In this document: piece after piece, positions 1-64,000 of the stretch | How the letters are laid out: each line of letters opens with the position of its first letter | Position numbering within the stretch: the first letter of the stretch is position 1 | DNA from: Actinomycetospora chibensis | GTDB taxonomy: Bacteria; Actinomycetota; Actinomycetes; Mycobacteriales; Pseudonocardiaceae | Length of the DNA: 64,000 nucleotides | Direction of reading: 5' to 3' | NCBI RefSeq assembly: GCF_028737215.1 | Contig: NZ_JAQZAM010000023.1 | Span: forward strand, 1 to 64,000 | Position numbers and translations under genes: made by a program | Notes under the pieces: model-generated | Told to the model about the DNA's origin: nothing | What the model saw: the letters and a program-made list of their open reading frames with translations, nothing else | Database searches by the model: none

Positions 1-549
1 CCCCCCCCCCCCCCCCCCCCCACGACGGAGGAGCAGGTCGAGGAGGAGGACCCTGCTCAGGCCCCGGCCGTCGACGAGGCGGCCGCGGAGGACCCCAGCG
101 ACGACACGAGCGACGACCCGGCCGGCACGAACGAGGCGAGCGAGCCGGCGGAGGAGCCCGTCACCGCCGGCACCGCGACCTCCGTCGCCGCGGCCGCCCC
201 GACCCCCGGGCACTACCTCGGCACCCCGCAGCGGCCCCGGACTCCGGCACCCCAGACCCCGGCACCCCAGACCCCGGCACCCCAGACCCCGGCACCCCAG
301 CAGGTCCCCCAGTCCCCCGAGCCCCCGGCATCCCAGCAGGCCCCCCAGTCCCCCGAGCCCCCGGCATCGCGCGGCGGTCACCCGTGGTTCGACCCGGACG
401 GCGACGCGGCCCGCCGCGCTGCCGAGCAGGCCGAGCAGGCCGAGCAGGCCGAGCACGCCGAGCACGCCGAGCACGCCGAGCGGACGGGACAGGCCGAGCA
501 GATCGAGCAGGCCGGACCGCCCCACGCGAGCTCGACCGAGGGCCGCTGA
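1..549 (+). CDS. C-terminal part of a low-complexity acidic/proline-rich protein (5' end outside window)
   Basis: Frame 1 is open from the first base to a TGA at 547-549 and has no start codon at its beginning, so the gene starts upstream of the window. The visible part opens with a proline run encoded by the 21 C bases. An acidic stretch rich in Glu, Asp and Ala follows, then four TPAPQ repeats (about residues 81-100), two PQSPEPPAS-type units, and a run of AEQ/AEH triplets (about 141-160). I see no enzymatic domain. Such tails are typical of disordered C-termini of actinobacterial membrane or wall-associated proteins, but the function cannot be given. The repeats make the assembly here less certain. 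Confidence 0.6.
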   Translation, partial: PPPPPPPTTEEQVEEEDPAQAPAVDEAAAEDPSDDTSDDPAGTNEASEPAEEPVTAGTATSVAAAAPTPGHYLGTPQRPRTPAPQTPAPQTPAPQTPAPQQVPQSPEPPASQQAPQSPEPPASRGGHPWFDPDGDAARRAAEQAEQAEQAEHAEHAEHAERTGQAEQIEQAGPPHASSTEGR

Positions 550-641
550 CCACCAGCGCCGTCCCGGGCGCCGGAGCGAGGGTCACCCCGACTGCCTCCT
601 GCGCAACGGAGGACGCCCTCGCCCGCCCACCGACCCGACCG

Positions 642-1127
642 TCAGAGCGTCAGCGCCCCGCACTCCAGGTCCAGCAGGGCGCGCTTGCGCGCGACGCCGC
701 CGCCGTAGCCCGTGAGCGACCCGTTCGCCCCGACCACGCGGTGGCAGGGCACGACGATGCTGATCGGGTTGCGGCCGTTGGCGAGCCCCACGGCCCGGGA
801 GGCCGTCGGCGAGCCGAGCTCGGCGGCGAGCTCGCCGTAGGTCGTGGTCACGCCGTAGGGGATGTCGCGCAGCGCCGCCCAGACACGCTCCTGGAACGCG
901 GTGCCGTGCAGGGCGAGCGGCAGGTCGAAGGCCGTGAGCTCGCCCGCGAAGTAGGCCGCGAGCTGCTCGCGCACCGGCGCCAGCCCGTCGTCGGTGCGCG
1001 GGCCGAGCGCGTCGGGCGCGGGACCGTGGCGGTGGTCGGTCATGTAGAGGCCGGAGAGGACACCGTCCTCGGCGCGCAGGGTCAGCGGCCCGAGCGGGCT
1101 GCCGACGACGGTGTGCGAGGTACCCAT
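642..1127 (-). CDS. ogt: Methylated-DNA--protein-cysteine methyltransferase
   Basis: This is a 161-residue O6-alkylguanine-DNA alkyltransferase. It removes alkyl groups from O6-alkylguanine by irreversible transfer to its own cysteine. The active-site PCHR motif is at residues 127-130, so Cys128 should be the acceptor. The motif is preceded by the usual helix-turn-helix region (FQERVWAALRDIPYGVTTTY) and followed by the conserved VVGANGSLTGYGGG segment. Length matches the Ogt family without an Ada regulatory domain. ATG at 1127 gives the family's normal short N-terminus. It lies 17 bases from the upstream CDF gene on the same strand and may be transcribed with it. Confidence 0.93.
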   Translation of the reverse strand: MGTSHTVVGSPLGPLTLRAEDGVLSGLYMTDHRHGPAPDALGPRTDDGLAPVREQLAAYFAGELTAFDLPLALHGTAFQERVWAALRDIPYGVTTTYGELAAELGSPTASRAVGLANGRNPISIVVPCHRVVGANGSLTGYGGGVARKRALLDLECGALTL

Positions 1128-1144
1128 CGCGACACAGTGTGCCC

Positions 1145-2110
1145 TCAGCGGGCCCCGAAGCCCCGCTCCACGGTGACGACGGGCGGCTCGCAGGCCTGCT
1201 CGTGGTCGGCGTGCTCGACGCCCTCGATCTGCAGCGTGCTGTGCTCGAGCCCGAAGCGCTCGCGCAGGACGATCGTGGCGCGGTCGAGCACCCCGTGCTC
1301 CCCGCAGTCGGCGGTGGCGCAGCCCTCGTCGGAGATCACGAGGTGGGCCGAGACCGCGGGGCTGCGGTCGTTGATCGCCCAGACGTGCAGGTCGTGGACC
1401 TCCGCGACGCCCTCGACGTCGAGCAGCGCGGTGTGCACGTCGTCGACGTCGATGCCGGCGGGCGCGCCCTCGAGCAGCACGTGGCCGGTCTCGCGCAGGA
1501 GGGCCACGGTGCGGGGCAGGAGGATTGCGACGATCACCAGCGAGGCGAGCGTGTCGGCGTAGGCCCACCCGGTGGTCAGGGTGACCACGGCGGCGGCGAG
1601 CACGGCCACCGAGCCCAGCGCGTCGCCGAGCACGTGGAGCGCGGCGCCGCGGACGTTCATCCCCCCGCTGCCGCGCTGCAGGACCGCGAGCGCGACGACG
1701 TTGCCGACCAGACCGACGAGGCCGTAGACCAGCAGCGCGCCCCCGGGCACCTCGGTCGGGGTGGCGAGGCGCTCGACCGCCTCGATCGCGACCCACACCG
1801 TGACCCCGAGCAGCAGCACCGCGTTGAGCGCGGCGCCCAGCACCTCGGCGCGGCCGAGCCCGAAGGTCCGGCGCCGACTCGGCGGGCGGGCGGCGAGCGC
1901 GGAGGCGGCGAGGGCGGTGCCGAGGGCGACGACGTCGGTGCCGACGTGCCCGAGGTCGGCCAGCAGCGCCAGCGACCCGGTGACGACCGCGCCGACGGCG
2001 CCGACGACGAGCACCAGCGCGGTGATTCCGAGTGCGACGCCGAGCCGCCGCCGGTCGTCGGCACCGGCGCCGTGTCCGTGACCATGTCCGTGCCCCACGG
2101 CGGCGACCAT
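1145..2110 (-). CDS. Cation diffusion facilitator family transporter (Zn/Cd type)
   Basis: This 321-residue CDF exporter should have six membrane segments and a cytoplasmic C-terminal domain. The N-terminus carries a His-Gly repeat (HGHGHGHG), a common metal-binding tail. Membrane metal-site motifs of the HxxxD type are visible in LADLGHVGTDVV and LHVLGDALGS, which fits zinc/cadmium-type CDF proteins. The C-terminal part contains the HDLHVW segment typical of the cytoplasmic ferredoxin-like domain. Start ATG 2110 is chosen, but in-frame ATGs at 2122 and 2128 are possible and no clear Shine-Dalgarno decides. The start lies in an alternating purine-pyrimidine tract that may be regulatory. ogt follows 17 bases downstream. 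Confidence 0.9.
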   Translation of the reverse strand: MVAAVGHGHGHGHGAGADDRRRLGVALGITALVLVVGAVGAVVTGSLALLADLGHVGTDVVALGTALAASALAARPPSRRRTFGLGRAEVLGAALNAVLLLGVTVWVAIEAVERLATPTEVPGGALLVYGLVGLVGNVVALAVLQRGSGGMNVRGAALHVLGDALGSVAVLAAAVVTLTTGWAYADTLASLVIVAILLPRTVALLRETGHVLLEGAPAGIDVDDVHTALLDVEGVAEVHDLHVWAINDRSPAVSAHLVISDEGCATADCGEHGVLDRATIVLRERFGLEHSTLQIEGVEHADHEQACEPPVVTVERGFGAR

Positions 2111-2131
2111 ACATGCACACATACGCATACG
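2108..2131. other. 24-base alternating purine-pyrimidine tract at the CDF gene start
   Basis: Every base from 2108 to 2131 alternates pyrimidine and purine. The tract is AT-richer than its surroundings and contains ATGC and GCAT arms eight bases apart. It overlaps the likely start codon and leader of the metal transporter. It could be an operator or a Z-DNA-prone site, but the function is not shown. Confidence 0.4.
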
Positions 2132-2185
2132 GGCGCGACGGCGCCGTACGCCACACGAGCGCGCAACGGACACCGCCGACGGCCC

Positions 2186-2197
2186 TAGAGTGTGCCG
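2186..2197 (+). promoter_or_regulatory. -10 box TAGAGT of a probable leaderless promoter
   Basis: TAGAGT at 2186-2191 is followed by six bases and then GTG at 2198. This spacing puts the transcription start at the start codon, the standard arrangement of actinobacterial leaderless genes. No good -35 hexamer is visible. Confidence 0.55.
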
Positions 2198-2836
2198 GTG
2201 CCCGTCAATCCCTGGCTCGCGGTCACCGGCGGCACGGCCGGCCCGGGCTACGCCGCGCGGTTCGCCGAGCTCGAGCGCGAGGGCCAGGACCTGCACGGGG
2301 AGGCCCGGCGCGTCGACGCCCTGGTCCGCGAGAAGCTCGGTCGGCCGGGCGACGTCCTCGACGCCGGCTGCGGCACCGGGCGCGTCGCGATCCGGCTCGC
2401 CCAGCTCGGCCACCGCGTGGTCGGCGTCGACCTCGACGCCTCGATGCTCGACGAGGCCCGCGCGAGCGCGCCCGAGCTCGACTGGCGCCTGGTCGACCTC
2501 GTGGAGCTGCGCCTCGACCGCACCGTCGACGCCGTCGTCGCCGCCGGCAACCTGTGGCCGCTGCTGACCCCCGGCACGCACGCCGAGGTGGTCGGCGGGC
2601 TCGCGCGCCACCTGCGGCCCGGCGGGCTGCTCGTCGCAGGCTTCGGGCTCGACGGCGAGCACGTGCCGTTCACCCTGCCCGACGGCGTCGGGTTCCCCAC
2701 CCTGGCCGACTACGACGCCGCCGCAGCGGCCGCCGGCCTCGAGCTCGTCACCCGCAGCGCCGACTGGGCGGGCGAGGAGCCCTACCGGGACGGGGGCTAC
2801 GTGGTCAGCGTCCACACCCGGGAAGGACACCTCTGA
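2198..2836 (+). CDS. Class I SAM-dependent methyltransferase
   Basis: This 212-residue small-molecule methyltransferase has a Rossmann fold. Motif I is VLDAGCGTGRVAI, followed by the acidic loop VVGVDLDASML that binds the SAM ribose, and a later LRPGGLLVAGFG segment typical of strand 5. The substrate cannot be named. GTG 2198 is preferred because a TAGAGT -10 box lies six bases upstream; GTG 2192 would add two residues. The stop codon overlaps the ATG of the DUF1330 gene (TGATG), so the two are translationally coupled and the antiporter follows in the same operon. Confidence 0.82.
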   Translation: MPVNPWLAVTGGTAGPGYAARFAELEREGQDLHGEARRVDALVREKLGRPGDVLDAGCGTGRVAIRLAQLGHRVVGVDLDASMLDEARASAPELDWRLVDLVELRLDRTVDAVVAAGNLWPLLTPGTHAEVVGGLARHLRPGGLLVAGFGLDGEHVPFTLPDGVGFPTLADYDAAAAAAGLELVTRSADWAGEEPYRDGGYVVSVHTREGHL

Positions 2837-3225
2837 TGGCCGTCGATCCGCGCGGACGTGACCTCAAGGCGTTCCTGGCCGACGACCCGGGCGGCCCGGT
2901 GGTCATGCTCAACCTGCTGCGGTTCCGGCCGGGCGGCCGCGAGTCGTACGCCGCGTACCTCGCCCACTTCCGCGCCCACGCCGAGCACCGCGGCGCCGAG
3001 ATCCTCTACCTGGGTGATGGCGGCACGGCGCTCGTCGCCGAGGACGGGCAGGCCTGGGACGCCGTGCTGCTGGTGCGCTACCCGGACCGGCAGGCGTTCA
3101 GCGACATGATCGCGGACCCCGCCTACCAGGAGGGGACGCACCTGCGCACCGAGGCGCTGACCGAGGCCGTCCTGCAGGCCACGGCACCGTGGACCCCGCC
3201 GGAACCGCGCCTACACGCCTCATGA
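2836..3225 (+). CDS. DUF1330 family protein
   Basis: This is a 129-residue protein of the DUF1330 type, a dimeric alpha/beta-barrel fold. The typical opening is visible (GGPVVMLNLLRFRPGGRESY), together with the late VRYPDRQAFSDMIADPAYQ segment that gives the barrel strand and helix. No catalytic function is established for the family. A Shine-Dalgarno-like GGAAGGAC lies just upstream of ATG 2836. The gene overlaps the methyltransferase stop by one base, and its own TGA overlaps the antiporter ATG (ATGA). It is therefore the middle gene of a three-gene operon. Confidence 0.85.
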   Translation: MAVDPRGRDLKAFLADDPGGPVVMLNLLRFRPGGRESYAAYLAHFRAHAEHRGAEILYLGDGGTALVAEDGQAWDAVLLVRYPDRQAFSDMIADPAYQEGTHLRTEALTEAVLQATAPWTPPEPRLHAS

Positions 3226-4817
3226 CCGAGGCCGATCCCCGGGCGCTGCTCGTCGTCTTCGTCGTCGCCCTCGGCGTCACGGCGATCGCCCGCCGCTACG
3301 CGCTGTCGGCGCCGCTGCTGCTCGTGGTGGTGGGGCTCGCGATGTCGTTCGTCCCCGGCATCCCGGTGGTCCCTCTCGACCCCGACCTCGTGCTCTTCCT
3401 CGTCCTGCCCCCGCTGCTGTACTCGGCGGCGCTCGAGAGCTCGACGCTGCGCCTGCGCGAGAACATGAAGCGGATCAGCCAGCTCGCGATCGGCCTCGTC
3501 GTGTTCAGCACCGCGGTGGTGGGGATCGCGGCGTGGCTGCTCGTGCCGGAGCTGCCGCTGGCCAGCGCGCTCGTGCTCGGCGCCGTCGTCGCCCCGCCCG
3601 ACGCGGTCGCCGCCGCGTCGATCGGTCGCCGGCTCGGCCTCCAGCGACGACTCATGACGATCCTCGAGGGCGAGAGCCTGCTCAACGACGCCACCGCGCT
3701 GACGCTCTTCCGGGTCCTGCTCGCCGCGGCGATCGCCACCACCACGGTCGGCACCGGCGTGACGATCCTGGAGGGCCTCGGCGAGTTCGCCCTGGCCGCG
3801 GTCGGCGGCGTGGCCCTCGGCGCCGGGCTCGGCTGGGTGCTGCACCGCATCCGGATGCGCCTGCACGACGGCGTGCTCGAGAGCTCGGTCGGCCTGCTCG
3901 TCCCGTTCGCGATCTACCTGCTCGCCGAGGAGCTGCACACCTCCGGGGTGCTCGCCGTGGTCGTCGCGGGGCTCTACCTCGGGCACAAGGCCACCGAGGC
4001 GGGCTACGCGACGCGGCTGCAGGACCAGGCGGTGTGGAAGGCCCTCGACACCCTGCTCGAGGCGCTGGTCTTCGCGCTGATCGGCCTCCAGCTGCGGGTG
4101 GTGGTCGACGGGCTGGGCGCGGACGCCGGGCGGATCCTGGGGGTCTCGCTCGCGCTCCTGGTCGTGACGATCCTCGCCCGTTTCGTCTGGGTCTTCCCGA
4201 CGATCTATCTCCCCCGCGTGCTACCGAAGGTGCGGCGCGCCGGCCCCGCCCTGTCCTGGCGCGGGCCGTTCGTCATCTCCTGGGCGGGCATGCGCGGCGT
4301 GGTGACGCTGGCCGCGGCGTTCGCCATCCCCGCGGCGAGCGAGCTCGGGCCCGGCATGCCCGGACGCGACGTCGTGGTGTTCGCGGCCTTCGTGATCACC
4401 GTCGGCACCCTGCTGCTGCAGGGCCTCACGCTGCCCACCCTCATCCGCCGCCTGCGCGTGCAGGACAGGGGCGGGCAGCGCGACGTGCTCGACGAGGCCG
4501 CGGTGAAGCAGGCCGCCGCCGAGGCCGCCCTGTCCCGCCTGGACGACCTCTCCGACGACTCGACCCCGCAGCACGTCACCGAGCAGCTGCGCACCTGGGC
4601 CCAGCACCGCTCCAACGGCGCGTGGGAACGGCTCGGACGCTCCGACGAGGAGATCGGCGAGTCCCCCTCCGTGGCGTTCACCCGCCTGCGCCGGGAGATG
4701 CTCACCGCCGAGCGCGACACCTTCGTGCGCTTCCGGGACATGGGCCGCATCGACGAGGGCGTGCTGCGCGACATGCTTCGCGAGCTGGACTACGAGGAAG
4801 CGATGCTCGACCGCTGA
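3222..4817 (+). CDS. Na+/H+ antiporter, CPA1 (NhaP-like) family
   Basis: This 531-residue sodium/proton exchanger has about 12 predicted membrane helices followed by a cytoplasmic tail of about 120 residues. The family's ion-binding core is present as EGESLLNDATAL, with the Asn-Asp pair at residues 155-156, and GMRGVVTLAAAFAIP later in the chain. It would exchange sodium or potassium for protons at the plasma membrane. ATG 3222 is chosen because it overlaps the DUF1330 stop as ATGA; an upstream in-frame start at 3189 would lie inside that gene. It is the last gene of the operon and converges on the small gene at 4837. Confidence 0.92.
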   Translation: MTEADPRALLVVFVVALGVTAIARRYALSAPLLLVVVGLAMSFVPGIPVVPLDPDLVLFLVLPPLLYSAALESSTLRLRENMKRISQLAIGLVVFSTAVVGIAAWLLVPELPLASALVLGAVVAPPDAVAAASIGRRLGLQRRLMTILEGESLLNDATALTLFRVLLAAAIATTTVGTGVTILEGLGEFALAAVGGVALGAGLGWVLHRIRMRLHDGVLESSVGLLVPFAIYLLAEELHTSGVLAVVVAGLYLGHKATEAGYATRLQDQAVWKALDTLLEALVFALIGLQLRVVVDGLGADAGRILGVSLALLVVTILARFVWVFPTIYLPRVLPKVRRAGPALSWRGPFVISWAGMRGVVTLAAAFAIPAASELGPGMPGRDVVVFAAFVITVGTLLLQGLTLPTLIRRLRVQDRGGQRDVLDEAAVKQAAAEAALSRLDDLSDDSTPQHVTEQLRTWAQHRSNGAWERLGRSDEEIGESPSVAFTRLRREMLTAERDTFVRFRDMGRIDEGVLRDMLRELDYEEAMLDR

Positions 4818-4836
4818 GGCCGCGCCGGACTCTGTC

Positions 4837-5148
4837 CTAGACCTCCGTCTTGAGGATGCAGATCGCCAGGTGGGCGTCCTCCACGGCGTCGAGGGCCGCC
4901 CTCCCGAGGTCGGGGTCGGCCTTCGCCGCCACCCGCGCGCTGTCGGCGGCCTGCTCGAGCTCGATGATCGCGTCGCGCCTGGCGTCGTCGGCGGTCGCCA
5001 TCGCCTTGTCGGTCTTGGTGTCGAACTCGCGGACGACGGCGGCGGTGACGACCGACGCGCCCGCGTCGTCGTCGACCGCGCGGCGGCACGTCGCGACACG
5101 GCCGCGCACGTCGTTCAGCCTGCTCAGCATGTCGGTGGTGGCGAGCAC
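4837..5148 (-). CDS. Small helical hypothetical protein
   Basis: This 103-residue protein is rich in Ala, Asp, Arg and Val and probably entirely alpha-helical. I do not recognise a family. A Shine-Dalgarno GGGGGAGGA lies a few bases before GTG 5148, which supports this start over the ATG six codons further in. It has no signal peptide and no membrane segment. It converges with the antiporter gene with a gap of 19 bases. A 13-base palindrome at 5166-5178 sits just upstream. Confidence 0.6.
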   Translation of the reverse strand: MLATTDMLSRLNDVRGRVATCRRAVDDDAGASVVTAAVVREFDTKTDKAMATADDARRDAIIELEQAADSARVAAKADPDLGRAALDAVEDAHLAICILKTEV

Positions 5149-5165
5149 GGGTCCTCCCCCGGGTC

Positions 5166-5178
5166 TGGTGGACCACCA
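5166..5178. promoter_or_regulatory. Palindrome TGGTGGACCACCA upstream of the small gene at 5148
   Basis: Two perfect 6-base arms (TGGTGG/CCACCA) flank one base, about 20 bases before the GTG start on the minus strand. An operator role is possible. No -10 box can be assigned with confidence. Confidence 0.25.
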
Positions 5179-5239
5179 TCAGCGCACGGCGCCGGGCGGC
5201 CGCCCAGGGACGGGAACTACGTACGGGTCGACGGAGGGG

Positions 5240-6031
5240 CTACGTCCGCGTCGGCGCCGGCAGCAGGCCGATCAGCTGCGCGCGCTGGACGGCGACGAGG
5301 CGGTCGCCCGCCCCGAGCTTGCGGTAGATGCGCTGGAGGTGCTTCTGCACGGTGCGCTCGCCGACGTGGAGCCTGCGGGCGATCGCCCGCGCCGTGTACC
5401 CCGACGCGAGCAGCGCCAGCACCGAGGACTCTCGCGGCGTCAGCTCGCCCGCGCTCGCCGCCTCGAGCGCGCACGGACCCACCAGGTGCACCCAGCGGGA
5501 GTAGCACGCGATCTGGCGGTCCAGGCCCGTGAGCAGCCGCTGGAGGCGACGCGCGAGGGCCACCTCCTGCGCGGTGTAGTCGTCCTCGCGCCCGACCAGG
5601 AACGTGCGGTTCGCCGTCGGGCCCAGGCACAGCGGCAGGGCCATCTGCGAGGAGACGCCGCCGAGGTACTCCTGGCACAGCGAGCGCCACTGGTCCTGCA
5701 GACCGACGGACGCGACGGTCGTCGGGACGTCGGCCACCTGCATCGCCAGCGGATCGCCGCTCGCGAGGTACCACCGCAGCAGCGGGTGCTCCCGCGGCGC
5801 GTGCTCGATCGTCCAGCGCTCGATCTCCGCGGGGTCGGTGCCGCGGAAGCCCGCGGGCCACGGCCGCTGCTCGATCACGTCGCCGTCCTGGCCGTAGTAC
5901 GACCCGGCCGGCGCGTCGAAGGTCCCGGCGAGGAGCTCGACGACCTCCTCGGCGGGCCACGCCGTCAGCGGCCGGGCGACCAGGTCCGCGACGAGATCCA
6001 GCCACGCGTTGTCGTGCGGTGTGGTGAGCAT
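5240..6031 (-). CDS. LuxR-family transcriptional regulator
   Basis: This 263-residue regulator has a C-terminal LuxR/NarL-type helix-turn-helix at about residues 195-255. The segment LTPRESSVLALLASGYTARA and the recognition part VGERTVQKHLQRIYRKLG are clear. The N-terminal 190 residues do not look like a receiver domain, because no phosphoacceptor Asp pattern is seen; they may bind a ligand in a GAF-like fold. ATG 6031 is chosen because GAGGTCGG lies just upstream. The upstream gap (6032-6145, 114 bases) shows nothing I can assign. Targets are unknown. Confidence 0.8.
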   Translation of the reverse strand: MLTTPHDNAWLDLVADLVARPLTAWPAEEVVELLAGTFDAPAGSYYGQDGDVIEQRPWPAGFRGTDPAEIERWTIEHAPREHPLLRWYLASGDPLAMQVADVPTTVASVGLQDQWRSLCQEYLGGVSSQMALPLCLGPTANRTFLVGREDDYTAQEVALARRLQRLLTGLDRQIACYSRWVHLVGPCALEAASAGELTPRESSVLALLASGYTARAIARRLHVGERTVQKHLQRIYRKLGAGDRLVAVQRAQLIGLLPAPTRT

Positions 6032-6145
6032 GGGCCGACCTCGGCACCGGGGTCTGGGATGAGCTGCCCGAAAGGGTCCTCCGACGACGCTGCGTGGTCG
6101 AGGATCCGTCCCCGTTCGGCCGCTGACGTCACCCGGTCGCTGCAC

Positions 6146-6712
6146 TCACCCCGAACGCGGGAGCACCCGGATCTCGACGGGCATCGTGCGCAGGCTGTCG
6201 AGGGCCCGACGTTCCCGGCGCAGCGGGAGCCGGGCGAAGAACAGCAGGTCGAGCGGGTACCAGAGCCCGACCCAGGCGATGACGAGGAAGACGCCGTTGC
6301 CCAGGAGGTTCTGGAAGAACTCCGGGACGTCCGGGGCGAGGAAGTCGGTCGAGAGCAGCAGGCCGATGACGAAGAGCGGGATCCCGGGCCGCAACGAGGC
6401 GAGACCCTGTCGGTAGAGCACGTGGGCCTCGCGCTCGACCCCCTCGAGGCGCCGTTGCGACCACCGCCGCAACGCCGTCTCCAGGCGGGCCGTCGTCGCG
6501 GCGACGTCCGGACCGGCAGCGGCCGCGGGCATCTCGAGCACCAGCCGGTCGCGGCGCCCGACCCGGCGGCGCGAGAGCACCTCGCCGAGGATCTCGTCGA
6601 CCGCCGGCACCGTGCGCGTGTCCTCCCCGTCGTCGTCGAGCAGGCCCGCCGGGTCGACGGTGACCATCTCCTCGGGACGGCGCAGGCGCACCACCACCGG
6701 CACGCCGGTCAC
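6146..6712 (-). CDS. Hypothetical two-helix membrane protein
   Basis: This 188-residue protein has a soluble N-terminal half and two hydrophobic helices near the C-terminus (IPLFVIGLLLSTDFL and GVFLVIAWVGLWYPLDLLFF), followed by a basic tail. No family is recognised. GTG 6712 overlaps the stop codon of the cation transporter gene (GTGA), so it is probably translated by coupling and works with or beside that transporter. An alternative GTG lies three codons in. Confidence 0.65.
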   Translation of the reverse strand: MTGVPVVVRLRRPEEMVTVDPAGLLDDDGEDTRTVPAVDEILGEVLSRRRVGRRDRLVLEMPAAAAGPDVAATTARLETALRRWSQRRLEGVEREAHVLYRQGLASLRPGIPLFVIGLLLSTDFLAPDVPEFFQNLLGNGVFLVIAWVGLWYPLDLLFFARLPLRRERRALDSLRTMPVEIRVLPRSG

Positions 6713-7611
6713 ACTGCCCACCGCCGCTCGGTCGTGAACGCGACGATCACCGAGCGCTCGTGCCCGAGCTCGGCGAGCCGGTCGTGCAGCGCCTGGCGCA
6801 CCAGGTCGCCGTCGGCCACCGTGCGCACCGACGAGTCCTCCCCCACCACGAAGTCCACCTCCACGTCGACGCGGGTGCCGACCTTCGACGCCCGCAGGAA
6901 CGCCTCCTCGATCCCGAAGCGCGCCCGCACCGCCTCGACCGCCTCGTCCAGCGCGGCCCGGGTCTCCTCGGGCGGGGCCATCGAGAGAATCTCGCGCATC
7001 CCGCCGCCGACCAGCCGGAACGGGACGCGCAGGAACAGCAGGGACACGACGACGACCATCGCCGGGTCCACGTAGGCCGCCAGGTCGGGACGCCCGATCC
7101 CGACCAGCACGATCGCGATGACGAACCCGACGAGCACCCCGACCGAGAGCAGCGTGTCGCCGAACCACTCGGCGGCTTCGGCACGCACCAGGTCGGACCG
7201 CCCGCCCCGGCGCATCAGCACGGTGACCACCGCGCCGCTGACGGTGGCGACGATCGCGTACGCCAGCGCCCAGCCCGTGGAGACCTCGCGGCCGCCGGCG
7301 AGCAGGTCGGAGATGCCGCCGACCACGGCGTAGACGCACAGCGCGGCCAGCGCGATCGCCTTGACGACGACCGTGACGGGCTCCCAGATCTCGCGACCCC
7401 ACGGGTAGCGCTCGTCCGCACCGGCCCGCGAGGTGCGCAACGCGATCACCGCGAGCATCGAGAGCCCGATGCTCACGAACGACGAGAGGCCGTCGAAGAC
7501 GATCATGGATGAGCCGCTGAGGATGCCCCACACCGAGGAGACGAGGGCGAAGGCCCCGGACGCCCACACCGAGAGCAGGAGCAGGCGCCGATCACGGCGG
7601 TCGGGGTCCAC
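6709..7611 (-). CDS. Cation transporter of the CDF type with non-canonical metal site
   Basis: This 300-residue protein resembles the cation diffusion facilitator family. It has about six membrane helices and a C-terminal soluble region. Instead of two HxxxD motifs it shows FDGLSSFVSIG early and EAAEWFGDTLLS later, so the membrane ligands differ from the zinc transporter at 1145 and the metal cannot be stated. GTG 7611 is used. The 159-base region to the divergent gene at 7771 should hold promoters for both genes, but I cannot assign convincing -10 and -35 boxes. The downstream hypothetical membrane protein overlaps it by four bases. Confidence 0.78.
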   Translation of the reverse strand: MDPDRRDRRLLLLSVWASGAFALVSSVWGILSGSSMIVFDGLSSFVSIGLSMLAVIALRTSRAGADERYPWGREIWEPVTVVVKAIALAALCVYAVVGGISDLLAGGREVSTGWALAYAIVATVSGAVVTVLMRRGGRSDLVRAEAAEWFGDTLLSVGVLVGFVIAIVLVGIGRPDLAAYVDPAMVVVVSLLFLRVPFRLVGGGMREILSMAPPEETRAALDEAVEAVRARFGIEEAFLRASKVGTRVDVEVDFVVGEDSSVRTVADGDLVRQALHDRLAELGHERSVIVAFTTERRWAV

Positions 7612-7770
7612 GCGGTGATCGTGACCGCCCGCGCCCCCCGGCGTCGAGCCCTTCGATCACTCAGAGGATTGTCATCTGGGTGTCTCCGTCGCACACTGCG
7701 AAGCGATCTCACCCTTTCAGCCGCATGGGCGATGCTCTGCTTGCCCTGTGTGATCGCCGAGGAGACGTCC

Positions 7771-9948
7771 ATGACGGTGACCGCCCCCACGGAGGCGGAG
7801 ACCGGGACCGGCCCGTCACGCGCCGACCGTGCCCGCGCCGGAGCCCGCGAGCTCGCCCGCCGAGCGCGCCACCGCCCGGTGACCGCGGCGACCGTGCTGC
7901 TGCTCGCGGTCGCGGGCCTCGCCACGGGGGCGTTCTGGAGCCCGCTGGGCGACCGGACGTGGGCCGACGTCGTCGCCACCGGCCTCCCGCCCCTGGAAGC
8001 CGGCCACTTCTGGACGATCCTGACCGCACCCCTGGTCGCGCTGCACCCGGTGAGCGCGTTCGTGCTCCTGGTGCTCGCCGCGGTGGCGCTGTTCTGGGCC
8101 GAGGGCCGCCTCGGCTCCGGACGCACGGCCGCGGTGCTCGTCACCGGCCAGGTCGGTGCGGTGCTGGTGACCCTCGCGCTGGTCGCCGTCCTCGCCACCA
8201 CGGGGTGGCCGTGGGCCGTCGATCTCTCGACGTCGCTCACCGCGGGGCTGTCCGCGGGCCTCGTCGCCGTGGTGGCCGTTGCCTCGGCCACCGTCCCCGC
8301 GCCGTGGCGGCTGCGGCTGCGGCTCGCGCTCGCCCTGCTGGTGTTCGTCGGGCTGCTGTTCCTGGGTCACCTCGCCGACGTCGAGCACTTCCTCGCCCTC
8401 GCCGTGGGCCTGCCCCTGGGCTCGCGGCTCGCCGGGTCGGCGTCGGCCGACTCGTCCGCCTCCGTCGGGGGGCACGGACGCCGGGAGTGGCGGCAGGTGG
8501 CCGCGGTCGGCCTGTTCGCGATCGCCGCGATCCGGGTGCTGACGCTCGTCGTGCCCGTGGTCGGCCCGCTCGGCGACACGGCGTCGGACTCCACGGTCAC
8601 CGAGACCGTGGTGTCGGTGGTGATCTCGCTGCTGCTCGCCGAGGGCCTGCGCCGCGGTCGCCGCATCGCCTGGATCGCGGGCCTGGTCGTCGGGGCCTTC
8701 TACACGCTGCTCGGGCTCTTCGTGGTGGGCGCCGTCGTGGTCGCCGAGGTCACCGACCAGATGGATCAGCTCGAGCTCGTCGGCCTCGCGGTCTTCGTGC
8801 CCAACGCGGTGCTGTGGGCCGCGCTGCTCGTGTGGCTCGTCGTCGGCCGGGCCGCCTTCGCCGTCCCCTCCCGGCGCCGGCTGCGGCGCCGGTCGGGCGG
8901 CACCGCCTCGGGCCCCGAGGTGGCCCGCGAGGCCCTGCACCGCCTCGGCGGCTCGAACCTGTCGTGGATGACCACGTGGCCGGAGAACCGGTACCTCGCC
9001 CACGCGGACCTCCCCGACGGCGGCGTCACCGCGTACCGGGTCCACGCCGGCGTCGCGGTGGCCCTCGGCGACCCGATCGTCGCGCCCGCCGAGCGGGCCA
9101 CGGCGCTCGAGGAGTTCCGCGCCACGGCCGAGCGCTCGGGCTGGGTGCCCTGCCTGTTCTCGACCACCGAGGCCCTCGCCGACCATGCCCGGGCCACCGG
9201 CTGGCGGGCGCTGCAGGTCGCCGAGGACACCCTCGTCGACCTCGACGGGCTCGAGTTCAAGGGCAAGGCCTGGCAGAACGTGCGCAGCTCGTTCAACCGG
9301 GCCGGCAAGGCGGGGATCTCCCACCGGATGGTGACGCTCTCCGAGGAGCCGCGCGCGATCGTCGCGCAGGTCCGGGCGATCTCGGAGGAGTGGGTCGGCG
9401 ACAAGGGGCTGCCCGAGATGGGCTTCACCCTCGGCGGCGTCGAGGAGGCCCTCGACCCGGAGGTGCGCACCGGGCTCGCCGTCGACACCGAGGGCACCGT
9501 CCACGGCGTCACCTCCTGGCTGCCGGTCTACGGCCCCGACGGCGTCGTCGTCGGCTGGACCCTCGACGTGATGCGGCGGCGCCAGGACGGGTTCCGCGCC
9601 GTCGTGGAGTACCTCATCGCCCAGGCGTGCCTGACGTTCCAGGCCGAGGGCGCGCGCTTCATCTCCCTGTCCGGCGCCCCGCTGGCCCGCGCCGGTGACG
9701 AGGAGGACGGCGCCGGGGACGGCGAGCTCGTCCTCGACCGCGTGCTCGACCGTATGGGCGAGCTGCTCGAGCCCTACTACGGCTTCCGCTCGCTGCACGC
9801 GTTCAAGGCGAAGTTCCAGCCGCGCTACGAGCCGATGTTCCTCGTCTACCGCGACGAGGCGGACCTCCCGCGCGTCGGCCTGGGCATCGGGCGCGCCTAC
9901 CTCCCCCATGCCCGGGTGCGGGATCTCGTCGCCCTCGTGCGCAGCTGA
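7771..9948 (+). CDS. Rhomboid-like domain fused to MprF-type (DUF2156) lysyl-phosphatidylglycerol synthase domain
   Basis: This is a 725-residue membrane protein. Residues of about 75-225 look like a rhomboid core: HFWTILTAPLVALHP, the GRLGSGR segment, a GLSAG motif with Ser161, and HLADVEHFLALAVGLPLG with His200 and His206. Further helices follow to about residue 380. Residues of about 395-720 form a DUF2156/MprF-type GNAT-like domain, which in known proteins transfers amino acids from tRNA to phosphatidylglycerol. Expected segments are SSFNRAGKAGI, GWTLDVMRRR and FRSLHAFKAKFQPRY. ATG 7771 is chosen because GAGGAGA lies just upstream. Lipid aminoacylation is likely; protease activity is only a possibility. 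Confidence 0.85.
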   Translation: MTVTAPTEAETGTGPSRADRARAGARELARRARHRPVTAATVLLLAVAGLATGAFWSPLGDRTWADVVATGLPPLEAGHFWTILTAPLVALHPVSAFVLLVLAAVALFWAEGRLGSGRTAAVLVTGQVGAVLVTLALVAVLATTGWPWAVDLSTSLTAGLSAGLVAVVAVASATVPAPWRLRLRLALALLVFVGLLFLGHLADVEHFLALAVGLPLGSRLAGSASADSSASVGGHGRREWRQVAAVGLFAIAAIRVLTLVVPVVGPLGDTASDSTVTETVVSVVISLLLAEGLRRGRRIAWIAGLVVGAFYTLLGLFVVGAVVVAEVTDQMDQLELVGLAVFVPNAVLWAALLVWLVVGRAAFAVPSRRRLRRRSGGTASGPEVAREALHRLGGSNLSWMTTWPENRYLAHADLPDGGVTAYRVHAGVAVALGDPIVAPAERATALEEFRATAERSGWVPCLFSTTEALADHARATGWRALQVAEDTLVDLDGLEFKGKAWQNVRSSFNRAGKAGISHRMVTLSEEPRAIVAQVRAISEEWVGDKGLPEMGFTLGGVEEALDPEVRTGLAVDTEGTVHGVTSWLPVYGPDGVVVGWTLDVMRRRQDGFRAVVEYLIAQACLTFQAEGARFISLSGAPLARAGDEEDGAGDGELVLDRVLDRMGELLEPYYGFRSLHAFKAKFQPRYEPMFLVYRDEADLPRVGLGIGRAYLPHARVRDLVALVRS

Positions 9949-9949
9949 C

Positions 9950-9962
9950 TAGGCTCGCCGGC
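9950..9962 (+). promoter_or_regulatory. -10 box TAGGCT of a probable leaderless promoter
   Basis: TAGGCT at 9950-9955 is followed by seven bases and ATG 9963. The box partly follows the stop codon of the preceding gene, so the DUF2630 gene probably has its own leaderless transcript. Confidence 0.55.
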
Positions 9963-10199
9963 ATGCCAGATCAACCGGCCGACGACACCCTGTCCACGAT
10001 CCACGCGCTCGTGGACGAGGAGCACCGCCTGCGGGCGCACGGCGAGGCGATCACCGCCGACGACCGGGCGCGCCTGGCCCAGATCGAGGAGCAGCTCGAC
10101 CAGCTCTGGGACGCCCTGCGCCGCCGGCGCGCGGGCAGCCAGTACGGCGGCGACGCGGGCACGGCGACCGAGAAGCAGGTGCACGACTACCTGCAGTAG
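9963..10199 (+). CDS. DUF2630 family protein
   Basis: This 78-residue soluble protein matches DUF2630. It has the IHALVDEEHRLR opening, a predicted helical hairpin with IEEQLDQLWDALRRRRA, and a C-terminal VHDYLQ ending. The family is common in actinobacteria and has no established function. A TAGGCT box seven bases upstream suggests a leaderless mRNA. Just after the stop codon lies the duplicated intergenic repeat at 10226-10359. Confidence 0.88.
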   Translation: MPDQPADDTLSTIHALVDEEHRLRAHGEAITADDRARLAQIEEQLDQLWDALRRRRAGSQYGGDAGTATEKQVHDYLQ

Positions 10200-10225
10200 A
10201 GCCCGCGCGGTCCCCGTCTCCGTCT

Positions 10226-10359
10226 CGCGCGAAGGGCACCTCGCGCCGCTCTATCCGGCCGAAGGTGCCCTTCGCGCGGAACGGATGCTCGCGCTCCCCA
10301 CCGGTGAAGGGCTCCCCTCGCCGCTCTATCCGGCTGATGGTGCCCTTCGCGCGAAACGG
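10226..10359. repeat. Duplicated intergenic repeat with 15-bp inverted arms
   Basis: Two 41-base copies lie at 10244-10284 and 10319-10359 and differ at only a few positions. The first copy forms a perfect 15-bp dyad: CGCGCGAAGGGCACC at 10226-10240 pairs with 10264-10278. The second copy keeps the right arm (10339-10353) but its left arm is degraded to a GAAGGGC core. The unit fills the gap between the convergent DUF2630 and amidase genes, so it may terminate both transcripts. The duplication suggests a repeat family rather than a simple terminator. Confidence 0.7.
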
Positions 10360-11916
10360 TCAGCCCGCCGGCACGGACGCCGGCGCCGCCACCGGCGGCG
10401 AGGGGAACCCGCCGACCGCCTGCTCGAAGGCGTGGGCGACGCGCAGGCAGGTGGCGTCGTCGAACTGCCGTCCGATGATCATCATGCCGACCGGCAGACC
10501 GTCGGCCGGGGCGGTGGGCACGGACGTCGCCGGGTGCCCGGTGGCGTCGGTCGGGGCCGTGTTGACGATCATCTCCAGGGCCCGGGCGACGCCCTCGGCG
10601 ACCGGGGCGTCGTCGGCGACGAGGGGCGTCGCGAGGATCGGCACCGTGGGCATCACCAGCACGTCGTACTGCGCGAGCGCCGCGTCGTAGCCCGCGCGGG
10701 CGGCGGGCAGGAGGTTGCGCGCCATCGCGTAGTGCCGGCCGTGCTCGGTGGCCAAGGCGTGCCGGCCGGCCATGGTCACCATCTTCACGGTGTCGGAGAA
10801 CAGGTGCCCGCCCGCGGCGCGCGCCCGGCCGTAGTGCGCGATGAGCTCCGGGTCGTAGAGGCCCTCCCAGTTCATGCCCCAGCCGTTGCCCTCGATCATC
10901 TGGGCGACGACGCCGTCGGTGGCGACGACGGTCCAGAGGTCGAACGCGTGCCGGTGCCACGGCACCGACACCTCCTCGGCGGTGAGGCCGGCCCGCGTCA
11001 GGGTCTCCACCGCGTCCCGCACGCTCGCGTCGACGGCGGGCACCGAGAGGCCGTCGTGCCCGAAGCCCTCGCTGACGACCCCGACCCGCAGGCCCTGCGC
11101 GCCCCGCTCGATCTCGAGCAGGTAGTCCACCGGCGCGATCGTGTCGGGCTGGCGCGGGTCGAGCCCGTCCGGGCCCGCCATGATCCCGAGGGCGAGCGCC
11201 GCGTCGGAGACGGTGCGTGTCATCGGACCCAGGTGGTCGATCGTCGCCTCGATGGGGAACGCGCCGGTGTAGGGCACGAGCCCGTGGGTGGGCTTGTGCC
11301 CGACGATCCCGCTCATGGCGGCGGGCATGCGGACCGAGCCGCCCTGGTCGCCCCCGGTGGCGAGGTCGACCTCGCCGGCGGCGAGCAGCGCCGCGCTCCC
11401 GCTCGAGGAGCCGCCGGTGATGCGGCTCGGGTCCCAGGGGTTGCGCACCGGGCCGGTGTGCGAGGTGTGGCTGGCGCCGGAGAAGCAGAGGTCCTCGCAG
11501 ACCGACTTGCCCGTCACCGTCACGCCGGCCTCGAGCAGGCGCGTCACGACAGTGGCGTCGCGGGACGGGACGAAGCCGTCGATCAGGCGCGAGCCGTTGG
11601 CCATCGGCACGCCGGCGACCGCGGTGTTGTCCTTGACCGCGAGCGTGCGACCGGCCAGCGGGCCGTTCGGGGCGCCCTCGATCCGGCAGCGCGCATACCA
11701 GGCCCCCCACCGGTTCTCGCCCTCCGCGGGCCAGGACCACTCCCGTTTCGGGGTGGCCGGGGCCTGGGCGGCCCAGAGCTCCTCGACGCGGTCGTAGGCG
11801 CCGAACGACCCCTCGACGAGCGGCGCGAAGGCCGCGAGCCCCGCCTCGTCGAGACCGAGGCCGTCGCGCGCGGCGAGGGCGGCCAGCTGTTCCGGGGTGG
11901 GGGGCGTGACGGGCAC
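10360..11916 (-). CDS. Amidase of the amidase-signature family
   Basis: This 518-residue hydrolase converts amides to acids and ammonia. The Ser-cisSer-Lys triad is complete: Lys95 in TLAVKDNTAV, Ser170 in GGSSSGSAALLAAG, and nucleophile Ser194 in GGDQGGSVRMPA. Length and spacing resemble the Rhodococcus-type amidases often linked to nitrile metabolism, but no nitrile hydratase gene is nearby, so the substrate is open. GTG 11916 has GAGGAGA eight bases upstream. A TACGGT box at 11962-11967 could drive it with a leader of about 40 bases. Confidence 0.9.
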   Translation of the reverse strand: MPVTPPTPEQLAALAARDGLGLDEAGLAAFAPLVEGSFGAYDRVEELWAAQAPATPKREWSWPAEGENRWGAWYARCRIEGAPNGPLAGRTLAVKDNTAVAGVPMANGSRLIDGFVPSRDATVVTRLLEAGVTVTGKSVCEDLCFSGASHTSHTGPVRNPWDPSRITGGSSSGSAALLAAGEVDLATGGDQGGSVRMPAAMSGIVGHKPTHGLVPYTGAFPIEATIDHLGPMTRTVSDAALALGIMAGPDGLDPRQPDTIAPVDYLLEIERGAQGLRVGVVSEGFGHDGLSVPAVDASVRDAVETLTRAGLTAEEVSVPWHRHAFDLWTVVATDGVVAQMIEGNGWGMNWEGLYDPELIAHYGRARAAGGHLFSDTVKMVTMAGRHALATEHGRHYAMARNLLPAARAGYDAALAQYDVLVMPTVPILATPLVADDAPVAEGVARALEMIVNTAPTDATGHPATSVPTAPADGLPVGMMIIGRQFDDATCLRVAHAFEQAVGGFPSPPVAAPASVPAG

Positions 11917-11961
11917 GGCGTCTCCTCGGGGGATCCGGGACGGGACCTGGTCGGGAGCCCC

Positions 11962-11967
11962 ACCGTA
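11962..11967 (-). promoter_or_regulatory. Possible -10 box (TACGGT) for the amidase gene
   Basis: On the minus strand TACGGT lies about 45 bases before the amidase GTG and would leave a leader containing the GAGGAGA ribosome-binding site. No matching -35 is seen, and the box lies just downstream of the MFS stop codon. Confidence 0.35.
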
Positions 11968-11989
11968 GGGACGATGACCGACCGGCGGG

Positions 11990-13651
11990 TCACGAGCGGG
12001 TGACGGTGCCGCGCGCTCGGGACGACCCCAGGCGGGCCGGCCGTACCGGGTGGCGGGTCGGGGCCTCGCGCTCGTCCCCCGGCACCTCCGGCACCTCCGG
12101 CGTGGTGACCTCGGCGGCGGGGTCGGGCGGGCGGCGCACGAGCCATGCCGAGGTGCCGGCGCCGATCAGCGCCAGCGCGCTGACCATCAGGAAGGCGACG
12201 ACGTACCCGTGGTCCGACGCCCGCTGCGTGACCTCGAGGTACTGGGCGACCTGCGGGTCGAACGTGCGGGGCACCAGCCCGGTCTGCTCGGCGGCCTGGA
12301 GGGCGTTACGCAGCTCGACCCCGGACTCCGGAGTCAGCGGTGGGAGGCCCCGCTCCGCGATGCCGTCGGTGAGCGACGACAGGTAGGTCAGATGCAGCAG
12401 GGCGTAGAGCAGGGCGATCCCGACGGCCCCGCCGCCCTGCTCCGCGGTGGCGGAGACCCCCGAGGCCTGGCCGTGGTCGCTCTCGGGGACGGTGTCGAGG
12501 CCGACGGGGTCGTTGACGGTGAGCACCACGGCGAGGCCGAGCCCGTAGGTGACGAGCCCCGGCAGGAGCCACCGGAACTCGTTGGCGGGCATGCCGAGCG
12601 CGAGCAGGATCCCCGACAGGGCCAGGAGCCCGAACCCCACCACCAGCGGCGAGCGGCCACCGGTCGCGTCGTACCAGCGGCCCACCACGGGGGCGATCAG
12701 CACCATGGGCACCGTCGTGGAGAGCAGGGCGAGGCCGGCGAGCGCCGGATCCATCTGCAGGTTGAGCACGAGGGCGAGCGGCAGGATCAGCCCGAGACCC
12801 ATCTCCGCCATGCCCGCGAGCCCCTGGCTGATCGTCGCCCCCCGGTAGTTGCGGCTCGTGGCCAGGAGCCGGAGATCGAGCAGCGGGTCGGCGACGCGCC
12901 GTTCCCGGCGGACGAACAGCACGGCCGCGACGAGGGCGACGACCAGCGGGATCACCACGTCGGGCGCCGCCCAGCCGTCGCTGGTCGTCTGGGCGAGCCC
13001 GAACACGAGCCCGACGAGCACGAGGCCGAGCAGGGCGGCACCGGGGAGGTCGACGTGCAGCCCCCGGCGTCGCGGACCGTCGGCCGGGACCGCGCGCAGC
13101 GTCGCCCACAGCGTGACGACGAGCAGCGGCAGGTTGACCAGGAGCACCGCGCGCCAGCTGAGCGCCGAGGTCAGCACCCCGCCGATCGTCGGGCCGAGCG
13201 CGCCCGCGGTCGCAGCGATCCCGCCCATCGCCCCCAGGGCCCGGCCGCGCTCGCGCGGGTCGAACGCGGCGGACAGGATCGCCACCGTCGCCGGGAGCAT
13301 GAGCGCCCCGCCCGCGCCCTGGCACACCCGGGCGGCGAGCAGCACCCCGAAGCTCGGCGCCGCGCCGCCGACCGCCGAGGCCCCGGCGAACACCACCGCG
13401 CCGACGAGGAACACCCGGCGGCGTCCGAAGAGGTCACCGAGGCGCCCGCCCAGCACGAGCAGGCCGGCGAGGGGCAGCAGGCTCGCGGTGAGCACCCACT
13501 GCACGAGCAGCGCGCTCACGCCGAAGTCCTGGGCGATGTCGGGCAGCGCCAGAGGCACCGCCGTCTGGTCCACCAGGATCATCGCGTTGGCGAGCGTCAT
13601 GGCCGCGAGGACCGTCCGTCGCCCGGCGCGCGACGTCGTCGACGAGCTCAT
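11990..13651 (-). CDS. MFS transporter, DHA2 (EmrB/QacA-like) drug exporter
   Basis: This 553-residue major facilitator exporter probably has 14 membrane helices. Motif A is present as GGRLGDLFGRRRVFL, and antiporter motif C as GALGPTIGGVL. The MILVDQTAVPLALPDI opening is typical of DHA2 proteins. About 40 polar residues, rich in Pro, Glu and Arg, form the C-terminal tail. ATG 13651 is chosen; a TTG at 13687 would add 12 residues and is less likely. It probably exports small toxic molecules by proton antiport. No regulator of the TetR or MarR type sits beside it. Confidence 0.9.
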   Translation of the reverse strand: MSSSTTSRAGRRTVLAAMTLANAMILVDQTAVPLALPDIAQDFGVSALLVQWVLTASLLPLAGLLVLGGRLGDLFGRRRVFLVGAVVFAGASAVGGAAPSFGVLLAARVCQGAGGALMLPATVAILSAAFDPRERGRALGAMGGIAATAGALGPTIGGVLTSALSWRAVLLVNLPLLVVTLWATLRAVPADGPRRRGLHVDLPGAALLGLVLVGLVFGLAQTTSDGWAAPDVVIPLVVALVAAVLFVRRERRVADPLLDLRLLATSRNYRGATISQGLAGMAEMGLGLILPLALVLNLQMDPALAGLALLSTTVPMVLIAPVVGRWYDATGGRSPLVVGFGLLALSGILLALGMPANEFRWLLPGLVTYGLGLAVVLTVNDPVGLDTVPESDHGQASGVSATAEQGGGAVGIALLYALLHLTYLSSLTDGIAERGLPPLTPESGVELRNALQAAEQTGLVPRTFDPQVAQYLEVTQRASDHGYVVAFLMVSALALIGAGTSAWLVRRPPDPAAEVTTPEVPEVPGDEREAPTRHPVRPARLGSSRARGTVTRS

Positions 13652-13694
13652 GGGTGGAGCGTCGTCGCCGGGCCCACCCGTGGACAAGACCGCG

Positions 13695-14357
13695 TCATCG
13701 TCCGGCCGACCCCGTGAGCACGCGACGGGTCAGCGGGCGGAGCAGGCGGTCCAGCACCGGGCTGAGGAAGAGCAGCAGGATGGGCCAGTAACCCAGCCCC
13801 GGCGCCACCAGCGTCACGGCGAACACCACCACCAGTGCCAGCGTCGTGCCGCCGAACGACATGTCGCGCAGGCCTGCGCGGGCGGCAGGCCCGAGGGCGC
13901 GACTGATGAGCACGGTCATCCACGACAGCAGGGCGGCCGAGACGAGCAGGGTGCCGACGTAGAAGCGCAGCGTGAACGGATCCTCCGAGTACGCGCCGAC
14001 CATCTCCGTCGGGAACGGCAGCACGACGATCGTCAGCAGCCACGCGAGGTTCCACTGCACCAGCGCGCGGCTCGCGGTCCTGGCCCGGGCGAACACCCGG
14101 TGGTGCGCCGCCCAGAAGCGCCCGATGACGAGGAAGCTCAGCAGGAAGCTCCCGATCGGCGCGAGGTTCTCGCGCAGCACCGTCAGACCGGTGGCCTCCG
14201 GACCCGCCGTCTCGGGCACCAGCTCGGCGAGCGGGAGGATCAGCAGGGTCAGAGCGATCGCGACGACGCCGTCGCTGAAGGCCAGCAGCCGCTCGGGGCC
14301 GAGCCGGTCCGGGTCGACGTCGGGGTCGACGTCGGGGATCGGCTCGGGGTCGGTCAC
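13695..14357 (-). CDS. TMEM175 (DUF1211) family potassium-channel-like protein
   Basis: This 220-residue membrane protein has about six helices. The first helix carries the family signature FSDGVVAIALTLLILPL, where the conserved Phe-Ser-Asp lines the pore in studied homologues. A bacterial TMEM175 would conduct potassium. GTG 14357 overlaps the phosphatase stop codon (GTGA), making it the last gene of the HIT/phosphatase/TMEM175 operon. Confidence 0.88.
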   Translation of the reverse strand: MTDPEPIPDVDPDVDPDRLGPERLLAFSDGVVAIALTLLILPLAELVPETAGPEATGLTVLRENLAPIGSFLLSFLVIGRFWAAHHRVFARARTASRALVQWNLAWLLTIVVLPFPTEMVGAYSEDPFTLRFYVGTLLVSAALLSWMTVLISRALGPAARAGLRDMSFGGTTLALVVVFAVTLVAPGLGYWPILLLFLSPVLDRLLRPLTRRVLTGSAGR

Positions 14358-14980
14358 CGCAGGTCCTCGACGTGCTGGATCTCGTTGACCGAGCTCACGC
14401 GGCGGGCCCCCGAGCGCGAGACGAGCACCCGGGACACCGAGGTGTGGTGCAGCGGGAACGTCAGCGGGCGCTCCAGGCCGAGGATCACCGCGAGATAGGT
14501 GTTGATCACGCCCGCGTGGCAGACGACGACGGCGCTGGCCCGCGGGTCCTGGCGGGCGGCGATCGCGTCGAGGGCGGCGACCACGCGCGACGTGAAGGCC
14601 GGCCCGTCGACGAACGACGGGTAGACGCCGGACCTGATGGCCTTCCAGTCCTCGTCGTCGGGGTCGCGCTCGTGCACGGGCCGGTAGGTGGGCCGGCCGC
14701 GGTCGAACTCGCAGAGGTCCTCGACGGCGGACGGCTCCGGGGCCCCGAGCAGGCGCACCGCCGGGTCGGCGGTCTCGCGCGACCGGCGCATCGTCGAGGT
14801 CACGATCTCGGTGACGTCGTCGCGCTCGGGCGTCGCGGCGAGCCACGCGGCGAAGCGCTCGGCCTGCCGGCGGCCCCGGGCCGAGAGGCCGGGGTCGGCG
14901 CCGACCCCCTCGTCCGGCCCGCCCGGCTCGACGGTGGCCGCGAGCGGCTCGCCGTGGCGGACCAGCACCAGCTGCGTCAC
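14354..14980 (-). CDS. Histidine phosphatase superfamily protein
   Basis: This 208-residue protein is of the phosphoglycerate-mutase-like branch. The catalytic RHGE motif is at residues 8-11 (VLVRHGEPLA, His9 as phospho-acceptor). A second conserved His is in VVCHAGVINTYL. Substrate specificity cannot be read from the sequence. GTG 14980 overlaps the stop codon of the HIT gene by GTGA, and its own stop overlaps the TMEM175 start, so all three are coupled. Confidence 0.88.
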   Translation of the reverse strand: MTQLVLVRHGEPLAATVEPGGPDEGVGADPGLSARGRRQAERFAAWLAATPERDDVTEIVTSTMRRSRETADPAVRLLGAPEPSAVEDLCEFDRGRPTYRPVHERDPDDEDWKAIRSGVYPSFVDGPAFTSRVVAALDAIAARQDPRASAVVVCHAGVINTYLAVILGLERPLTFPLHHTSVSRVLVSRSGARRVSSVNEIQHVEDLR

Positions 14981-15405
14981 GCCTCGGGCACGGCGGACCC
15001 GTGACCGGCGGCGCGGAGCCCGGCGCGGATCGACTCCGCGGCCCGGTCCATCCCGCCCTGGTCGGGGTCGCTCTCGGCCTGGCTGAAGTCGAACGCCTCG
15101 AGGCCCCAGGCGGGGTGCACGTGGACGTGGAGGTGCGGGACCTCGAAGCCCGCGACCATCAGCGCCACGCGCGGCGGCGACCAGGTGTCCCGGATCACGG
15201 AGCCGACGGCGCGGGCGACCGTCATGACGTGCTCGAGCAGGCCGTCCGGGGCGTCGAGCCACTGGTCGACCTCCTCCCGCGGTACCACCAGCACGTGTCC
15301 GGGGCCCAGGGGGTTGATCGAGAGGAAGGCGACCACGCGGTCGTCCGACCAGACGAAACGCCCCGGCAGCTCGCCGTTGATGATCTTCGTGAAGACGGTG
15401 GCCAC
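14977..15405 (-). CDS. HIT family protein
   Basis: This 142-residue histidine-triad protein probably hydrolyses nucleotides or their conjugates. The triad reads HLHVHVHP, preceded by the usual HVLVVPREEVDQW region. The fold is complete at family length. GTG 15405 is chosen because TACGAT lies seven bases upstream, the spacing of a leaderless promoter; upstream codons in frame are not good starts. It heads the three-gene operon and is divergent from glgX. Confidence 0.9.
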   Translation of the reverse strand: MATVFTKIINGELPGRFVWSDDRVVAFLSINPLGPGHVLVVPREEVDQWLDAPDGLLEHVMTVARAVGSVIRDTWSPPRVALMVAGFEVPHLHVHVHPAWGLEAFDFSQAESDPDQGGMDRAAESIRAGLRAAGHGSAVPEA

Positions 15406-15418
15406 GTCGGGGATCGTA
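15406..15418 (-). promoter_or_regulatory. -10 box TACGAT of a probable leaderless promoter (HIT operon)
   Basis: On the minus strand TACGAT (15418-15413) precedes GTG 15405 by seven bases. The same hexamer and spacing recur before pyruvate kinase at 42212. Confidence 0.6.
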
Positions 15419-15462
15419 ACGACGCGTCCACGCGGCCGATCGGCACCGTCCGGAGGGCCCCG

Positions 15463-15468
15463 TATTCT
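15463..15468 (+). promoter_or_regulatory. -10 box TATTCT of the glgX-treY promoter
   Basis: TATTCT is a good TANNNT match in a GC-rich region and would give a leader of about 60 bases before glgX. No convincing -35 is present at the usual spacing, so an alternative sigma factor or an activator is possible. Confidence 0.5.
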
Positions 15469-15535
15469 CGGCCTGCGCATCGGGCACCCCGTCCAGCGTC
15501 TCCCCCTCACCCCGTTCTCCCCGGAGGAAGCCCTG

Positions 15536-17749
15536 ATGCAGCCCTGGCCCGGCACGTCCTATCCACTGGGCGCGACCTACGACGGGGCCGGGACCAATTT
15601 CGCGCTCTTCAGCGAGGTCGCCGAGCACGTCACGCTGTGTCTGTTCGACGAGACCGGCGAGGAGATCCGGATCGTCCTGCCGGAGCGCGACGGGTTCGTC
15701 TGGCACGGCTACCTGCCGGGCATCGTTCCCGGGCAGCGCTACGGCTACCGCGTCGAGGGCCCGTACGACCCGGAGCAGGGGCTGCGCAGCAACAGCCACA
15801 AGCTGCTCATCGACCCGTACGCCAAGGCCCTCGACGGCACGCTCGGCACCACGTACGCGTGGGACGAGGCGCTCTTCTCGTACCACTTCGACGACCCCGA
15901 CGAGGTCAACCACGACGACTCGGCGCACCACGTGCCCAAGTCCGTGGTGATCAACCCGTTCTTCGACTGGCACGACGACCGCCCCCCGCACACGCCGTAC
16001 CACGACACCGTGATCTACGAGGCGCACGTCAAGGGGCTCACGCACCTCCACCCGGACGTCCCCGAGGAGATGCGGGGCACGTACTCCGGCGTGGCCCACC
16101 CGGCGACGATCGCCCACCTCCAGCGCCTCGGCATCACCGCGATCGAGCTCATGCCGGTGCACCAGTTCATCCACGACGACGCGCTGATCCAGCGCGGGCT
16201 GCGCAACTACTGGGGTTACAACACCGTCGCCTTCCTGGCCCCGCACTACGGCTACGCGACGCCGACGGCCACCGGGCGTCCGGCGCCGGGCGCGCACGTC
16301 CAGGAGTTCAAGGCGATGGTGCGCGACCTGCACGCCGCGGGCATCGAGGTGATCCTCGACGTCGTCTACAATCACACCGCCGAGGGCAACCACCAGGGCC
16401 CGACGCTGTCGATGCGCGGCATCGACAACCAGGCCTACTACCGCCTCGTCGAGGACGACGAGCGGTACTACATGGACTACACCGGCACCGGCAACTCGCT
16501 CAACGTCCGGCACCCGCACACGCTGCAGCTGATCATGGACTCGCTGCGGTACTGGGTCACCGAGATGCACGTCGACGGCTTCCGCTTCGACCTCGCGTCC
16601 ACCCTCGCCCGCGAGTTCTACGACGTCGACCGGCTCTCGACGTTCTTCGACCTCGTCCAGCAGGACCCGGTGATCTCCCAGGTCAAGCTCATCGCCGAGC
16701 CCTGGGACGTCGGCCCCGGCGGCTACCAGGTGGGCAACTTCCCGCCCGGCTGGACCGAGTGGAACGGCAAGTACCGCGACACCGTCCGCGACTTCTGGCG
16801 CGGGACGCCCGGCACCATGGGCGAGTTCGCGGCGCGGCTCACCGGATCGTCGGACCTCTACCAGGACGACGGGCGGCGGCCGTACGCGTCGATCAACTTC
16901 GTCACCGCCCACGACGGCTTCACCCTCAACGACCTCGTCTCGTACAACGAGAAGCACAACGAGGCCAACGGCGAGGGCGGCGAGGACGGCGCCGACGACA
17001 ACAACTCCTGGAACCACGGCGTCGAGGGCCCCACCGACGACGAGGCGATCCGCGAGCTCCGGCAGCGGCAGCGCCGCAACTTCCTGGCCACGCTGTTCCT
17101 GTCCCAGGGCGTGCCGATGGTGCTGCACGGCGACGAGATCGGGCGCACCCAGTACGGCAACAACAACGGGTACTGCCAGGACTCCGAGATCTCCTGGATG
17201 GAGTGGTCGCCGGAGAAGTCCGACTCCGAGCTGATGGACTTCACCGGCCGGGTCTCCGAGCTGCGCGCCTCCCACCCCGTGTTCCGGCGCCGGCGCTTCT
17301 TCAACGGGCGCACGATCCGGCCGGTCGCGGGCGACACCGAGGCCCAGCGCGACATCGCCTGGTACACCTCGTCGGGCGAGGAGATGACCGACCAGGACTG
17401 GGAGTCGAGCGAGGCGGCCGTGCTCACGGTGTTCCTCAACGGCGACGGCATCCTCGAGAGCGACGCCCGCGGGCAGCGCGTCGTCGACGACTCGTTCCTG
17501 CTGATCTTCAACGCCCACTACGAGGACGTCGACGTCACGCTCCCCGGCGAGGGCTTCCCGCACCGCTGGGCCGTCGTGCTCGACACCACGACCGGCGAGG
17601 TCGTCGTCGGCACCGCCCGCACGATCCAGACCAGGGCGGCCCCGAGCCTGCCCGAGGACCTCCCCGAGCACGTCGGGGGCGACGTCCTCACGGTCACGGC
17701 GCGTTCGATGCTGCTGCTGCAGCGCACCGACCTGACGGAGCAGTCGTGA
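15536..17749 (+). CDS. glgX: Glycogen debranching enzyme GlgX/TreX
   Basis: This 737-residue GH13 enzyme cleaves alpha-1,6 branches of glycogen. An N-terminal CBM48-type domain (SYPLGATYDGAGTNFALFSE) precedes the barrel. Catalytic residues are visible: nucleophile Asp352 in DGFRFDLA, acid/base Glu388 in AEPWD, and Asp460 in TAHDGFTLND. GGAGGAAG lies upstream of ATG 15536. The treY start overlaps its stop codon (GTGA). Together with treZ this fits the TreX-TreY-TreZ route, in which debranched glucan is turned into trehalose. Confidence 0.95.
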   Translation: MQPWPGTSYPLGATYDGAGTNFALFSEVAEHVTLCLFDETGEEIRIVLPERDGFVWHGYLPGIVPGQRYGYRVEGPYDPEQGLRSNSHKLLIDPYAKALDGTLGTTYAWDEALFSYHFDDPDEVNHDDSAHHVPKSVVINPFFDWHDDRPPHTPYHDTVIYEAHVKGLTHLHPDVPEEMRGTYSGVAHPATIAHLQRLGITAIELMPVHQFIHDDALIQRGLRNYWGYNTVAFLAPHYGYATPTATGRPAPGAHVQEFKAMVRDLHAAGIEVILDVVYNHTAEGNHQGPTLSMRGIDNQAYYRLVEDDERYYMDYTGTGNSLNVRHPHTLQLIMDSLRYWVTEMHVDGFRFDLASTLAREFYDVDRLSTFFDLVQQDPVISQVKLIAEPWDVGPGGYQVGNFPPGWTEWNGKYRDTVRDFWRGTPGTMGEFAARLTGSSDLYQDDGRRPYASINFVTAHDGFTLNDLVSYNEKHNEANGEGGEDGADDNNSWNHGVEGPTDDEAIRELRQRQRRNFLATLFLSQGVPMVLHGDEIGRTQYGNNNGYCQDSEISWMEWSPEKSDSELMDFTGRVSELRASHPVFRRRRFFNGRTIRPVAGDTEAQRDIAWYTSSGEEMTDQDWESSEAAVLTVFLNGDGILESDARGQRVVDDSFLLIFNAHYEDVDVTLPGEGFPHRWAVVLDTTTGEVVVGTARTIQTRAAPSLPEDLPEHVGGDVLTVTARSMLLLQRTDLTEQS

Positions 17750-20070
17750 GCATCCCGGCGTCCACCTACCGGCTGCAGCTCTCCCCCGCACAGGACTTCG
17801 CGGCCGCCCGCGGGCTCGTCGACTACCTCGAGTCCCTCGGCGTCGGGGCCCTGTACTGCTCGCCGATCCTGCAGGCCGCGCCGGGGTCGACGCACGGCTA
17901 CGACGTCGTCGACCCGACGCGGGCCAACGACCAGCTGGGCGGCGAGTCCGGGCGGCGCGACCTCGTCGCCACCCTGCGGGCCGCAGGGCTGGGCGTGCTG
18001 GTCGACCTCGTGCCCAACCACATGGGCGTCGCGGTCCCCGAGGCCAACCCGTCGTGGTGGTCGCTGCTGCGCGACGGGCCCGACTCGGAGTACGCGTCCT
18101 GGTACGACGCGGACCTGTCGCAACCACTCCTGATCCCCGTGCTCGGGTCGCCCGACGACGTCTCCGCGCTGGAGCTCGTCGACGGCGAGCTGCGCTACTA
18201 CGAGCACCGCTACCCCGTGGCGCCCGGGACCGGGGAGGGGTCGCCGCAGGAGGTGCACGAGCGCCAGCACTACCGGCTCGTGCACTGGCGGCGCGGCAAC
18301 GCCGAGCTCACCTACCGGCGCTTCTTCGACGTCTCCGACCTCGCCGCGGTCCGCGTCGACGACCCGGCGGTCTTCGACGCCACCCACGCCGAGGTGCTGC
18401 GCTGGCGCGCCGCGGGCCAGCTCGACGGCCTGCGCATCGACCACCCCGACGGTCTGTCCGCCCCCGGCGCCTACCTGCGGCGGCTCCGCGCCGCGCTGGG
18501 CGACGAGGCGTGGCTGCTCGTCGAGAAGATCCTCGGTCCGGACGAGACGCTGCCCCTGTCCTGGCCCGCCGACGGCACCACGGGCTACGAGGCGCTGCGC
18601 GAGATCGGCGGCCTGTTCGTCGACCCGCGCGGCGAGGCGCTCGTCGACGCGGTCACCGCCGAGCACACGGGCGTCCGCGAGGGCCTCTCCCCCACCGAGC
18701 ACGCGGCGCGGCGCCTGGTCACCGACGAGATCCTCGTCGCCGAGGTGCGGCGCATCGCGGCCCTGGTGCCCGGGGACGACGACCCCGAGAAGGTGCGCGA
18801 CGCCGTCGCGGAGCTCCTGTGCTCGTTCCCGGTCTACCGCTCCTACCTGCCCGAGGGCCGTTCGTCCCTGGACCGCGCGGCCGACACCGCGGCGACGGCA
18901 CGCCCCGAGCTCGCCGGGATCGTCCGCACGATCCACGCCGGCATGCTCGCCGAGCCCGACGGGGCGCTGACGCGGCGCATCGAGCAGACCAGTGGGATGG
19001 TCACCGCCAAGGGCGTCGAGGACACCACGTTCTACCGCTGGAACCGGTTCGTCGCGCTCAACGAGGTCGGCGGGGCCCCCGACCGCTTCGGCGTCGCCGC
19101 CACCGAGTTCCACGCCCGCGCCGCCGCCCGGGACGCCGCGACCCCGGCGACGATGACCACCCTCTCGACGCACGACACCAAGCGCTCCGAGGACGTCCGC
19201 GCGCGGCTCGCCGTGCTCAGCGAGCTCACCGCCGAGTGGGGCGCGTTCCTGCGCACCGCGTCGGCGCGCCATCCCCTCCCTTCGCCGTCCCTGGAGCTGC
19301 TCGCCTGGCAGTCGGTGCTCGGGGCGTGGCCGATCACCGAGGAGCGCCTCGCGGGCTACCTGACGAAGGCGTCGAAGGAGGCGAAGCTGGTCACCTCGCA
19401 CGTGGATGCCGTGCCCGAGGTCGACGAGGCGATCGCGGCCTGGCCCGGGCAGGTGCTCGGCGACCCCGAGGCCGTCGCGGAGATCGAGGCGTTCGTCGCC
19501 GCGATCGGCGGGCACGGGCGGTCGAACGCGCTGGGCCAGAAGCTCCTGCAGCTCGCCGGGCCCGGTGTCCCCGACGTCTACCAGGGCACCGAGCTCTTCG
19601 AGTACTCGCTCGTCGACCCCGACAACCGGCGTCCCGTCGACTTCGACCTGCGTCGCCGGCTGCTCGAGCGCCTCGACGGTGGCTGGATGCCCTCGCTCGA
19701 CGCCGACGAGCCGGACGAGCTCGCGGCGGTGAAGCTCGCGGTCACCTCCGCGGCGCTGCGCCTGCGGCGCTTCCGGCCGGAGCTGTTCACCGGCTACGCG
19801 CCGCTGCCCGCCTCCGGGCCGGCCGCGTCGCACGCGGTCGCGTTCGCCCGCGGGGGCCCGGCCGGTCGCGAGCGCCTCGTGGCCGTCGCGACCCGTCTCC
19901 CGGTCGGTCTGGAGGCGTCCGGGGGCTGGCGCGACACCGTCCTGCCCCTGCCCGCCGCCGCGGACGACTGGACCGACGTCGTCACCGGCCGGCCCGTCGA
20001 CGGCTCCGCGCCTGCCCTGGGCGCGCTCCTGGACCGCTTCCCGGTCGCGCTGCTGGTCCGCCCCGCCTGA
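17746..20070 (+). CDS. treY: Maltooligosyl trehalose synthase
   Basis: This 774-residue intramolecular transglucosylase of GH13 converts the reducing-end alpha-1,4 bond of maltooligosaccharides to alpha,alpha-1,1. The N-terminus ASTYRLQLSPAQDFAAARGL and the core VDLVPNHMGVA, LDGLRIDHPDGL, VEKILGPDE and LSTHDTKRSEDVRARL are diagnostic of TreY. Length is typical. GTG 17746 overlaps the glgX stop by four bases. A hairpin spans the stop codon at 20068-20070. Confidence 0.96.
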   Translation: MSIPASTYRLQLSPAQDFAAARGLVDYLESLGVGALYCSPILQAAPGSTHGYDVVDPTRANDQLGGESGRRDLVATLRAAGLGVLVDLVPNHMGVAVPEANPSWWSLLRDGPDSEYASWYDADLSQPLLIPVLGSPDDVSALELVDGELRYYEHRYPVAPGTGEGSPQEVHERQHYRLVHWRRGNAELTYRRFFDVSDLAAVRVDDPAVFDATHAEVLRWRAAGQLDGLRIDHPDGLSAPGAYLRRLRAALGDEAWLLVEKILGPDETLPLSWPADGTTGYEALREIGGLFVDPRGEALVDAVTAEHTGVREGLSPTEHAARRLVTDEILVAEVRRIAALVPGDDDPEKVRDAVAELLCSFPVYRSYLPEGRSSLDRAADTAATARPELAGIVRTIHAGMLAEPDGALTRRIEQTSGMVTAKGVEDTTFYRWNRFVALNEVGGAPDRFGVAATEFHARAAARDAATPATMTTLSTHDTKRSEDVRARLAVLSELTAEWGAFLRTASARHPLPSPSLELLAWQSVLGAWPITEERLAGYLTKASKEAKLVTSHVDAVPEVDEAIAAWPGQVLGDPEAVAEIEAFVAAIGGHGRSNALGQKLLQLAGPGVPDVYQGTELFEYSLVDPDNRRPVDFDLRRRLLERLDGGWMPSLDADEPDELAAVKLAVTSAALRLRRFRPELFTGYAPLPASGPAASHAVAFARGGPAGRERLVAVATRLPVGLEASGGWRDTVLPLPAAADDWTDVVTGRPVDGSAPALGALLDRFPVALLVRPA

Positions 20071-20081
20071 CCCGGGCGGGG
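20061..20081 (+). terminator. GC hairpin spanning the treY stop codon
   Basis: CCCCGCC at 20061-20067 pairs with GGCGGGG at 20075-20081, with a 7-base loop that contains the TGA. There is no T-tract. It lies between convergent genes and could serve both strands. Confidence 0.6.
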
Positions 20082-20082
20082 A

Positions 20083-20847
20083 TCACCGGCGACGCGGCCT
20101 CGGGGGCAGGGCCACGGTCGGGGCCTCCGGCCCGCCGAGTGTGTCGGTCTGCGCCTCGTCCTCGGCGGGCGAGCCCGGAGCCGGTGAGGGTGCCGCCCGG
20201 GGGACGACGCGCATCTCCCGGACCACGGGCTGGGCGCCGGTGGCGTGGTCGGCCGCGCGCCGGGCCTCGGCGGGGTCGGTGCGGCCCCGGTCGGCGAGCG
20301 GCACGTCGGCCGCGGCGCGCCGCCGCGAGGCTCGCCGGAAGAGCAGGCCGGCGACGACCAGCGCGCTCGCCAGGAGCGGGACGACGAGGGTCCACCAGGT
20401 GCCGCCCCGGAACGACGCGTTGACCACCGCGTGGGCGACGGCCACCGGGAAGCAGACGTACGAGGTCCAGTGCACGACGAGCCACGCGCGCTTGGACAGG
20501 TGGCGGCGCAACGAGCTCGAGATCACGACGGCGAGCAGCAGGTCGAGCGCGACGGCCCCGAGCCCCACCGGCCACGGGTTGAACGACGCCGTGCCCGGGA
20601 CGACGACGTGGAACCACCGCAGCGGCAGGTACGGCGTCACGAGCACGGCGACGACGTGCAGCGCGACGAACACCACGGTGATCAGCGCGAGGTTCCGGTG
20701 CAGCGCCACGACCACGAAGCGCGGCATCGCCTTCGCGGTGGCCCTGCTCATCGACGTGTTGTGCAGCGCGCCGAGCGCGAGCACCACACCCATGAGCAGG
20801 AGGGAGACGAGCCCGAGGGCCCGCGAGACGTTCCAGAGCTCGATCAC
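20083..20847 (-). CDS. Ferric-reductase-like transmembrane protein
   Basis: This 254-residue membrane protein has about six helices in the first 180 residues. It resembles the haem-binding ferric reductase-like transmembrane domain, with conserved histidines in LHRNLALITVVFVALHVVA and VVHWTSYVCFPVAVAHAVV. These pairs suit two b haems. A charged, proline-rich C-terminal tail of about 75 residues follows and no FAD or NAD domain is attached, so an electron donor must be separate. GTG 20847 is used. A 20-bp dyad (20846-20865) covers the start region. The small membrane protein upstream is probably in the same operon. Confidence 0.8.
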   Translation of the reverse strand: MIELWNVSRALGLVSLLLMGVVLALGALHNTSMSRATAKAMPRFVVVALHRNLALITVVFVALHVVAVLVTPYLPLRWFHVVVPGTASFNPWPVGLGAVALDLLLAVVISSSLRRHLSKRAWLVVHWTSYVCFPVAVAHAVVNASFRGGTWWTLVVPLLASALVVAGLLFRRASRRRAAADVPLADRGRTDPAEARRAADHATGAQPVVREMRVVPRAAPSPAPGSPAEDEAQTDTLGGPEAPTVALPPRPRRR

Positions 20848-20865
20848 CGGTGAGCGCTCAGCGGT
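20846..20865. promoter_or_regulatory. 20-bp dyad over the junction of the two membrane-protein genes
   Basis: A perfect TGAGCGCTCA core (20851-20860) is extended by ACCG and CGGT with one mismatch. It contains the stop codon of the upstream small gene and most of the start codon of the reductase-like gene. It may act in mRNA as a hairpin controlling coupling. Confidence 0.4.
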
Positions 20866-21040
20866 ACTCGGCCGTCGTGACCCGCGGGACGTCGGCGGCG
20901 GTGGAGGACGCCGAGATCCCGGCGTGCAGGCCGACCACCAGCATGGCGGCGGCGACCGTGATCCAGGCCGTCAGCTCGACGATCGTGCGCTTGTTCTGCT
21001 CGTGCTGTGCGAGCTTCGCGCTCCGGCCACCCGACGCCAC
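20858..21040 (-). CDS. Small single-helix membrane protein
   Basis: This 60-residue protein has one hydrophobic helix at about residues 24-44 (LTAWITVAAAMLVVGLHAGI) and a basic N-terminus, so it probably has its N-terminus inside the cell. No family is recognised. GTG 21040 is supported by GGGAGGTCGC a few bases upstream. It ends ten bases before the ferric-reductase-like gene and may be an accessory subunit of it. Confidence 0.65.
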   Translation of the reverse strand: MASGGRSAKLAQHEQNKRTIVELTAWITVAAAMLVVGLHAGISASSTAADVPRVTTAEYR

Positions 21041-21106
21041 TGCGACCTCCCGCTTCGACTCCCTCCAGGATGACCGATTGCGGAGTGTGGTCGGGGAGGA
21101 GGCCGG

Positions 21107-21397
21107 TCAGCCGACGGGTGTCGGGACCCAGCTCCGGAGCACCTCGAGACCCAGGACCTCGGGCCGTCCGGCCGGCTCCGGCCCGAGCAGGCGGGCGAAC
21201 GCGGGGCCGAGCCGTTCGGACAGGAAGCGCTCGGCGTCCTCCCGCGAGGTCCACAGCGTGACCACCCGCAGGTCCCCGTTCTCGGTCCGACCGCACCACC
21301 GACCCTTCATCCCCTCGGGCGTGCCGGCGTCGGCGGTCACCGCGTCGAACTGCTCGACGGTCCGCAGCGGCGGGGTCGCGATCAGCATCCAGGACAT
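21107..21397 (-). CDS. Antibiotic-biosynthesis-monooxygenase-like (ABM fold) protein
   Basis: This 96-residue protein looks like a dimeric alpha/beta-barrel (ABM-like) domain. It has an early strand MLIATPPLRTVEQFDAV, then LRVVTLWTSREDAERFL, which is the usual strand-helix segment. Whether it is an enzyme is unknown. ATG 21397 has GAGGAGGA close upstream. A TAGCGT box on the minus strand at 21446-21441 could be its -10. Confidence 0.65.
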   Translation of the reverse strand: MSWMLIATPPLRTVEQFDAVTADAGTPEGMKGRWCGRTENGDLRVVTLWTSREDAERFLSERLGPAFARLLGPEPAGRPEVLGLEVLRSWVPTPVG

Positions 21398-21489
21398 GGG
21401 TCCTCCTCGTCTCCGGCGGCCCGGGTCGGCCGCGCGGACGACGCTAGGGACGCCCGCCGCTGCGGACATCCGGTGAACCACGGAGCCCG

Positions 21490-24264
21490 CTACGGACTCC
21501 GGTCACGCACCACGCGGGCAGCCACGCCGCTGCGGGAGGAGACACCGAGCTTGGCGAGGACGTGCTGCACGTGGCTCTCGACCGTCCGCTCGGAGACGAC
21601 GAGCCGGCTCGCGATCTGGCGGTTCGTCAGGCCCTCGGAGACCAGCGCGGCCACCTCCGCCTCCCGCGGGCTCAGCTCGTGGTGCCGCGCCGGCCGGAGC
21701 CGGTCGGCGAGCGCCGTCGTGCGATCGACCCAGGCGGCCATGCCGAGGGCGCGGGCGAGCCGATCCGCGTCCCGCGCGGCGACGACGGCACGGTCGTGGT
21801 CGCCCGCCGCGCCGCGCCCGTGCAGCGCGAGCGCGAGGTGGTACTGCGCCTCGGCGACGAACCCCGCTGCCCCCGCGCGGTCGGCCGCCTCCACCGCGGC
21901 GTCGAGGTCCTCGACCGCGGCGTCGAATCGACCGAGGTCCAGGGCACCGCGGCCGAGGGTCAGCTCGACGGGACCGAGGAAGAACACCCCCGTGCCCGCG
22001 GCGAATCGGCCACGCCACCGCTCGAGGCCCTCGAGCAGGACCGCCAGGTCGTCGTCCAGGCCGAGCTCCCCGCAGAGCGCCGCCGCCGAGGCCTGGATCG
22101 ACACCACGAAGAACACGGGCAGCGACCACATCGCGAGCGCCCCCGCCCGACGGTAGGAGGCCGCGGCCTCGTCCCGCCGACCGGCGGCCAGGAGGAGGCT
22201 CGCCCGCGCGATCCGCATCTGGGTCCGGAAGCGCGGCGGCGGGTCGAAGTCCTGGTCCAGGAAGCGCCGGGCCTCCGGACGCACCCCCACGTGGCGGGCC
22301 AGGGCGACATGGAGCCCGAAGAACGCGCCGCTCGCCGGTGCCGGCTCCACCGGCCGCATCCGCGCGAACCCCTGTGCGGCGGCGGCCGCCGCGTCCTCGA
22401 AGCGACCCTGCGCCTGCGCGACGCAGGCGCCGACCCGGTGGAGATGCCAGGCCGGGACGGGCCCGCCGACCCGGTCGACGACGCCCCCCAGGACCGGGAG
22501 CGCGTCGGCGGCCTCGCGCAACCGTCCGGCCTCGACGAGCGTGTCGATCCTCCACAGCTCGCCCCACATGGCGGTGCGGGCACTCCCGGTGCGACGCCCC
22601 AGCGCGATCATCTCGGTGGCCAGCTCCGCGCGCTCGTCCCGGCCCGCCGGCCCGGGACAGGCCTCGTGACGGGCGCGGAGCGCCGCGGCCAGCGCGCCGT
22701 CGTCCCCGGTGATCCGGGCCAGCGTGAGCGACGCGGTGCTGAGCCGACCGACGAGGTCCTGCTCGCCGTCGTAGAACGCGAGCTGGCTACGTCGCGCGAG
22801 CAGGCGGGCGCGCAGCGCGCCCCCCGGGATGTCGGCCAGCGCCTCCTCCGTGAGCCGCTCCGCGACGGCGTCGACCGACGGGTCCGGGACCGCGTCGAGG
22901 ACGAGCGCGGCCTCGGCCACCAGGTCCGGACGCCCCGCGGCCCGGGCCGCAGCCGCGGCCGCCTCGACGGCGGCCACCGCGGTGCCCAGGTCACCGGCGG
23001 CCTGGGCCGCCCGCCCGCGCGCCACCTGGAGCTCGCTCCGCGCGGCGTCCGGCGGGCCCGGTGTGATCGCGAGCGCGACCTCGTAGAGCCGGGCCCCCTC
23101 TGCGGGGGCGAGGCGGGCGACGGCGTCCGCCGCCGCCCGGACCGTCCACGCGCGGGCGCGGTCGGCCTCGCCGTGGGGCGCCAGCTCGCGCCAGTGCCGG
23201 GCGATGTCCGCGAGGTGCTCGGCGAGATCACCGGCGTGCCGGGCCTCGGTGGCCTCCGCGACCGCCCGGTGCCGGGACAGCCGCTCGCCGGTGGTCAGCG
23301 AGGCCTCGACGGAGTCTCGGGTCAGGGCGTGGACGAAGCGGTACTCGCCGGGGCCGATCTCGTCGACCAGCCCGTGCGCCCGCACCTCGTCGAGCCACGG
23401 GAGGCACGCCGCGACCGGCTCGTCGAGTGTGGCGGCGAGGAGCGGGAGCGTGAAGTCCCGACCGGCGACCGCCGCGGTCTGCACGAGACGTCGCCCGTCG
23501 GGCCCGAGGCGGTCGAGTCGGGCGGCGACGACGTCGAGCACGGTGCGCGGGGGCCGGTCGGCCCGCCACGATCCGTCGGCCATCGCCCGCGCGATCTCGC
23601 GGACGAACAGCGGGTTCCCGCCGGTGACGTCGAGGACGGTGTGCGCGGTGGCGTCGTCGGTGCCGGCGGCGAGCTGGGTGCGGACCTCGTCGAGGTCGAA
23701 CCCACGCAGGTCGAACCGCTCGGCGCCGGGGGCGCCGGCGAGGTCCGGCAGCATCCGCGGGAGCAGGCTGCCCGGGTCGGCGTCCCGGTAGGCGGCAACG
23801 AGCAGGACGCGGGCCGCGGCCGCCGCCGTCGCGGCGTGCCGGAGGACGGCCAGGGAGGCCTCGTCACCGCGGTGGATGTCGTCGACGACCACCACGAGCC
23901 CGTCGGGTTCCCCCGCCGCGCGCAGGGCGGCGACGACGTCCTCGACGACCCGGAAGCGGTCCTCGGGCGACGACGCGTCACCGACGAGCACGTCGACGTC
24001 CGCACCGATGCTGCGCAGCACCTGGCGCCACGGCCAGAGCGCGGGCGCCCCGGTCGCCTCCGCGCAGCGCGCCCAGGCGACGGCCGTGCCGCGCGCGAGG
24101 GCCCGGCCCGCGAGCTCCTGGGCCAGCCGGGTCTTGCCGATCCCCGGTTCGCCCGCGCAGAGGACGAGACGCCCCGAGCCGGCGCGCGCCGTGTCGAGCC
24201 AGCCCTCCAGGAGCTCCAGCTCGCGGGCCCGCCCCACCAGCGCACCGCTCGCGGCGGCCATCAT
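21490..24264 (-). CDS. Large ATP-binding LuxR-family regulator (LAL type)
   Basis: This 924-residue regulator has three parts. The N-terminal AAA ATPase has Walker A GEPGIGKT at residues 38-45 and Walker B LVVVVDDIH. A long alpha-helical, TPR-like middle of about 500 residues follows. The C-terminal LuxR helix-turn-helix contains LSPREAEVAALVSEGLTNRQ and SERTVESHVQHVLAKLG. MalT of E. coli is the well-known member and senses maltotriose. That is interesting beside trehalose/glycogen genes, but the link is inference. The start may be ATG 24264 or the adjacent ATG 24261. A hairpin at 24374-24404 separates it from the aldo/keto reductase. Confidence 0.9.
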   Translation of the reverse strand: MMAAASGALVGRARELELLEGWLDTARAGSGRLVLCAGEPGIGKTRLAQELAGRALARGTAVAWARCAEATGAPALWPWRQVLRSIGADVDVLVGDASSPEDRFRVVEDVVAALRAAGEPDGLVVVVDDIHRGDEASLAVLRHAATAAAAARVLLVAAYRDADPGSLLPRMLPDLAGAPGAERFDLRGFDLDEVRTQLAAGTDDATAHTVLDVTGGNPLFVREIARAMADGSWRADRPPRTVLDVVAARLDRLGPDGRRLVQTAAVAGRDFTLPLLAATLDEPVAACLPWLDEVRAHGLVDEIGPGEYRFVHALTRDSVEASLTTGERLSRHRAVAEATEARHAGDLAEHLADIARHWRELAPHGEADRARAWTVRAAADAVARLAPAEGARLYEVALAITPGPPDAARSELQVARGRAAQAAGDLGTAVAAVEAAAAAARAAGRPDLVAEAALVLDAVPDPSVDAVAERLTEEALADIPGGALRARLLARRSQLAFYDGEQDLVGRLSTASLTLARITGDDGALAAALRARHEACPGPAGRDERAELATEMIALGRRTGSARTAMWGELWRIDTLVEAGRLREAADALPVLGGVVDRVGGPVPAWHLHRVGACVAQAQGRFEDAAAAAAQGFARMRPVEPAPASGAFFGLHVALARHVGVRPEARRFLDQDFDPPPRFRTQMRIARASLLLAAGRRDEAAASYRRAGALAMWSLPVFFVVSIQASAAALCGELGLDDDLAVLLEGLERWRGRFAAGTGVFFLGPVELTLGRGALDLGRFDAAVEDLDAAVEAADRAGAAGFVAEAQYHLALALHGRGAAGDHDRAVVAARDADRLARALGMAAWVDRTTALADRLRPARHHELSPREAEVAALVSEGLTNRQIASRLVVSERTVESHVQHVLAKLGVSSRSGVAARVVRDRSP

Positions 24265-24373
24265 CAGCCGCCGGGCAGGTGCACGCGGCCCGCGGCGGCG
24301 CCCGCGAGGCTCCCCCTCGGGCGCGGTCCGTCGGTGACCTGCTGCGACATCGACGGTGCTCCCCCCGGGTGGT

Positions 24374-24404
24374 CCTCCGCCCCAGTGTCGCGCCGGGGCG
24401 GAGG
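24374..24404 (-). terminator. Perfect 10-bp hairpin between the aldo/keto reductase and LAL regulator genes
   Basis: CCTCCGCCCC (24374-24383) pairs with 24395-24404 around an 11-base loop. It lies about 30 bases after the aldo/keto reductase stop codon, so it is probably that gene's terminator. There is no T-tract. It is also about 110 bases before the LAL regulator start. Confidence 0.55.
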
Positions 24405-24436
24405 TGGCACCAGGAGGTCACGCCAGGAGGCCGTCC

Positions 24437-25477
24437 TCAGCCGAGCAGCGAGGCGTCGGCGGGCGAGAGCCGGTCGGTGATCGTGTTCTTCTGGTGCCAG
24501 TAGGGGTAGAGCAGCGGCGTCGCGCTGACCTCGTCGAGGCGGGCGACCTCGTCGTCGGTCAGGGCGAGCTCGGCGGCGGCGAGGTTGTCGGCCAGCTGCT
24601 CCTCGGTGCGCGCACCGACGACCAGCGAGGTGACGGCCGGCTTGCGCAGCAGCCAGGCGTTGGCCACCTGCGCGACCGACACCCCGTGGGCGTCGCCGAC
24701 CTCGGCGGCCACCTCGATGATGTCGTAGAGGCGCTCGCGGTCGTGCACCGGCGGCTCCGACCACTCGCCGAGGTGGCGCGAGGTCTCGGGGTCGTCCTGG
24801 CCGCGGCGGAACTTGCCCGAGAGCAGCCCGCCGGCGATCGGGCTCCACACGAGAATGCCGAGGCCCTGGTCGATCGAGACGGGGACCAGCTCGTTCTCGG
24901 CCTCGCGGGCCTGCAGCGTGTAGTGGATCTGCTGGGAGACGAAGCGCTGGAACTCGCCGCGCTCCGAGACCGCGAGCGCCTTCATGATGTGCCACGCCGA
25001 GTAGTTCGAGCAGCCGATGTAGCGGATCTTGCCCTTGCTCACGAGGGTGTCCAGCGCCTCGAGGGTCTCCTCGAGCGGCGTCACGCCGTCCCAGCCGTGC
25101 AGCTGGAAGAGGTCGATGTGCTGCACGTCGAGGCGGCGCAGGCTGTTCTCGACGCTGGCCACGATGTGCTGGCGCGAGGCGCCGGCGTCATTGGGGTCGT
25201 CGCTCATCGGGAAGCGGCACTTGGTGGCGATCAGCAGGTCGTCGCGGTGGTTCTTCGTGGCCTGGCCGACGATCTCCTCGGACACGCCCGCCGAGTACAT
25301 GTCGGCGGTGTCGACGAGGTTGACGCCGTGGTCGACGCACAGGTCGATCTGGCGGGTGGCGCCCTCGACGTCGGTGGCGCCGAGCTTGGAGAACCCGCCC
25401 TTGCCGCCGAAGGTCATCGTGCCCATGGTCATCGTCGAGACCTTCAGTCCCGACCGTCCGAGCGTGCGGTACTCCAT
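24437..25477 (-). CDS. Aldo/keto reductase
   Basis: This is a 346-residue NADPH-dependent oxidoreductase with a (beta/alpha)8 barrel. The catalytic tetrad is visible as Asp56 and Tyr61 (NLVDTADMYSAG), Lys86 (LIATKC) and His127 (FQLHGWD). The late segment VVGARTEEQLADNL is the usual cofactor-binding end. The type is general, often acting on aldehydes, and the substrate is unknown. ATG 25477 has GGAGAGC upstream. It begins 88 bases after the giant sensor gene on the same strand. Confidence 0.92.
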   Translation of the reverse strand: MEYRTLGRSGLKVSTMTMGTMTFGGKGGFSKLGATDVEGATRQIDLCVDHGVNLVDTADMYSAGVSEEIVGQATKNHRDDLLIATKCRFPMSDDPNDAGASRQHIVASVENSLRRLDVQHIDLFQLHGWDGVTPLEETLEALDTLVSKGKIRYIGCSNYSAWHIMKALAVSERGEFQRFVSQQIHYTLQAREAENELVPVSIDQGLGILVWSPIAGGLLSGKFRRGQDDPETSRHLGEWSEPPVHDRERLYDIIEVAAEVGDAHGVSVAQVANAWLLRKPAVTSLVVGARTEEQLADNLAAAELALTDDEVARLDEVSATPLLYPYWHQKNTITDRLSPADASLLG

Positions 25478-25564
25478 GCTCTCCGAGTTCCCCCGACCGC
25501 GTCGGCGGGAACGTGTCACGGGCGGGGACGCGGCCGCTCGTGAGGTCGGCCGGCAGCCCCGCCG

Positions 25565-30670
<5,106 letters not shown>

Positions 30671-30776
30671 CGACCACCCCCGTGCACCGTCCTGCCCGGA
30701 ACCCGTCCGCCCGCGCGTCCATCATCCCGGGTCCCGCCACGCATGCGAAGTCGGCCCGTCGGGAACGATCGGACCC

Positions 30777-32516
30777 GTGGCACACGAGTTCGCGGTGTGG
30801 GCCCCCGACCGTACGGCGGTCGGACTGGTCCTGGACGACCGGATCGAGACGATGACGGCGGGAGCGGACGGGTGGTGGTCGGTCACCGTGCCCGACGCCG
30901 GCCCGGGGACGGACTACGCGTTCGCGCTGGACGGCGGAGTCGGGGACGGGTGGGAGGGGGCGCTGCCCGACCCGCGCTCGCGGTGGCAGCCGCACGGGGT
31001 GCACGCCCCGTCCCGGGTCGTCGAGGTCGAGCCCTCCCCCGCCGACGCGGCCTGGACCGGCCGGACCCTGCCCGGGTCGGTGATCTACGAGATGCACGTC
31101 GGCACGTTCACCGAGGGCGGCACGTTCGCCGCCGCGGAGGAGCGGCTGGACCACCTCGTCGATCTCGGCGTCGACCTCGTCGAGATCCTGCCGGTCAACG
31201 CCTTCGACGGCACGCGGGGCTGGGGCTACGACGGCGTGCTCTGGTACGCGGTCACCGAGAACTACGGCGGACCGGTGGCGTTCCGGCGGTTCGTCGACGC
31301 CTGCCACGCCCGGGGGCTCGGCGTCGTGCTCGACGTCGTCTACAACCACCTCGGGCCGTCCGGGGCCTACCTCGACCGCTTCGGGCCCTACTTCCTCGGC
31401 GAGAACGTCTGGGGTCCGTCACTGAACCTCGACGGGCCGGGGTCGGACACCGTGCGCCGCTACATCCTCGACAACGTCACGATGTGGCTGCGCGACTACG
31501 GCGTCGACGCCCTGCGCCTCGACGCCGTCCACGCCCTGCGCGACGCCCGGGCGACCCACCTGCTCGAGGAGATGGCGCAGCACGTCGCGACGCTGTCGGC
31601 GCACCTGCGCCGCCCGCTGACCCTCATCGCCGAGTCGGACCTCAACGACCCGCGGCTGATCACGCCGCGCGAGGCCGGCGGGTACGGGCTGGACGCGCAG
31701 TGGTGCGACGACATCCACCACGCCCTGCACTCGGCGCTCACCGGCGAGACCCAGGGCTACTACGCCGACTTCGGCGCGTTCTCCGTGCTCGCCGACGTCC
31801 TGCACCACCCGTTCCACCACGCCGGCACGTGGTCGAGCTTCCGCGGGCGCACCCACGGCCGGCCCGTCGACACGCTGACGACCCCCGGCCACCGCTTCCT
31901 CGCCTACCTCCAGGACCACGACCAGATCGGCAACCGGGCCGCCGGTGACCGCCTGTCGGCCACCGTGTCGCCGGGCCTCCTGGCCTGCGGTGCCGCGCTG
32001 GTGCTCTGCTCGCCGTACACCCCGATGTTGTTCATGGGCGAGGAGTGGGGCGCGTCGACGCCGTGGGCGTTCTTCGTCGGCTTCGAGGACCCCGCGCTGC
32101 AGGACGCCGTGCGCGAAGGCCGTCGCGGGGAGTTCGCCGAGCACGGCTGGGGCGCCTCCGACGTGCCCGATCCGACGGCGCTCTCGACGTTCGAGGACTC
32201 GCGGCTCGACTGGTCGGAGATCGAGCGTGAACCCCACGCCTGGCTGCTCGGGGTGCACCGCGAGCTGATCGCCCTGCGCCGCGCCCACCCCGAGCTCACC
32301 GACCCTCACCTCGATCGGGTGCGGGTGGACGCCGACGCCGACGCCCGCACGCTCGTCGTGCACCGCGGCGACCTGCGGCTGGCGGTCAACCTGGGCGGGG
32401 CCCCGGCGACGCTGCCGGTGGCGGCGCGCGAGGTGCTCAGCGCGCCGTCGGGCGTCGACACCGGCGCCGACACCCTGACCCTCCCGCCGGAGTCGTTCGT
32501 GCTGGTCCGTGGGTGA
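30777..32516 (+). CDS. treZ: Malto-oligosyltrehalose trehalohydrolase
   Basis: This 579-residue GH13 enzyme releases trehalose from maltooligosyl trehalose. The N-terminal domain (HEFAVWAPDRTAVGLVLDD) is followed by GSVIYEMHVGTFTEGGTF, the nucleophile region DALRLDAVHAL, the acid/base IAESDLNDPR and YLQDHDQIGNRA, all diagnostic of TreZ. GTG 30777 is preferred because AACGAT lies seven bases upstream, compatible with a leaderless start. It is separated from glgX-treY by about 10.7 kb. Its TGA lies in the left arm of the palindrome at 32513. Confidence 0.95.
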   Translation: MAHEFAVWAPDRTAVGLVLDDRIETMTAGADGWWSVTVPDAGPGTDYAFALDGGVGDGWEGALPDPRSRWQPHGVHAPSRVVEVEPSPADAAWTGRTLPGSVIYEMHVGTFTEGGTFAAAEERLDHLVDLGVDLVEILPVNAFDGTRGWGYDGVLWYAVTENYGGPVAFRRFVDACHARGLGVVLDVVYNHLGPSGAYLDRFGPYFLGENVWGPSLNLDGPGSDTVRRYILDNVTMWLRDYGVDALRLDAVHALRDARATHLLEEMAQHVATLSAHLRRPLTLIAESDLNDPRLITPREAGGYGLDAQWCDDIHHALHSALTGETQGYYADFGAFSVLADVLHHPFHHAGTWSSFRGRTHGRPVDTLTTPGHRFLAYLQDHDQIGNRAAGDRLSATVSPGLLACGAALVLCSPYTPMLFMGEEWGASTPWAFFVGFEDPALQDAVREGRRGEFAEHGWGASDVPDPTALSTFEDSRLDWSEIEREPHAWLLGVHRELIALRRAHPELTDPHLDRVRVDADADARTLVVHRGDLRLAVNLGGAPATLPVAAREVLSAPSGVDTGADTLTLPPESFVLVRG

Positions 32517-32552
32517 GCGATCTCCGGGGCTCCAGCCCCGAGGGTCGCTCAC
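32513..32552. repeat. 40-bp palindromic element holding the stop codons of two convergent genes
   Basis: Outer arms GTGAGCGA (32513-32520) and TCGCTCAC (32545-32552) and inner arms CGGGGCT/AGCCCCG (32525-32531, 32534-32540) form a long dyad. The treZ TGA (32514-32516) is in the left arm and the acs stop (32549-32551) is in the right arm. It can act as a bidirectional terminator. Similar elements are at 36142 and 39183. Confidence 0.75.
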
Positions 32553-34468
32553 GAGGCGCGGTAGTCCTCCGCCAGCGTCGCGAAGCCCTCGGGGTCGACG
32601 AGCGAGGTCGTGTCGCCGGGCTCCTCGCCACGCGTGACGCCGAGCAGCAACCGGCGCATGATCTTCCCGCTACGGGTCTTCGGGAGGCTGCCGACGACGA
32701 GCACCCGGGCCGGCCGGGCGACGGGGCCGAGCTCGCGGGTCACGTGGGCGCGGAGCTCGTCGGTGGGATCGGCGGTGTCCCCGCCCCGCAGCACCACGAA
32801 CGCCACGATCGCCTGACCCGTGGTCTCGTCCGGCGCGCCGACGACGCCCGCCTCCGCGACGCGCGGGTGGCTGACCAGGGCGGACTCGACCTCGATCGAC
32901 GAGAGCCGGTGCCCCGAGACGTTCATGACGTCGTCGACCCGGCCTTCGAGCCACACGTCCCCGTCCGCGTCGATCCGGGCGCCGTCGCCGGCGGTGTACC
33001 AACCCTGCGCGCGGAAGTCGGCGAAGTAGGACGAGACGAAGCGGTCGGCGTCGCCCCAGACCGTCCGCGCCATCGCGGGCCACGGACGGTCGATGACGAG
33101 CAGGCCTCCCTCGTCGGGCGCGCACTCGGAACCGTCCGGGTGCACGACCCGCACCGAGATCCCCGGCAGCGCCCGTGTCGCCGAGCCGGGCTTGAGCGGC
33201 GTCGCCCCCGGCAGCGGGGCGACCATCGCCGCGCCGGTCTCGGACTGCCACCAGGTGTCGACGATCGGGCATCGCCCGCCACCGACGTGGGCGTGCAGCC
33301 AGCGCCAGGCCTCCGGGTTGATCGCCTCACCGACCGAGCCCAGCAGCCGCAGCGACGACAGGTCGTGGGCGGCCGGCAGGTCCTCGCCCCACTGCATGAA
33401 CGTCCGCACGAGGGTGGGCGCCGTGTAGTACACGGTGACCCCGTACTTCGCGATGATCTCGAAGTGACGCCCGCGGTGGGGCGTGTCCGGGGTGCCCTCG
33501 TAGAGCACCTGCGTGACGCCGTTCGCGAGCGGGCCGTAGACCTCGTAGGTGTGGGCGGTGACCCACGCGAGATCGGCCTGGCACCAGTAGACGTCGTCGG
33601 GGCGGTGGTCGAAGCAGGCCCACGCGGTCCACGCGGTCTGGGTGAGGTAGCCACCCATGGTGTGCACGAGACCCTTGGGCCTGCCTGTCGTCCCCGAGGT
33701 GTAGATGAGGAACAGTGGGGTCTCCGCCGGGAAGGCCTCGGCGACATGCTCGGTCGGACGGTCGGCGAGGAGCTCGTCCCACCACACGTCGCGACCCCGG
33801 GTCCAGGCGACGTCCTGACCGGTGCGCCGGACGACGAGGACGTGCTCGACGCTGTCCACGCCCTCGACCGCGGCGTCCGCGTTGTCCTTGACCGGCACCG
33901 CCTTCCCGCGGCGGTACTGACCGTCGGTGGTGACCAGCAGCTTCGCCCCGCCGTCGGTCACCCGGAACCGCAGCGCCTCGGCCGAGAACCCGCCGAAGAC
34001 CATCGAGTGGATCGCCCCGATGCGGGCGCAGGCCAGCATCACCACCACGGTCTCGACGAGCACCGGCAGGTAGACCACGACGACGTCACCGCGCCCGATC
34101 CCCAGCGACTCGAGCCCGTGCGCACACCGCGCGACCTCGGCCTGCAGGTCGGCGTACGTCAGCCGGCGGGAGTCACCGGGCTCGCCCTCCCAGAGCAGCG
34201 CCGCCTTCTCGCCGTGGCCGGCTGTGACGTGGCGGTCCACGCAGTTGCGCGCGACGTTGAGCGTCCCGTCGGCGAACCACCGCACGAACGGGAACCCGCT
34301 CCCGTCGTAGGCCTCGGTCGGCGCGCTCGACCACTCCAGGCGCCGGGTCTGCTCGAGCCAGAACCCCTCGGGGTCGGCGGCCGCGCGCTCGCGCAGCGCC
34401 GGGGCGTCCACGGCGGGCACGTTGGCGGAGGCCGCGAGCTCGGGCGGGGGCGGGACGACGTCACTCAT
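32549..34468 (-). CDS. acs: Acetyl-coenzyme A synthetase
   Basis: This 639-residue AMP-forming acetate activating enzyme makes acetyl-CoA through acetyl-AMP. Diagnostic segments are YTSGTTGRPKGLVHTMGGYL (P-loop), DTWWQSETGA, WYTAGDGARIDADG and the C-terminal PKTRSGKIMRR. Lys602 in the last is the conserved residue that protein acetylation controls in known Acs proteins. Length and the ACS-type N-terminus favour acetate, though propionate is possible. ATG 34468 is used. Its stop codon is in the palindrome shared with treZ. Confidence 0.95.
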   Translation of the reverse strand: MSDVVPPPPELAASANVPAVDAPALRERAAADPEGFWLEQTRRLEWSSAPTEAYDGSGFPFVRWFADGTLNVARNCVDRHVTAGHGEKAALLWEGEPGDSRRLTYADLQAEVARCAHGLESLGIGRGDVVVVYLPVLVETVVVMLACARIGAIHSMVFGGFSAEALRFRVTDGGAKLLVTTDGQYRRGKAVPVKDNADAAVEGVDSVEHVLVVRRTGQDVAWTRGRDVWWDELLADRPTEHVAEAFPAETPLFLIYTSGTTGRPKGLVHTMGGYLTQTAWTAWACFDHRPDDVYWCQADLAWVTAHTYEVYGPLANGVTQVLYEGTPDTPHRGRHFEIIAKYGVTVYYTAPTLVRTFMQWGEDLPAAHDLSSLRLLGSVGEAINPEAWRWLHAHVGGGRCPIVDTWWQSETGAAMVAPLPGATPLKPGSATRALPGISVRVVHPDGSECAPDEGGLLVIDRPWPAMARTVWGDADRFVSSYFADFRAQGWYTAGDGARIDADGDVWLEGRVDDVMNVSGHRLSSIEVESALVSHPRVAEAGVVGAPDETTGQAIVAFVVLRGGDTADPTDELRAHVTRELGPVARPARVLVVGSLPKTRSGKIMRRLLLGVTRGEEPGDTTSLVDPEGFATLAEDYRAS

Positions 34469-34513
34469 GGCGGCCGTGTGCCCGCCCCGGGGGGGCCGGG
34501 ACGCCCGGACGTG

Positions 34514-34531
34514 AGCAGGAACGCGCCTGCT
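34514..34531 (-). terminator. Short hairpin across the pcm stop codon
   Basis: AGCAGG (34514-34519) and CCTGCT (34526-34531) pair with a 6-base loop and overlap the end of the Pcm gene on the minus strand. It is a weak terminator candidate before acs. Confidence 0.4.
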
Positions 34532-35144
34532 ACAGCAGCGGCACGAACGACACGGGCATGAACCGCTCGACGCGGCCGTCGCGGCGCATCCGCACGAGGT
34601 CGCCGCGCCGGCCGTGGCCCACGGGGCAGACGAGGACGCCGCGGTCGGTGAGCTGGCCGAGCAGCGCCGCCGGCACCTCGCCCTCGGCCATCGCGGCCAC
34701 GGAGATCGCGTCGAAGGGCGCCTTGTCGGGGGCGCCTGCACGCCCGTCGCCGTGGCGGACCTCGACGTGGTGGCCGGTGGCCGCGAGCGCGGCGCGGGCC
34801 CCGGCCGCGAGCGAGGGGTGGTACTCGATGCTGATCACCTCACGCGCGCACCGCGAGAGCACCGCCGCCGCGTACCCGCTGCCGGTGCCCACCTCGAGCA
34901 CCCGCTCGCGTCCGGTGAGCTCCAGCAGGGCGGCCATCGCCCCCACCATCGCGGGCGCGGAGATCGTCTGCCCGCACGCGATCGGCAGCGGGCCCGGGCC
35001 GTAGGCCTCGTCCGCAAGGTGCGCGGGGACGAACCGGTGGCGCGGCACCTCGAGCATCGCCCGCAGGACCCGCGGGTCGGTGACCCCCTGCCGGCGCACC
35101 TCGGCGACCATCGCCCGGCGACGTCGCGCGCGGTAGCTGGCCAC
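34530..35144 (-). CDS. pcm: Protein-L-isoaspartate O-methyltransferase
   Basis: This enzyme of about 204 residues starts repair of isoaspartyl sites by SAM-dependent methylation. The family region GPGPLPIACGQTISAPAMVG and motif I VLEVGTGSGYAAAVL are clear, as is PFDAISVAAMAEGEVPAALL. The start is uncertain. GTG 35144 fits the usual short N-terminus (ASYRARRRRAMVAEVRRQGV); GTG 35162 or TTG 35180 would add 6 or 12 residues. It is followed by acs on the same strand with a gap of about 60 bases. Confidence 0.88.
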   Translation of the reverse strand: MASYRARRRRAMVAEVRRQGVTDPRVLRAMLEVPRHRFVPAHLADEAYGPGPLPIACGQTISAPAMVGAMAALLELTGRERVLEVGTGSGYAAAVLSRCAREVISIEYHPSLAAGARAALAATGHHVEVRHGDGRAGAPDKAPFDAISVAAMAEGEVPAALLGQLTDRGVLVCPVGHGRRGDLVRMRRDGRVERFMPVSFVPLL

Positions 35145-35184
35145 GCCGGAACGCTTCCGCACCGGCGACGCGCCGGTCAACGGC

Positions 35185-35694
35185 TCACGGCCGGAAGGCC
35201 TCGATCTCGGTGGCGAGCTCCTCGGCGGGGACGGGGAGCACCGAGGCAGGCAGGACGACGGGGCTGCCGAGGCGCCCGGCCTGCGTGCGTCCGACGCGGG
35301 CGCGGGCCGGGGTGGTGCGGGCGAGGACGGCCTCCGGGTCGCGGACCCCGATGACGAGCATCCCGCCGCCCCGGGAGGGCAGGACGTCGATCGACCCGAG
35401 CTCCGACCAGGGCAGGAACCCGGCCGCGACGATCGACCCGCCGTCGTCGATGCCCTCGGGGGTGGCGACGAGCAGGGGCCGGCCGCGCAGCAGGCGCACC
35501 GCCGCGCGCACCGTGCCGACCGCGAAGAAGACGATCAGCACCAGACCGAGCACGAGGCTCGCCGTGCCTCCGAGGGTCGCCAGCCAGATCCCGGCCGCGA
35601 GCCCGACGACGCCGGTCGCCAGCGCGAGCGCGGGGGCGGTGCGGGGCGCGCGGACCTCGAGGCGGTCCGGCCCGCGGGTGACAGCCGGGTTCAC
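35185..35694 (-). CDS. PH-domain-like membrane protein
   Basis: This 169-residue protein has two membrane helices near the N-terminus (LALATGVVGLAAGIWLATL and SLVLGLVLIVFFAVGTV). A soluble region resembling bacterial PH-like domains follows (LLVATPEGIDDGGSIVAAGF, LPWSELGSIDVLPS). Function is unknown. GTG 35694 overlaps the stop of the CoA-binding protein gene as GTGA, so the two are coupled. Confidence 0.65.
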   Translation of the reverse strand: MNPAVTRGPDRLEVRAPRTAPALALATGVVGLAAGIWLATLGGTASLVLGLVLIVFFAVGTVRAAVRLLRGRPLLVATPEGIDDGGSIVAAGFLPWSELGSIDVLPSRGGGMLVIGVRDPEAVLARTTPARARVGRTQAGRLGSPVVLPASVLPVPAEELATEIEAFRP

Positions 35695-36128
35695 CCGCAC
35701 CACCGCCTGTGCTCCGCGCGCAGGTCCCGGTCCGCGACGGCCACCAGCCCCGCCGCCCGGGCGCGGTCGGCCGCGCGGGCCGTGGTGTCCGCGTCCGCGA
35801 CCTCGCTCGGCAGCCACACGGCGTGCCCCCCGACGCCCGCGACCTCGTCGATCACCGCGTCCCAGGCGGTCGGCGCGCGGAAGACCACGACGAGGTCGGG
35901 CGCCGGGACGTCGGCGAGCGTCGGTGCGCAGAGCCGCCCGAGGGTCTCGACGACGTGGGGGTTCACGAGGTCGACGGTCCACGCGGTGCGGTCGAGCAGG
36001 TAGGCGCCGAGCCGGAAGCTGGGCCGGTTGAAGCGGTCGGAGACCCCGAGCAGCGCCACCCGGCGCACGCCGGTCAGGAGCGCGCCGACGGCGGCGTCGT
36101 CCAGCGCTTCGGTGGTCACGTCATCCAT
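35691..36128 (-). CDS. CoA-binding (YccU-like) protein
   Basis: This 145-residue protein has a single Rossmann-type CoA-binding domain. It opens with the RRVALLGVSDRFNRPSFRLG nucleotide-binding loop, and the later segments are VDLVNPHVVETLGR and LPSEVADADTT. Stand-alone copies are widespread and their role is not known. ATG 36128 is preceded by GGGAGGATGG. The 41-bp palindrome at 36142 lies just upstream. Confidence 0.82.
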   Translation of the reverse strand: MDDVTTEALDDAAVGALLTGVRRVALLGVSDRFNRPSFRLGAYLLDRTAWTVDLVNPHVVETLGRLCAPTLADVPAPDLVVVFRAPTAWDAVIDEVAGVGGHAVWLPSEVADADTTARAADRARAAGLVAVADRDLRAEHRRWCG

Positions 36129-36141
36129 CCTCCCGCAGCCA

Positions 36142-36182
36142 CGTGAGCACTTTCGGCCCCTGGGGGGCGGAACGTGCTCACG
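36142..36182. repeat. 41-bp palindromic element between divergent genes
   Basis: CGTGAGCAC (36142-36150) and GTGCTCACG (36174-36182) are perfect 9-bp arms, and the inner TTTCGGCCCC/GGGGCGGAA parts nearly pair. It sits between the divergent CoA-binding and FAD/Fe-S genes, so termination is unlikely to be its main role. It resembles the elements at 32513 and 39183. Confidence 0.7.
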
Positions 36183-36216
36183 ACGGAGAGGACTTGCCGC
36201 GGCGTGCGGCGGCGGC

Positions 36217-36228
36217 CAGAGTCGTCCG
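36217..36228 (+). promoter_or_regulatory. -10-like box CAGAGT before a leaderless start
   Basis: CAGAGT (36217-36222) is followed by six bases and GTG 36229. It is an imperfect TANNNT match, but the spacing is that of the other leaderless genes here. Confidence 0.4.
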
Positions 36229-39186
36229 GTGGCCACGGTCGATCTCGCCCCTCCCCGCACGCGCCCGCGGACCGCCGAGGAGAACCTCGAACGCGCGCTG
36301 GCCGACCGGGTGGACGGCGAGGTGCGCTTCGACGCCGGGTCGCGCGCCACGTACGCCGTCGACTCCTCGAACTACCGCCAGGTCCCGATCGGCGTGGTCG
36401 TCCCGCGCACGATCGACGCCGGCGTCGAGGCGCTCGCCGTGTGCCGCGAGCACGACGTCCCGGTGCTCTCCCGTGGCGGCGGCACGAGCCTCGCCGGGCA
36501 GTGCTGCAACGCCGCCGTGGTGATCGACTGGTCGAAGTACTGCACGCGGATCGTGTCGGTCGACGAGGACGCGCGCACCTGCGTCGTCGAGCCCGGCATC
36601 AAGCTCGACGACCTCAACGCCGCCCTGCCCGGCCGCCTGATCTTCGGCCCGAAGCCCGCGACGCACGTCAGCTGCACGCTCGGCGGGATGATCGGCAACA
36701 ACTCCTGCGGGTCGACCGCGCAGACGTTCGGCAAGGTCGCCGACAACGTCCGCCGCCTCGAGGTGCTCACCTACGACGGCCTGCGGATGTGGGTCGGGCC
36801 GACGTCCGAGCAGGAGTACGCCACCATCCAGGCCGAGGGCGGGCGACGCGCGGAGATCTACCGGGGCCTGCGCGCGATCGCCGCCGACCACGCCGCGCTG
36901 GTGGCCGAGCGTTTCCCCGACATCCCGCGCCGCGTGTCGGGCTACAACCTCGACGACCTGCTGCCTGGCCCCAACGCCGACGGCACCGGCCTCGACCTCG
37001 CCCGCGCGCTGGTGGGCTCGGAGTCGACGCTGGTGACGGTGCTGCACGCCGAGCTCGACCTCGTCGTCGAGGCCCGGCACACCGCGCTGGTGGTGCTGGG
37101 GTTCGACGACATCGTCGCGTCCGCGCGCTGCGTCGACACGATCCTCCCGCACCGCCCGCACTTCCTGGAGTGCATCGACCGCGTCATCGTCGAGTTCCAG
37201 CGCTTCCGGGGCGTGCACCCGCGGGCCATGGCCGCGATGCCCGAGGGCCAGAGCTGGCTCATGGTGCAGATCCGCGACGACGACCCCGCGCGCGTGGCCG
37301 TCCGCACCGAGGCGCTCACCGCCGATCTGCGTGAGCACGGCCCGTCGATCCTCACGGTCACCGACCCGGCCGAGCAGGCCGAGCTGTTCAGCATCCGGGA
37401 GTCCGCGCTCGCCGTCTCGGCCCGCGACCCGCGCACCGGTCAGGACAACTACGAGGGCTGGGAGGACGCGGCCCTGCCCACCGCCCGTCTCGCGGACTAC
37501 CTGGCGGAGTGGGTCGCCCTGCTCGAGGAGTACGGGTACAGCGAGGGCACGGCGATCTACGGGCACTTCGGTCACGGCTGCATCCACACGCGCATCCCGT
37601 TCGAGCTCGGCTCGACGGCGGGCGTCGCGGCCTACCGCTCGTTCATGGAGCGCTCGGCGGACCTGTGCGTGAAGTACGGCGGGTCGCTCTCGGGCGAGCA
37701 CGGCGACGGGCAGTCGCGCGGCGAGCTGCTCGAGCGGATGTACGGGCCCGAGCTCGTGGCGGCCTTCGAGTCGGTCAAGGCGCTCCTCGACCCCCGCAAC
37801 CGGATGAACCCCGGCAAGGTCGTCCACCCATTCCGCCTGGACGAGCACCTGCAGATCGGCCCCGACTACGACCCCGCCGAGCCCGCGTCGGCGTTCTCCT
37901 ACCCGTCCGACGACGGCCGCTTCACCCGCGCCGTGGAGCGCTGCATCGGGGTCGGCCGGTGCCGGCGCACCGAGGGCGAGGTCATGTGCCCCTCGTACCG
38001 CGCCACCGGCGAGGAGCACCACTCCACGCGCGGCCGTGCGCGGCTGCTCTGGGAGATGCTGCGCGGGCACGAGGACTCGCCGATCACCGACGGCTGGCGC
38101 TCCACCGAGGTCCGCGACGCCCTCGATCTGTGCCTGGCGTGCAAGGGCTGCCTGTCGGACTGCCCGGTCAACGTCGACATGGCGACCTACAAGGCCGAGT
38201 TCCTGCACCACCACTACGGGGGCCGGCAGTGGCGCCGCCCGCGCTCGCACCTGTCGATGGGGTGGCTGCCGGCGCTCGCCCGCCTCGCGTCACCGGTCGC
38301 GCCGCTGGTCAACCGGATCATGTCGTCCCGGGCGGCGGGGCTGCTCAAGAGAGCCGGCGGCATCGACGAGCGTCGCGCGATCCCCGCGTTCGCCACCCCG
38401 CGGTTCACGCACTGGTTCCGCGAGCGCGGCTCGCGCGGCTCCGGCGAGCGCGGCGAGGTGCTGCTCTGGCCGGACACGTTCACCGAGTTCCTCCATCCCC
38501 GCGCCGGTGCCGACGCCGTCCGCGTGCTCGAGGCGGCCGGCTTCACGGTGCGGGTCCCGGAGCAGGAGCTGTGCTGCGGCCTGACGTGGGTGACGACGGG
38601 TCAGCTCGACGTCGCCGCCAGGGTGCTCGGCCGGACGCTCGACGCGCTGGCCCCGGCCGTCGGCGACGGCATGCCGATCGTGGGGCTCGAGCCGAGCTGC
38701 ACGGCGGTGTTCACCGACGACGCCCCGAACCTGCTGCCCGGGCCTCGCGCCGACGCGATCGCCGCGGCCACGACGACCCTCGGGCGCCTGCTCGCCGAGT
38801 GTGCGCCGGACTGGGCGCCGCCCGGGCTCGCCGGGCGCGAGGTGATGGTCCAGCAGCACTGCCACCAGCACGCCACCGGCGGCTACGGCGCGGAGACCGA
38901 CGTGCTGCGACGCGCCGGCGCCGAGGTGGAGGTGCTCGACTCCGGGTGCTGCGGGCTCGCCGGCAACTTCGGGTTCGAACAGGGGCACTACGAGGTGTCG
39001 GTGGCCTGCGGGGAGGCGGTGCTCCTGCCCCGGGTGCGGGGCGCCGACGCCGGCACCGCGGTGATCGCCGACGGCTTCTCCTGCCGCACCCAGATCGACC
39101 AGCTCACCGAGCGCCGGGGCGACCACCTGGCCTCGCTCCTCGCCTCCGGTCTTCCCGACGACGAGTTCCTCCCCTGGCCTTCGTGA
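36229..39186 (+). CDS. FAD-linked and Fe-S oxidoreductase (D-2-hydroxyacid dehydrogenase type)
   Basis: This 985-residue fusion has three parts. The first is an N-terminal FAD-binding (PCMH-type) domain (RGGGTSLAGQCC, GMIGNNSCGSTA). The second is a C-terminal FAD-oxidase part with HFGHGCIHTR and GEHGDGQSRG. The third is a [4Fe-4S] plus CCG-type region with CLACKGCLSDCPVNVD, LCCGLTW, QQHCHQHATGG and SGCCGLAGNFGFE. This architecture is found in D-lactate, glycolate or 2-hydroxyglutarate dehydrogenases that pass electrons to the respiratory chain; the exact substrate is open. GTG 36229 is supported by an upstream -10-like box. The stop codon is inside a palindromic element. Confidence 0.9.
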   Translation: MATVDLAPPRTRPRTAEENLERALADRVDGEVRFDAGSRATYAVDSSNYRQVPIGVVVPRTIDAGVEALAVCREHDVPVLSRGGGTSLAGQCCNAAVVIDWSKYCTRIVSVDEDARTCVVEPGIKLDDLNAALPGRLIFGPKPATHVSCTLGGMIGNNSCGSTAQTFGKVADNVRRLEVLTYDGLRMWVGPTSEQEYATIQAEGGRRAEIYRGLRAIAADHAALVAERFPDIPRRVSGYNLDDLLPGPNADGTGLDLARALVGSESTLVTVLHAELDLVVEARHTALVVLGFDDIVASARCVDTILPHRPHFLECIDRVIVEFQRFRGVHPRAMAAMPEGQSWLMVQIRDDDPARVAVRTEALTADLREHGPSILTVTDPAEQAELFSIRESALAVSARDPRTGQDNYEGWEDAALPTARLADYLAEWVALLEEYGYSEGTAIYGHFGHGCIHTRIPFELGSTAGVAAYRSFMERSADLCVKYGGSLSGEHGDGQSRGELLERMYGPELVAAFESVKALLDPRNRMNPGKVVHPFRLDEHLQIGPDYDPAEPASAFSYPSDDGRFTRAVERCIGVGRCRRTEGEVMCPSYRATGEEHHSTRGRARLLWEMLRGHEDSPITDGWRSTEVRDALDLCLACKGCLSDCPVNVDMATYKAEFLHHHYGGRQWRRPRSHLSMGWLPALARLASPVAPLVNRIMSSRAAGLLKRAGGIDERRAIPAFATPRFTHWFRERGSRGSGERGEVLLWPDTFTEFLHPRAGADAVRVLEAAGFTVRVPEQELCCGLTWVTTGQLDVAARVLGRTLDALAPAVGDGMPIVGLEPSCTAVFTDDAPNLLPGPRADAIAAATTTLGRLLAECAPDWAPPGLAGREVMVQQHCHQHATGGYGAETDVLRRAGAEVEVLDSGCCGLAGNFGFEQGHYEVSVACGEAVLLPRVRGADAGTAVIADGFSCRTQIDQLTERRGDHLASLLASGLPDDEFLPWPS

Positions 39187-39222
39187 GCGATCCTGGGGGC
39201 TATAGGCCCGAAGTCCGCTCAC
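39183..39222. repeat. 40-bp palindromic element carrying the stop codon of the FAD/Fe-S gene
   Basis: GTGAGCG (39183-39189) and CGCTCAC (39216-39222) form the outer arms. A GGGC/GCCC inner stem encloses TATAG. The TGA stop (39184-39186) lies in the left arm. It shares the 10-base start GTGAGCGATC with the element at 32513. Confidence 0.7.
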
Positions 39223-39241
39223 GGGAGACGGGGGACCGACG

Positions 39242-39541
39242 ATGGCGATCGCGGTGGAGACCACCTTTCACGGGGTCACGCTGGCCGAGTACGACGACCT
39301 GCTCCGGCGCCTCGAGTTCCGGCGCGGCGGCGACTCCGAGCCCGGCTGCCTGTTCCACTACACGATCCCGACCCACGACGGGTTCCGTGGCGTCGACGTG
39401 TGGGAGTCGGCCGAGGCGTTCGAGCGGTTCGTCGGCGGACGGCTCGCGCCGGTCCTCGAGAACCTCGGGATCGACCGCCCCGACGTCGCGATGTCCGAGG
39501 TCCACAACTACCTGATCGCGCCTCCGGAGCGCCGCGGCTAG
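39242..39541 (+). CDS. Hypothetical protein with ABM-like fold
   Basis: This 99-residue soluble protein has the order expected of a small dimeric alpha/beta barrel: IAVETTFHGVTLAEYDDLLR, then FRGVDVWESAEAFERFVGGR, then a C-terminal strand region EVHNYLIAP. No function is known. ATG 39242 has GGGGACCGACG just before it. It follows the FAD/Fe-S gene after the palindromic element and converges with the MalY-type gene. Confidence 0.65.
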   Translation: MAIAVETTFHGVTLAEYDDLLRRLEFRRGGDSEPGCLFHYTIPTHDGFRGVDVWESAEAFERFVGGRLAPVLENLGIDRPDVAMSEVHNYLIAPPERRG

Positions 39542-39553
39542 GTGTCGTGGCCG

Positions 39554-40786
39554 CTAGGAGAGAGCGGCGCCGATGCGCTCGAGGGCCTCGGTGAGGACGG
39601 GGCGGGACATGGCGAGGTTGAGGCGCATGCCCCCGCGCCCGGCCTCCCCGCACGCCGCGCCGTCGGTCATGACCACACCCGCCTCGCGGACGAAGAACGC
39701 CGACGGGGGCTCGTCGAGGCCCAGACCCCGGCCGTCGAGCCACGCGAGGTAGGTGCCCTCGGGGACGGTCACGTCGAGGCCCGGCAGGTCGGCGGACGCC
39801 AGCAGGGCGCGGTTGCCGTCCAGGTAGGCGAGCACGTCGTGGAGCCAGCCCCGGGCGTCGCGGTAGGCCGAGGTCGTCGCCAGCACCCCGGGCGTCGCGG
39901 TGCCGTGCTCGGCGAGGTACCCGGTGGCCTCCCAGTGTGCGGCGTCGGCATCGTTCGAGAGGATCACCTGCCCGCACTTGAGCCCCGGGGTGTTCCAGGC
40001 CTTGGACGCCGAGGTCGCCGTGACCGTGTGCGCCGCGGCGGCCCCGGACGTCGCGGCGTAGGGCCGGTGGCGGTGGGCGTCGAACGTCAGGGGCGCGTGG
40101 ATCTCGTCGCTGAACACCCGCCCGCCGTGGCGCTCGACCACCTCGGTCACCGCGGCGAGCTCGTCGACGTCGAAGACGCGACCCGTGGGGTTGTGCGGGT
40201 TGGTCAGCACCAGCAGGCCCGCGCCGTCGGCGAACGCGCGGTCGATCGCGTCGAGGTCGAGCACGAACCGCCCGGACCCGTCACCGCCGTCCCGGGCCAT
40301 CGGCACCTGGACCAGCTCGCGGCCGAGCATCGCCGGCACGGTGAGGAAGGGCATGTAGGCCGGGGTCGGCAGCACGATCGCGCTGCCGGGCCGGGTGAAG
40401 TGCCGGACGGTCGCGGTGAACGCGGTGAGCACGTCGGGCACGGGGCGCACGCGGGCCGGGTCGGGCGCCCACCCGAGCCGCTCGCCCCAGAACGCCGACG
40501 TCGCCGCGGCCATGTCGGCCACCCAGTCGTCGGGCAGGTAGCCGAAGCGCGACCCGTCGGCCGAGGTGCGGACGGCGTCGGCCACGACGTCGGCGACCGG
40601 GTAGTCCATCTCGGCGACGAACGCCCCGATCAGGCCCTCGCGCTCGCCGCGTCGCCACGAGCCGGGCGTCGACCACTTCCACGAGCCGCCCGCCCGCATG
40701 TGCGCGGCGGTGAGGGCGTCGAAGCGGTGGGACGGCACGGTCGGTGGCGTCGTGGGATGGGCGGTCACGCCCGTCGATGATGCCAT
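39554..40786 (-). CDS. MalY/PatB-type PLP-dependent C-S lyase (aminotransferase fold I)
   Basis: This protein of up to 410 residues is probably a cystathionine beta-lyase of the MalY/PatB branch. The MalY-type opening SWKWSTPG and [13 protein letters not shown] is seen. The segments [15 protein letters not shown] and [12 protein letters not shown] bind PLP, and the Schiff-base lysine is in [19 protein letters not shown] 40786 lies inside a hairpin that follows the pyruvate kinase stop; GTG 40768, six codons later, is just outside the hairpin and may be the real start. It follows pyk with a 7-base gap. Confidence 0.88.
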
Positions 40787-40792
40787 CGACGG
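40771..40792 (-). terminator. 9-bp hairpin after pyruvate kinase, overlapping the next start codon
   Basis: CCGTCGATG (40771-40779) and CATCGACGG (40784-40792) are perfect arms with a 4-base loop. In the minus-strand mRNA the stem begins two bases after the pyk stop and contains the ATG 40786. It may terminate pyk or limit translation of the lyase. Confidence 0.5.
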
Positions 40793-40793
40793 C

Positions 40794-42212
40794 TCAGCGC
40801 GCGTCCTCCCCGATCTTGTGGACGCGCAGCAGGTTGGTCTTGCCGACGGTGCCGGGCGGCGAGCCGGAGACGATCACGACGAGCTCGCCGGCGGCGAAGC
40901 GCCCGATCTCCAGCAGCGACGCGTCGACCTGGCGGATCATCGCGTCGGTGGTGTCCGCCCAGGGCACGAGGAAGGTCTCGACGCCCCAGCTCAGCGCCAG
41001 CTGGCTGCGGACCTCGGGGATCGGCGAGAACGCCAGCACCGGCAGCCGGGTGTGCAGGCGGGCGAGGCGGCGGACGGTGTCGCCGGTGCGCGTGAACGCC
41101 ACCAGCGCGCGGGCGTTGAGGCGCTCGCCGATGTCGCGCGCGGCGGTGGTCACCACGCCGCGCTGGGTGCGCGGGACGTGCTGGATCGGCGGCACCGACG
41201 CCGGGCCGACCTCGACCGCGGCGACGATCCGGGACATCGTCTGGACCGTCTCGATGGGGTAGTCGCCGACGCTGGTCTCGCCGGAGAGCATCACGGCGTC
41301 CGCGCCGTCGAGCACGGCGTTGGCCACGTCGGACGCCTCGGCCCGGGTCGGCCGGAAGTTGTGGATCATCGACTCGAGCATCTGCGTCGCGACGATCACC
41401 GGCTTGGCGTTCTCGCGCGCGATCTGCACCGCGCGCTTCTGCACCAGCGGGACGTCCTCGAGCGCCAGCTCCACACCCAGGTCACCGCGGGCGACCATGA
41501 TCGAGTCGAAGGCCAGGACGATCGCCTCGAGCGCGTCGACCGCCTCGGGCTTCTCGATCTTCGCGATCACCGGGAGGCGCGAGCCGTACTCGTCCATGAT
41601 CTTGTGGACGAGCTCGGCGTCGGCGGGCGAGCGCACGAAGGACAGCGCGATCATGTCGACGCGCAGGCCGAGGGCGAAGCGCAGGTCGGCCTCGTCCTTG
41701 TCGCTCATCGCCGGCACCGACACCGCGGTGTGGGGCAGCGAGATGCCCTTGTTGTCGGAGACCCGGCCGCCCTCGATCACGCGGCAGACGACATCGGGGC
41801 CCTCGACGGCGGTGACCTCGAGGGCGACGTTGCCGTCGTCGATGAGCAGGGACTCGCCGGGACGGGCGTCGTCGGCGAGGCCGGAGTACGTGGTGCCGAC
41901 GCGGTCGTGGGTGCCCGCGACGTCCTCGGTGGTGATCGTGACCGTCTCGCCGGTGGCCCACATCTGCGGACCGTCGACGAACCGCCCCAGACGGATCTTC
42001 GGACCCTGCAGGTCGGCCAGGATGCCGACGGCGCGACCCTCGCTGTCGGCCGCCTCGCGCACGAGGCGGTAGATCCGTTCGTGCTCGGCGTGCTCGCCGT
42101 GGCTGAAGTTGAGACGGGCCACGTCCATGCCGGCGCGGACGAGGTCACGGATGGCCTCGGGCGTCGACGTCGACGGCCCCAACGTGCACACGATCTTTGC
42201 TCGTCGGCTCAC
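40794..42212 (-). CDS. pyk: Pyruvate kinase
   Basis: This 472-residue glycolytic enzyme transfers phosphate from phosphoenolpyruvate to ADP. Family segments are [50 protein letters not shown] with the catalytic Lys, and [16 protein letters not shown]. The C-terminal domain is complete. GTG 42212 is chosen over ATG 42221 because TACGAT lies seven bases before it and because it gives the standard N-terminus. It is divergent from the AI-2E-family gene. Confidence 0.96.
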
Positions 42213-42225
42213 GGCCCTCATCGTA
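42213..42225 (-). promoter_or_regulatory. -10 box TACGAT of a probable leaderless pyk promoter
   Basis: TACGAT (42225-42220, minus strand) is followed by seven bases and GTG 42212. The in-frame ATG 42221 lies between box and GTG and would then not be transcribed. Confidence 0.6.
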
Positions 42226-42287
42226 TCCCGCTCTGCACCGATCCAGCAGAGGCCGGGCGCCGGAGAACGTCCTGCGGCCCGCGCGAC

Positions 42288-42299
42288 TACGGTGAGCCG
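42288..42299 (+). promoter_or_regulatory. -10 box TACGGT of a probable leaderless promoter
   Basis: TACGGT (42288-42293) precedes GTG 42300 by six bases. With the pyk box it makes a divergent pair of leaderless promoters about 60 bases apart. Confidence 0.6.
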
Positions 42300-43577
42300 G
42301 TGACCCTGCCGACGATCGGAGCGGACCCCCCGGACGGCGCGGGCGAGGGCGGAACGACCGCAGCCGGGGGCGGCATCCTGCTCCAGGGACGCAAGCGCTG
42401 GGAGGTCCCGCCGGCCCTCGAGATCGCCACCGCGCTCGCCTGGCGCCTGCTGCTCCTGGGTGCGGCGATCCTGGTCGTCATCTACGTCCTGGGCCTGCTC
42501 GGGGCGGTCGTGGTGCCCGTCGTCCTCGCGCTGATCGCGGCGTCCCTGCTCGCCCCGTCCGCGCACGCCCTGTCGCGCATCCGGTGGCTGCCGCACGCGG
42601 TGGCCACCGCGATCGTCATCGTCGGCGGCGTCGCCGTCGTCGGCGGCGTGTTCTACGGCGTCGGCCTGGCCTTCGTCTCCGGGCTCCCGGAGCTGTCGTC
42701 GCAGCTGCTCGCCAGCGTGGCGAGCATCCAGCAGTGGCTGCGCACCGGCCCGCTCGGGCTGAACAACGAGCAGTTCACCGAGGTCGGCAACCAGCTCTTC
42801 GCCTATCTCCAGTCCAGCCAGGCGACGCTCGCGCAGAGCGCCCTCGGCGCGGTGAGCACCGTGGGCGAGGTCCTCACCGAGCTCCTGCTGGCCCTCTTCA
42901 CGCTGATCTTCTTCGTCTACAACGGCGGCACGGTGTGGCGCTTCGTGCTCGGCGCGGTCCCGCGCCAGGCCCGCGACCGCGCCGACATCGCCGGACGGCG
43001 CGCCTTCGCCTCGCTCGTCGGCTACACCCGCGCGACGATCCTCGTCGCCGCCGCCGACGCGATCACCGCGGGCGTCGGGCTGTGGCTGATCGGGATCCCG
43101 CTGCCCGTCCCGCTGGCCGCGCTCATCTTCTTCGGCGCCTTCGTCCCGACCCTCGGCGCCGTCGTCTCCGGCGTCGTCGCAGTGCTCGTCGGCCTGGTCA
43201 GCGGCGGCATCACCGACGCCCTGCTCGTCGTGCTGCTGCTCGTCCTGGTGCAAAACCTCGAGGGCTACATCCTCCAGCCCCTGCTTCTCGGGCGGTCGAT
43301 CAAGCTCCATCCGCTCGCCGTCGTGCTGCCGATCGCCTGCGGGCTCGTGCTCGCCGGCATCGCCGGGGCCCTGCTCGCGGTCCCGCTCGTCACGGTGATC
43401 GACGCCGGGGTCCGCTCCCTCACGCGCGCCTCCGACGGCCCGGGGCTCGACCCGGAGGCGGTCGACGCCCTCGATCCCCGCTCCGCCCGCCCCGACTGGC
43501 ACACCGACGAGCAGCCCCCGCGCAACCTCGTCGCCCGGGCCGTCGACGCCTTCCGCGCACGGTCGTCGTCGGCCTGA
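42300..43577 (+). CDS. AI-2E family transporter (PerM/UPF0118)
   Basis: This 425-residue membrane protein has about eight helices. The family core is seen in LIFFGAFVPTLGAVVSGVVA and VQNLEGYILQPLLLGRSIKL. A long periplasmic-type segment with many Gln and Ser residues separates the third and fourth helices. Members are described as permeases, and the AI-2 role applies to only a few, so the substrate is unknown. GTG 42300 follows a leaderless-type -10 box. It converges with relA. Confidence 0.9.
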   Translation: MTLPTIGADPPDGAGEGGTTAAGGGILLQGRKRWEVPPALEIATALAWRLLLLGAAILVVIYVLGLLGAVVVPVVLALIAASLLAPSAHALSRIRWLPHAVATAIVIVGGVAVVGGVFYGVGLAFVSGLPELSSQLLASVASIQQWLRTGPLGLNNEQFTEVGNQLFAYLQSSQATLAQSALGAVSTVGEVLTELLLALFTLIFFVYNGGTVWRFVLGAVPRQARDRADIAGRRAFASLVGYTRATILVAAADAITAGVGLWLIGIPLPVPLAALIFFGAFVPTLGAVVSGVVAVLVGLVSGGITDALLVVLLLVLVQNLEGYILQPLLLGRSIKLHPLAVVLPIACGLVLAGIAGALLAVPLVTVIDAGVRSLTRASDGPGLDPEAVDALDPRSARPDWHTDEQPPRNLVARAVDAFRARSSSA

Positions 43578-43608
43578 CGGGCGACCTCGTCGTCCGGCGG
43601 TCCGGAGC

Positions 43609-46032
43609 TCAGCTCGCGGAGGTCACCCGGTAGACGTCGTAGACGCCCTCGACGTTGCGGACCGCCTTGAGCACGTGGCCGAGGTGCTTGGGGTCGCCCA
43701 TCTCGAACGAGAAGCGGCTGACCGCCACGCGGTCGCGCGAGGTGGTGACCGACGCGGAGAGGATGTTGACCTTCTCGTCGGCCAGGACCTTGGTGATGTC
43801 GGAGAGCAGCCGGTGCCGGTCGAGGGCCTCGGCCTGGATCGCGACGAGGAACAGCGCGCTCGACGACGACGCCCAGTGCACGTTGACCAGACGCTCGGGC
43901 TCGCTGCGCAGCTCGTCGGCGTTGGTGCAGTCGGTGCGGTGCACGCTGACGCCGCCGCCGCGGGTGACGAACCCCAGGATGCCGTCGCCGGGTACGGGCG
44001 TGCAGCACCGCGCCAGCTTGATCCAGACGTCGCCGTCGGAGTCGTCCATGTCGTCGATGACGACGCCGACGTCGCCGGTGCCGCGCCGGCGCTGGACCGT
44101 GGAGGGCGTGGCGCGGTCGGCCAGCTCCTCCTCGTTCTGCTCGACGCCGCCGAGGAGCGCCACGAGCCGCTGCACGACGTGGCGCGCCGATACGTGGTGC
44201 TCGCCGACCGCGGCGTAGAGCGCGGAGACGTCGGCGTAGCGCAGCTCGTGGGCGAGGGCGCCCATCGAGTCGCCGGAGACGAGGCGCTGCAGCGGCAGGC
44301 CGGTGCGCCGGGCCTCGCGGGTGATGGCCTCCTTGCCGCCCTCGATCGCCTCCTCGCGGCGCTCCTTGGCGAACCACTGCTTGATCTTCTGCTTGGCCCG
44401 CGGCGAGGCGACGAAGCCCAGCCAGTCGCGCGACGGACCGGCGCCCTCGGCCTTCGACGTGAAGATCTCGACGACCTCGCCGTTCTCGAGCTCGCGCTCG
44501 AGGGCGACCAGGCGTCCGTTGACCCGGCTGCCGATGCACCGGTTGCCGACCTCGGTGTGCACCGCGTAGGCGAGGTCGACCGGCGTCGATCCGCTGGGCA
44601 ACGTGATCACGTCGCCCTTGGGCGTGAAGACGAAGATCTCGCGGGTGGCGAGGTCGTAGCGCAGCGACTCGAGGAACTCCCCCGGGTCCGCCGCCTCCCG
44701 CTGCCAGTCCAGCAGCTGGCGCATCCACGCCATCTCGTCGAGCTCGAGGGTGCCGTCGCCGGCCGAGCCGTTCTTGTGCGCGCCCTTGGTCTCCTTGTAC
44801 CGCCAGTGCGCGGCGATGCCGTACTCGGCGGTGCGGTGCATCTCGTGGGTGCGGATCTGCACCTCGAGCGGCTGGCCGTCCGGCCCGATCACCGTGGTGT
44901 GCAGCGACTGGTAGACGCCGAAGCGCGGCTGGGCGATGTAGTCCTTGAAGCGCCCGGGCATCGGCTGCCACAGGGCGTGGACCATGCCCATCGCGGCGTA
45001 GCAGTCGCGGACGTCCTCGACGAGCACCCGCACGCCCACCAGGTCGTGGATGTCGTCGAAGTCCTTCCCCTTGACGATCATCTTCTGGTAGATCGAGTAG
45101 TAGTGCTTCGGCCGCCCGAGCACCTCGGCCTTCACCCGGGCCTCGGTGAGCTGGCCGGAGACCTCGTCGATCACCGAGCGCAGGTAGGTGTCGCGGCTGG
45201 GGGCGCGGTCGGCGACGAGGCGGACGATCTCGTCGTAGCGCTTGGGGTGCAGGATCGCGAACGCGAGATCCTCGAGCTCCCACTTGACCGTCGACATCCC
45301 CAGCCGGTGGGCCAGCGGCGCGAGCACCTCGAGGGTCTCGCGGGCCTTCTTGGCCTGCTTCTCCGGCTTGAGGAAGCGCATGGTGCGCATGTTGTGCAGC
45401 CGGTCGGCCAGCTTGATGACGAGCACGCGCGGGTCACGCGCCATCGCCACGACCATCTTGCGGATCGTCTCCGCCTCGGCCGCGGCCCCGAGCTGGACCT
45501 TGTCGAGCTTGGTGACGCCGTCGACCAGGTGCGCGACCTCGGCGCCGAAGTCGGAGGCGAGCTTCTCGAGCGAGTAGTCGGTGTCCTCGACGGTGTCGTG
45601 CAGCAGGGCCGCGACCAGCGTCGTCGTGTCCATCCCGAGCTCACCGAGGATGGTCGCGACCGCCAGCGGGTGCGTGATGTACGGGTCGCCGCTCTTGCGC
45701 ATCTGGCCGTCGTGCGACTGCTCGGCGATGTCGTAGGCGCGCTGCAGCGTGGCCATGTCAGCCGACGGGTGCAGCTCGCGGTGCACCGCGGCCAGCGGCT
45801 CGAGCACGGGCTTGACCACGCCCGAACGCTGGGCGGTGATCCGGCGGGCGATGCGGGCACGCACCCGGCGCGTCGCCGAGGGCGGGCGGGTGGTGCTGAC
45901 CGGCGGGGTGGGCGAGAGGCCGGCGGACTCGAGGACCGCGTCCTCGCGGGTGCCCCCGTCGTCGGCGGCGGCGTCCGACGGGGCGGGTTCGGTGGCCAGC
46001 GGTGTGCCCGTGGCGTCGACGTGCTGGCTCAC
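43609..46032 (-). CDS. relA: Bifunctional (p)ppGpp synthetase/hydrolase
   Basis: This 807-residue RSH protein has a polar N-terminal extension of about 90 residues. The HD hydrolase domain contains [16 protein letters not shown]. The synthetase domain contains [20 protein letters not shown], and a TGS domain, the RIS/helical region with [20 protein letters not shown], and a C-terminal ACT domain follow. The HD residues and synthetase residues are intact, so both making and breaking of ppGpp are expected. GTG 46032 has AGGGGACG upstream. A 221-base gap before it holds a promoter and a hairpin, so it need not depend on the apt transcript. Confidence 0.95.
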
Positions 46033-46097
46033 GCGTCGTCCCCTTCCCCTCCGGACCACGGGGCGGGGGCTGCGCCCACCGTGTCCGGAATCCATCC

Positions 46098-46126
46098 AGG
46101 ATATCCCGGCATTGGCGGGGTGTCCG
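46098..46126 (-). promoter_or_regulatory. Probable relA promoter
   Basis: On the minus strand TATCCT (46103-46098) is a good -10, and CGGACA, 17 bases further upstream (46126-46121), is a partial -35. The leader would be about 60 bases. Confidence 0.45.
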
Positions 46127-46143
46127 GTCGGTGGCGGCCCGAT

Positions 46144-46161
46144 CGGACGATCGGTCGTCCG
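46144..46161 (-). terminator. Hairpin downstream of apt
   Basis: CGGACGA (46144-46150) and TCGTCCG (46155-46161) pair perfectly around a 4-base loop, about 95 bases after the apt stop codon and before the relA promoter. There is no T-tract. Confidence 0.45.
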
Positions 46162-46253
46162 CGATCGGTACGCGTGGGTGACGGTGGCCCGGTCGAGCCG
46201 GCGACGACCGGAGCGCGCGACGGGCGGTCGGTCAGTGGTCGGTGGACCGCCGG

Positions 46254-46826
46254 TCAGCGCGCCAGCAGGGCGTGGACGTCGTGGCCGCCGAGGCGCGCGC
46301 CTCCCTCGAGAGCCGGCAGCTCGAGCACCACCGAGAACGCCGCGACGACGGCGCCGGCGCCCTCGACCAGCTGGCACGCCGCCGCCGCGGTGCCGCCGGT
46401 GGCCAGGACGTCGTCGACGAGCAGCACCCGGGTCCCAGGGTGCAGCACGTCGGCGGGCAGCTCGAGGGTCGCGGAGCCGTACTCGAGGTCGTAGGTGCGG
46501 CGCGCCGCGACCGCGGGCAGCTTGCCCTCCTTGCGCACGGCGACGACGCCCACGCCCAGCGAGTGGGCCACGGCCGCGCCGAGCAGGAAGCCCCGCGCCT
46601 CGATGCCGACGACGACGTCGACCCCGGTCCGCGCCGCCGGGGCCGCCAGCAGCCGGGTGGTCGCGGCGAGCCCCGGCCCGTCGGCGAGCAGCCCGGTGAG
46701 GTCCCAGAACCGGATTCCGGGCGTCGGGAAGTCGGGGACGTCGCGCAGCAGGCTCGCCACCAGGTCGAGATCTGTCACGTCGAGTTCGGCAAGGTCGTCG
46801 TCGGGTGCGTCGCTCGCGGTGCTCAC
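46254..46826 (-). CDS. apt: Adenine phosphoribosyltransferase
   Basis: This 190-residue purine salvage enzyme makes AMP from adenine and PRPP. The PRPP loop [16 protein letters not shown] is clear, and the N-terminal [20 protein letters not shown] is diagnostic of Apt. About 15 extra acidic residues precede the usual start. GTG 46826 overlaps the secF stop as GTGA. The order secD-secF-apt-relA is conserved in actinobacteria. Confidence 0.94.
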
Positions 46827-48292
46827 CTGCGGCGCTTGCCCGACGGGCGCCCGCTGCGGCCCGTGGGACGGGCTCCGGGACGCGGGGCCGCGGCCCGGCC
46901 GTCGCCGTCGCGGGCGCCCGAGCTCCGGGCCCCGGCCGCGGCGACCTCGCGGGTGTCGAGGACGTCGGTCGACGGGCCGTCCGCGGCCGCCTGGGCGCCG
47001 TCCCCGCCCTCGGCGCGCCGGGCGTTCTTGGCCCGGCGCGCGGCGACCTTCTCGGCCTGCGCGGCCCACTGCTTGTTGCGCATCGCGAGGTCGACCACGA
47101 TCGGCGTCGCGAGCAGCACCGACGAGGCGGCGCCGACGATCGTGCCGACGAGCTGGACGAGCGCGAGGTCACCGAGCACGCCGACCCCGAGCAGCACCAC
47201 GCCCACGATGAACAGCCCGACCAGCGGGAGGGCGGCGATCAGCGAGGTGTTCAGCGATCGCATCAGCGTCTGGTTGACCGCGAGGTTCGCGGCCTCGGCG
47301 TAGGTGCGTCTCGTGAGGCCGAGCAGACCGCGGGTGTTCTCCCGGACCTTGTCGAACACGACGACCGTGTCGTACAGCGAGAAGCCGAGGATCGTCAGCA
47401 GGCCGATGACCGTGGCCGGCGAGACCTCGAAGCCGACGAGCGAGTACACGCCCGCGGTGATGATGATGTCGTTCGCGAGGGCGATCAGCGCCGCGAGCGC
47501 CATCCGTCGCTCGAAGTAGAACGACAGGTAGATCGTCACGAGCACGAGGAAGACGACGAGCGCGATGCCCGCCTGCCGCGTGATCTCGCCTCCCCAGCTG
47601 GCGCTCACCGCGCTGTCGGAGATCGCGTTCTGGTCGGGTGTCCCGGACGTCCCCAGCGGCTGGAACCGCTCGAAGAGCGTCTGACGCAGCGCGATGACCT
47701 GCGCGACGTCCAGGCGCTCCGAGCGGATGATGATCGTCGAGGTGGCGCCCTGGCCCGCGCTCTGCACCGAGGTCGCCTCGAGGCCGACCGCCTGGGTGTA
47801 GGCCTGCTCGACCTGCTGCGTCGCGATCGGGCCGTTCGCCCCGACGGCCGGCATCTGGACGCTCGTGCCGCCCTCGAAGTCGATGCCGAAGTTGAAGCCC
47901 CGGATCACCATCGACAGGATGCAGATGATCAGCGCGACCCCGAAGATCGCGTACCAGGTCTTCGAGCGCCCGACGATGTCGATGCCGCCGTTGCCGCGGT
48001 AGAGCGAGTCGAGACGGCTGCGGCGCCGCGGACGGGAGCTGTCGTCCCGCTCGTCGGGGGCGTCGGCGGCGGCCTCGCCGGTCGGGTCGTCGTCGTCCGC
48101 CCCGTCGACATCCGTCCCGTCGTTGGCTGGGTCGTCGGTCAGGTCGTCCCGGACCTCGTCCTCGGGCGGGGCGTCCTCGGCGCGGCGGCGCCCGCTCGCC
48201 CGGCCGTTGCCGCGGCCGGCGGGTCCGTGGGTGTCGCCGCTGGTGACGGCGTCGGTGCGGCGGTTGTTCGGGCCGCTGGTGGACCGGGTCAT
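46823..48292 (-). CDS. secF: Protein translocase subunit SecF
   Basis: This 489-residue membrane protein aids protein export with SecD and the proton motive force. An acidic disordered N-terminus of about 95 residues precedes the first helix. The family segments [14 protein letters not shown] and [18 protein letters not shown] are present, with six helices in total. The C-terminus is a basic Arg/Gly/Pro-rich tail of about 75 residues. ATG 48292 overlaps the secD stop codon (ATGA). Confidence 0.95.
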
Positions 48293-50079
48293 CGGGCACC
48301 CCCACGTCCGGCGCGATCACGGCCCGTCCCCGTGCGGGAGCCCGGACGGCCGGCCCCGCCGCGGGACGCCGTCCCGCTCCCGGCCGGGCGCCGCCCGCCC
48401 GCGCGTGGTGGACCGGAGCCGGGCCGCGGCGCATGGCGCACCGCCTCCCCCAGGCCGGACCACGCGGGGCTGGCGAACAGACGCGAGTTCGACGCGAGGG
48501 CGAGCAGCGGGTGCGTCACGAGGAACACCACGACGAGGTCGAGGACGGTGGACATGCCCAGCGTGAACGCGAAGCCCTTGACCTGGCCGACGGCGAGGAC
48601 GTAGAGCACCACCGCCGCCAGGAAGCTCACGGCGTCGCCGGAGAGGATCGTGCGTCGGGCGCGGACCCATCCGCGGGGTACCGCGGACCGGAAGCTGCGC
48701 CCGTCGCGGACCTCGTCCTTGATCCGTTCGAAGAAGATGACGAACGAGTCCGCCGTGATGCCGATGGCGACGATGAAGCCGGCGACACCGGCGAGGTCGA
48801 GGGTGAAGCCGATCCCCCGCCCGAGCAGCACCAGGACGGCGTAGACGACGAGCCCGGACAGGATGAGCGACAGGATCGTCAGCACGCCGAGCGCGCGGTA
48901 GTAGAAGAGCGAGTAGAGGAACACCAGCGCCAGGCCCACGACGCCCGCGATGAGCCCGGCCTGCAGGGACGCCAGCCCGAGCGTCGCCGACACGGTCTGC
49001 GCCTCCGACGTGTCGAACGACAGCGGCAGCGAGCCGTAGCGCAGGACGTTGGCGAAGTCCGTGGCCGACGCCTGGTTGAAGTTGCCGGAGATCTGCGCGT
49101 TGCCGTCGAGCAGGGGCTGGACGATCCGCAGCGCGGAGACCACCTGCGAGTCGAGGACGACGGCGTTCGAGTTGTTGACGTTCGCGCTGGTGTAGTCGGC
49201 CCACGTGTCCGCGGGCTGGCCGCCCTTGAACGCGAGGTTGATGATCCAGCCCACGCCCTGGGGGTTGGGGTTCGGCTGCGCGCTCGCGACGTCGGTGCCC
49301 GAGAGGATCGCGGGGCCGAGCAGGTACTTCTCCGTGCCCTCGCGGTTGCACGCGACCAGGGGCCGCGCCGGGTCGTCGTAGCCGCGCAGGGGGTCCTCGA
49401 CGGCGCAGTCCAGCGCGAGCGCCGCCTGTTCCTGCACCGCAGGGTCCTCGCTCTGGCGCGTCGCCTTCGCCTCGGCGATCGCCTGGGCCAGGCGCGGGTC
49501 CTGCGACGTGGCATTGGGGTCGCCGCCCGGAGGTGGCGTGGGGACCGGGGGCTGCTGCTGCCCGAGGGCGTCGAGCGGCACGCTCTGCCCGGCGGGGGCC
49601 TGCCCGGGCGTGCCGGCGCCGGTCGGCCCGCCGGGGGCCCCGGGCGCTCCGGGCGCCGTGGCTCCCGGCTGTCCCGGCTGACCCGGTTGGGGGCCCGCCG
49701 GGATCGGCCCGCCGAGGACCGGACGGAAGTACAGCCGCGCCGTCTGGCCGAGCGAGCGCGCCTGGTCGCCCTCCTGGCCGGGCACGGTGATGACGAGGTT
49801 GTTGCCGTCCTGCACCACCTCGGCACCGCTGACGCCGAGCCCGTTGACACGCTGGTCGATGATCTGGCGCGCCAGGTTCAGCTGGTCGGGCGTCGGCGCG
49901 GCGCCGGTCTCGGTGCGCGCGGTCAGCGTGACCCGGGTGCCGCCCTGGAGGTCGATACCGAGCTTGGGCTTCGGCGAGCCGTCCCCGGTGAAGAAGACCA
50001 GTCCGTAGAGCGCAGCCACCACCACGACGAAGGCGGCCAGGTAGCGCCCGGGCGAGAATCGGACGGTCGGAGGGGCCAC
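48289..50079 (-). CDS. secD: Protein translocase subunit SecD
   Basis: This 596-residue partner of SecF has an N-terminal helix, then [14 protein letters not shown], and a large periplasmic P1 domain. Within P1 is a Pro/Gly/Gln-rich insertion at about residues 130-190, seen in many actinobacterial SecD proteins. The helical domain with [21 protein letters not shown] follows. The C-terminal 60 residues are Arg/Gly/Pro-rich. GTG 50079 is used, with GGAG some 13 bases upstream. yajC lies 102 bases upstream on the same strand. Confidence 0.95.
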
Positions 50080-50181
50080 GCTGCGTTGCTCCAGTTGCTC
50101 GTGTCAGTCAGCCGGGGAGGGGCTCGCCGCGAGGGTAGGCGCCGGACCCGACGCCCCCAGCGGCACCCCGCCCCGGTCGGA

Positions 50182-50628
50182 TCAGGAGGAGCGCGGCGAC
50201 GAGACGTTGTCCGTCGAGTCGGCCTTCGTGTCCTTGATGTCGGAGTTCGTCGCCGTGCCGTGGGTGCCGTTCGTTCCGGCGTCGACGACCGGGGTGCTCT
50301 CGGTGGGGATCGACGACTGGGGCACGACGTCGTCCGACTCGTCGAGGTCCTCGACGACCTCGTGGTCCTCCGGGGCCACCAGCTTCTCGCGCACCGCGGC
50401 GCGCAGCCAGGTGGTGACGACGTCCGGGGCGATCTCGAGGTCGATGGTGCGCTCGTCGTCGACGTCGACGATCGTGCCGCTCACGCCGCTGGTCATCACG
50501 ACCACGTCGCCGACCTTCAGGCTGCCCTGAAGGTCCTTCTGCTGGTTCTCCTGCTTCTTGCGCTGCCGGCTGGACATGAACACCAGACCGATCATGAACA
50601 GGATGAGCAGGGGGAAGATGAGATCCAT
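50182..50628 (-). CDS. yajC: Preprotein translocase subunit YajC
   Basis: This 148-residue protein associates with SecDF. It has one N-terminal membrane helix (IFPLLILFMIGLVFMSSRQR) and the family core GSLKVGDVVVMTSGVSGTIV. An acidic, Ser/Thr-rich tail of about 50 residues is probably disordered. ATG 50628 is preceded by GGAG. It stands between ruvB and secD as expected for actinobacteria. Confidence 0.92.
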   Translation of the reverse strand: MDLIFPLLILFMIGLVFMSSRQRKKQENQQKDLQGSLKVGDVVVMTSGVSGTIVDVDDERTIDLEIAPDVVTTWLRAAVREKLVAPEDHEVVEDLDESDDVVPQSSIPTESTPVVDAGTNGTHGTATNSDIKDTKADSTDNVSSPRSS

Positions 50629-50695
50629 GGTTCTCCGTCCACCGGGCGGGTGACCCTCGTGCGACCCGCGCATGTCCGGTTCCGAGTCTGCCAGC

Positions 50696-51777
<1,082 letters not shown>

Positions 51778-51781
<4 letters not shown>

Positions 51782-52383
51782 CGCGGCCCCAGCCTGCTCA
51801 GGGCGGCGCGCAGGACACCGGACGAGTCGGACGGACCGGACGGGCCGCCGAGCACCTCGTCGACGGCCTTCTCGGCGGGCTTGGCGGCGAAGCCGAGGCC
51901 GACCAGCGCCTCGACCACCTGGTCGCGCAGCGTCCCCGCGGCCACGGCCGAGACGGGCGTCCCGTCGTCGTCCGCGGCGCTCGGTGGGGCGACCTTGTCG
52001 CGCAGCTCGACGACCAGGCGCTCGGCGCCCTTGCGCCCGATGCCCGGCACGCTCATCAGCGTCGTGAGGTTGCCGTCGGCCAACGCGTGGCTCAGGGCCG
52101 CCGGGGCGAGCACCGCCAGCGTCGCCAGCGCGACGCGCGGCCCCACCCCGGACACCGTCTGGAGCAGCAGGAACATCTCGCGCTCGGAGGCGTCGGCGAA
52201 CCCGAAGAGCGTCAGCGAGTCCTCGCGGACCACCAGCGCCGTGTCGAGGCGGGCCTGCTGCCCGCGGCGCAGGCGGGCCAGCGTGTTCGGCGTCGCCTGC
52301 ACGGCCAGCCCCACACCCCCGACCTCGACCACGGCGTGGTCGAGCCCGACGCCCAGGACCTCCCCCCGCACCGACGAGATCAC
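51778..52383 (-). CDS. ruvA: Holliday junction DNA helicase subunit RuvA
   Basis: This 201-residue protein binds four-way junctions and recruits RuvB. The N-terminal OB-like domain ([20 protein letters not shown]) and helix-hairpin-helix motifs ([36 protein letters not shown]) are evident, with a C-terminal RuvB-binding domain. GTG 52383 has GGAGGG upstream. A LexA-type box and a -10 box lie 25-46 bases before the start. Confidence 0.96.
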
Positions 52384-52407
52384 CGCACGACCCTCCCGAC
52401 CCTCCTG

Positions 52408-52429
52408 GCGAACACGCGTTCGAAGGCTA
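52408..52429 (-). promoter_or_regulatory. LexA-type SOS box and -10 box of ruvAB
   Basis: GCGAACACGCGTTCGA (52408-52423) matches the actinobacterial SOS consensus TCGAAC-N4-GTTCGA with one mismatch. TAGCCT on the minus strand (52429-52424) directly abuts it, so a bound repressor would cover the transcription start. This fits SOS induction of ruvAB. Confidence 0.75.
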
Positions 52430-52506
52430 CCGGGCACCTCCGACACCGCCGCGCAACGCCGCGCCGCACCGCGTCTCGCGAGGCCCACCGTCGGGGTCGG
52501 GAGAGC

Positions 52507-53331
52507 TCACTGCGCCAGGTGGTCCGCCAGCACCGGGGCGAGCACCGACGGGAGGACGAAGTGCTCCTGGCCGGGCATCGTGCGGTGCTCCGCGCCGGGC
52601 ACCGCGGCGGCCAGGGCGGCGACGGCCTCGGTCACCCAGGCCGGGCTCGCGCCGCCGTCGAGAGCGAGCAGGGGGGTGCGCAGGGCCGCGAGCCGGTCGC
52701 TCGGCAGGGCGTCGCGGACGACGAGGGCGACGTCGTGGGGCAGCGAGGGCGCGAGCGCGACGGTCCGGGCCCAGAAGGGTGTGGCCCGCAGGCGCTCGAC
52801 CGGTGCGGGTGCGGCCGCCGGGAAGCCGTCGAGGAACGCGGCCGCGGCGTCGTCGGGCCGGCCGTCGCGCAGGGCGGCCATCGTGGCGGCGGCCAGCTCG
52901 TGCCGTGAGGACGGGTCCTCGGTCGCGAGGCGCCACGGCGGCTCGTGGGCGACGACCCGCCCGGCCGGCACGCCGCACATCACGGCCTCGAGGACCAGCA
53001 CCGCCCCCGCGGAGTGCCCGTAGAGGGCGGGGTGGACGGGGTGGGCGGCATGCGCGACGACGGCGGCGAGGTCGGCGACCTCGGCCGCGACCAGCGCCTC
53101 GCCGGCGGCCCCGAGGGGGTCGACGTCGAGGGTGGGCGCGCCGCCCGAGTCGCCGCGTCCCCGGCGGTCCCAGGTGTGGACGGTGGCCCGGTCGGCGAGG
53201 GTCTCGGCGAGCAGGCGGACGCTCGCCCGATCCTGCAGGGCGCCGGTCGTCAGCACGAGCGGCGGGCCCTCGCCGACGGTCTCCACCGCGATGCGCGTGC
53301 CGTCGGCGGAGAGGACGTGCGCCAGGGTCAA
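52507..53331 (-). CDS. Alpha/beta hydrolase
   Basis: This 274-residue alpha/beta-fold hydrolase has the nucleophile elbow GHSAG ([11 protein letters not shown]) and a late His in GQEHFVLPS. The [13 protein letters not shown] segment is typical of the family. Substrate is unknown. A TTG at 53331 overlaps the ruvC stop codon (TTGA); no better start lies nearby, so translation is probably coupled to ruvC. It separates ruvC from ruvAB, which is unusual. Confidence 0.82.
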
Positions 53332-53894
53332 CGGGCGGCCTTGCGCGCGGCGGCGAGGCGGGCGCGGTGGTGCTTCGCGACCTCGGCGGCGCGGGCCTCG
53401 GCCTCGGCCATGCGGGCGATCATCGGGGCGCGCCAGCAGTGGCAGACGGCCAGGGCGAGCGCGTCGGCGGCGTCGGCGGGGCGCGGGGCGACGCCGAGCG
53501 AGAGCACCCGGGTCACCATCGCCGTCACCTGTTCCTTGCCCGCGCGCCCCGAGCCGGTGACCGCCGCCTTCACCTCGCTCGGTGTGTGGAACGCGACCGG
53601 CAGGCCCGCGCGCCCGGCGACCAGCGCGACCACCCCGCTGACCTGTGCCGTCCCCATCACCGTGCGCACGTTGTGCTGGGCGAACACGCGCTCGACGGCG
53701 ACGACGTCGGGACGGTGCTCGGCGATCCAGGCCTCGACGGCGTCGGCGACCGCCCCCAGCCGCTGCGCCACCTCCGCCTCGGGCGGCGTGCGCACCACGT
53801 CCACGGCCACGGCGCGCACGGACCGTCCGCCGGAGCCCTCGACGACGCCGAGACCACAGCGCGTCAGCCCGGGGTCGACGCCCAGTACCCGCAT
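53328..53894 (-). CDS. ruvC: Holliday junction resolvase RuvC
   Basis: This 188-residue endonuclease cuts Holliday junctions. The acidic catalytic residues are in place: Asp7 (GVDPGLT), Glu68 (AVERVF), and Asp141 and Asp144 (DAADALALA). ATG 53894 has TAGCGT eight bases upstream, consistent with a leaderless or nearly leaderless transcript. No LexA-type box is seen before ruvC. The hydrolase overlaps its stop codon. Confidence 0.96.
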
Positions 53895-53908
53895 GGGTCG
53901 CGACGCTA
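53895..53908 (-). promoter_or_regulatory. -10 box TAGCGT before ruvC
   Basis: On the minus strand TAGCGT (53908-53903) lies eight bases before ATG 53894, the spacing of near-leaderless promoters. Confidence 0.5.
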
Positions 53909-54067
53909 CGGGGCGCCGGCCCGTCGACCGGCTCTCGTCCCCGTCGCCCGGCGTGTCCCGCCGTGCCGCATCGATCAGCCCACCGTGGGCCTGTCTGTCG
54001 CCCTGGTGATCAACGCCGGGGCCGTGCGGCATGCTGACCGGGAGTCGCACCCGCGAGGAGGACCACC

Positions 54068-54535
54068 GTGAGCAGCCCGACCGAGGAGCCCCGCCCGCCC
54101 TTCCCGCCGTTCGACGAGGAGTCGGCGCGCGCGAAGGTGCTGGCCGCCGAGAACGGGTGGAACACCCGCGACCCGGAGAAGGTCGCGCTCGCGTACACGG
54201 TGGACACCGTGTGGCGGAACCGCGACGAGTGGGTCACGGGCCGCGACGAGGTCATCGGGTTCCTCACCCGCAAGTGGCAGCGCGAGCACGACTACGTGCT
54301 GCGCAAGGCGCTGTGGACCTACGGCGGGCACCGGATCGCGGTGCGCTTCCAGTACGAGTGCCGCGACGACGACGGGCAGTGGTGGCGCAGCTACGGCAAC
54401 GAGAACTGGGAGTTCGCCCCCAACGGCCTCATGGCCCGGCGTGAGGCGAGCATCAACGACCTGCGGATCACCGAGGACCAGCGCCGGATCCACGGGACGC
54501 GCGCCGACGGGGACACGAGCGAGATTCCGATCTAG
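54068..54535 (+). CDS. DUF1348 (SnoaL/NTF2-like) family protein
   Basis: This 155-residue protein matches the DUF1348 type of the NTF2-like fold. The segments [36 protein letters not shown] and [20 protein letters not shown] are typical. No role is established. GTG 54068 has GAGGAGG upstream. Its TAG and that of the convergent AlkB-like gene share the palindrome CTAG (54532-54535). The 172-base region before it holds nothing more I can assign. Confidence 0.85.
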
Positions 54536-55167
54536 GCGATCGAGGGCCGCGGCCCCGGGTCGTCGTGCCGGAAGGTGACGCTGACCCGCGGGCCGGCGCC
54601 GGGCCACTTCGGCACCGTGTGCTGCCAGTCGTGCTGGCAGCGCCCGCCCATGACGAGCAGGTCGCCGCCCGCGACGGTCAGCCTCGTCGAGGGCCCACCG
54701 CCCACCGGGCGCAGGCCGAACCGCCGTGGGGCCCCGAGCGAGACGATCGCGACGATCGGCGCCTCGTGGGTGTAGCGGACGCGGTCGCCGTGCCAGGCCA
54801 CCGAGTCGTCGCCGTGGCGGTAGTAGTCGGCCGAGACGCGGTCGAAGCGCACGCCGTACCGCGCCGTGAGCGCTCCGGCGACGGCCGGCGCGGGGTCGGG
54901 CGCCTCCGCGACGCGCCACCCGCAGGTCAGCCGCGGTTCCATCACGTTCCCAGATCCTCCCGTGGCTGGGTCGTACATCCGGCGGCGTCGCTGGTTCCAC
55001 GGCGCCTCGGCGACGATCGCGTCGAACCAGGCGTCGGCACCGGCGAGCCAGGCGGGGGCGAGATCGACCCACGACGTCTCGTCCAGGACGATGCGGCGCG
55101 GGACGACGGTCGGATCGGGGGCGGGCTCGCCCCCGCCGAACAGCGAGGGCGTCCACGCGGCGGTCAT
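54532..55167 (-). CDS. alkB: AlkB-like 2-oxoglutarate/Fe(II) dioxygenase
   Basis: This 211-residue oxygenase of the AlkB superfamily probably reverses N-alkyl damage in DNA. Iron ligands His126 and Asp128 are in WHGDR and His183 is in WQHTVPK. The 2-oxoglutarate-binding arginines are in GPRVSVTFRHD. The LTCGWRVAEAP and SADYYRHGDDSVAWHGD segments suit the DNA-repair AlkB branch. ATG 55167 is chosen; GTG 55185 would lie inside the LexA-type box. Divergent from acyP, and probably SOS-controlled. Confidence 0.88.
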   Translation of the reverse strand: MTAAWTPSLFGGGEPAPDPTVVPRRIVLDETSWVDLAPAWLAGADAWFDAIVAEAPWNQRRRRMYDPATGGSGNVMEPRLTCGWRVAEAPDPAPAVAGALTARYGVRFDRVSADYYRHGDDSVAWHGDRVRYTHEAPIVAIVSLGAPRRFGLRPVGGGPSTRLTVAGGDLLVMGGRCQHDWQHTVPKWPGAGPRVSVTFRHDDPGPRPSIA

Positions 55168-55177
55168 CGCCGACGAG

Positions 55178-55193
55178 TAGAACACATGTTCGA
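55178..55193. promoter_or_regulatory. LexA-type SOS box between alkB-like and acyP genes
   Basis: TAGAACACATGTTCGA matches the actinobacterial SOS consensus TCGAAC-N4-GTTCGA with one mismatch. It lies 11 bases before ATG 55167 on one side and 18 bases before ATG 55212 on the other, so it could repress both. No clear -10 box is seen for either gene. Confidence 0.72.
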
Positions 55194-55211
55194 GCGCAGG
55201 GGGAGGTCTCG

Positions 55212-55478
55212 ATGGCGAGCAAGCACGTCGTCGTCCACGGACAGGTACAGGGCGTCTTCTTCCGTCAGAGCGCGCAGGACACCGCGGGCGATCTCGGTGT
55301 CGCCGGGTGGGTGCGCAACCGCGACGACGGCTCGGTGGAGATGGTCGTCGAGGGTGAGGACGGCGCCGTCGACCGCATGATCGCCTGGGCGCACGAGGGC
55401 CCGTCGCAGGCGCAGGTGACCGGCGTCGACGTCACCGACACCGAGCCCCGGGGGCTGCGCTCCTTCGACCAGGCGTGA
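55212..55478 (+). CDS. acyP: Acylphosphatase
   Basis: This 88-residue enzyme hydrolyses acylphosphates. The catalytic residues are Arg18 in GVFFRQSAQ and Asn36 in GWVRNRDDG, and the C-terminal MVVEGE segment is normal. ATG 55212 has GGGGGAGGT upstream. Its TGA overlaps the GTG of the AlkZ-like glycosylase (GTGA), so it is coupled to a DNA repair gene. Its role in that setting is not known. Confidence 0.94.
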   Translation: MASKHVVVHGQVQGVFFRQSAQDTAGDLGVAGWVRNRDDGSVEMVVEGEDGAVDRMIAWAHEGPSQAQVTGVDVTDTEPRGLRSFDQA

Positions 55479-56578
55479 ACGTCACCGCGGGCCAGGTCCG
55501 CGCCTTCCGCCTGCGCCGCCAGCACGTCGCCCTGCGCGACGGCACCGACCCCACCGCGATCGCGCGGCGCCTCGTCGGCGTGCAGGCGCAGGTTCCGTCC
55601 GCGGCCGCGCAGGCCGTCGCCGTGCGCACGGCCGACGGCACCGCGGACGACGGCGCCGCCGACGCCGCCCTGGCCGCGGGCGCGCTGGTCCGGACCTGGT
55701 CGCTGCGCGGCACGCTGCACCTGCTGGCCGCCGACCAGGCGCCCGCGGTGCTCGCGCTCCTCGCCGCGGCCCGCACCTGGGACAGGGCCTCCTGGCAGCG
55801 CGAGTTCGCCACGGCCGCGCAGATGGCGGCCCTCGAGGCGGCCGTCGCCGAGGTGCTCGCCGACGCCGTCCTGACCCGCGAGGAACTCGTCGCCGCGCTC
55901 GTCACCCACAGCCGGGAGGAGGGCCTCGCCGGGGCGCTCGGCTCCGGCTGGGGCGCGGTGCTCAAGCCGCTGGCCTGGCAGGGGCTGCTCTGCCACGGCC
56001 CGCCCGCCGGGTCGCGCGTGACGTTCGCGCACCCGCGCACGCTGGTCCCGGACTGGCCCGGCCTCCCGGACCCGGACGAGGCCGCCCGCGAGGTCGTCCC
56101 CGCGTTCCTCGCCGCCCACGGGCCGGCCACCGCGACGGCCTTCGACGCCTGGCTCCTGCGTGGCGCCACACCGAAGAAGCGGCTGCGGACGTGGTTCGCC
56201 GACCTCGTCGCGGACGGCGCGCTCGCCGAGGTCACCGTCGAGGGCGAGACCCGCTACGCGCGCGCCGAGGACGTCGACGAGCTCGGGGCCGAGGCGCCCG
56301 GGCTGCGCCTCCTCGGCCCCTTCGACCCCTACGTCCTCGGCGCCGGCACCGGCGATCCCGACCTCGTCGCGACCGCGCACCGCGGCGAGGTCAGCCGCGC
56401 CGCCGGGTGGATCGCGCCGGTCGTGCTCGACGCGGGCCGGGTGGTGGGCACCTGGCGTACCGACGACGACCGGCTCGAGGTCACGCCCTTCGGTGGGCCG
56501 CTGCCCGACGGGGCGCTCGACGAGGAGCGCGCGGTCTGGAGCCGGATCCTCGGGCGCCCGCTCACGCTCCGGGGGTGA
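55475..56578 (+). CDS. AlkZ/YcaQ-like DNA glycosylase (HTH_42 winged-helix family)
   Basis: This 367-residue protein is of the winged-helix family that includes AlkZ and YcaQ, glycosylases which open crosslinks and remove bulky alkylated bases. The catalytic QxQ motif is present as VGVQAQ with Gln37 and Gln39, at the same numbering as in the studied Streptomyces AlkZ. The conserved VRTWSLRGTLHLL segment follows. Within the family many members are uncharacterised, so the exact lesion is unknown. It is coupled to acyP and preceded by a LexA-type box. Its end overlaps the convergent gene by 17 bases. Confidence 0.82.
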   Translation: MNVTAGQVRAFRLRRQHVALRDGTDPTAIARRLVGVQAQVPSAAAQAVAVRTADGTADDGAADAALAAGALVRTWSLRGTLHLLAADQAPAVLALLAAARTWDRASWQREFATAAQMAALEAAVAEVLADAVLTREELVAALVTHSREEGLAGALGSGWGAVLKPLAWQGLLCHGPPAGSRVTFAHPRTLVPDWPGLPDPDEAAREVVPAFLAAHGPATATAFDAWLLRGATPKKRLRTWFADLVADGALAEVTVEGETRYARAEDVDELGAEAPGLRLLGPFDPYVLGAGTGDPDLVATAHRGEVSRAAGWIAPVVLDAGRVVGTWRTDDDRLEVTPFGGPLPDGALDEERAVWSRILGRPLTLRG

Positions 56579-57551
56579 GCGGGGTCCGGCCGTCGCGAAC
56601 CAGCAGGGTGGCGATCAGCCCGGCGTGATCGGTCGACGGCAGCTCCTGCGTGGTCACCTCGACGGGCGAGATCGGCCCGGAGACGAGCACGTGGTCGATG
56701 GCCGCGAACGGCGGCAGCGTGGAGTCGGTGGGCCAGGTGCCCCGCAGCCCGCCGCCGACCGCGGACGCCGCGTCGCGCCACGTCCCCGGCGCGAGCAGGG
56801 CGCGCAGCGGGCGGTGGTCGAGCGTCGCATTGAGGTCGCCGATCACCAGCCGGGGCGGCCCTCCGAGCGGCGCCGGGCCCGGGAGCTCGGCGATCTCGCG
56901 CGCCCAGCCCCCGGGGTCGTCGCGGAACACGGGAGCCGACGGGTGCGCGACGACGACGTCGACCGGCCCGCTCGGCGCGAGGACTCGGGCCGTGACCTGC
57001 GAGAACACGCCCGGGCGCAGCACCAGCCCGGAGGGCGCGAGCGGGTACCGGGAGACGAGCGCGGTGCCGCCCGCGCCCCGTCGCGCCGCCGACTCCGTGA
57101 ACGGCAGCTCCGCCCGCAGCCCCGCGGCCGCGAGACGCTGCTCGGCCTCCGGGGTGATCTCCTGCAGGCCCAGGACGTCGACACGACGGTCGCGCGCCAG
57201 TGCCACCACTGCCGCCGGGTCGGCCCTCCCGAACTGCAGGTTGACCGTCGCCACGACCACCGTCGTGCTCCCGGGGCCCGCGGTGACCACCGGGTCGCCG
57301 TCGTCGACGGCCCGCGGCACGACGATCGCCCCGAGCACCACGGCCGCGGCGAGCGCCACCACCCCGGCCGCCCAGCGACGCCGGACGAGCGCGAGCACCG
57401 CGACCACGAGCGCGATCGCCGCGACCACCGGCGTCCCGGACAGCAGCGCGAAGGCGATCGGCGACCCGGGCGCCCCCCACCACCAGAACGGCACCCACAG
57501 CGCCACGAGCACCGCGCCGAGCAGGAGGACGCCGTCGAGGAGCCGGGACAC
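56562..57551 (-). CDS. Endonuclease/exonuclease/phosphatase family membrane protein
   Basis: This 329-residue protein has three N-terminal membrane helices followed by an EEP domain. Catalytic positions include Glu in LGLQEITPEAEQ, Asp and Asn in VIGDLNATLDH, and His in LPSTDHAGLIATL. The domain is therefore probably outside the membrane and may be a phosphodiesterase on lipids or nucleic acids. GTG 57551 begins two bases after the TAG of the GNAT gene. The 3' end overlaps the convergent glycosylase gene. Confidence 0.82.
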   Translation of the reverse strand: MSRLLDGVLLLGAVLVALWVPFWWWGAPGSPIAFALLSGTPVVAAIALVVAVLALVRRRWAAGVVALAAAVVLGAIVVPRAVDDGDPVVTAGPGSTTVVVATVNLQFGRADPAAVVALARDRRVDVLGLQEITPEAEQRLAAAGLRAELPFTESAARRGAGGTALVSRYPLAPSGLVLRPGVFSQVTARVLAPSGPVDVVVAHPSAPVFRDDPGGWAREIAELPGPAPLGGPPRLVIGDLNATLDHRPLRALLAPGTWRDAASAVGGGLRGTWPTDSTLPPFAAIDHVLVSGPISPVEVTTQELPSTDHAGLIATLLVRDGRTPLTPGA

Positions 57552-57553
57552 GC

Positions 57554-58054
57554 CTAGGTCCACGGCGACAGCCGCTCGAGGCGCAGCAGCTCGACGCCGG
57601 CGCTGTCGACGAGCCGGCCGGTCTCCTCGTAGCCGGCGCGGCGGTAGAGCCGCAGGTTCTCCTCGCTGCGCGCGCCCGTGACGAGCCACGTGACGTCGCC
57701 GGCGGCCAGCTCGGCGTGCGCGCGCTCGAGCAGGGCGCGGCCGACGCCGTGGCCCTGGGCGTCCGGCGCGACCGAGTAGCGGGCCAGCTCGGCGCAGCCC
57801 GACCCGGTGCCGACGCGGTCGCCGCGCAGGCGCACCGACCCGATCAACCGGGCGCCGGCCCACGCGCCGAACGCGCGCACATCGGGCCGCTCCAGGTCGG
57901 CCGCCAGCTCCGCGACCGTCTCCCGCAGCGGCGGGATCTCCGTGGTGCCGTAGCGGCGCGCCTCGGCGAGGTAGGCCGCGTACTGCACGGTGAGAACCTC
58001 CCCCGCGTCGCCCGCGGTGAGCTCGGCGACGACGCAGGGAGCGGTGGACGGCAC
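57554..58054 (-). CDS. GNAT family N-acetyltransferase
   Basis: This 166-residue acetyltransferase of the GNAT fold has the acetyl-CoA motif RYSVAPDAQGHGVGRALLE and the later LRLYRRAGYEETGRLVD segment. The substrate is unknown. GTG 58054 lies five bases after the yebC stop codon, so it is probably cotranscribed with yebC and the EEP gene. Confidence 0.87.
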   Translation of the reverse strand: MPSTAPCVVAELTAGDAGEVLTVQYAAYLAEARRYGTTEIPPLRETVAELAADLERPDVRAFGAWAGARLIGSVRLRGDRVGTGSGCAELARYSVAPDAQGHGVGRALLERAHAELAAGDVTWLVTGARSEENLRLYRRAGYEETGRLVDSAGVELLRLERLSPWT

Positions 58055-58058
58055 CCGG

Positions 58059-58820
58059 TCAGCCGACCTCGGCCATGACCTCGTCGGACGCGTCGAAGTT
58101 CGAGTAGACGTTCTGGACGTCGTCGGAGTCCTCGAGCGCGTCGATGATCCGCAGGACCTTGCGGGCCCCGTCGGCGTCGACCTCGACGTTCATCGACGGC
58201 ACGAACGACACCTCGGAGGAGTCGTAGTCGATGTCCGCCTCCTGCAGCGCGGTGCGGACGGCGACGAGGTCGTTCGACTCGGTGAGCACCTCGAAGCTCT
58301 CGCCGTAGTCGTTGACCTCCTCGGCGCCGGCCTCGAGCACGGCGAGCAGCAGGTCGTCCTCCGAGAGCGCCCCGCCGGACTGCTCCTTGGGCACGATGAT
58401 GACGCCCTTGCGGTTGAACAGGTAGGCCACCGAGCCCGGGTCGGCCATCGCGCCGCCGTTGCGGTTCATGGCCGTCCGGACCTCGCCGGCGGCGCGGTTC
58501 TTGTTGTCGGTGAGGCACTCGACGAGCACCGCGACGCCGCCCGGGGCGTAGCCCTCGTACGTGATGGCCTGGTAGTCGGCCCCGCCCGCCTCGGCACCGG
58601 ATCCGCGCTTGACGGCGCGGTCGATGTTGTCGTTGGGCACCGAGGTCTTCTTCGCCTTCTGGATGGCGTCGTAGAGCGTCGGGTTGCCGGCCGGGTCCCC
58701 GCCGCCGGTGCGGGCCGCGACCTCGATGTTCTTGATCATCTTGGCGAACATCTTGCCGCGCTTCGCGTCGATCGCGGCCTTCTTGTGCTTGGTGGTCGCC
58801 CACTTGGAGTGGCCGCTCAT
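58059..58820 (-). CDS. yebC: YebC/PmpR family protein
   Basis: This protein of about 253 residues starts with the family signature [20 protein letters not shown]. It also contains the typical [20 protein letters not shown]. Such proteins are described as transcriptional regulators, and recently as factors that help ribosomes through proline-rich stretches. That would suit this proline-rich proteome but is not shown here. ATG 58820 has GGGAAG upstream. In most actinobacteria ruvC follows closely; here about 4.2 kb lie between. Confidence 0.94.
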
Positions 58821-58930
58821 CACTTCCCGCCCTTCGTCTCGCGCGTGTCCCCGACCGCGGGCGCCGCTCCCGGGGAGGACCCCGGCCGGCGCAGGTGGGC
58901 GGCTCGCGCCGCACACGCTCCTGGCGATCC

Positions 58931-58936
58931 AGTCTA
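58931..58936 (-). promoter_or_regulatory. Possible -10 box (TAGACT) for yebC
   Basis: TAGACT on the minus strand would give a leader of about 105 bases before ATG 58820. No -35 is recognisable. A TACGGT on the plus strand near 58963-58968 could serve the divergent thioesterase gene. Confidence 0.4.
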
Positions 58937-59013
58937 GAGGTCCCACCGGCGGCGACGGGACGGTACGGTGCGGTTGCCCCACCTGAGTTTTCTTCCGCTA
59001 CCCAGGGAGCAGC

Positions 59014-59508
59014 ATGGACGTCACCACGCGCGAGCGCACCCACACCTGGTCCGACCCACGGACGCTCGCCGCAGCGGCGACCGGACGTGACGGCCTGTCG
59101 TTCCTGGCCGCCATGGCGGACGGGACGCTCCCGTCGCCGCCGATCATGACCCTGGTCGGGGCCGCCGTGGAGTCCGTGGAGCGCGGGCGCGTCGTGTTCA
59201 CCGTCGAGCCGGCCGAGTACCACTACAACCCGATCGGCTCCGTGCACGGCGGGATCTACGCGACCCTGCTCGACTCGGCGCTCGGCTGCGCCGTGCACAG
59301 CACGCTCGAGGCCGGCGTCGGCTACACGAGCCTCGACCTGTCGGTGAAGTTCCTGCGCCGCCTCACCGCCGACTCGGGCACCGCCCGCGCCGTCGGCCAC
59401 GTCGTGCACTCCGGGCGCAGCACCGCGCTCGCCCGCGCCGAGCTGCTCGACGGCGCCGGCCGCCTCGTCGCCGAGGGCACGTCGAGCTGCCTCATCCTGC
59501 GCGGCTGA
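59014..59508 (+). CDS. PaaI-type hotdog thioesterase
   Basis: This 164-residue acyl-CoA thioesterase has the hotdog fold. The motif HGGIYATLLDSALGCAV contains the His-Gly-Gly and acidic residue of the active site, and TSLDLSVKFLRR is the expected following strand. A substrate such as phenylacetyl-CoA or another aryl-CoA cannot be decided. ATG 59014 has CAGGGAGC just upstream. It is divergent from yebC. Confidence 0.88.
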   Translation: MDVTTRERTHTWSDPRTLAAAATGRDGLSFLAAMADGTLPSPPIMTLVGAAVESVERGRVVFTVEPAEYHYNPIGSVHGGIYATLLDSALGCAVHSTLEAGVGYTSLDLSVKFLRRLTADSGTARAVGHVVHSGRSTALARAELLDGAGRLVAEGTSSCLILRG

Positions 59509-59516
59509 CGGCCTGC

Positions 59517-59548
59517 CCCCGACACCCTCGCGCCCCGACACCCTGGCG
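59517..59548. repeat. Two tandem 16-base repeats
   Basis: A 16-base unit (CCCCGACACCCTCGCG) at 59517-59532 is followed directly by a copy with one base changed at 59533-59548. It lies just after the thioesterase stop codon. The function is unknown. Confidence 0.5.
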
Positions 59549-59583
59549 CGCGGTGGACGTCGGCGTGTGATGGGCTCGGCCGC

Positions 59584-60978
59584 ATGCCGCATCGCCTCGC
59601 GCGATCCCTGGTCGCGGGCGCCACGGTCGCCCTCCTGGCCCTCGCCACCGCGTGCGGGGGCGCCGCCGCTCCCCCGGCACCCGGAGGTGACGGGGACGCC
59701 GTGGTGCCGGCCGTCGGACCGGGCCCCGCCCCGGCGGGCGCCGCGACCCAGGGCCTCGTGGCCTCGCCGGTGACGGTGCCCCCGGGTGAGGCCGGGGCCC
59801 CGTTCGACACCGTCCGCCAGGCCCTGATCCCGGACGGGTGGTCGATCGCGGTCTGGGCGCGGGTGGACTCCGCACGGATGGCCGTGTTCGCCCCCGACGG
59901 CGCCCTGCTGGTCTCGCGGCCCGGCGCCGGCGAGGTCGTCCGTCTCGTCCCGGGCCCGGGCGGGCCGACGAGCTCGACGCTGGTGTCCGGCCTGACCCAG
60001 CCGCACGGGATGACGTTCGTCGGCAGCACCCTCTACGTCGCCGAGAGCAACGCCGTGCGCTCCTACCCCTACGAGGGCCCGACCCTCGGCACGCCGACGA
60101 CGGTCGTCGACGACCTGCCCGATGCCCGGAGCCCGGAGCTGGGCGGCGCCTACGCGCACGCGCTCAAGAGCGTCGCCGTCGGGCCGGACGGCTCGGTCTA
60201 CATCTCGGTGGGCTCGACGGGCAACGTCTCGCCCCAGGACCGCGAGGCCGACCCCCAGCGGGCGGCGATCCTGCGCGTGCCTCCGGGCGGCGGTGCGCCC
60301 GAGCCCTTCGCCCGCGGCGTCCGCAACGGCACGGGGCTCGCCGTCGCCCCGGACGGCGCGGTCTGGACCGCGGTGAACAACCGCGACAACATCCCGTTCC
60401 CCTACGACCGGCCCTACGGCGAGGACGACGGCTCGGCCCGCGGCCGGGTCATCCCCGACTACGTCGACGACCACCCGCCGGAGGAGCTCGCCCGCCTCAC
60501 CCCGGGCCGCGACCTGGGCTGGCCGTACTGCAACCCGGACCCCGACGTGGCGCCCGGTGTGCCGAACAGCGCCGTCGACCCGTCCGACCCGCTGTTCGTG
60601 GCCGACGCGGAGACCAACCCCGACGGCCGCGCGCTCGACTGCGGGACCCTCACGCCGATCGAGCAGACGATGGGCGCCCACTCGGCCCCGCTCGGTCTCG
60701 CCTTCGGCGCGACGCTGCCGGCGCCCTACGGGCAGGGCGCGCTGGTCGGGGTGCACGGCTCGTGGAACCGGCAGTCGCCCCGTGCGCCCGAGGTGTCGTT
60801 CTACCCGTGGCGCAGCGGCGACCTCGGTGGCCAGCGCACCCTCGTCGGCGGCTTCCAGGCGCCCGACGGGTCGCGGTGGGGGCGGCCGGTCGCGGCGGTC
60901 CCCGGCCCCGACGGCGCCGTGTACGTCACCGACGACGCGGCGGGCGCGGTCTACCGCCTGGCACCCCCCGGTCGCTGA
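59584..60978 (+). CDS. Lipoprotein of the sorbosone dehydrogenase (PQQ-dependent beta-propeller) family
   Basis: This 464-residue secreted lipoprotein has a signal peptide ending in the lipobox LATAC (Cys near residue 24), so it is anchored outside the membrane. The propeller part shows PHGMTFVGSTLYVAES, HSAPLGLAFGATLP and HGSWNRQSPR, typical of the sorbosone dehydrogenase branch. It would oxidise sugars or alcohols with PQQ, but the cofactor genes are not in this window. ATG 59584 gives a normal signal peptide; no clear ribosome-binding site decides. Confidence 0.87.
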   Translation: MPHRLARSLVAGATVALLALATACGGAAAPPAPGGDGDAVVPAVGPGPAPAGAATQGLVASPVTVPPGEAGAPFDTVRQALIPDGWSIAVWARVDSARMAVFAPDGALLVSRPGAGEVVRLVPGPGGPTSSTLVSGLTQPHGMTFVGSTLYVAESNAVRSYPYEGPTLGTPTTVVDDLPDARSPELGGAYAHALKSVAVGPDGSVYISVGSTGNVSPQDREADPQRAAILRVPPGGGAPEPFARGVRNGTGLAVAPDGAVWTAVNNRDNIPFPYDRPYGEDDGSARGRVIPDYVDDHPPEELARLTPGRDLGWPYCNPDPDVAPGVPNSAVDPSDPLFVADAETNPDGRALDCGTLTPIEQTMGAHSAPLGLAFGATLPAPYGQGALVGVHGSWNRQSPRAPEVSFYPWRSGDLGGQRTLVGGFQAPDGSRWGRPVAAVPGPDGAVYVTDDAAGAVYRLAPPGR

Positions 60979-61031
60979 CTTCGGTCGTGCCCAACCGTTT
61001 GCGCGGACGCCGGGTGGGGCAGGACACAGAC

Positions 61032-61505
61032 ATGAGCGATCAGATCACCGTGACCCGGACCGTCGACGCCAAGCCCGAGCAGCTCTTCTCGCTGCTGGCC
61101 ACGCCGGCCCGCCACCACGAGTTCGACGGCGCCGGCATGCTCAAGGGCGTCGACGGCCGCGGCGAGGTCAGCGACGTCGGCGACCAGTTCGTCATGAACA
61201 TGTACAACGACGCGCTGGGCGACTACCAGATGCTGAACACGGTCACCTCCTACGAGGAGAACCGCGAGATCGCCTGGGCGCCGCAGCTGCACCCGCTCGA
61301 CGGCTACACCGACAAGCTCGGCGACGTGACGGCCAAGGGCCACGTCTGGACCTGGAAGCTCGAGCCCTCGGGCAACGGCACCGAGGTCACCCAGGTCTAC
61401 GACTGGAGCGGTGTCCAGGACGAGTCGTTCCGCGGCTTCTTCCCGATGGTGAGCGAGGAGCAGATGACGCAGACCATCGACAAGGTGGCCGACGCGGCGG
61501 GCTGA
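61032..61505 (+). CDS. SRPBCC family protein
   Basis: This 157-residue protein has the START-like fold of the polyketide-cyclase type. The opening ITVTRTVDAKPEQLFSLLAT and later TYEENREIAWAPQL and HVWTWKLEPSGNGTEVTQVY are typical. It probably binds a hydrophobic small molecule. ATG 61032 is preceded by CAGGACAC. It lies 54 bases after the lipoprotein gene and converges with the HxlR gene. Confidence 0.85.
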   Translation: MSDQITVTRTVDAKPEQLFSLLATPARHHEFDGAGMLKGVDGRGEVSDVGDQFVMNMYNDALGDYQMLNTVTSYEENREIAWAPQLHPLDGYTDKLGDVTAKGHVWTWKLEPSGNGTEVTQVYDWSGVQDESFRGFFPMVSEEQMTQTIDKVADAAG

Positions 61506-61510
61506 GCACT

Positions 61511-61555
61511 CGTCAGGGGCCCGATCGTCAGGGGCCCGATCGTCAGAGGTCCGTC
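61511..61555. repeat. Three tandem 15-base units at the HxlR gene end
   Basis: CGTCAGGGGCCCGAT occurs at 61511-61525 and 61526-61540, and a third diverged unit lies at 61541-61555. Each contains TCA, a stop codon on the minus strand; the third holds the actual HxlR stop codon (61543-61545). A local duplication near the 3' end is likely. Confidence 0.65.
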
Positions 61556-62049
61556 CCGACGGGGGCGGGACGGGCCCCCGGCCCCGGGGTGCTGCGCACC
61601 CGGTCCGACGCGGCGAGGCGGTGGCCCTCGGCGCACTCCTCGACGAGGCGCACCGGCGCCCCGCAGCCCTCGTGACGCTCGACCACCGGCGGCCCCGCAC
61701 CGGAGTCGAGGTGGGCGTCGCCCCAGGCCATCAGCGCGAGCAGGACCGGCCGCAGGTCGCGCCCGGCCCGGGTGAGCCGGTACTCCCGGCGCGTGCGGCG
61801 ACCCGGCTCGCGGTACTCCGAGGTCTCCACCAGCCCCGCGTCGACCAGCACCGCGAGACGCCGGGCGAGCACCGTGCGCGCGATCCCGAGGTGCGCGACC
61901 AGCTCGTCGAAACGACGGACCCCGTGCAGGAGGTCGCGGACGACGAGCACCGTCCACGGCTCGCCGAGCACCGCCATGGTGCGCGCGATGGAGCACGTGC
62001 CGCTGTCGAGCTCCCGCCAGGGAAGCGTCGTTCCTGCCGGCTCGGTCAT
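61543..62049 (-). CDS. HxlR-family transcriptional regulator
   Basis: This 168-residue winged-helix regulator has the family signature CSIARTMAVLGEPWTVLVVR, then RRFDELVAHLGIARTVLARR as recognition helix. The proline-rich C-terminal tail is unusual. ATG 62049 has AAGGAGA upstream and overlaps the LLM oxidoreductase stop (ATGA). It probably controls its own operon, reacting to reactive aldehydes or quinones as studied members do, but this is inference. Confidence 0.88.
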   Translation of the reverse strand: MTEPAGTTLPWRELDSGTCSIARTMAVLGEPWTVLVVRDLLHGVRRFDELVAHLGIARTVLARRLAVLVDAGLVETSEYREPGRRTRREYRLTRAGRDLRPVLLALMAWGDAHLDSGAGPPVVERHEGCGAPVRLVEECAEGHRLAASDRVRSTPGPGARPAPVGTDL

Positions 62050-63089
62050 CCGATCTCCTTCACCAGCTCGATCGCCCGCGCGAGGGTGTCCAGCCGCTCG
62101 CCCAGCGTCTCCCCCGCCGGGTAGAGCCGGACCGTCGTGATCCCGGCGTCGCGCCACACGGCGAGCCGCTCGCGCACCACGTCCGGCGTCCCGATCAGCG
62201 TCGTCGCTGCGACCATCGCGCGCGGCACCGCCCGCGCCGCGTCCTCCCGGTGTCCCGCCTGCCACAGCGCGTGCACCTCGGCCGCGACCTCCCCGTAGCC
62301 CTGGCGGGCGTAGGCGTCGCGGTAGAAGTTCCGGCTCGCCGAGCCCATGCCGCCGAGGCTGAACGCGAGGCCCGCCCGGCGCTCGTCGAGCATCGCGTCG
62401 GTCCGGCCGGGGTCGTCGGTGAAGGCGACCTCCGCGCCCTGGCAGAGGTCGAGGTCGGCGAGCGTGCGCCCGCGCGCGGCGGCCCCCTGCGCGAGCGGCT
62501 CGAGCGACGTCGACGCCGCCTCGGGGACGAAGCTGGTGCCCAGCCAGCCGTCGGCGACCTCGCCGGTGAGCCGCAGCATCCGCGGCGAGAGCGTCGCGAG
62601 GTAGATCGGGACGCGGTGCTCCGACGTCACCGACACCCGCATCGGCCGCGCCTCGCCCCCGGGCAGCGGGAGCCGCACGTGACGGCCGTCGTGGGTCACC
62701 TTCTCCCCCGCCATCACGCGGCGGACGACCTCGACGGTCTCCCGCATCCGCCCCAGGGGATGGGCGAACGGCACGCCGTGCAGGCCCTCGAGGACCTGGG
62801 GACCCGAGCTGCCCAGCCCCAGCAGGAAGCGCCCCTGCGACATCTCCTGCAACGTCAGCGCGGTCTGGGCGATCAGGGCCGGGGAGCGGGTGCCGACCTG
62901 GACGACGCCGGACCCGAGCAGCATCCGGTCGGTCCGGGCCGCGAGGTAGCCGAGCGGCGACGGGGCGTCGGAGCCCCAGGCCTCGGCCACCCAGCACACG
63001 TCGAGGCCGAGCCGCTCGGCCTCGACGACGAAGTCGACCGTCTCACCCCAGGGCGCCCCGGAGGCCTCGATCGTGGTGGCGGTCCTCAC
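62046..63089 (-). CDS. LLM-class F420-dependent oxidoreductase
   Basis: This 347-residue TIM-barrel enzyme is of the luciferase-like family. The segments VEAERLGLDVCWVAEAWGSD, RFLLGLGSSGPQVLEGLHG and YLATLSPRMLRLTGEVADG fit the F420-using branch, although FMN cannot be ruled out. GTG 63089 overlaps the SRPBCC stop codon (GTGA), and the HxlR start overlaps its own stop, so three genes are coupled. Confidence 0.9.
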   Translation of the reverse strand: MRTATTIEASGAPWGETVDFVVEAERLGLDVCWVAEAWGSDAPSPLGYLAARTDRMLLGSGVVQVGTRSPALIAQTALTLQEMSQGRFLLGLGSSGPQVLEGLHGVPFAHPLGRMRETVEVVRRVMAGEKVTHDGRHVRLPLPGGEARPMRVSVTSEHRVPIYLATLSPRMLRLTGEVADGWLGTSFVPEAASTSLEPLAQGAAARGRTLADLDLCQGAEVAFTDDPGRTDAMLDERRAGLAFSLGGMGSASRNFYRDAYARQGYGEVAAEVHALWQAGHREDAARAVPRAMVAATTLIGTPDVVRERLAVWRDAGITTVRLYPAGETLGERLDTLARAIELVKEIG

Positions 63090-63595
63090 CGCTCGGCGTG
63101 CTCCTTGATCGCGGCGAGGGTCCGCTCGATGCTGCGCCGGAACTCCTTCAGCCGGCCGGCGACGATGCGCTCCTCCTTGTCGGGCATCCGCTCGATGACC
63201 GTCGTGAGGTTCGACGGGCCGGGTCCGAGCTGTGCCCACTGGCGCAGCTCGGTGCCGCCGTCGGCGGGTGCCAGGGTGAAGCGCCACAGCGCCGACGGGT
63301 TCGCCGGGTCCATCACGGCCCACGCGAAGCAGCGCGCTTCGTCGCACTCGACGACCTCGGAGACGGTCTCCCACTCCCCCACCTGCGGGTGGGAGTTCCG
63401 CCCGCGGAAGCGGTGCCCGACATCCGGAAGCTCGCCGTCGGCGGGCCCCTCGGGCGCCGGCAGCCAGTGGGCCTCCTGCAGCTCCTCGGACGAGTCGGCG
63501 ACGACGCCGATGTCCCGGACCAGCGGCCACACCCGCTCGGGCGGTGCCGCGACATGGACGGAGGCCTCGACGGTGGGGCCCTCGGCGTAACGCAT
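63086..63595 (-). CDS. SRPBCC family protein
   Basis: This 169-residue protein is START-like, with VEASVHVAAPPERVWPLVRD as its opening and WRFTLAPADGGTELRQWAQL in the middle. It is probably a ligand-binding or cyclase-type protein. ATG 63595 is chosen because TAGGCT lies six bases before it (leaderless type); the GTG at 63598 would lie only three bases after that box. It is the first gene of the operon with the LLM enzyme and the HxlR regulator. Confidence 0.82.
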   Translation of the reverse strand: MRYAEGPTVEASVHVAAPPERVWPLVRDIGVVADSSEELQEAHWLPAPEGPADGELPDVGHRFRGRNSHPQVGEWETVSEVVECDEARCFAWAVMDPANPSALWRFTLAPADGGTELRQWAQLGPGPSNLTTVIERMPDKEERIVAGRLKEFRRSIERTLAAIKEHAER

Positions 63596-63607
63596 CACGG
63601 GAGCCTA
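63596..63607 (-). promoter_or_regulatory. -10 box TAGGCT of a probable leaderless promoter
   Basis: TAGGCT (63607-63602, minus strand) precedes ATG 63595 by six bases. The same hexamer is used before the DUF2630 gene at 9963. Confidence 0.6.
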
Positions 63608-63681
63608 TCGCCCTGGGTCGCTCGGCGATATCCAGCGCTGGGCCCCCGCAACCACCATGCCTCCAGGCGCGTCCGGATCCG

Positions 63682-64000
63682 CTACCGCCTCCCAGGTGCG
63701 TGATCTTCTGAGTGACAGCTCAGAAGACCACGCACGTGGGCGAGGGCCTCGACGGTCGCGGTGGTGCGGGCGGGGTCGCCGGTGGTCTGCACCATGAGCG
63801 CGAGGCGCTCCACACCCGTTGCGGCGGCGGTCTCCGCGAGGCGTTCAGCGACGTCGTCGACCGAGCCCACAGGGTGCAGGCGGCACAGCAGGTCGGTATA
63901 GGCGACCGGGTCGCGCAGCGTGCGCGGGGCCCCGTCGGCGCGCACGTGACCGGCGAGCCCCGGCCCGAGCCAGGTCGGCAGGGCCTCGCGCACCTCGCGG
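63682..64000 (-). CDS. LLM-class oxidoreductase, C-terminal part (5' end outside window)
   Basis: The minus-strand frame is open from the window end to a TAG at 63684-63682, so only about the last 105 residues are seen. They resemble the C-terminus of luciferase-like oxidoreductases (TDLLCRLHPVGSVDDVAERL, VERLALMVQTTGDP). The last 12 or so codons run through a 40-bp palindrome (63696-63735) and give an unusual HSEDHAPGRR ending, so the native stop codon may have been displaced by that element. Confidence 0.7.
   Translation of the reverse strand, partial: REVREALPTWLGPGLAGHVRADGAPRTLRDPVAYTDLLCRLHPVGSVDDVAERLAETAAATGVERLALMVQTTGDPARTTATVEALAHVRGLLSCHSEDHAPGRR
63696..63735. repeat. 40-bp palindrome inside the 3' end of an LLM oxidoreductase gene
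   Basis: GTGCGTG and CACGCAC (63696-63702, 63729-63735) enclose TCTTCTGAG and CTCAGAAGA (63704-63712, 63719-63727), giving a stem of 17 bp with one mismatch and a 6-base loop. It is AT-richer than its surroundings. Confidence 0.7.

What the first reader, a model, noticed from the sequence alone, without database searches (positions are those of the whole stretch)
54532..56578. SOS-controlled divergent repair locus: AlkB-like dioxygenase versus acylphosphatase plus AlkZ-like glycosylase
A near-consensus LexA box (55178-55193, one mismatch to TCGAAC-N4-GTTCGA) sits in the 44 bases between two divergent gene starts. One side encodes an AlkB-type direct-reversal enzyme. The other encodes acyP and, coupled to it, a glycosylase with the AlkZ QxQ catalytic motif. 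Direct reversal and crosslink or bulky-lesion glycosylase functions would thus share one SOS switch. The sequences and the box are seen directly; family roles are known; joint regulation is inferred.
Basis: partly seen in the sequence, partly recalled or inferred. Interest (0 to 1): 0.78.

Follow-up and report, generated by a model that had tools for sequence, protein, structure and literature searches.

The report
DNA-damage switch shared by repair genes
In the bacterium Actinomycetospora, one DNA-damage control site sits between a gene for an enzyme that reverses DNA alkylation and a gene pair that includes an enzyme thought to cut out bulky or cross-linking DNA damage, an enzyme type usually tied to antibiotic self-protection.

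Summary
The window is from Actinomycetospora (Pseudonocardiaceae). A LexA-type box (55178-55193, one mismatch) lies in the 44 bases between alkB (minus strand) and acyP-alkZ (plus strand). It sits in the same place in 15 of 15 Actinomycetospora loci examined; 13 of its 16 columns are invariant, against 1 of 13 and 0 of 20 beside it. Of 84 alkB loci from other genera of the family, 71 have a box with at most one mismatch at the alkB start; none does in three control windows. SOS control of alkB is therefore shared and ordinary; it is published for Streptomyces venezuelae. The new part is the other arm: acyP plus an AlkZ-like (AZL, QAQ motif) glycosylase lie across the box in 14 of 15 genus loci, while 54 of 54 AlkZ relatives elsewhere have no match better than 3 mismatches within 600 bases. 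I read this as an AZL glycosylase recruited to an ancestral alkB SOS switch, next to ruvCAB, whose ruvA has its own box. LexA repression of the acyP-alkZ arm is inferred from geometry and conservation; there are no expression, binding or enzyme data.

The parts
55178..55193 (.). LexA-type SOS box TAGAACACATGTTCGA, between the two divergent starts
   Evidence: conserved 15 of 15 genus loci, 13 of 16 columns invariant
54532..55167 (-). alkB, AlkB-type 2OG-Fe(II) dioxygenase, 211 residues
   Evidence: PF13532 E 5.7e-14; ALKBH3/ALKBH2 structures are the best PDB matches; HxD, distal H and R-x5-R letters present in 15 of 15 (letters recalled)
55212..55478 (+). acyP, acylphosphatase, 88 residues, first gene of the rightward unit
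   Evidence: PF00708 E 5.3e-25; R and N active-site letters in 15 of 15 (letters recalled)
55475..56578 (+). alkZ-like (AZL) DNA glycosylase, 367 residues, overlapping acyP by 4 bases
   Evidence: PF06224 E 1.1e-45; 5uuj AlkZ E 2.7e-83; QAQ in 14 of 14 genus copies
52408..52423 (.). second SOS box (GCGAACACGCGTTCGA, one mismatch) 24 bases before ruvA; neighbouring SOS unit, not part of the divergent promoter
   Evidence: a one-mismatch box precedes ruvA in 11 of 11 other genus loci that reach ruvA
51781..52383 (-). ruvA (neighbour)
   Evidence: PF01330, PF14520, PF07499
53328..53894 (-). ruvC (neighbour)
   Evidence: PF02075 E 1.5e-52

Best explanation
LexA bound to the one box represses two divergent units: alkB to the left, acyP-alkZ to the right. 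After DNA damage, RecA-driven LexA self-cleavage frees both. AlkB then reverses small alkyl lesions, and the AZL glycosylase excises bulky or cross-linking alkylpurines for base excision repair. Shown here: gene families, the box, its conservation, the gene order in the genus, and boxes before lexA and recA in the same genome. Inferred: LexA binding at this site, repression of both arms, and the substrates. acyP is treated as first gene of the rightward unit; nothing here shows a repair role for it. Evolution (inferred): alkB with its box is the older SOS unit, and acyP and alkZ came to lie on the free side of the box in the Actinomycetospora lineage.
For: Box in 15 of 15 genus loci, with flanks not conserved. 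acyP divergent from alkB across the box in 15 of 15, alkZ behind it in 14 of 15. In the window the spacer is 44 bases: 10 bases, box, 18 bases, so a promoter for either gene must overlap or abut the box unless it lies inside the opposite gene. acyP-alkZ are translationally overlapped by 4 bases in the window. alkB box shared by the family: 71 of 84 loci, controls 0 of 84 three times. Same motif before recA and lexA of this genome, and before genes with IMS, PHP/DNA_pol3_alpha, radical-SAM and DnaB domains. alkB reported as a LexA target in S. venezuelae (PMC9380542, passages).
Against: No expression or binding data. In 7 of 15 genus loci acyP starts 66-81 bases from the box start, leaving room for a separate promoter. 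The sigma-70-type scan found no promoter in the region (0). The four nearest alkB relatives outside the genus (L079-L082) have no box with at most 2 mismatches near alkB. One genus locus (G098) lacks alkZ. No AlkZ outside the genus has a box, so there is no independent recurrence.
Confidence: 0.66

Rival explanations
1. The box controls alkB only. acyP-alkZ is a neighbour pair with its own unregulated promoter, kept there by gene-order inertia.
For: alkB carries the box across the family without acyP or alkZ (78 of 84 loci with at most 2 mismatches; neither gene found beside it). AlkZ elsewhere never has a box in 54 of 54 loci. E. coli ycaQ was reported not induced by mechlorethamine (PMC7367128, passages). 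7 of 15 loci have a longer box-to-acyP distance.
Against: In 8 of 15 loci acyP starts only 29-45 bases from the box start, so an unregulated promoter would have to lie inside alkB or overlap the box. Arrangement kept across two clades whose AlkZ proteins are only about 55% identical.
Confidence: 0.27
2. The AlkZ-like protein is a self-resistance enzyme of a biosynthetic gene cluster that happens to lie near alkB.
For: AZL genes are reported as highly enriched in biosynthetic clusters in Streptomyces (PMC9040887, abstract and passages).
Against: Neighbours are ruvC, ruvA, ruvB, yebC, GNAT, DUF1348 and EEP-family genes, and the gene is in 14 of 15 genus loci in the same place. No cluster predictor was run on the rest of the window.
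Confidence: 0.05
3. The box is a chance match.
For: Weak matches are common in this window (77 with up to 3 mismatches).
Against: 15 of 15 conservation with unconserved flanks; control windows.
Confidence: 0.02

Closest known systems
LexA-controlled alkB of Streptomyces venezuelae (PMC9380542; passages read)
   Same: AlkB-type repair gene as a core LexA target; ruvC-ruvA also LexA targets there
   Different: No divergent acyP-alkZ is mentioned in the passages seen (no hit for glycosylase or acylphosphatase in that text); the box listed there for alkB (GGTTACGCTGGATC) is far from consensus
AlkZ of Streptomyces sahachiroi and the AZL subfamily (PMC9040887; passages and section 5; PDB 5uuj)
   Same: PF06224/HTH_42 fold family, (Q/H)-aliphatic-Q motif (here QAQ), full-length match
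   Different: AZL genes are described as enriched in biosynthetic clusters and variable in copy number; here the gene is genus-wide, beside ruvCAB, behind a LexA box
E. coli YcaQ / YQL subfamily (PMC7367128; passages)
   Same: Same superfamily; unhooks crosslinks
   Different: QxD motif subfamily; reported constitutive, not raised by mechlorethamine while lexA and uvrA were

Membership tests
LexA/SOS regulon, actinobacterial type | Near-consensus TCGAACN4GTTCGA box at the promoter | tested here: met
   (one mismatch); 15 of 15 genus loci
LexA/SOS regulon, actinobacterial type | Genome encodes LexA and RecA with the same box before them | tested here: met
   lexA over TIGR00498 cut-off, three one-mismatch boxes upstream; recA recognised by its P-loop text, one-mismatch box upstream
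LexA/SOS regulon, actinobacterial type | Box conserved at orthologous alkB genes | tested here: met
   71 of 84 loci outside the genus with at most 1 mismatch; 6 of 84 with 3 or more, among them the four nearest relatives
LexA/SOS regulon, actinobacterial type | LexA binds and damage induces both transcripts | not testable with these tools
   needs EMSA and RT-qPCR
AZL (AlkZ-like) glycosylases | PF06224 / HTH_42 protein | tested here: met
   E 1.1e-45, 157.1 bits against cut-off 25.9
AZL (AlkZ-like) glycosylases | (Q/H)-aliphatic-Q catalytic motif, not Q-aliphatic-D | tested here: met
   QAQ in 14 of 14 genus copies; motif definition from PMC9040887
AZL (AlkZ-like) glycosylases | Groups with AlkZ in a tree | tested here: inconclusive
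   tree of 67 relatives places it in a QxQ group, but S. sahachiroi AlkZ was not in the tree; pairwise match to AlkZ is strong
AZL (AlkZ-like) glycosylases | Location in a biosynthetic gene cluster (common, not required) | tested here: not met
   neighbours are ruvCAB, yebC and others; no cluster predictor run
AZL (AlkZ-like) glycosylases | Excises bulky or cross-linking alkylpurines | not testable with these tools
   needs glycosylase assay
AlkB dioxygenases | PF13532 with HxD...H iron site and 2OG-binding Arg | tested here: met
   WHGD, QHTVP and R-[VI]-SVTFR in 15 of 15 (residue roles recalled)
Acylphosphatases | PF00708 with catalytic Arg and Asn | tested here: met
   R of VQGVxxR and N of GWxxN in 15 of 15 (residue roles recalled)

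The most novel reading that the evidence does not exclude
An AlkZ-like glycosylase, of a type known from antibiotic self-resistance, has become a general LexA-induced repair enzyme: a genus-wide crosslink and bulky-adduct arm of the SOS response, gained by placing the gene on the free side of an ancestral alkB SOS box.
Probability: 0.48. Interest if true: 0.62.

Novelty: new variant of a known kind. Interest (0 to 1): 0.47.

Why it matters
Crosslink-unhooking glycosylases are described as constitutive (E. coli YcaQ) or as self-resistance genes of antibiotic makers (AlkZ). A damage-induced one would show how such a resistance-type enzyme enters the general DNA-damage response, and would join direct reversal and bulky-lesion excision under one switch. 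The short two-sided promoter makes the idea easy to test.

Tried and rejected
Considered and rejected. Chance box: control windows gave 0 of 84 with at most 1 mismatch, three times. A box as a general feature of AlkZ genes: 54 of 54 AlkZ loci outside the genus have nothing better than 3 mismatches in -600..+45, and of six PF06224 matches in the own genome (one partial) only the window copy has a box with at most 1 mismatch in its locus. acyP as generally SOS-linked: 28 of 28 acyP loci outside the genus have nothing better than 3 mismatches in -300..+45. Separate gains of alkZ in the two clades: the tree joins them at 92/70 (each clade 100/99 or better), so one origin is favoured, not proven (one broken copy, L062, was dropped as short, and duplicate loci were left out).

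Led nowhere or failed. Promoter and terminator scan: 0 and 0. By eye, the invariant clade-A mismatch makes TAGAAC on the acyP strand, and clade B has TAnAnT at the box edge on that strand; these could be -10 elements but I could not test it. In the family loci a TAnnnT-like stretch often follows the box shortly before the alkB ATG, which hints at leaderless alkB transcripts; untested. Own error: ruvC was given one base out of frame (no family found; its ruvC rows are not valid); repeat it in frame. The frame L004:619-1488 that I took by eye for ImuA', and the frames at L010 and L002, gave no Pfam match. Literature: LexA+AlkZ, YcaQ+SOS response, acylphosphatase+LexA, Actinomycetospora+DNA repair, listed no paper on an SOS-controlled AlkZ, as far as titles and the passages I opened show; the library is open-access only.

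Full report
Identity of the window. The nearest named relatives of the AlkB protein are nine Actinomycetospora records (L016-L024, 80-93% identity), so the window is from Actinomycetospora, Pseudonocardiaceae.

The observation. The proteins are an AlkB-type dioxygenase (PF13532), an acylphosphatase (PF00708) and an AlkZ-like glycosylase (PF06224). The glycosylase matches AlkZ of PDB entry 5uuj over residues 6-358 at E 2.7e-83, its Q-A-Q on the same letters of AlkZ. The AlkB protein matches ALKBH3 and ALKBH2 structures best.

The box is a working motif of this genome. The pattern TMGAACN4GTTCKA matches 10 places exactly and 55 with up to one mismatch, against 12 for the reversed control pattern; only part of the list was shown. 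Frames beside four of the exact sites carry an IMS (Y-family polymerase) domain, PHP plus DNA_pol3_alpha domains, a radical-SAM domain, and DnaB domains (L004, L003, L006, L008); three other frames tested gave no Pfam match. recA, recognised by its P-loop text, has a one-mismatch box upstream (L103). lexA, over the TIGR00498 cut-off, has three one-mismatch boxes upstream.

Conservation in the genus. Fifteen loci were compared: the window, nine named Actinomycetospora records and five unnamed same-genus genomes. 15 of 15 have alkB, the box and a divergent acyP; 14 of 15 also have alkZ behind acyP. G098 lacks alkZ; the next frame after acyP there looks CsbD-like by eye. Two clades appear. Clade A (10 loci, with the window) has the one-mismatch box, with TAGAAC on the acyP strand in 10 of 10. 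Clade B (5 loci) has a perfect box. Of the 16 box columns 13 are invariant, against 1 of 13 to the left and 0 of 20 to the right. The expected catalytic letters (recalled) are kept in AlkB and AcyP in 15 of 15, and QAQ in AlkZ in 14 of 14.

Conservation of the alkB box in the family. AlkB relatives are in 103 of 150 family genomes, 105 matches in all. I examined 90 of these: 6 are from this genus and 84 from others; 15 were not fetched. Of the 84, 28 have a perfect box, 43 one mismatch, 7 two and 6 three or more, in the window -200 to +45; one of the one-mismatch cases (L101) lies inside the gene and is probably chance. Three control windows in the same 84 loci gave 0 loci with 0 or 1 mismatch, and 4, 0 and 2 loci with 2 mismatches. 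The loci are related, so these are not 84 independent events. Against the reading: the four nearest outside relatives (L079-L082) have no box with at most 2 mismatches near alkB; L080 has one 721 bases upstream. Further out, 5 of the 18 loci outside the genus (L025-L029, actinobacterial MAGs, two of them nearly the same sequence) have a box with 0-2 mismatches before alkB, and 13 do not. Published work on S. venezuelae lists alkB as a core LexA target, with a listed box far from consensus (PMC9380542, passages). The alkB arm is thus ordinary for this family.

The acyP-alkZ arm. AlkZ relatives occur in 30 of 150 family genomes at E 1e-20 and in 38 of 394 class genomes at E 1e-40. Loci outside the genus were held for 54 matches (25 family, 29 class); 5 further matches (second matches, one in the own genome) and 8 had no locus and were not examined for a box there. 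0 of 54 have a box with fewer than 3 mismatches in -600 to +45, and 0 of 54 have acyP or alkB in the held flanks of about 1.5 kb. The own genome has six PF06224 matches, one partial; only the window copy has a box with at most 1 mismatch in its locus. acyP relatives are in 30 of 60 family genomes at E 1e-7. Of 28 loci outside the genus, 28 have nothing better than 3 mismatches near acyP; the three closest (G001, G047, G010; 51-58%) stand elsewhere, and 15 of the other 25 lie before smc by a crude text test. In the own genome the only other acyP match is a 41% hit inside a 767-residue open frame. The tree of 67 AlkZ proteins joins the two Actinomycetospora clades at 92/70 inside a wider QxQ group of actinomycetes. 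I conclude, as inference, that acyP and alkZ came to lie opposite an older alkB box in this genus.

Neighbourhood. alkB, DUF1348 and ruvC follow each other in 13 of 13 fetched genus loci that reach that far (L021 ends before), with extra DNA of 1.2-3 kb between alkB and DUF1348 in L016, L018, L023 and L024. A hydrolase gene between ruvC and ruvA is found in clade A loci only. yebC, a GNAT gene and an EEP-family gene follow alkZ in clade A; no match to them was found in the 2-3 kb held beyond alkZ in clade B. ruvA has its own one-mismatch box (window 52408-52423), present in 11 of 11 other genus loci that reach ruvA (L017-L020, L022-L024, L245-L248). So two SOS-boxed repair units lie within about 3 kb, which I read as a small repair neighbourhood.

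Mechanism. In the window the spacer holds 10 bases, the box, and 18 bases with a purine-rich stretch before acyP. A promoter for either side must overlap or abut the box unless it lies inside the opposite gene, so LexA would be expected to block both; this is inference. In 8 of 15 loci acyP starts 29-45 bases from the box start; in 7 of 15 it is 66-81 bases, where the argument is weaker. acyP and alkZ overlap by 4 bases in the window; one search lists the -4 start in 8 of 10 clade A loci, and the sequence at the acyP stop of the other two shows the same GTGA. In clade B the first candidate starts after acyP lie 4-22 bases downstream.

Known and new. AZL proteins are described as enriched in biosynthetic clusters and defined by (Q/H)-aliphatic-Q (PMC9040887; abstract, passages and section 5). 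E. coli ycaQ did not rise with mechlorethamine while lexA and uvrA did (PMC7367128, passages). My searches listed no report of an SOS-controlled AlkZ or acylphosphatase, in an open-access library only. This is a known regulon with a new type of member: a new variant of a known kind.

Limits. No expression, binding or enzyme data. Unknown: the substrate of this glycosylase, and any role of acyP. Promoter elements were judged by eye, and the automatic scan found none.

Noticed in passing
52408-52423 (window): One-mismatch SOS box 24 bases before ruvA, kept in 11 of 11 other genus loci that reach ruvA; in clade A a hydrolase gene (52507-53331) separates ruvC from ruvA, so ruvAB has its own SOS box.
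   Followed up: partly
L006 (G000:C11:94861-97876), 1-1527 minus: Radical-SAM protein beside a perfect SOS box; the stretch after its CxxxCxxC cysteines reads like an intein by eye (radical-SAM domain match only from residue 279).
   Followed up: no
L002 (G000:C2:164125-167140), 1167-1508 minus: Unknown 113-residue frame starting at a perfect SOS box, with a near-box 67 bases away; no Pfam match.
   Followed up: partly
L022 and L023, spacer between box and acyP: About 46 extra bases with an imperfect inverted repeat (GAGTGCTTTCCCGTG...CACGGG-like) between the box and acyP, seen by eye.
   Followed up: no
L079-L082 (genera g3 and g38): Closest alkB relatives outside Actinomycetospora (57-61% identity) lack an SOS box near alkB; L080 and L082 show a coding-like upstream with a shared sequence.
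   Followed up: partly
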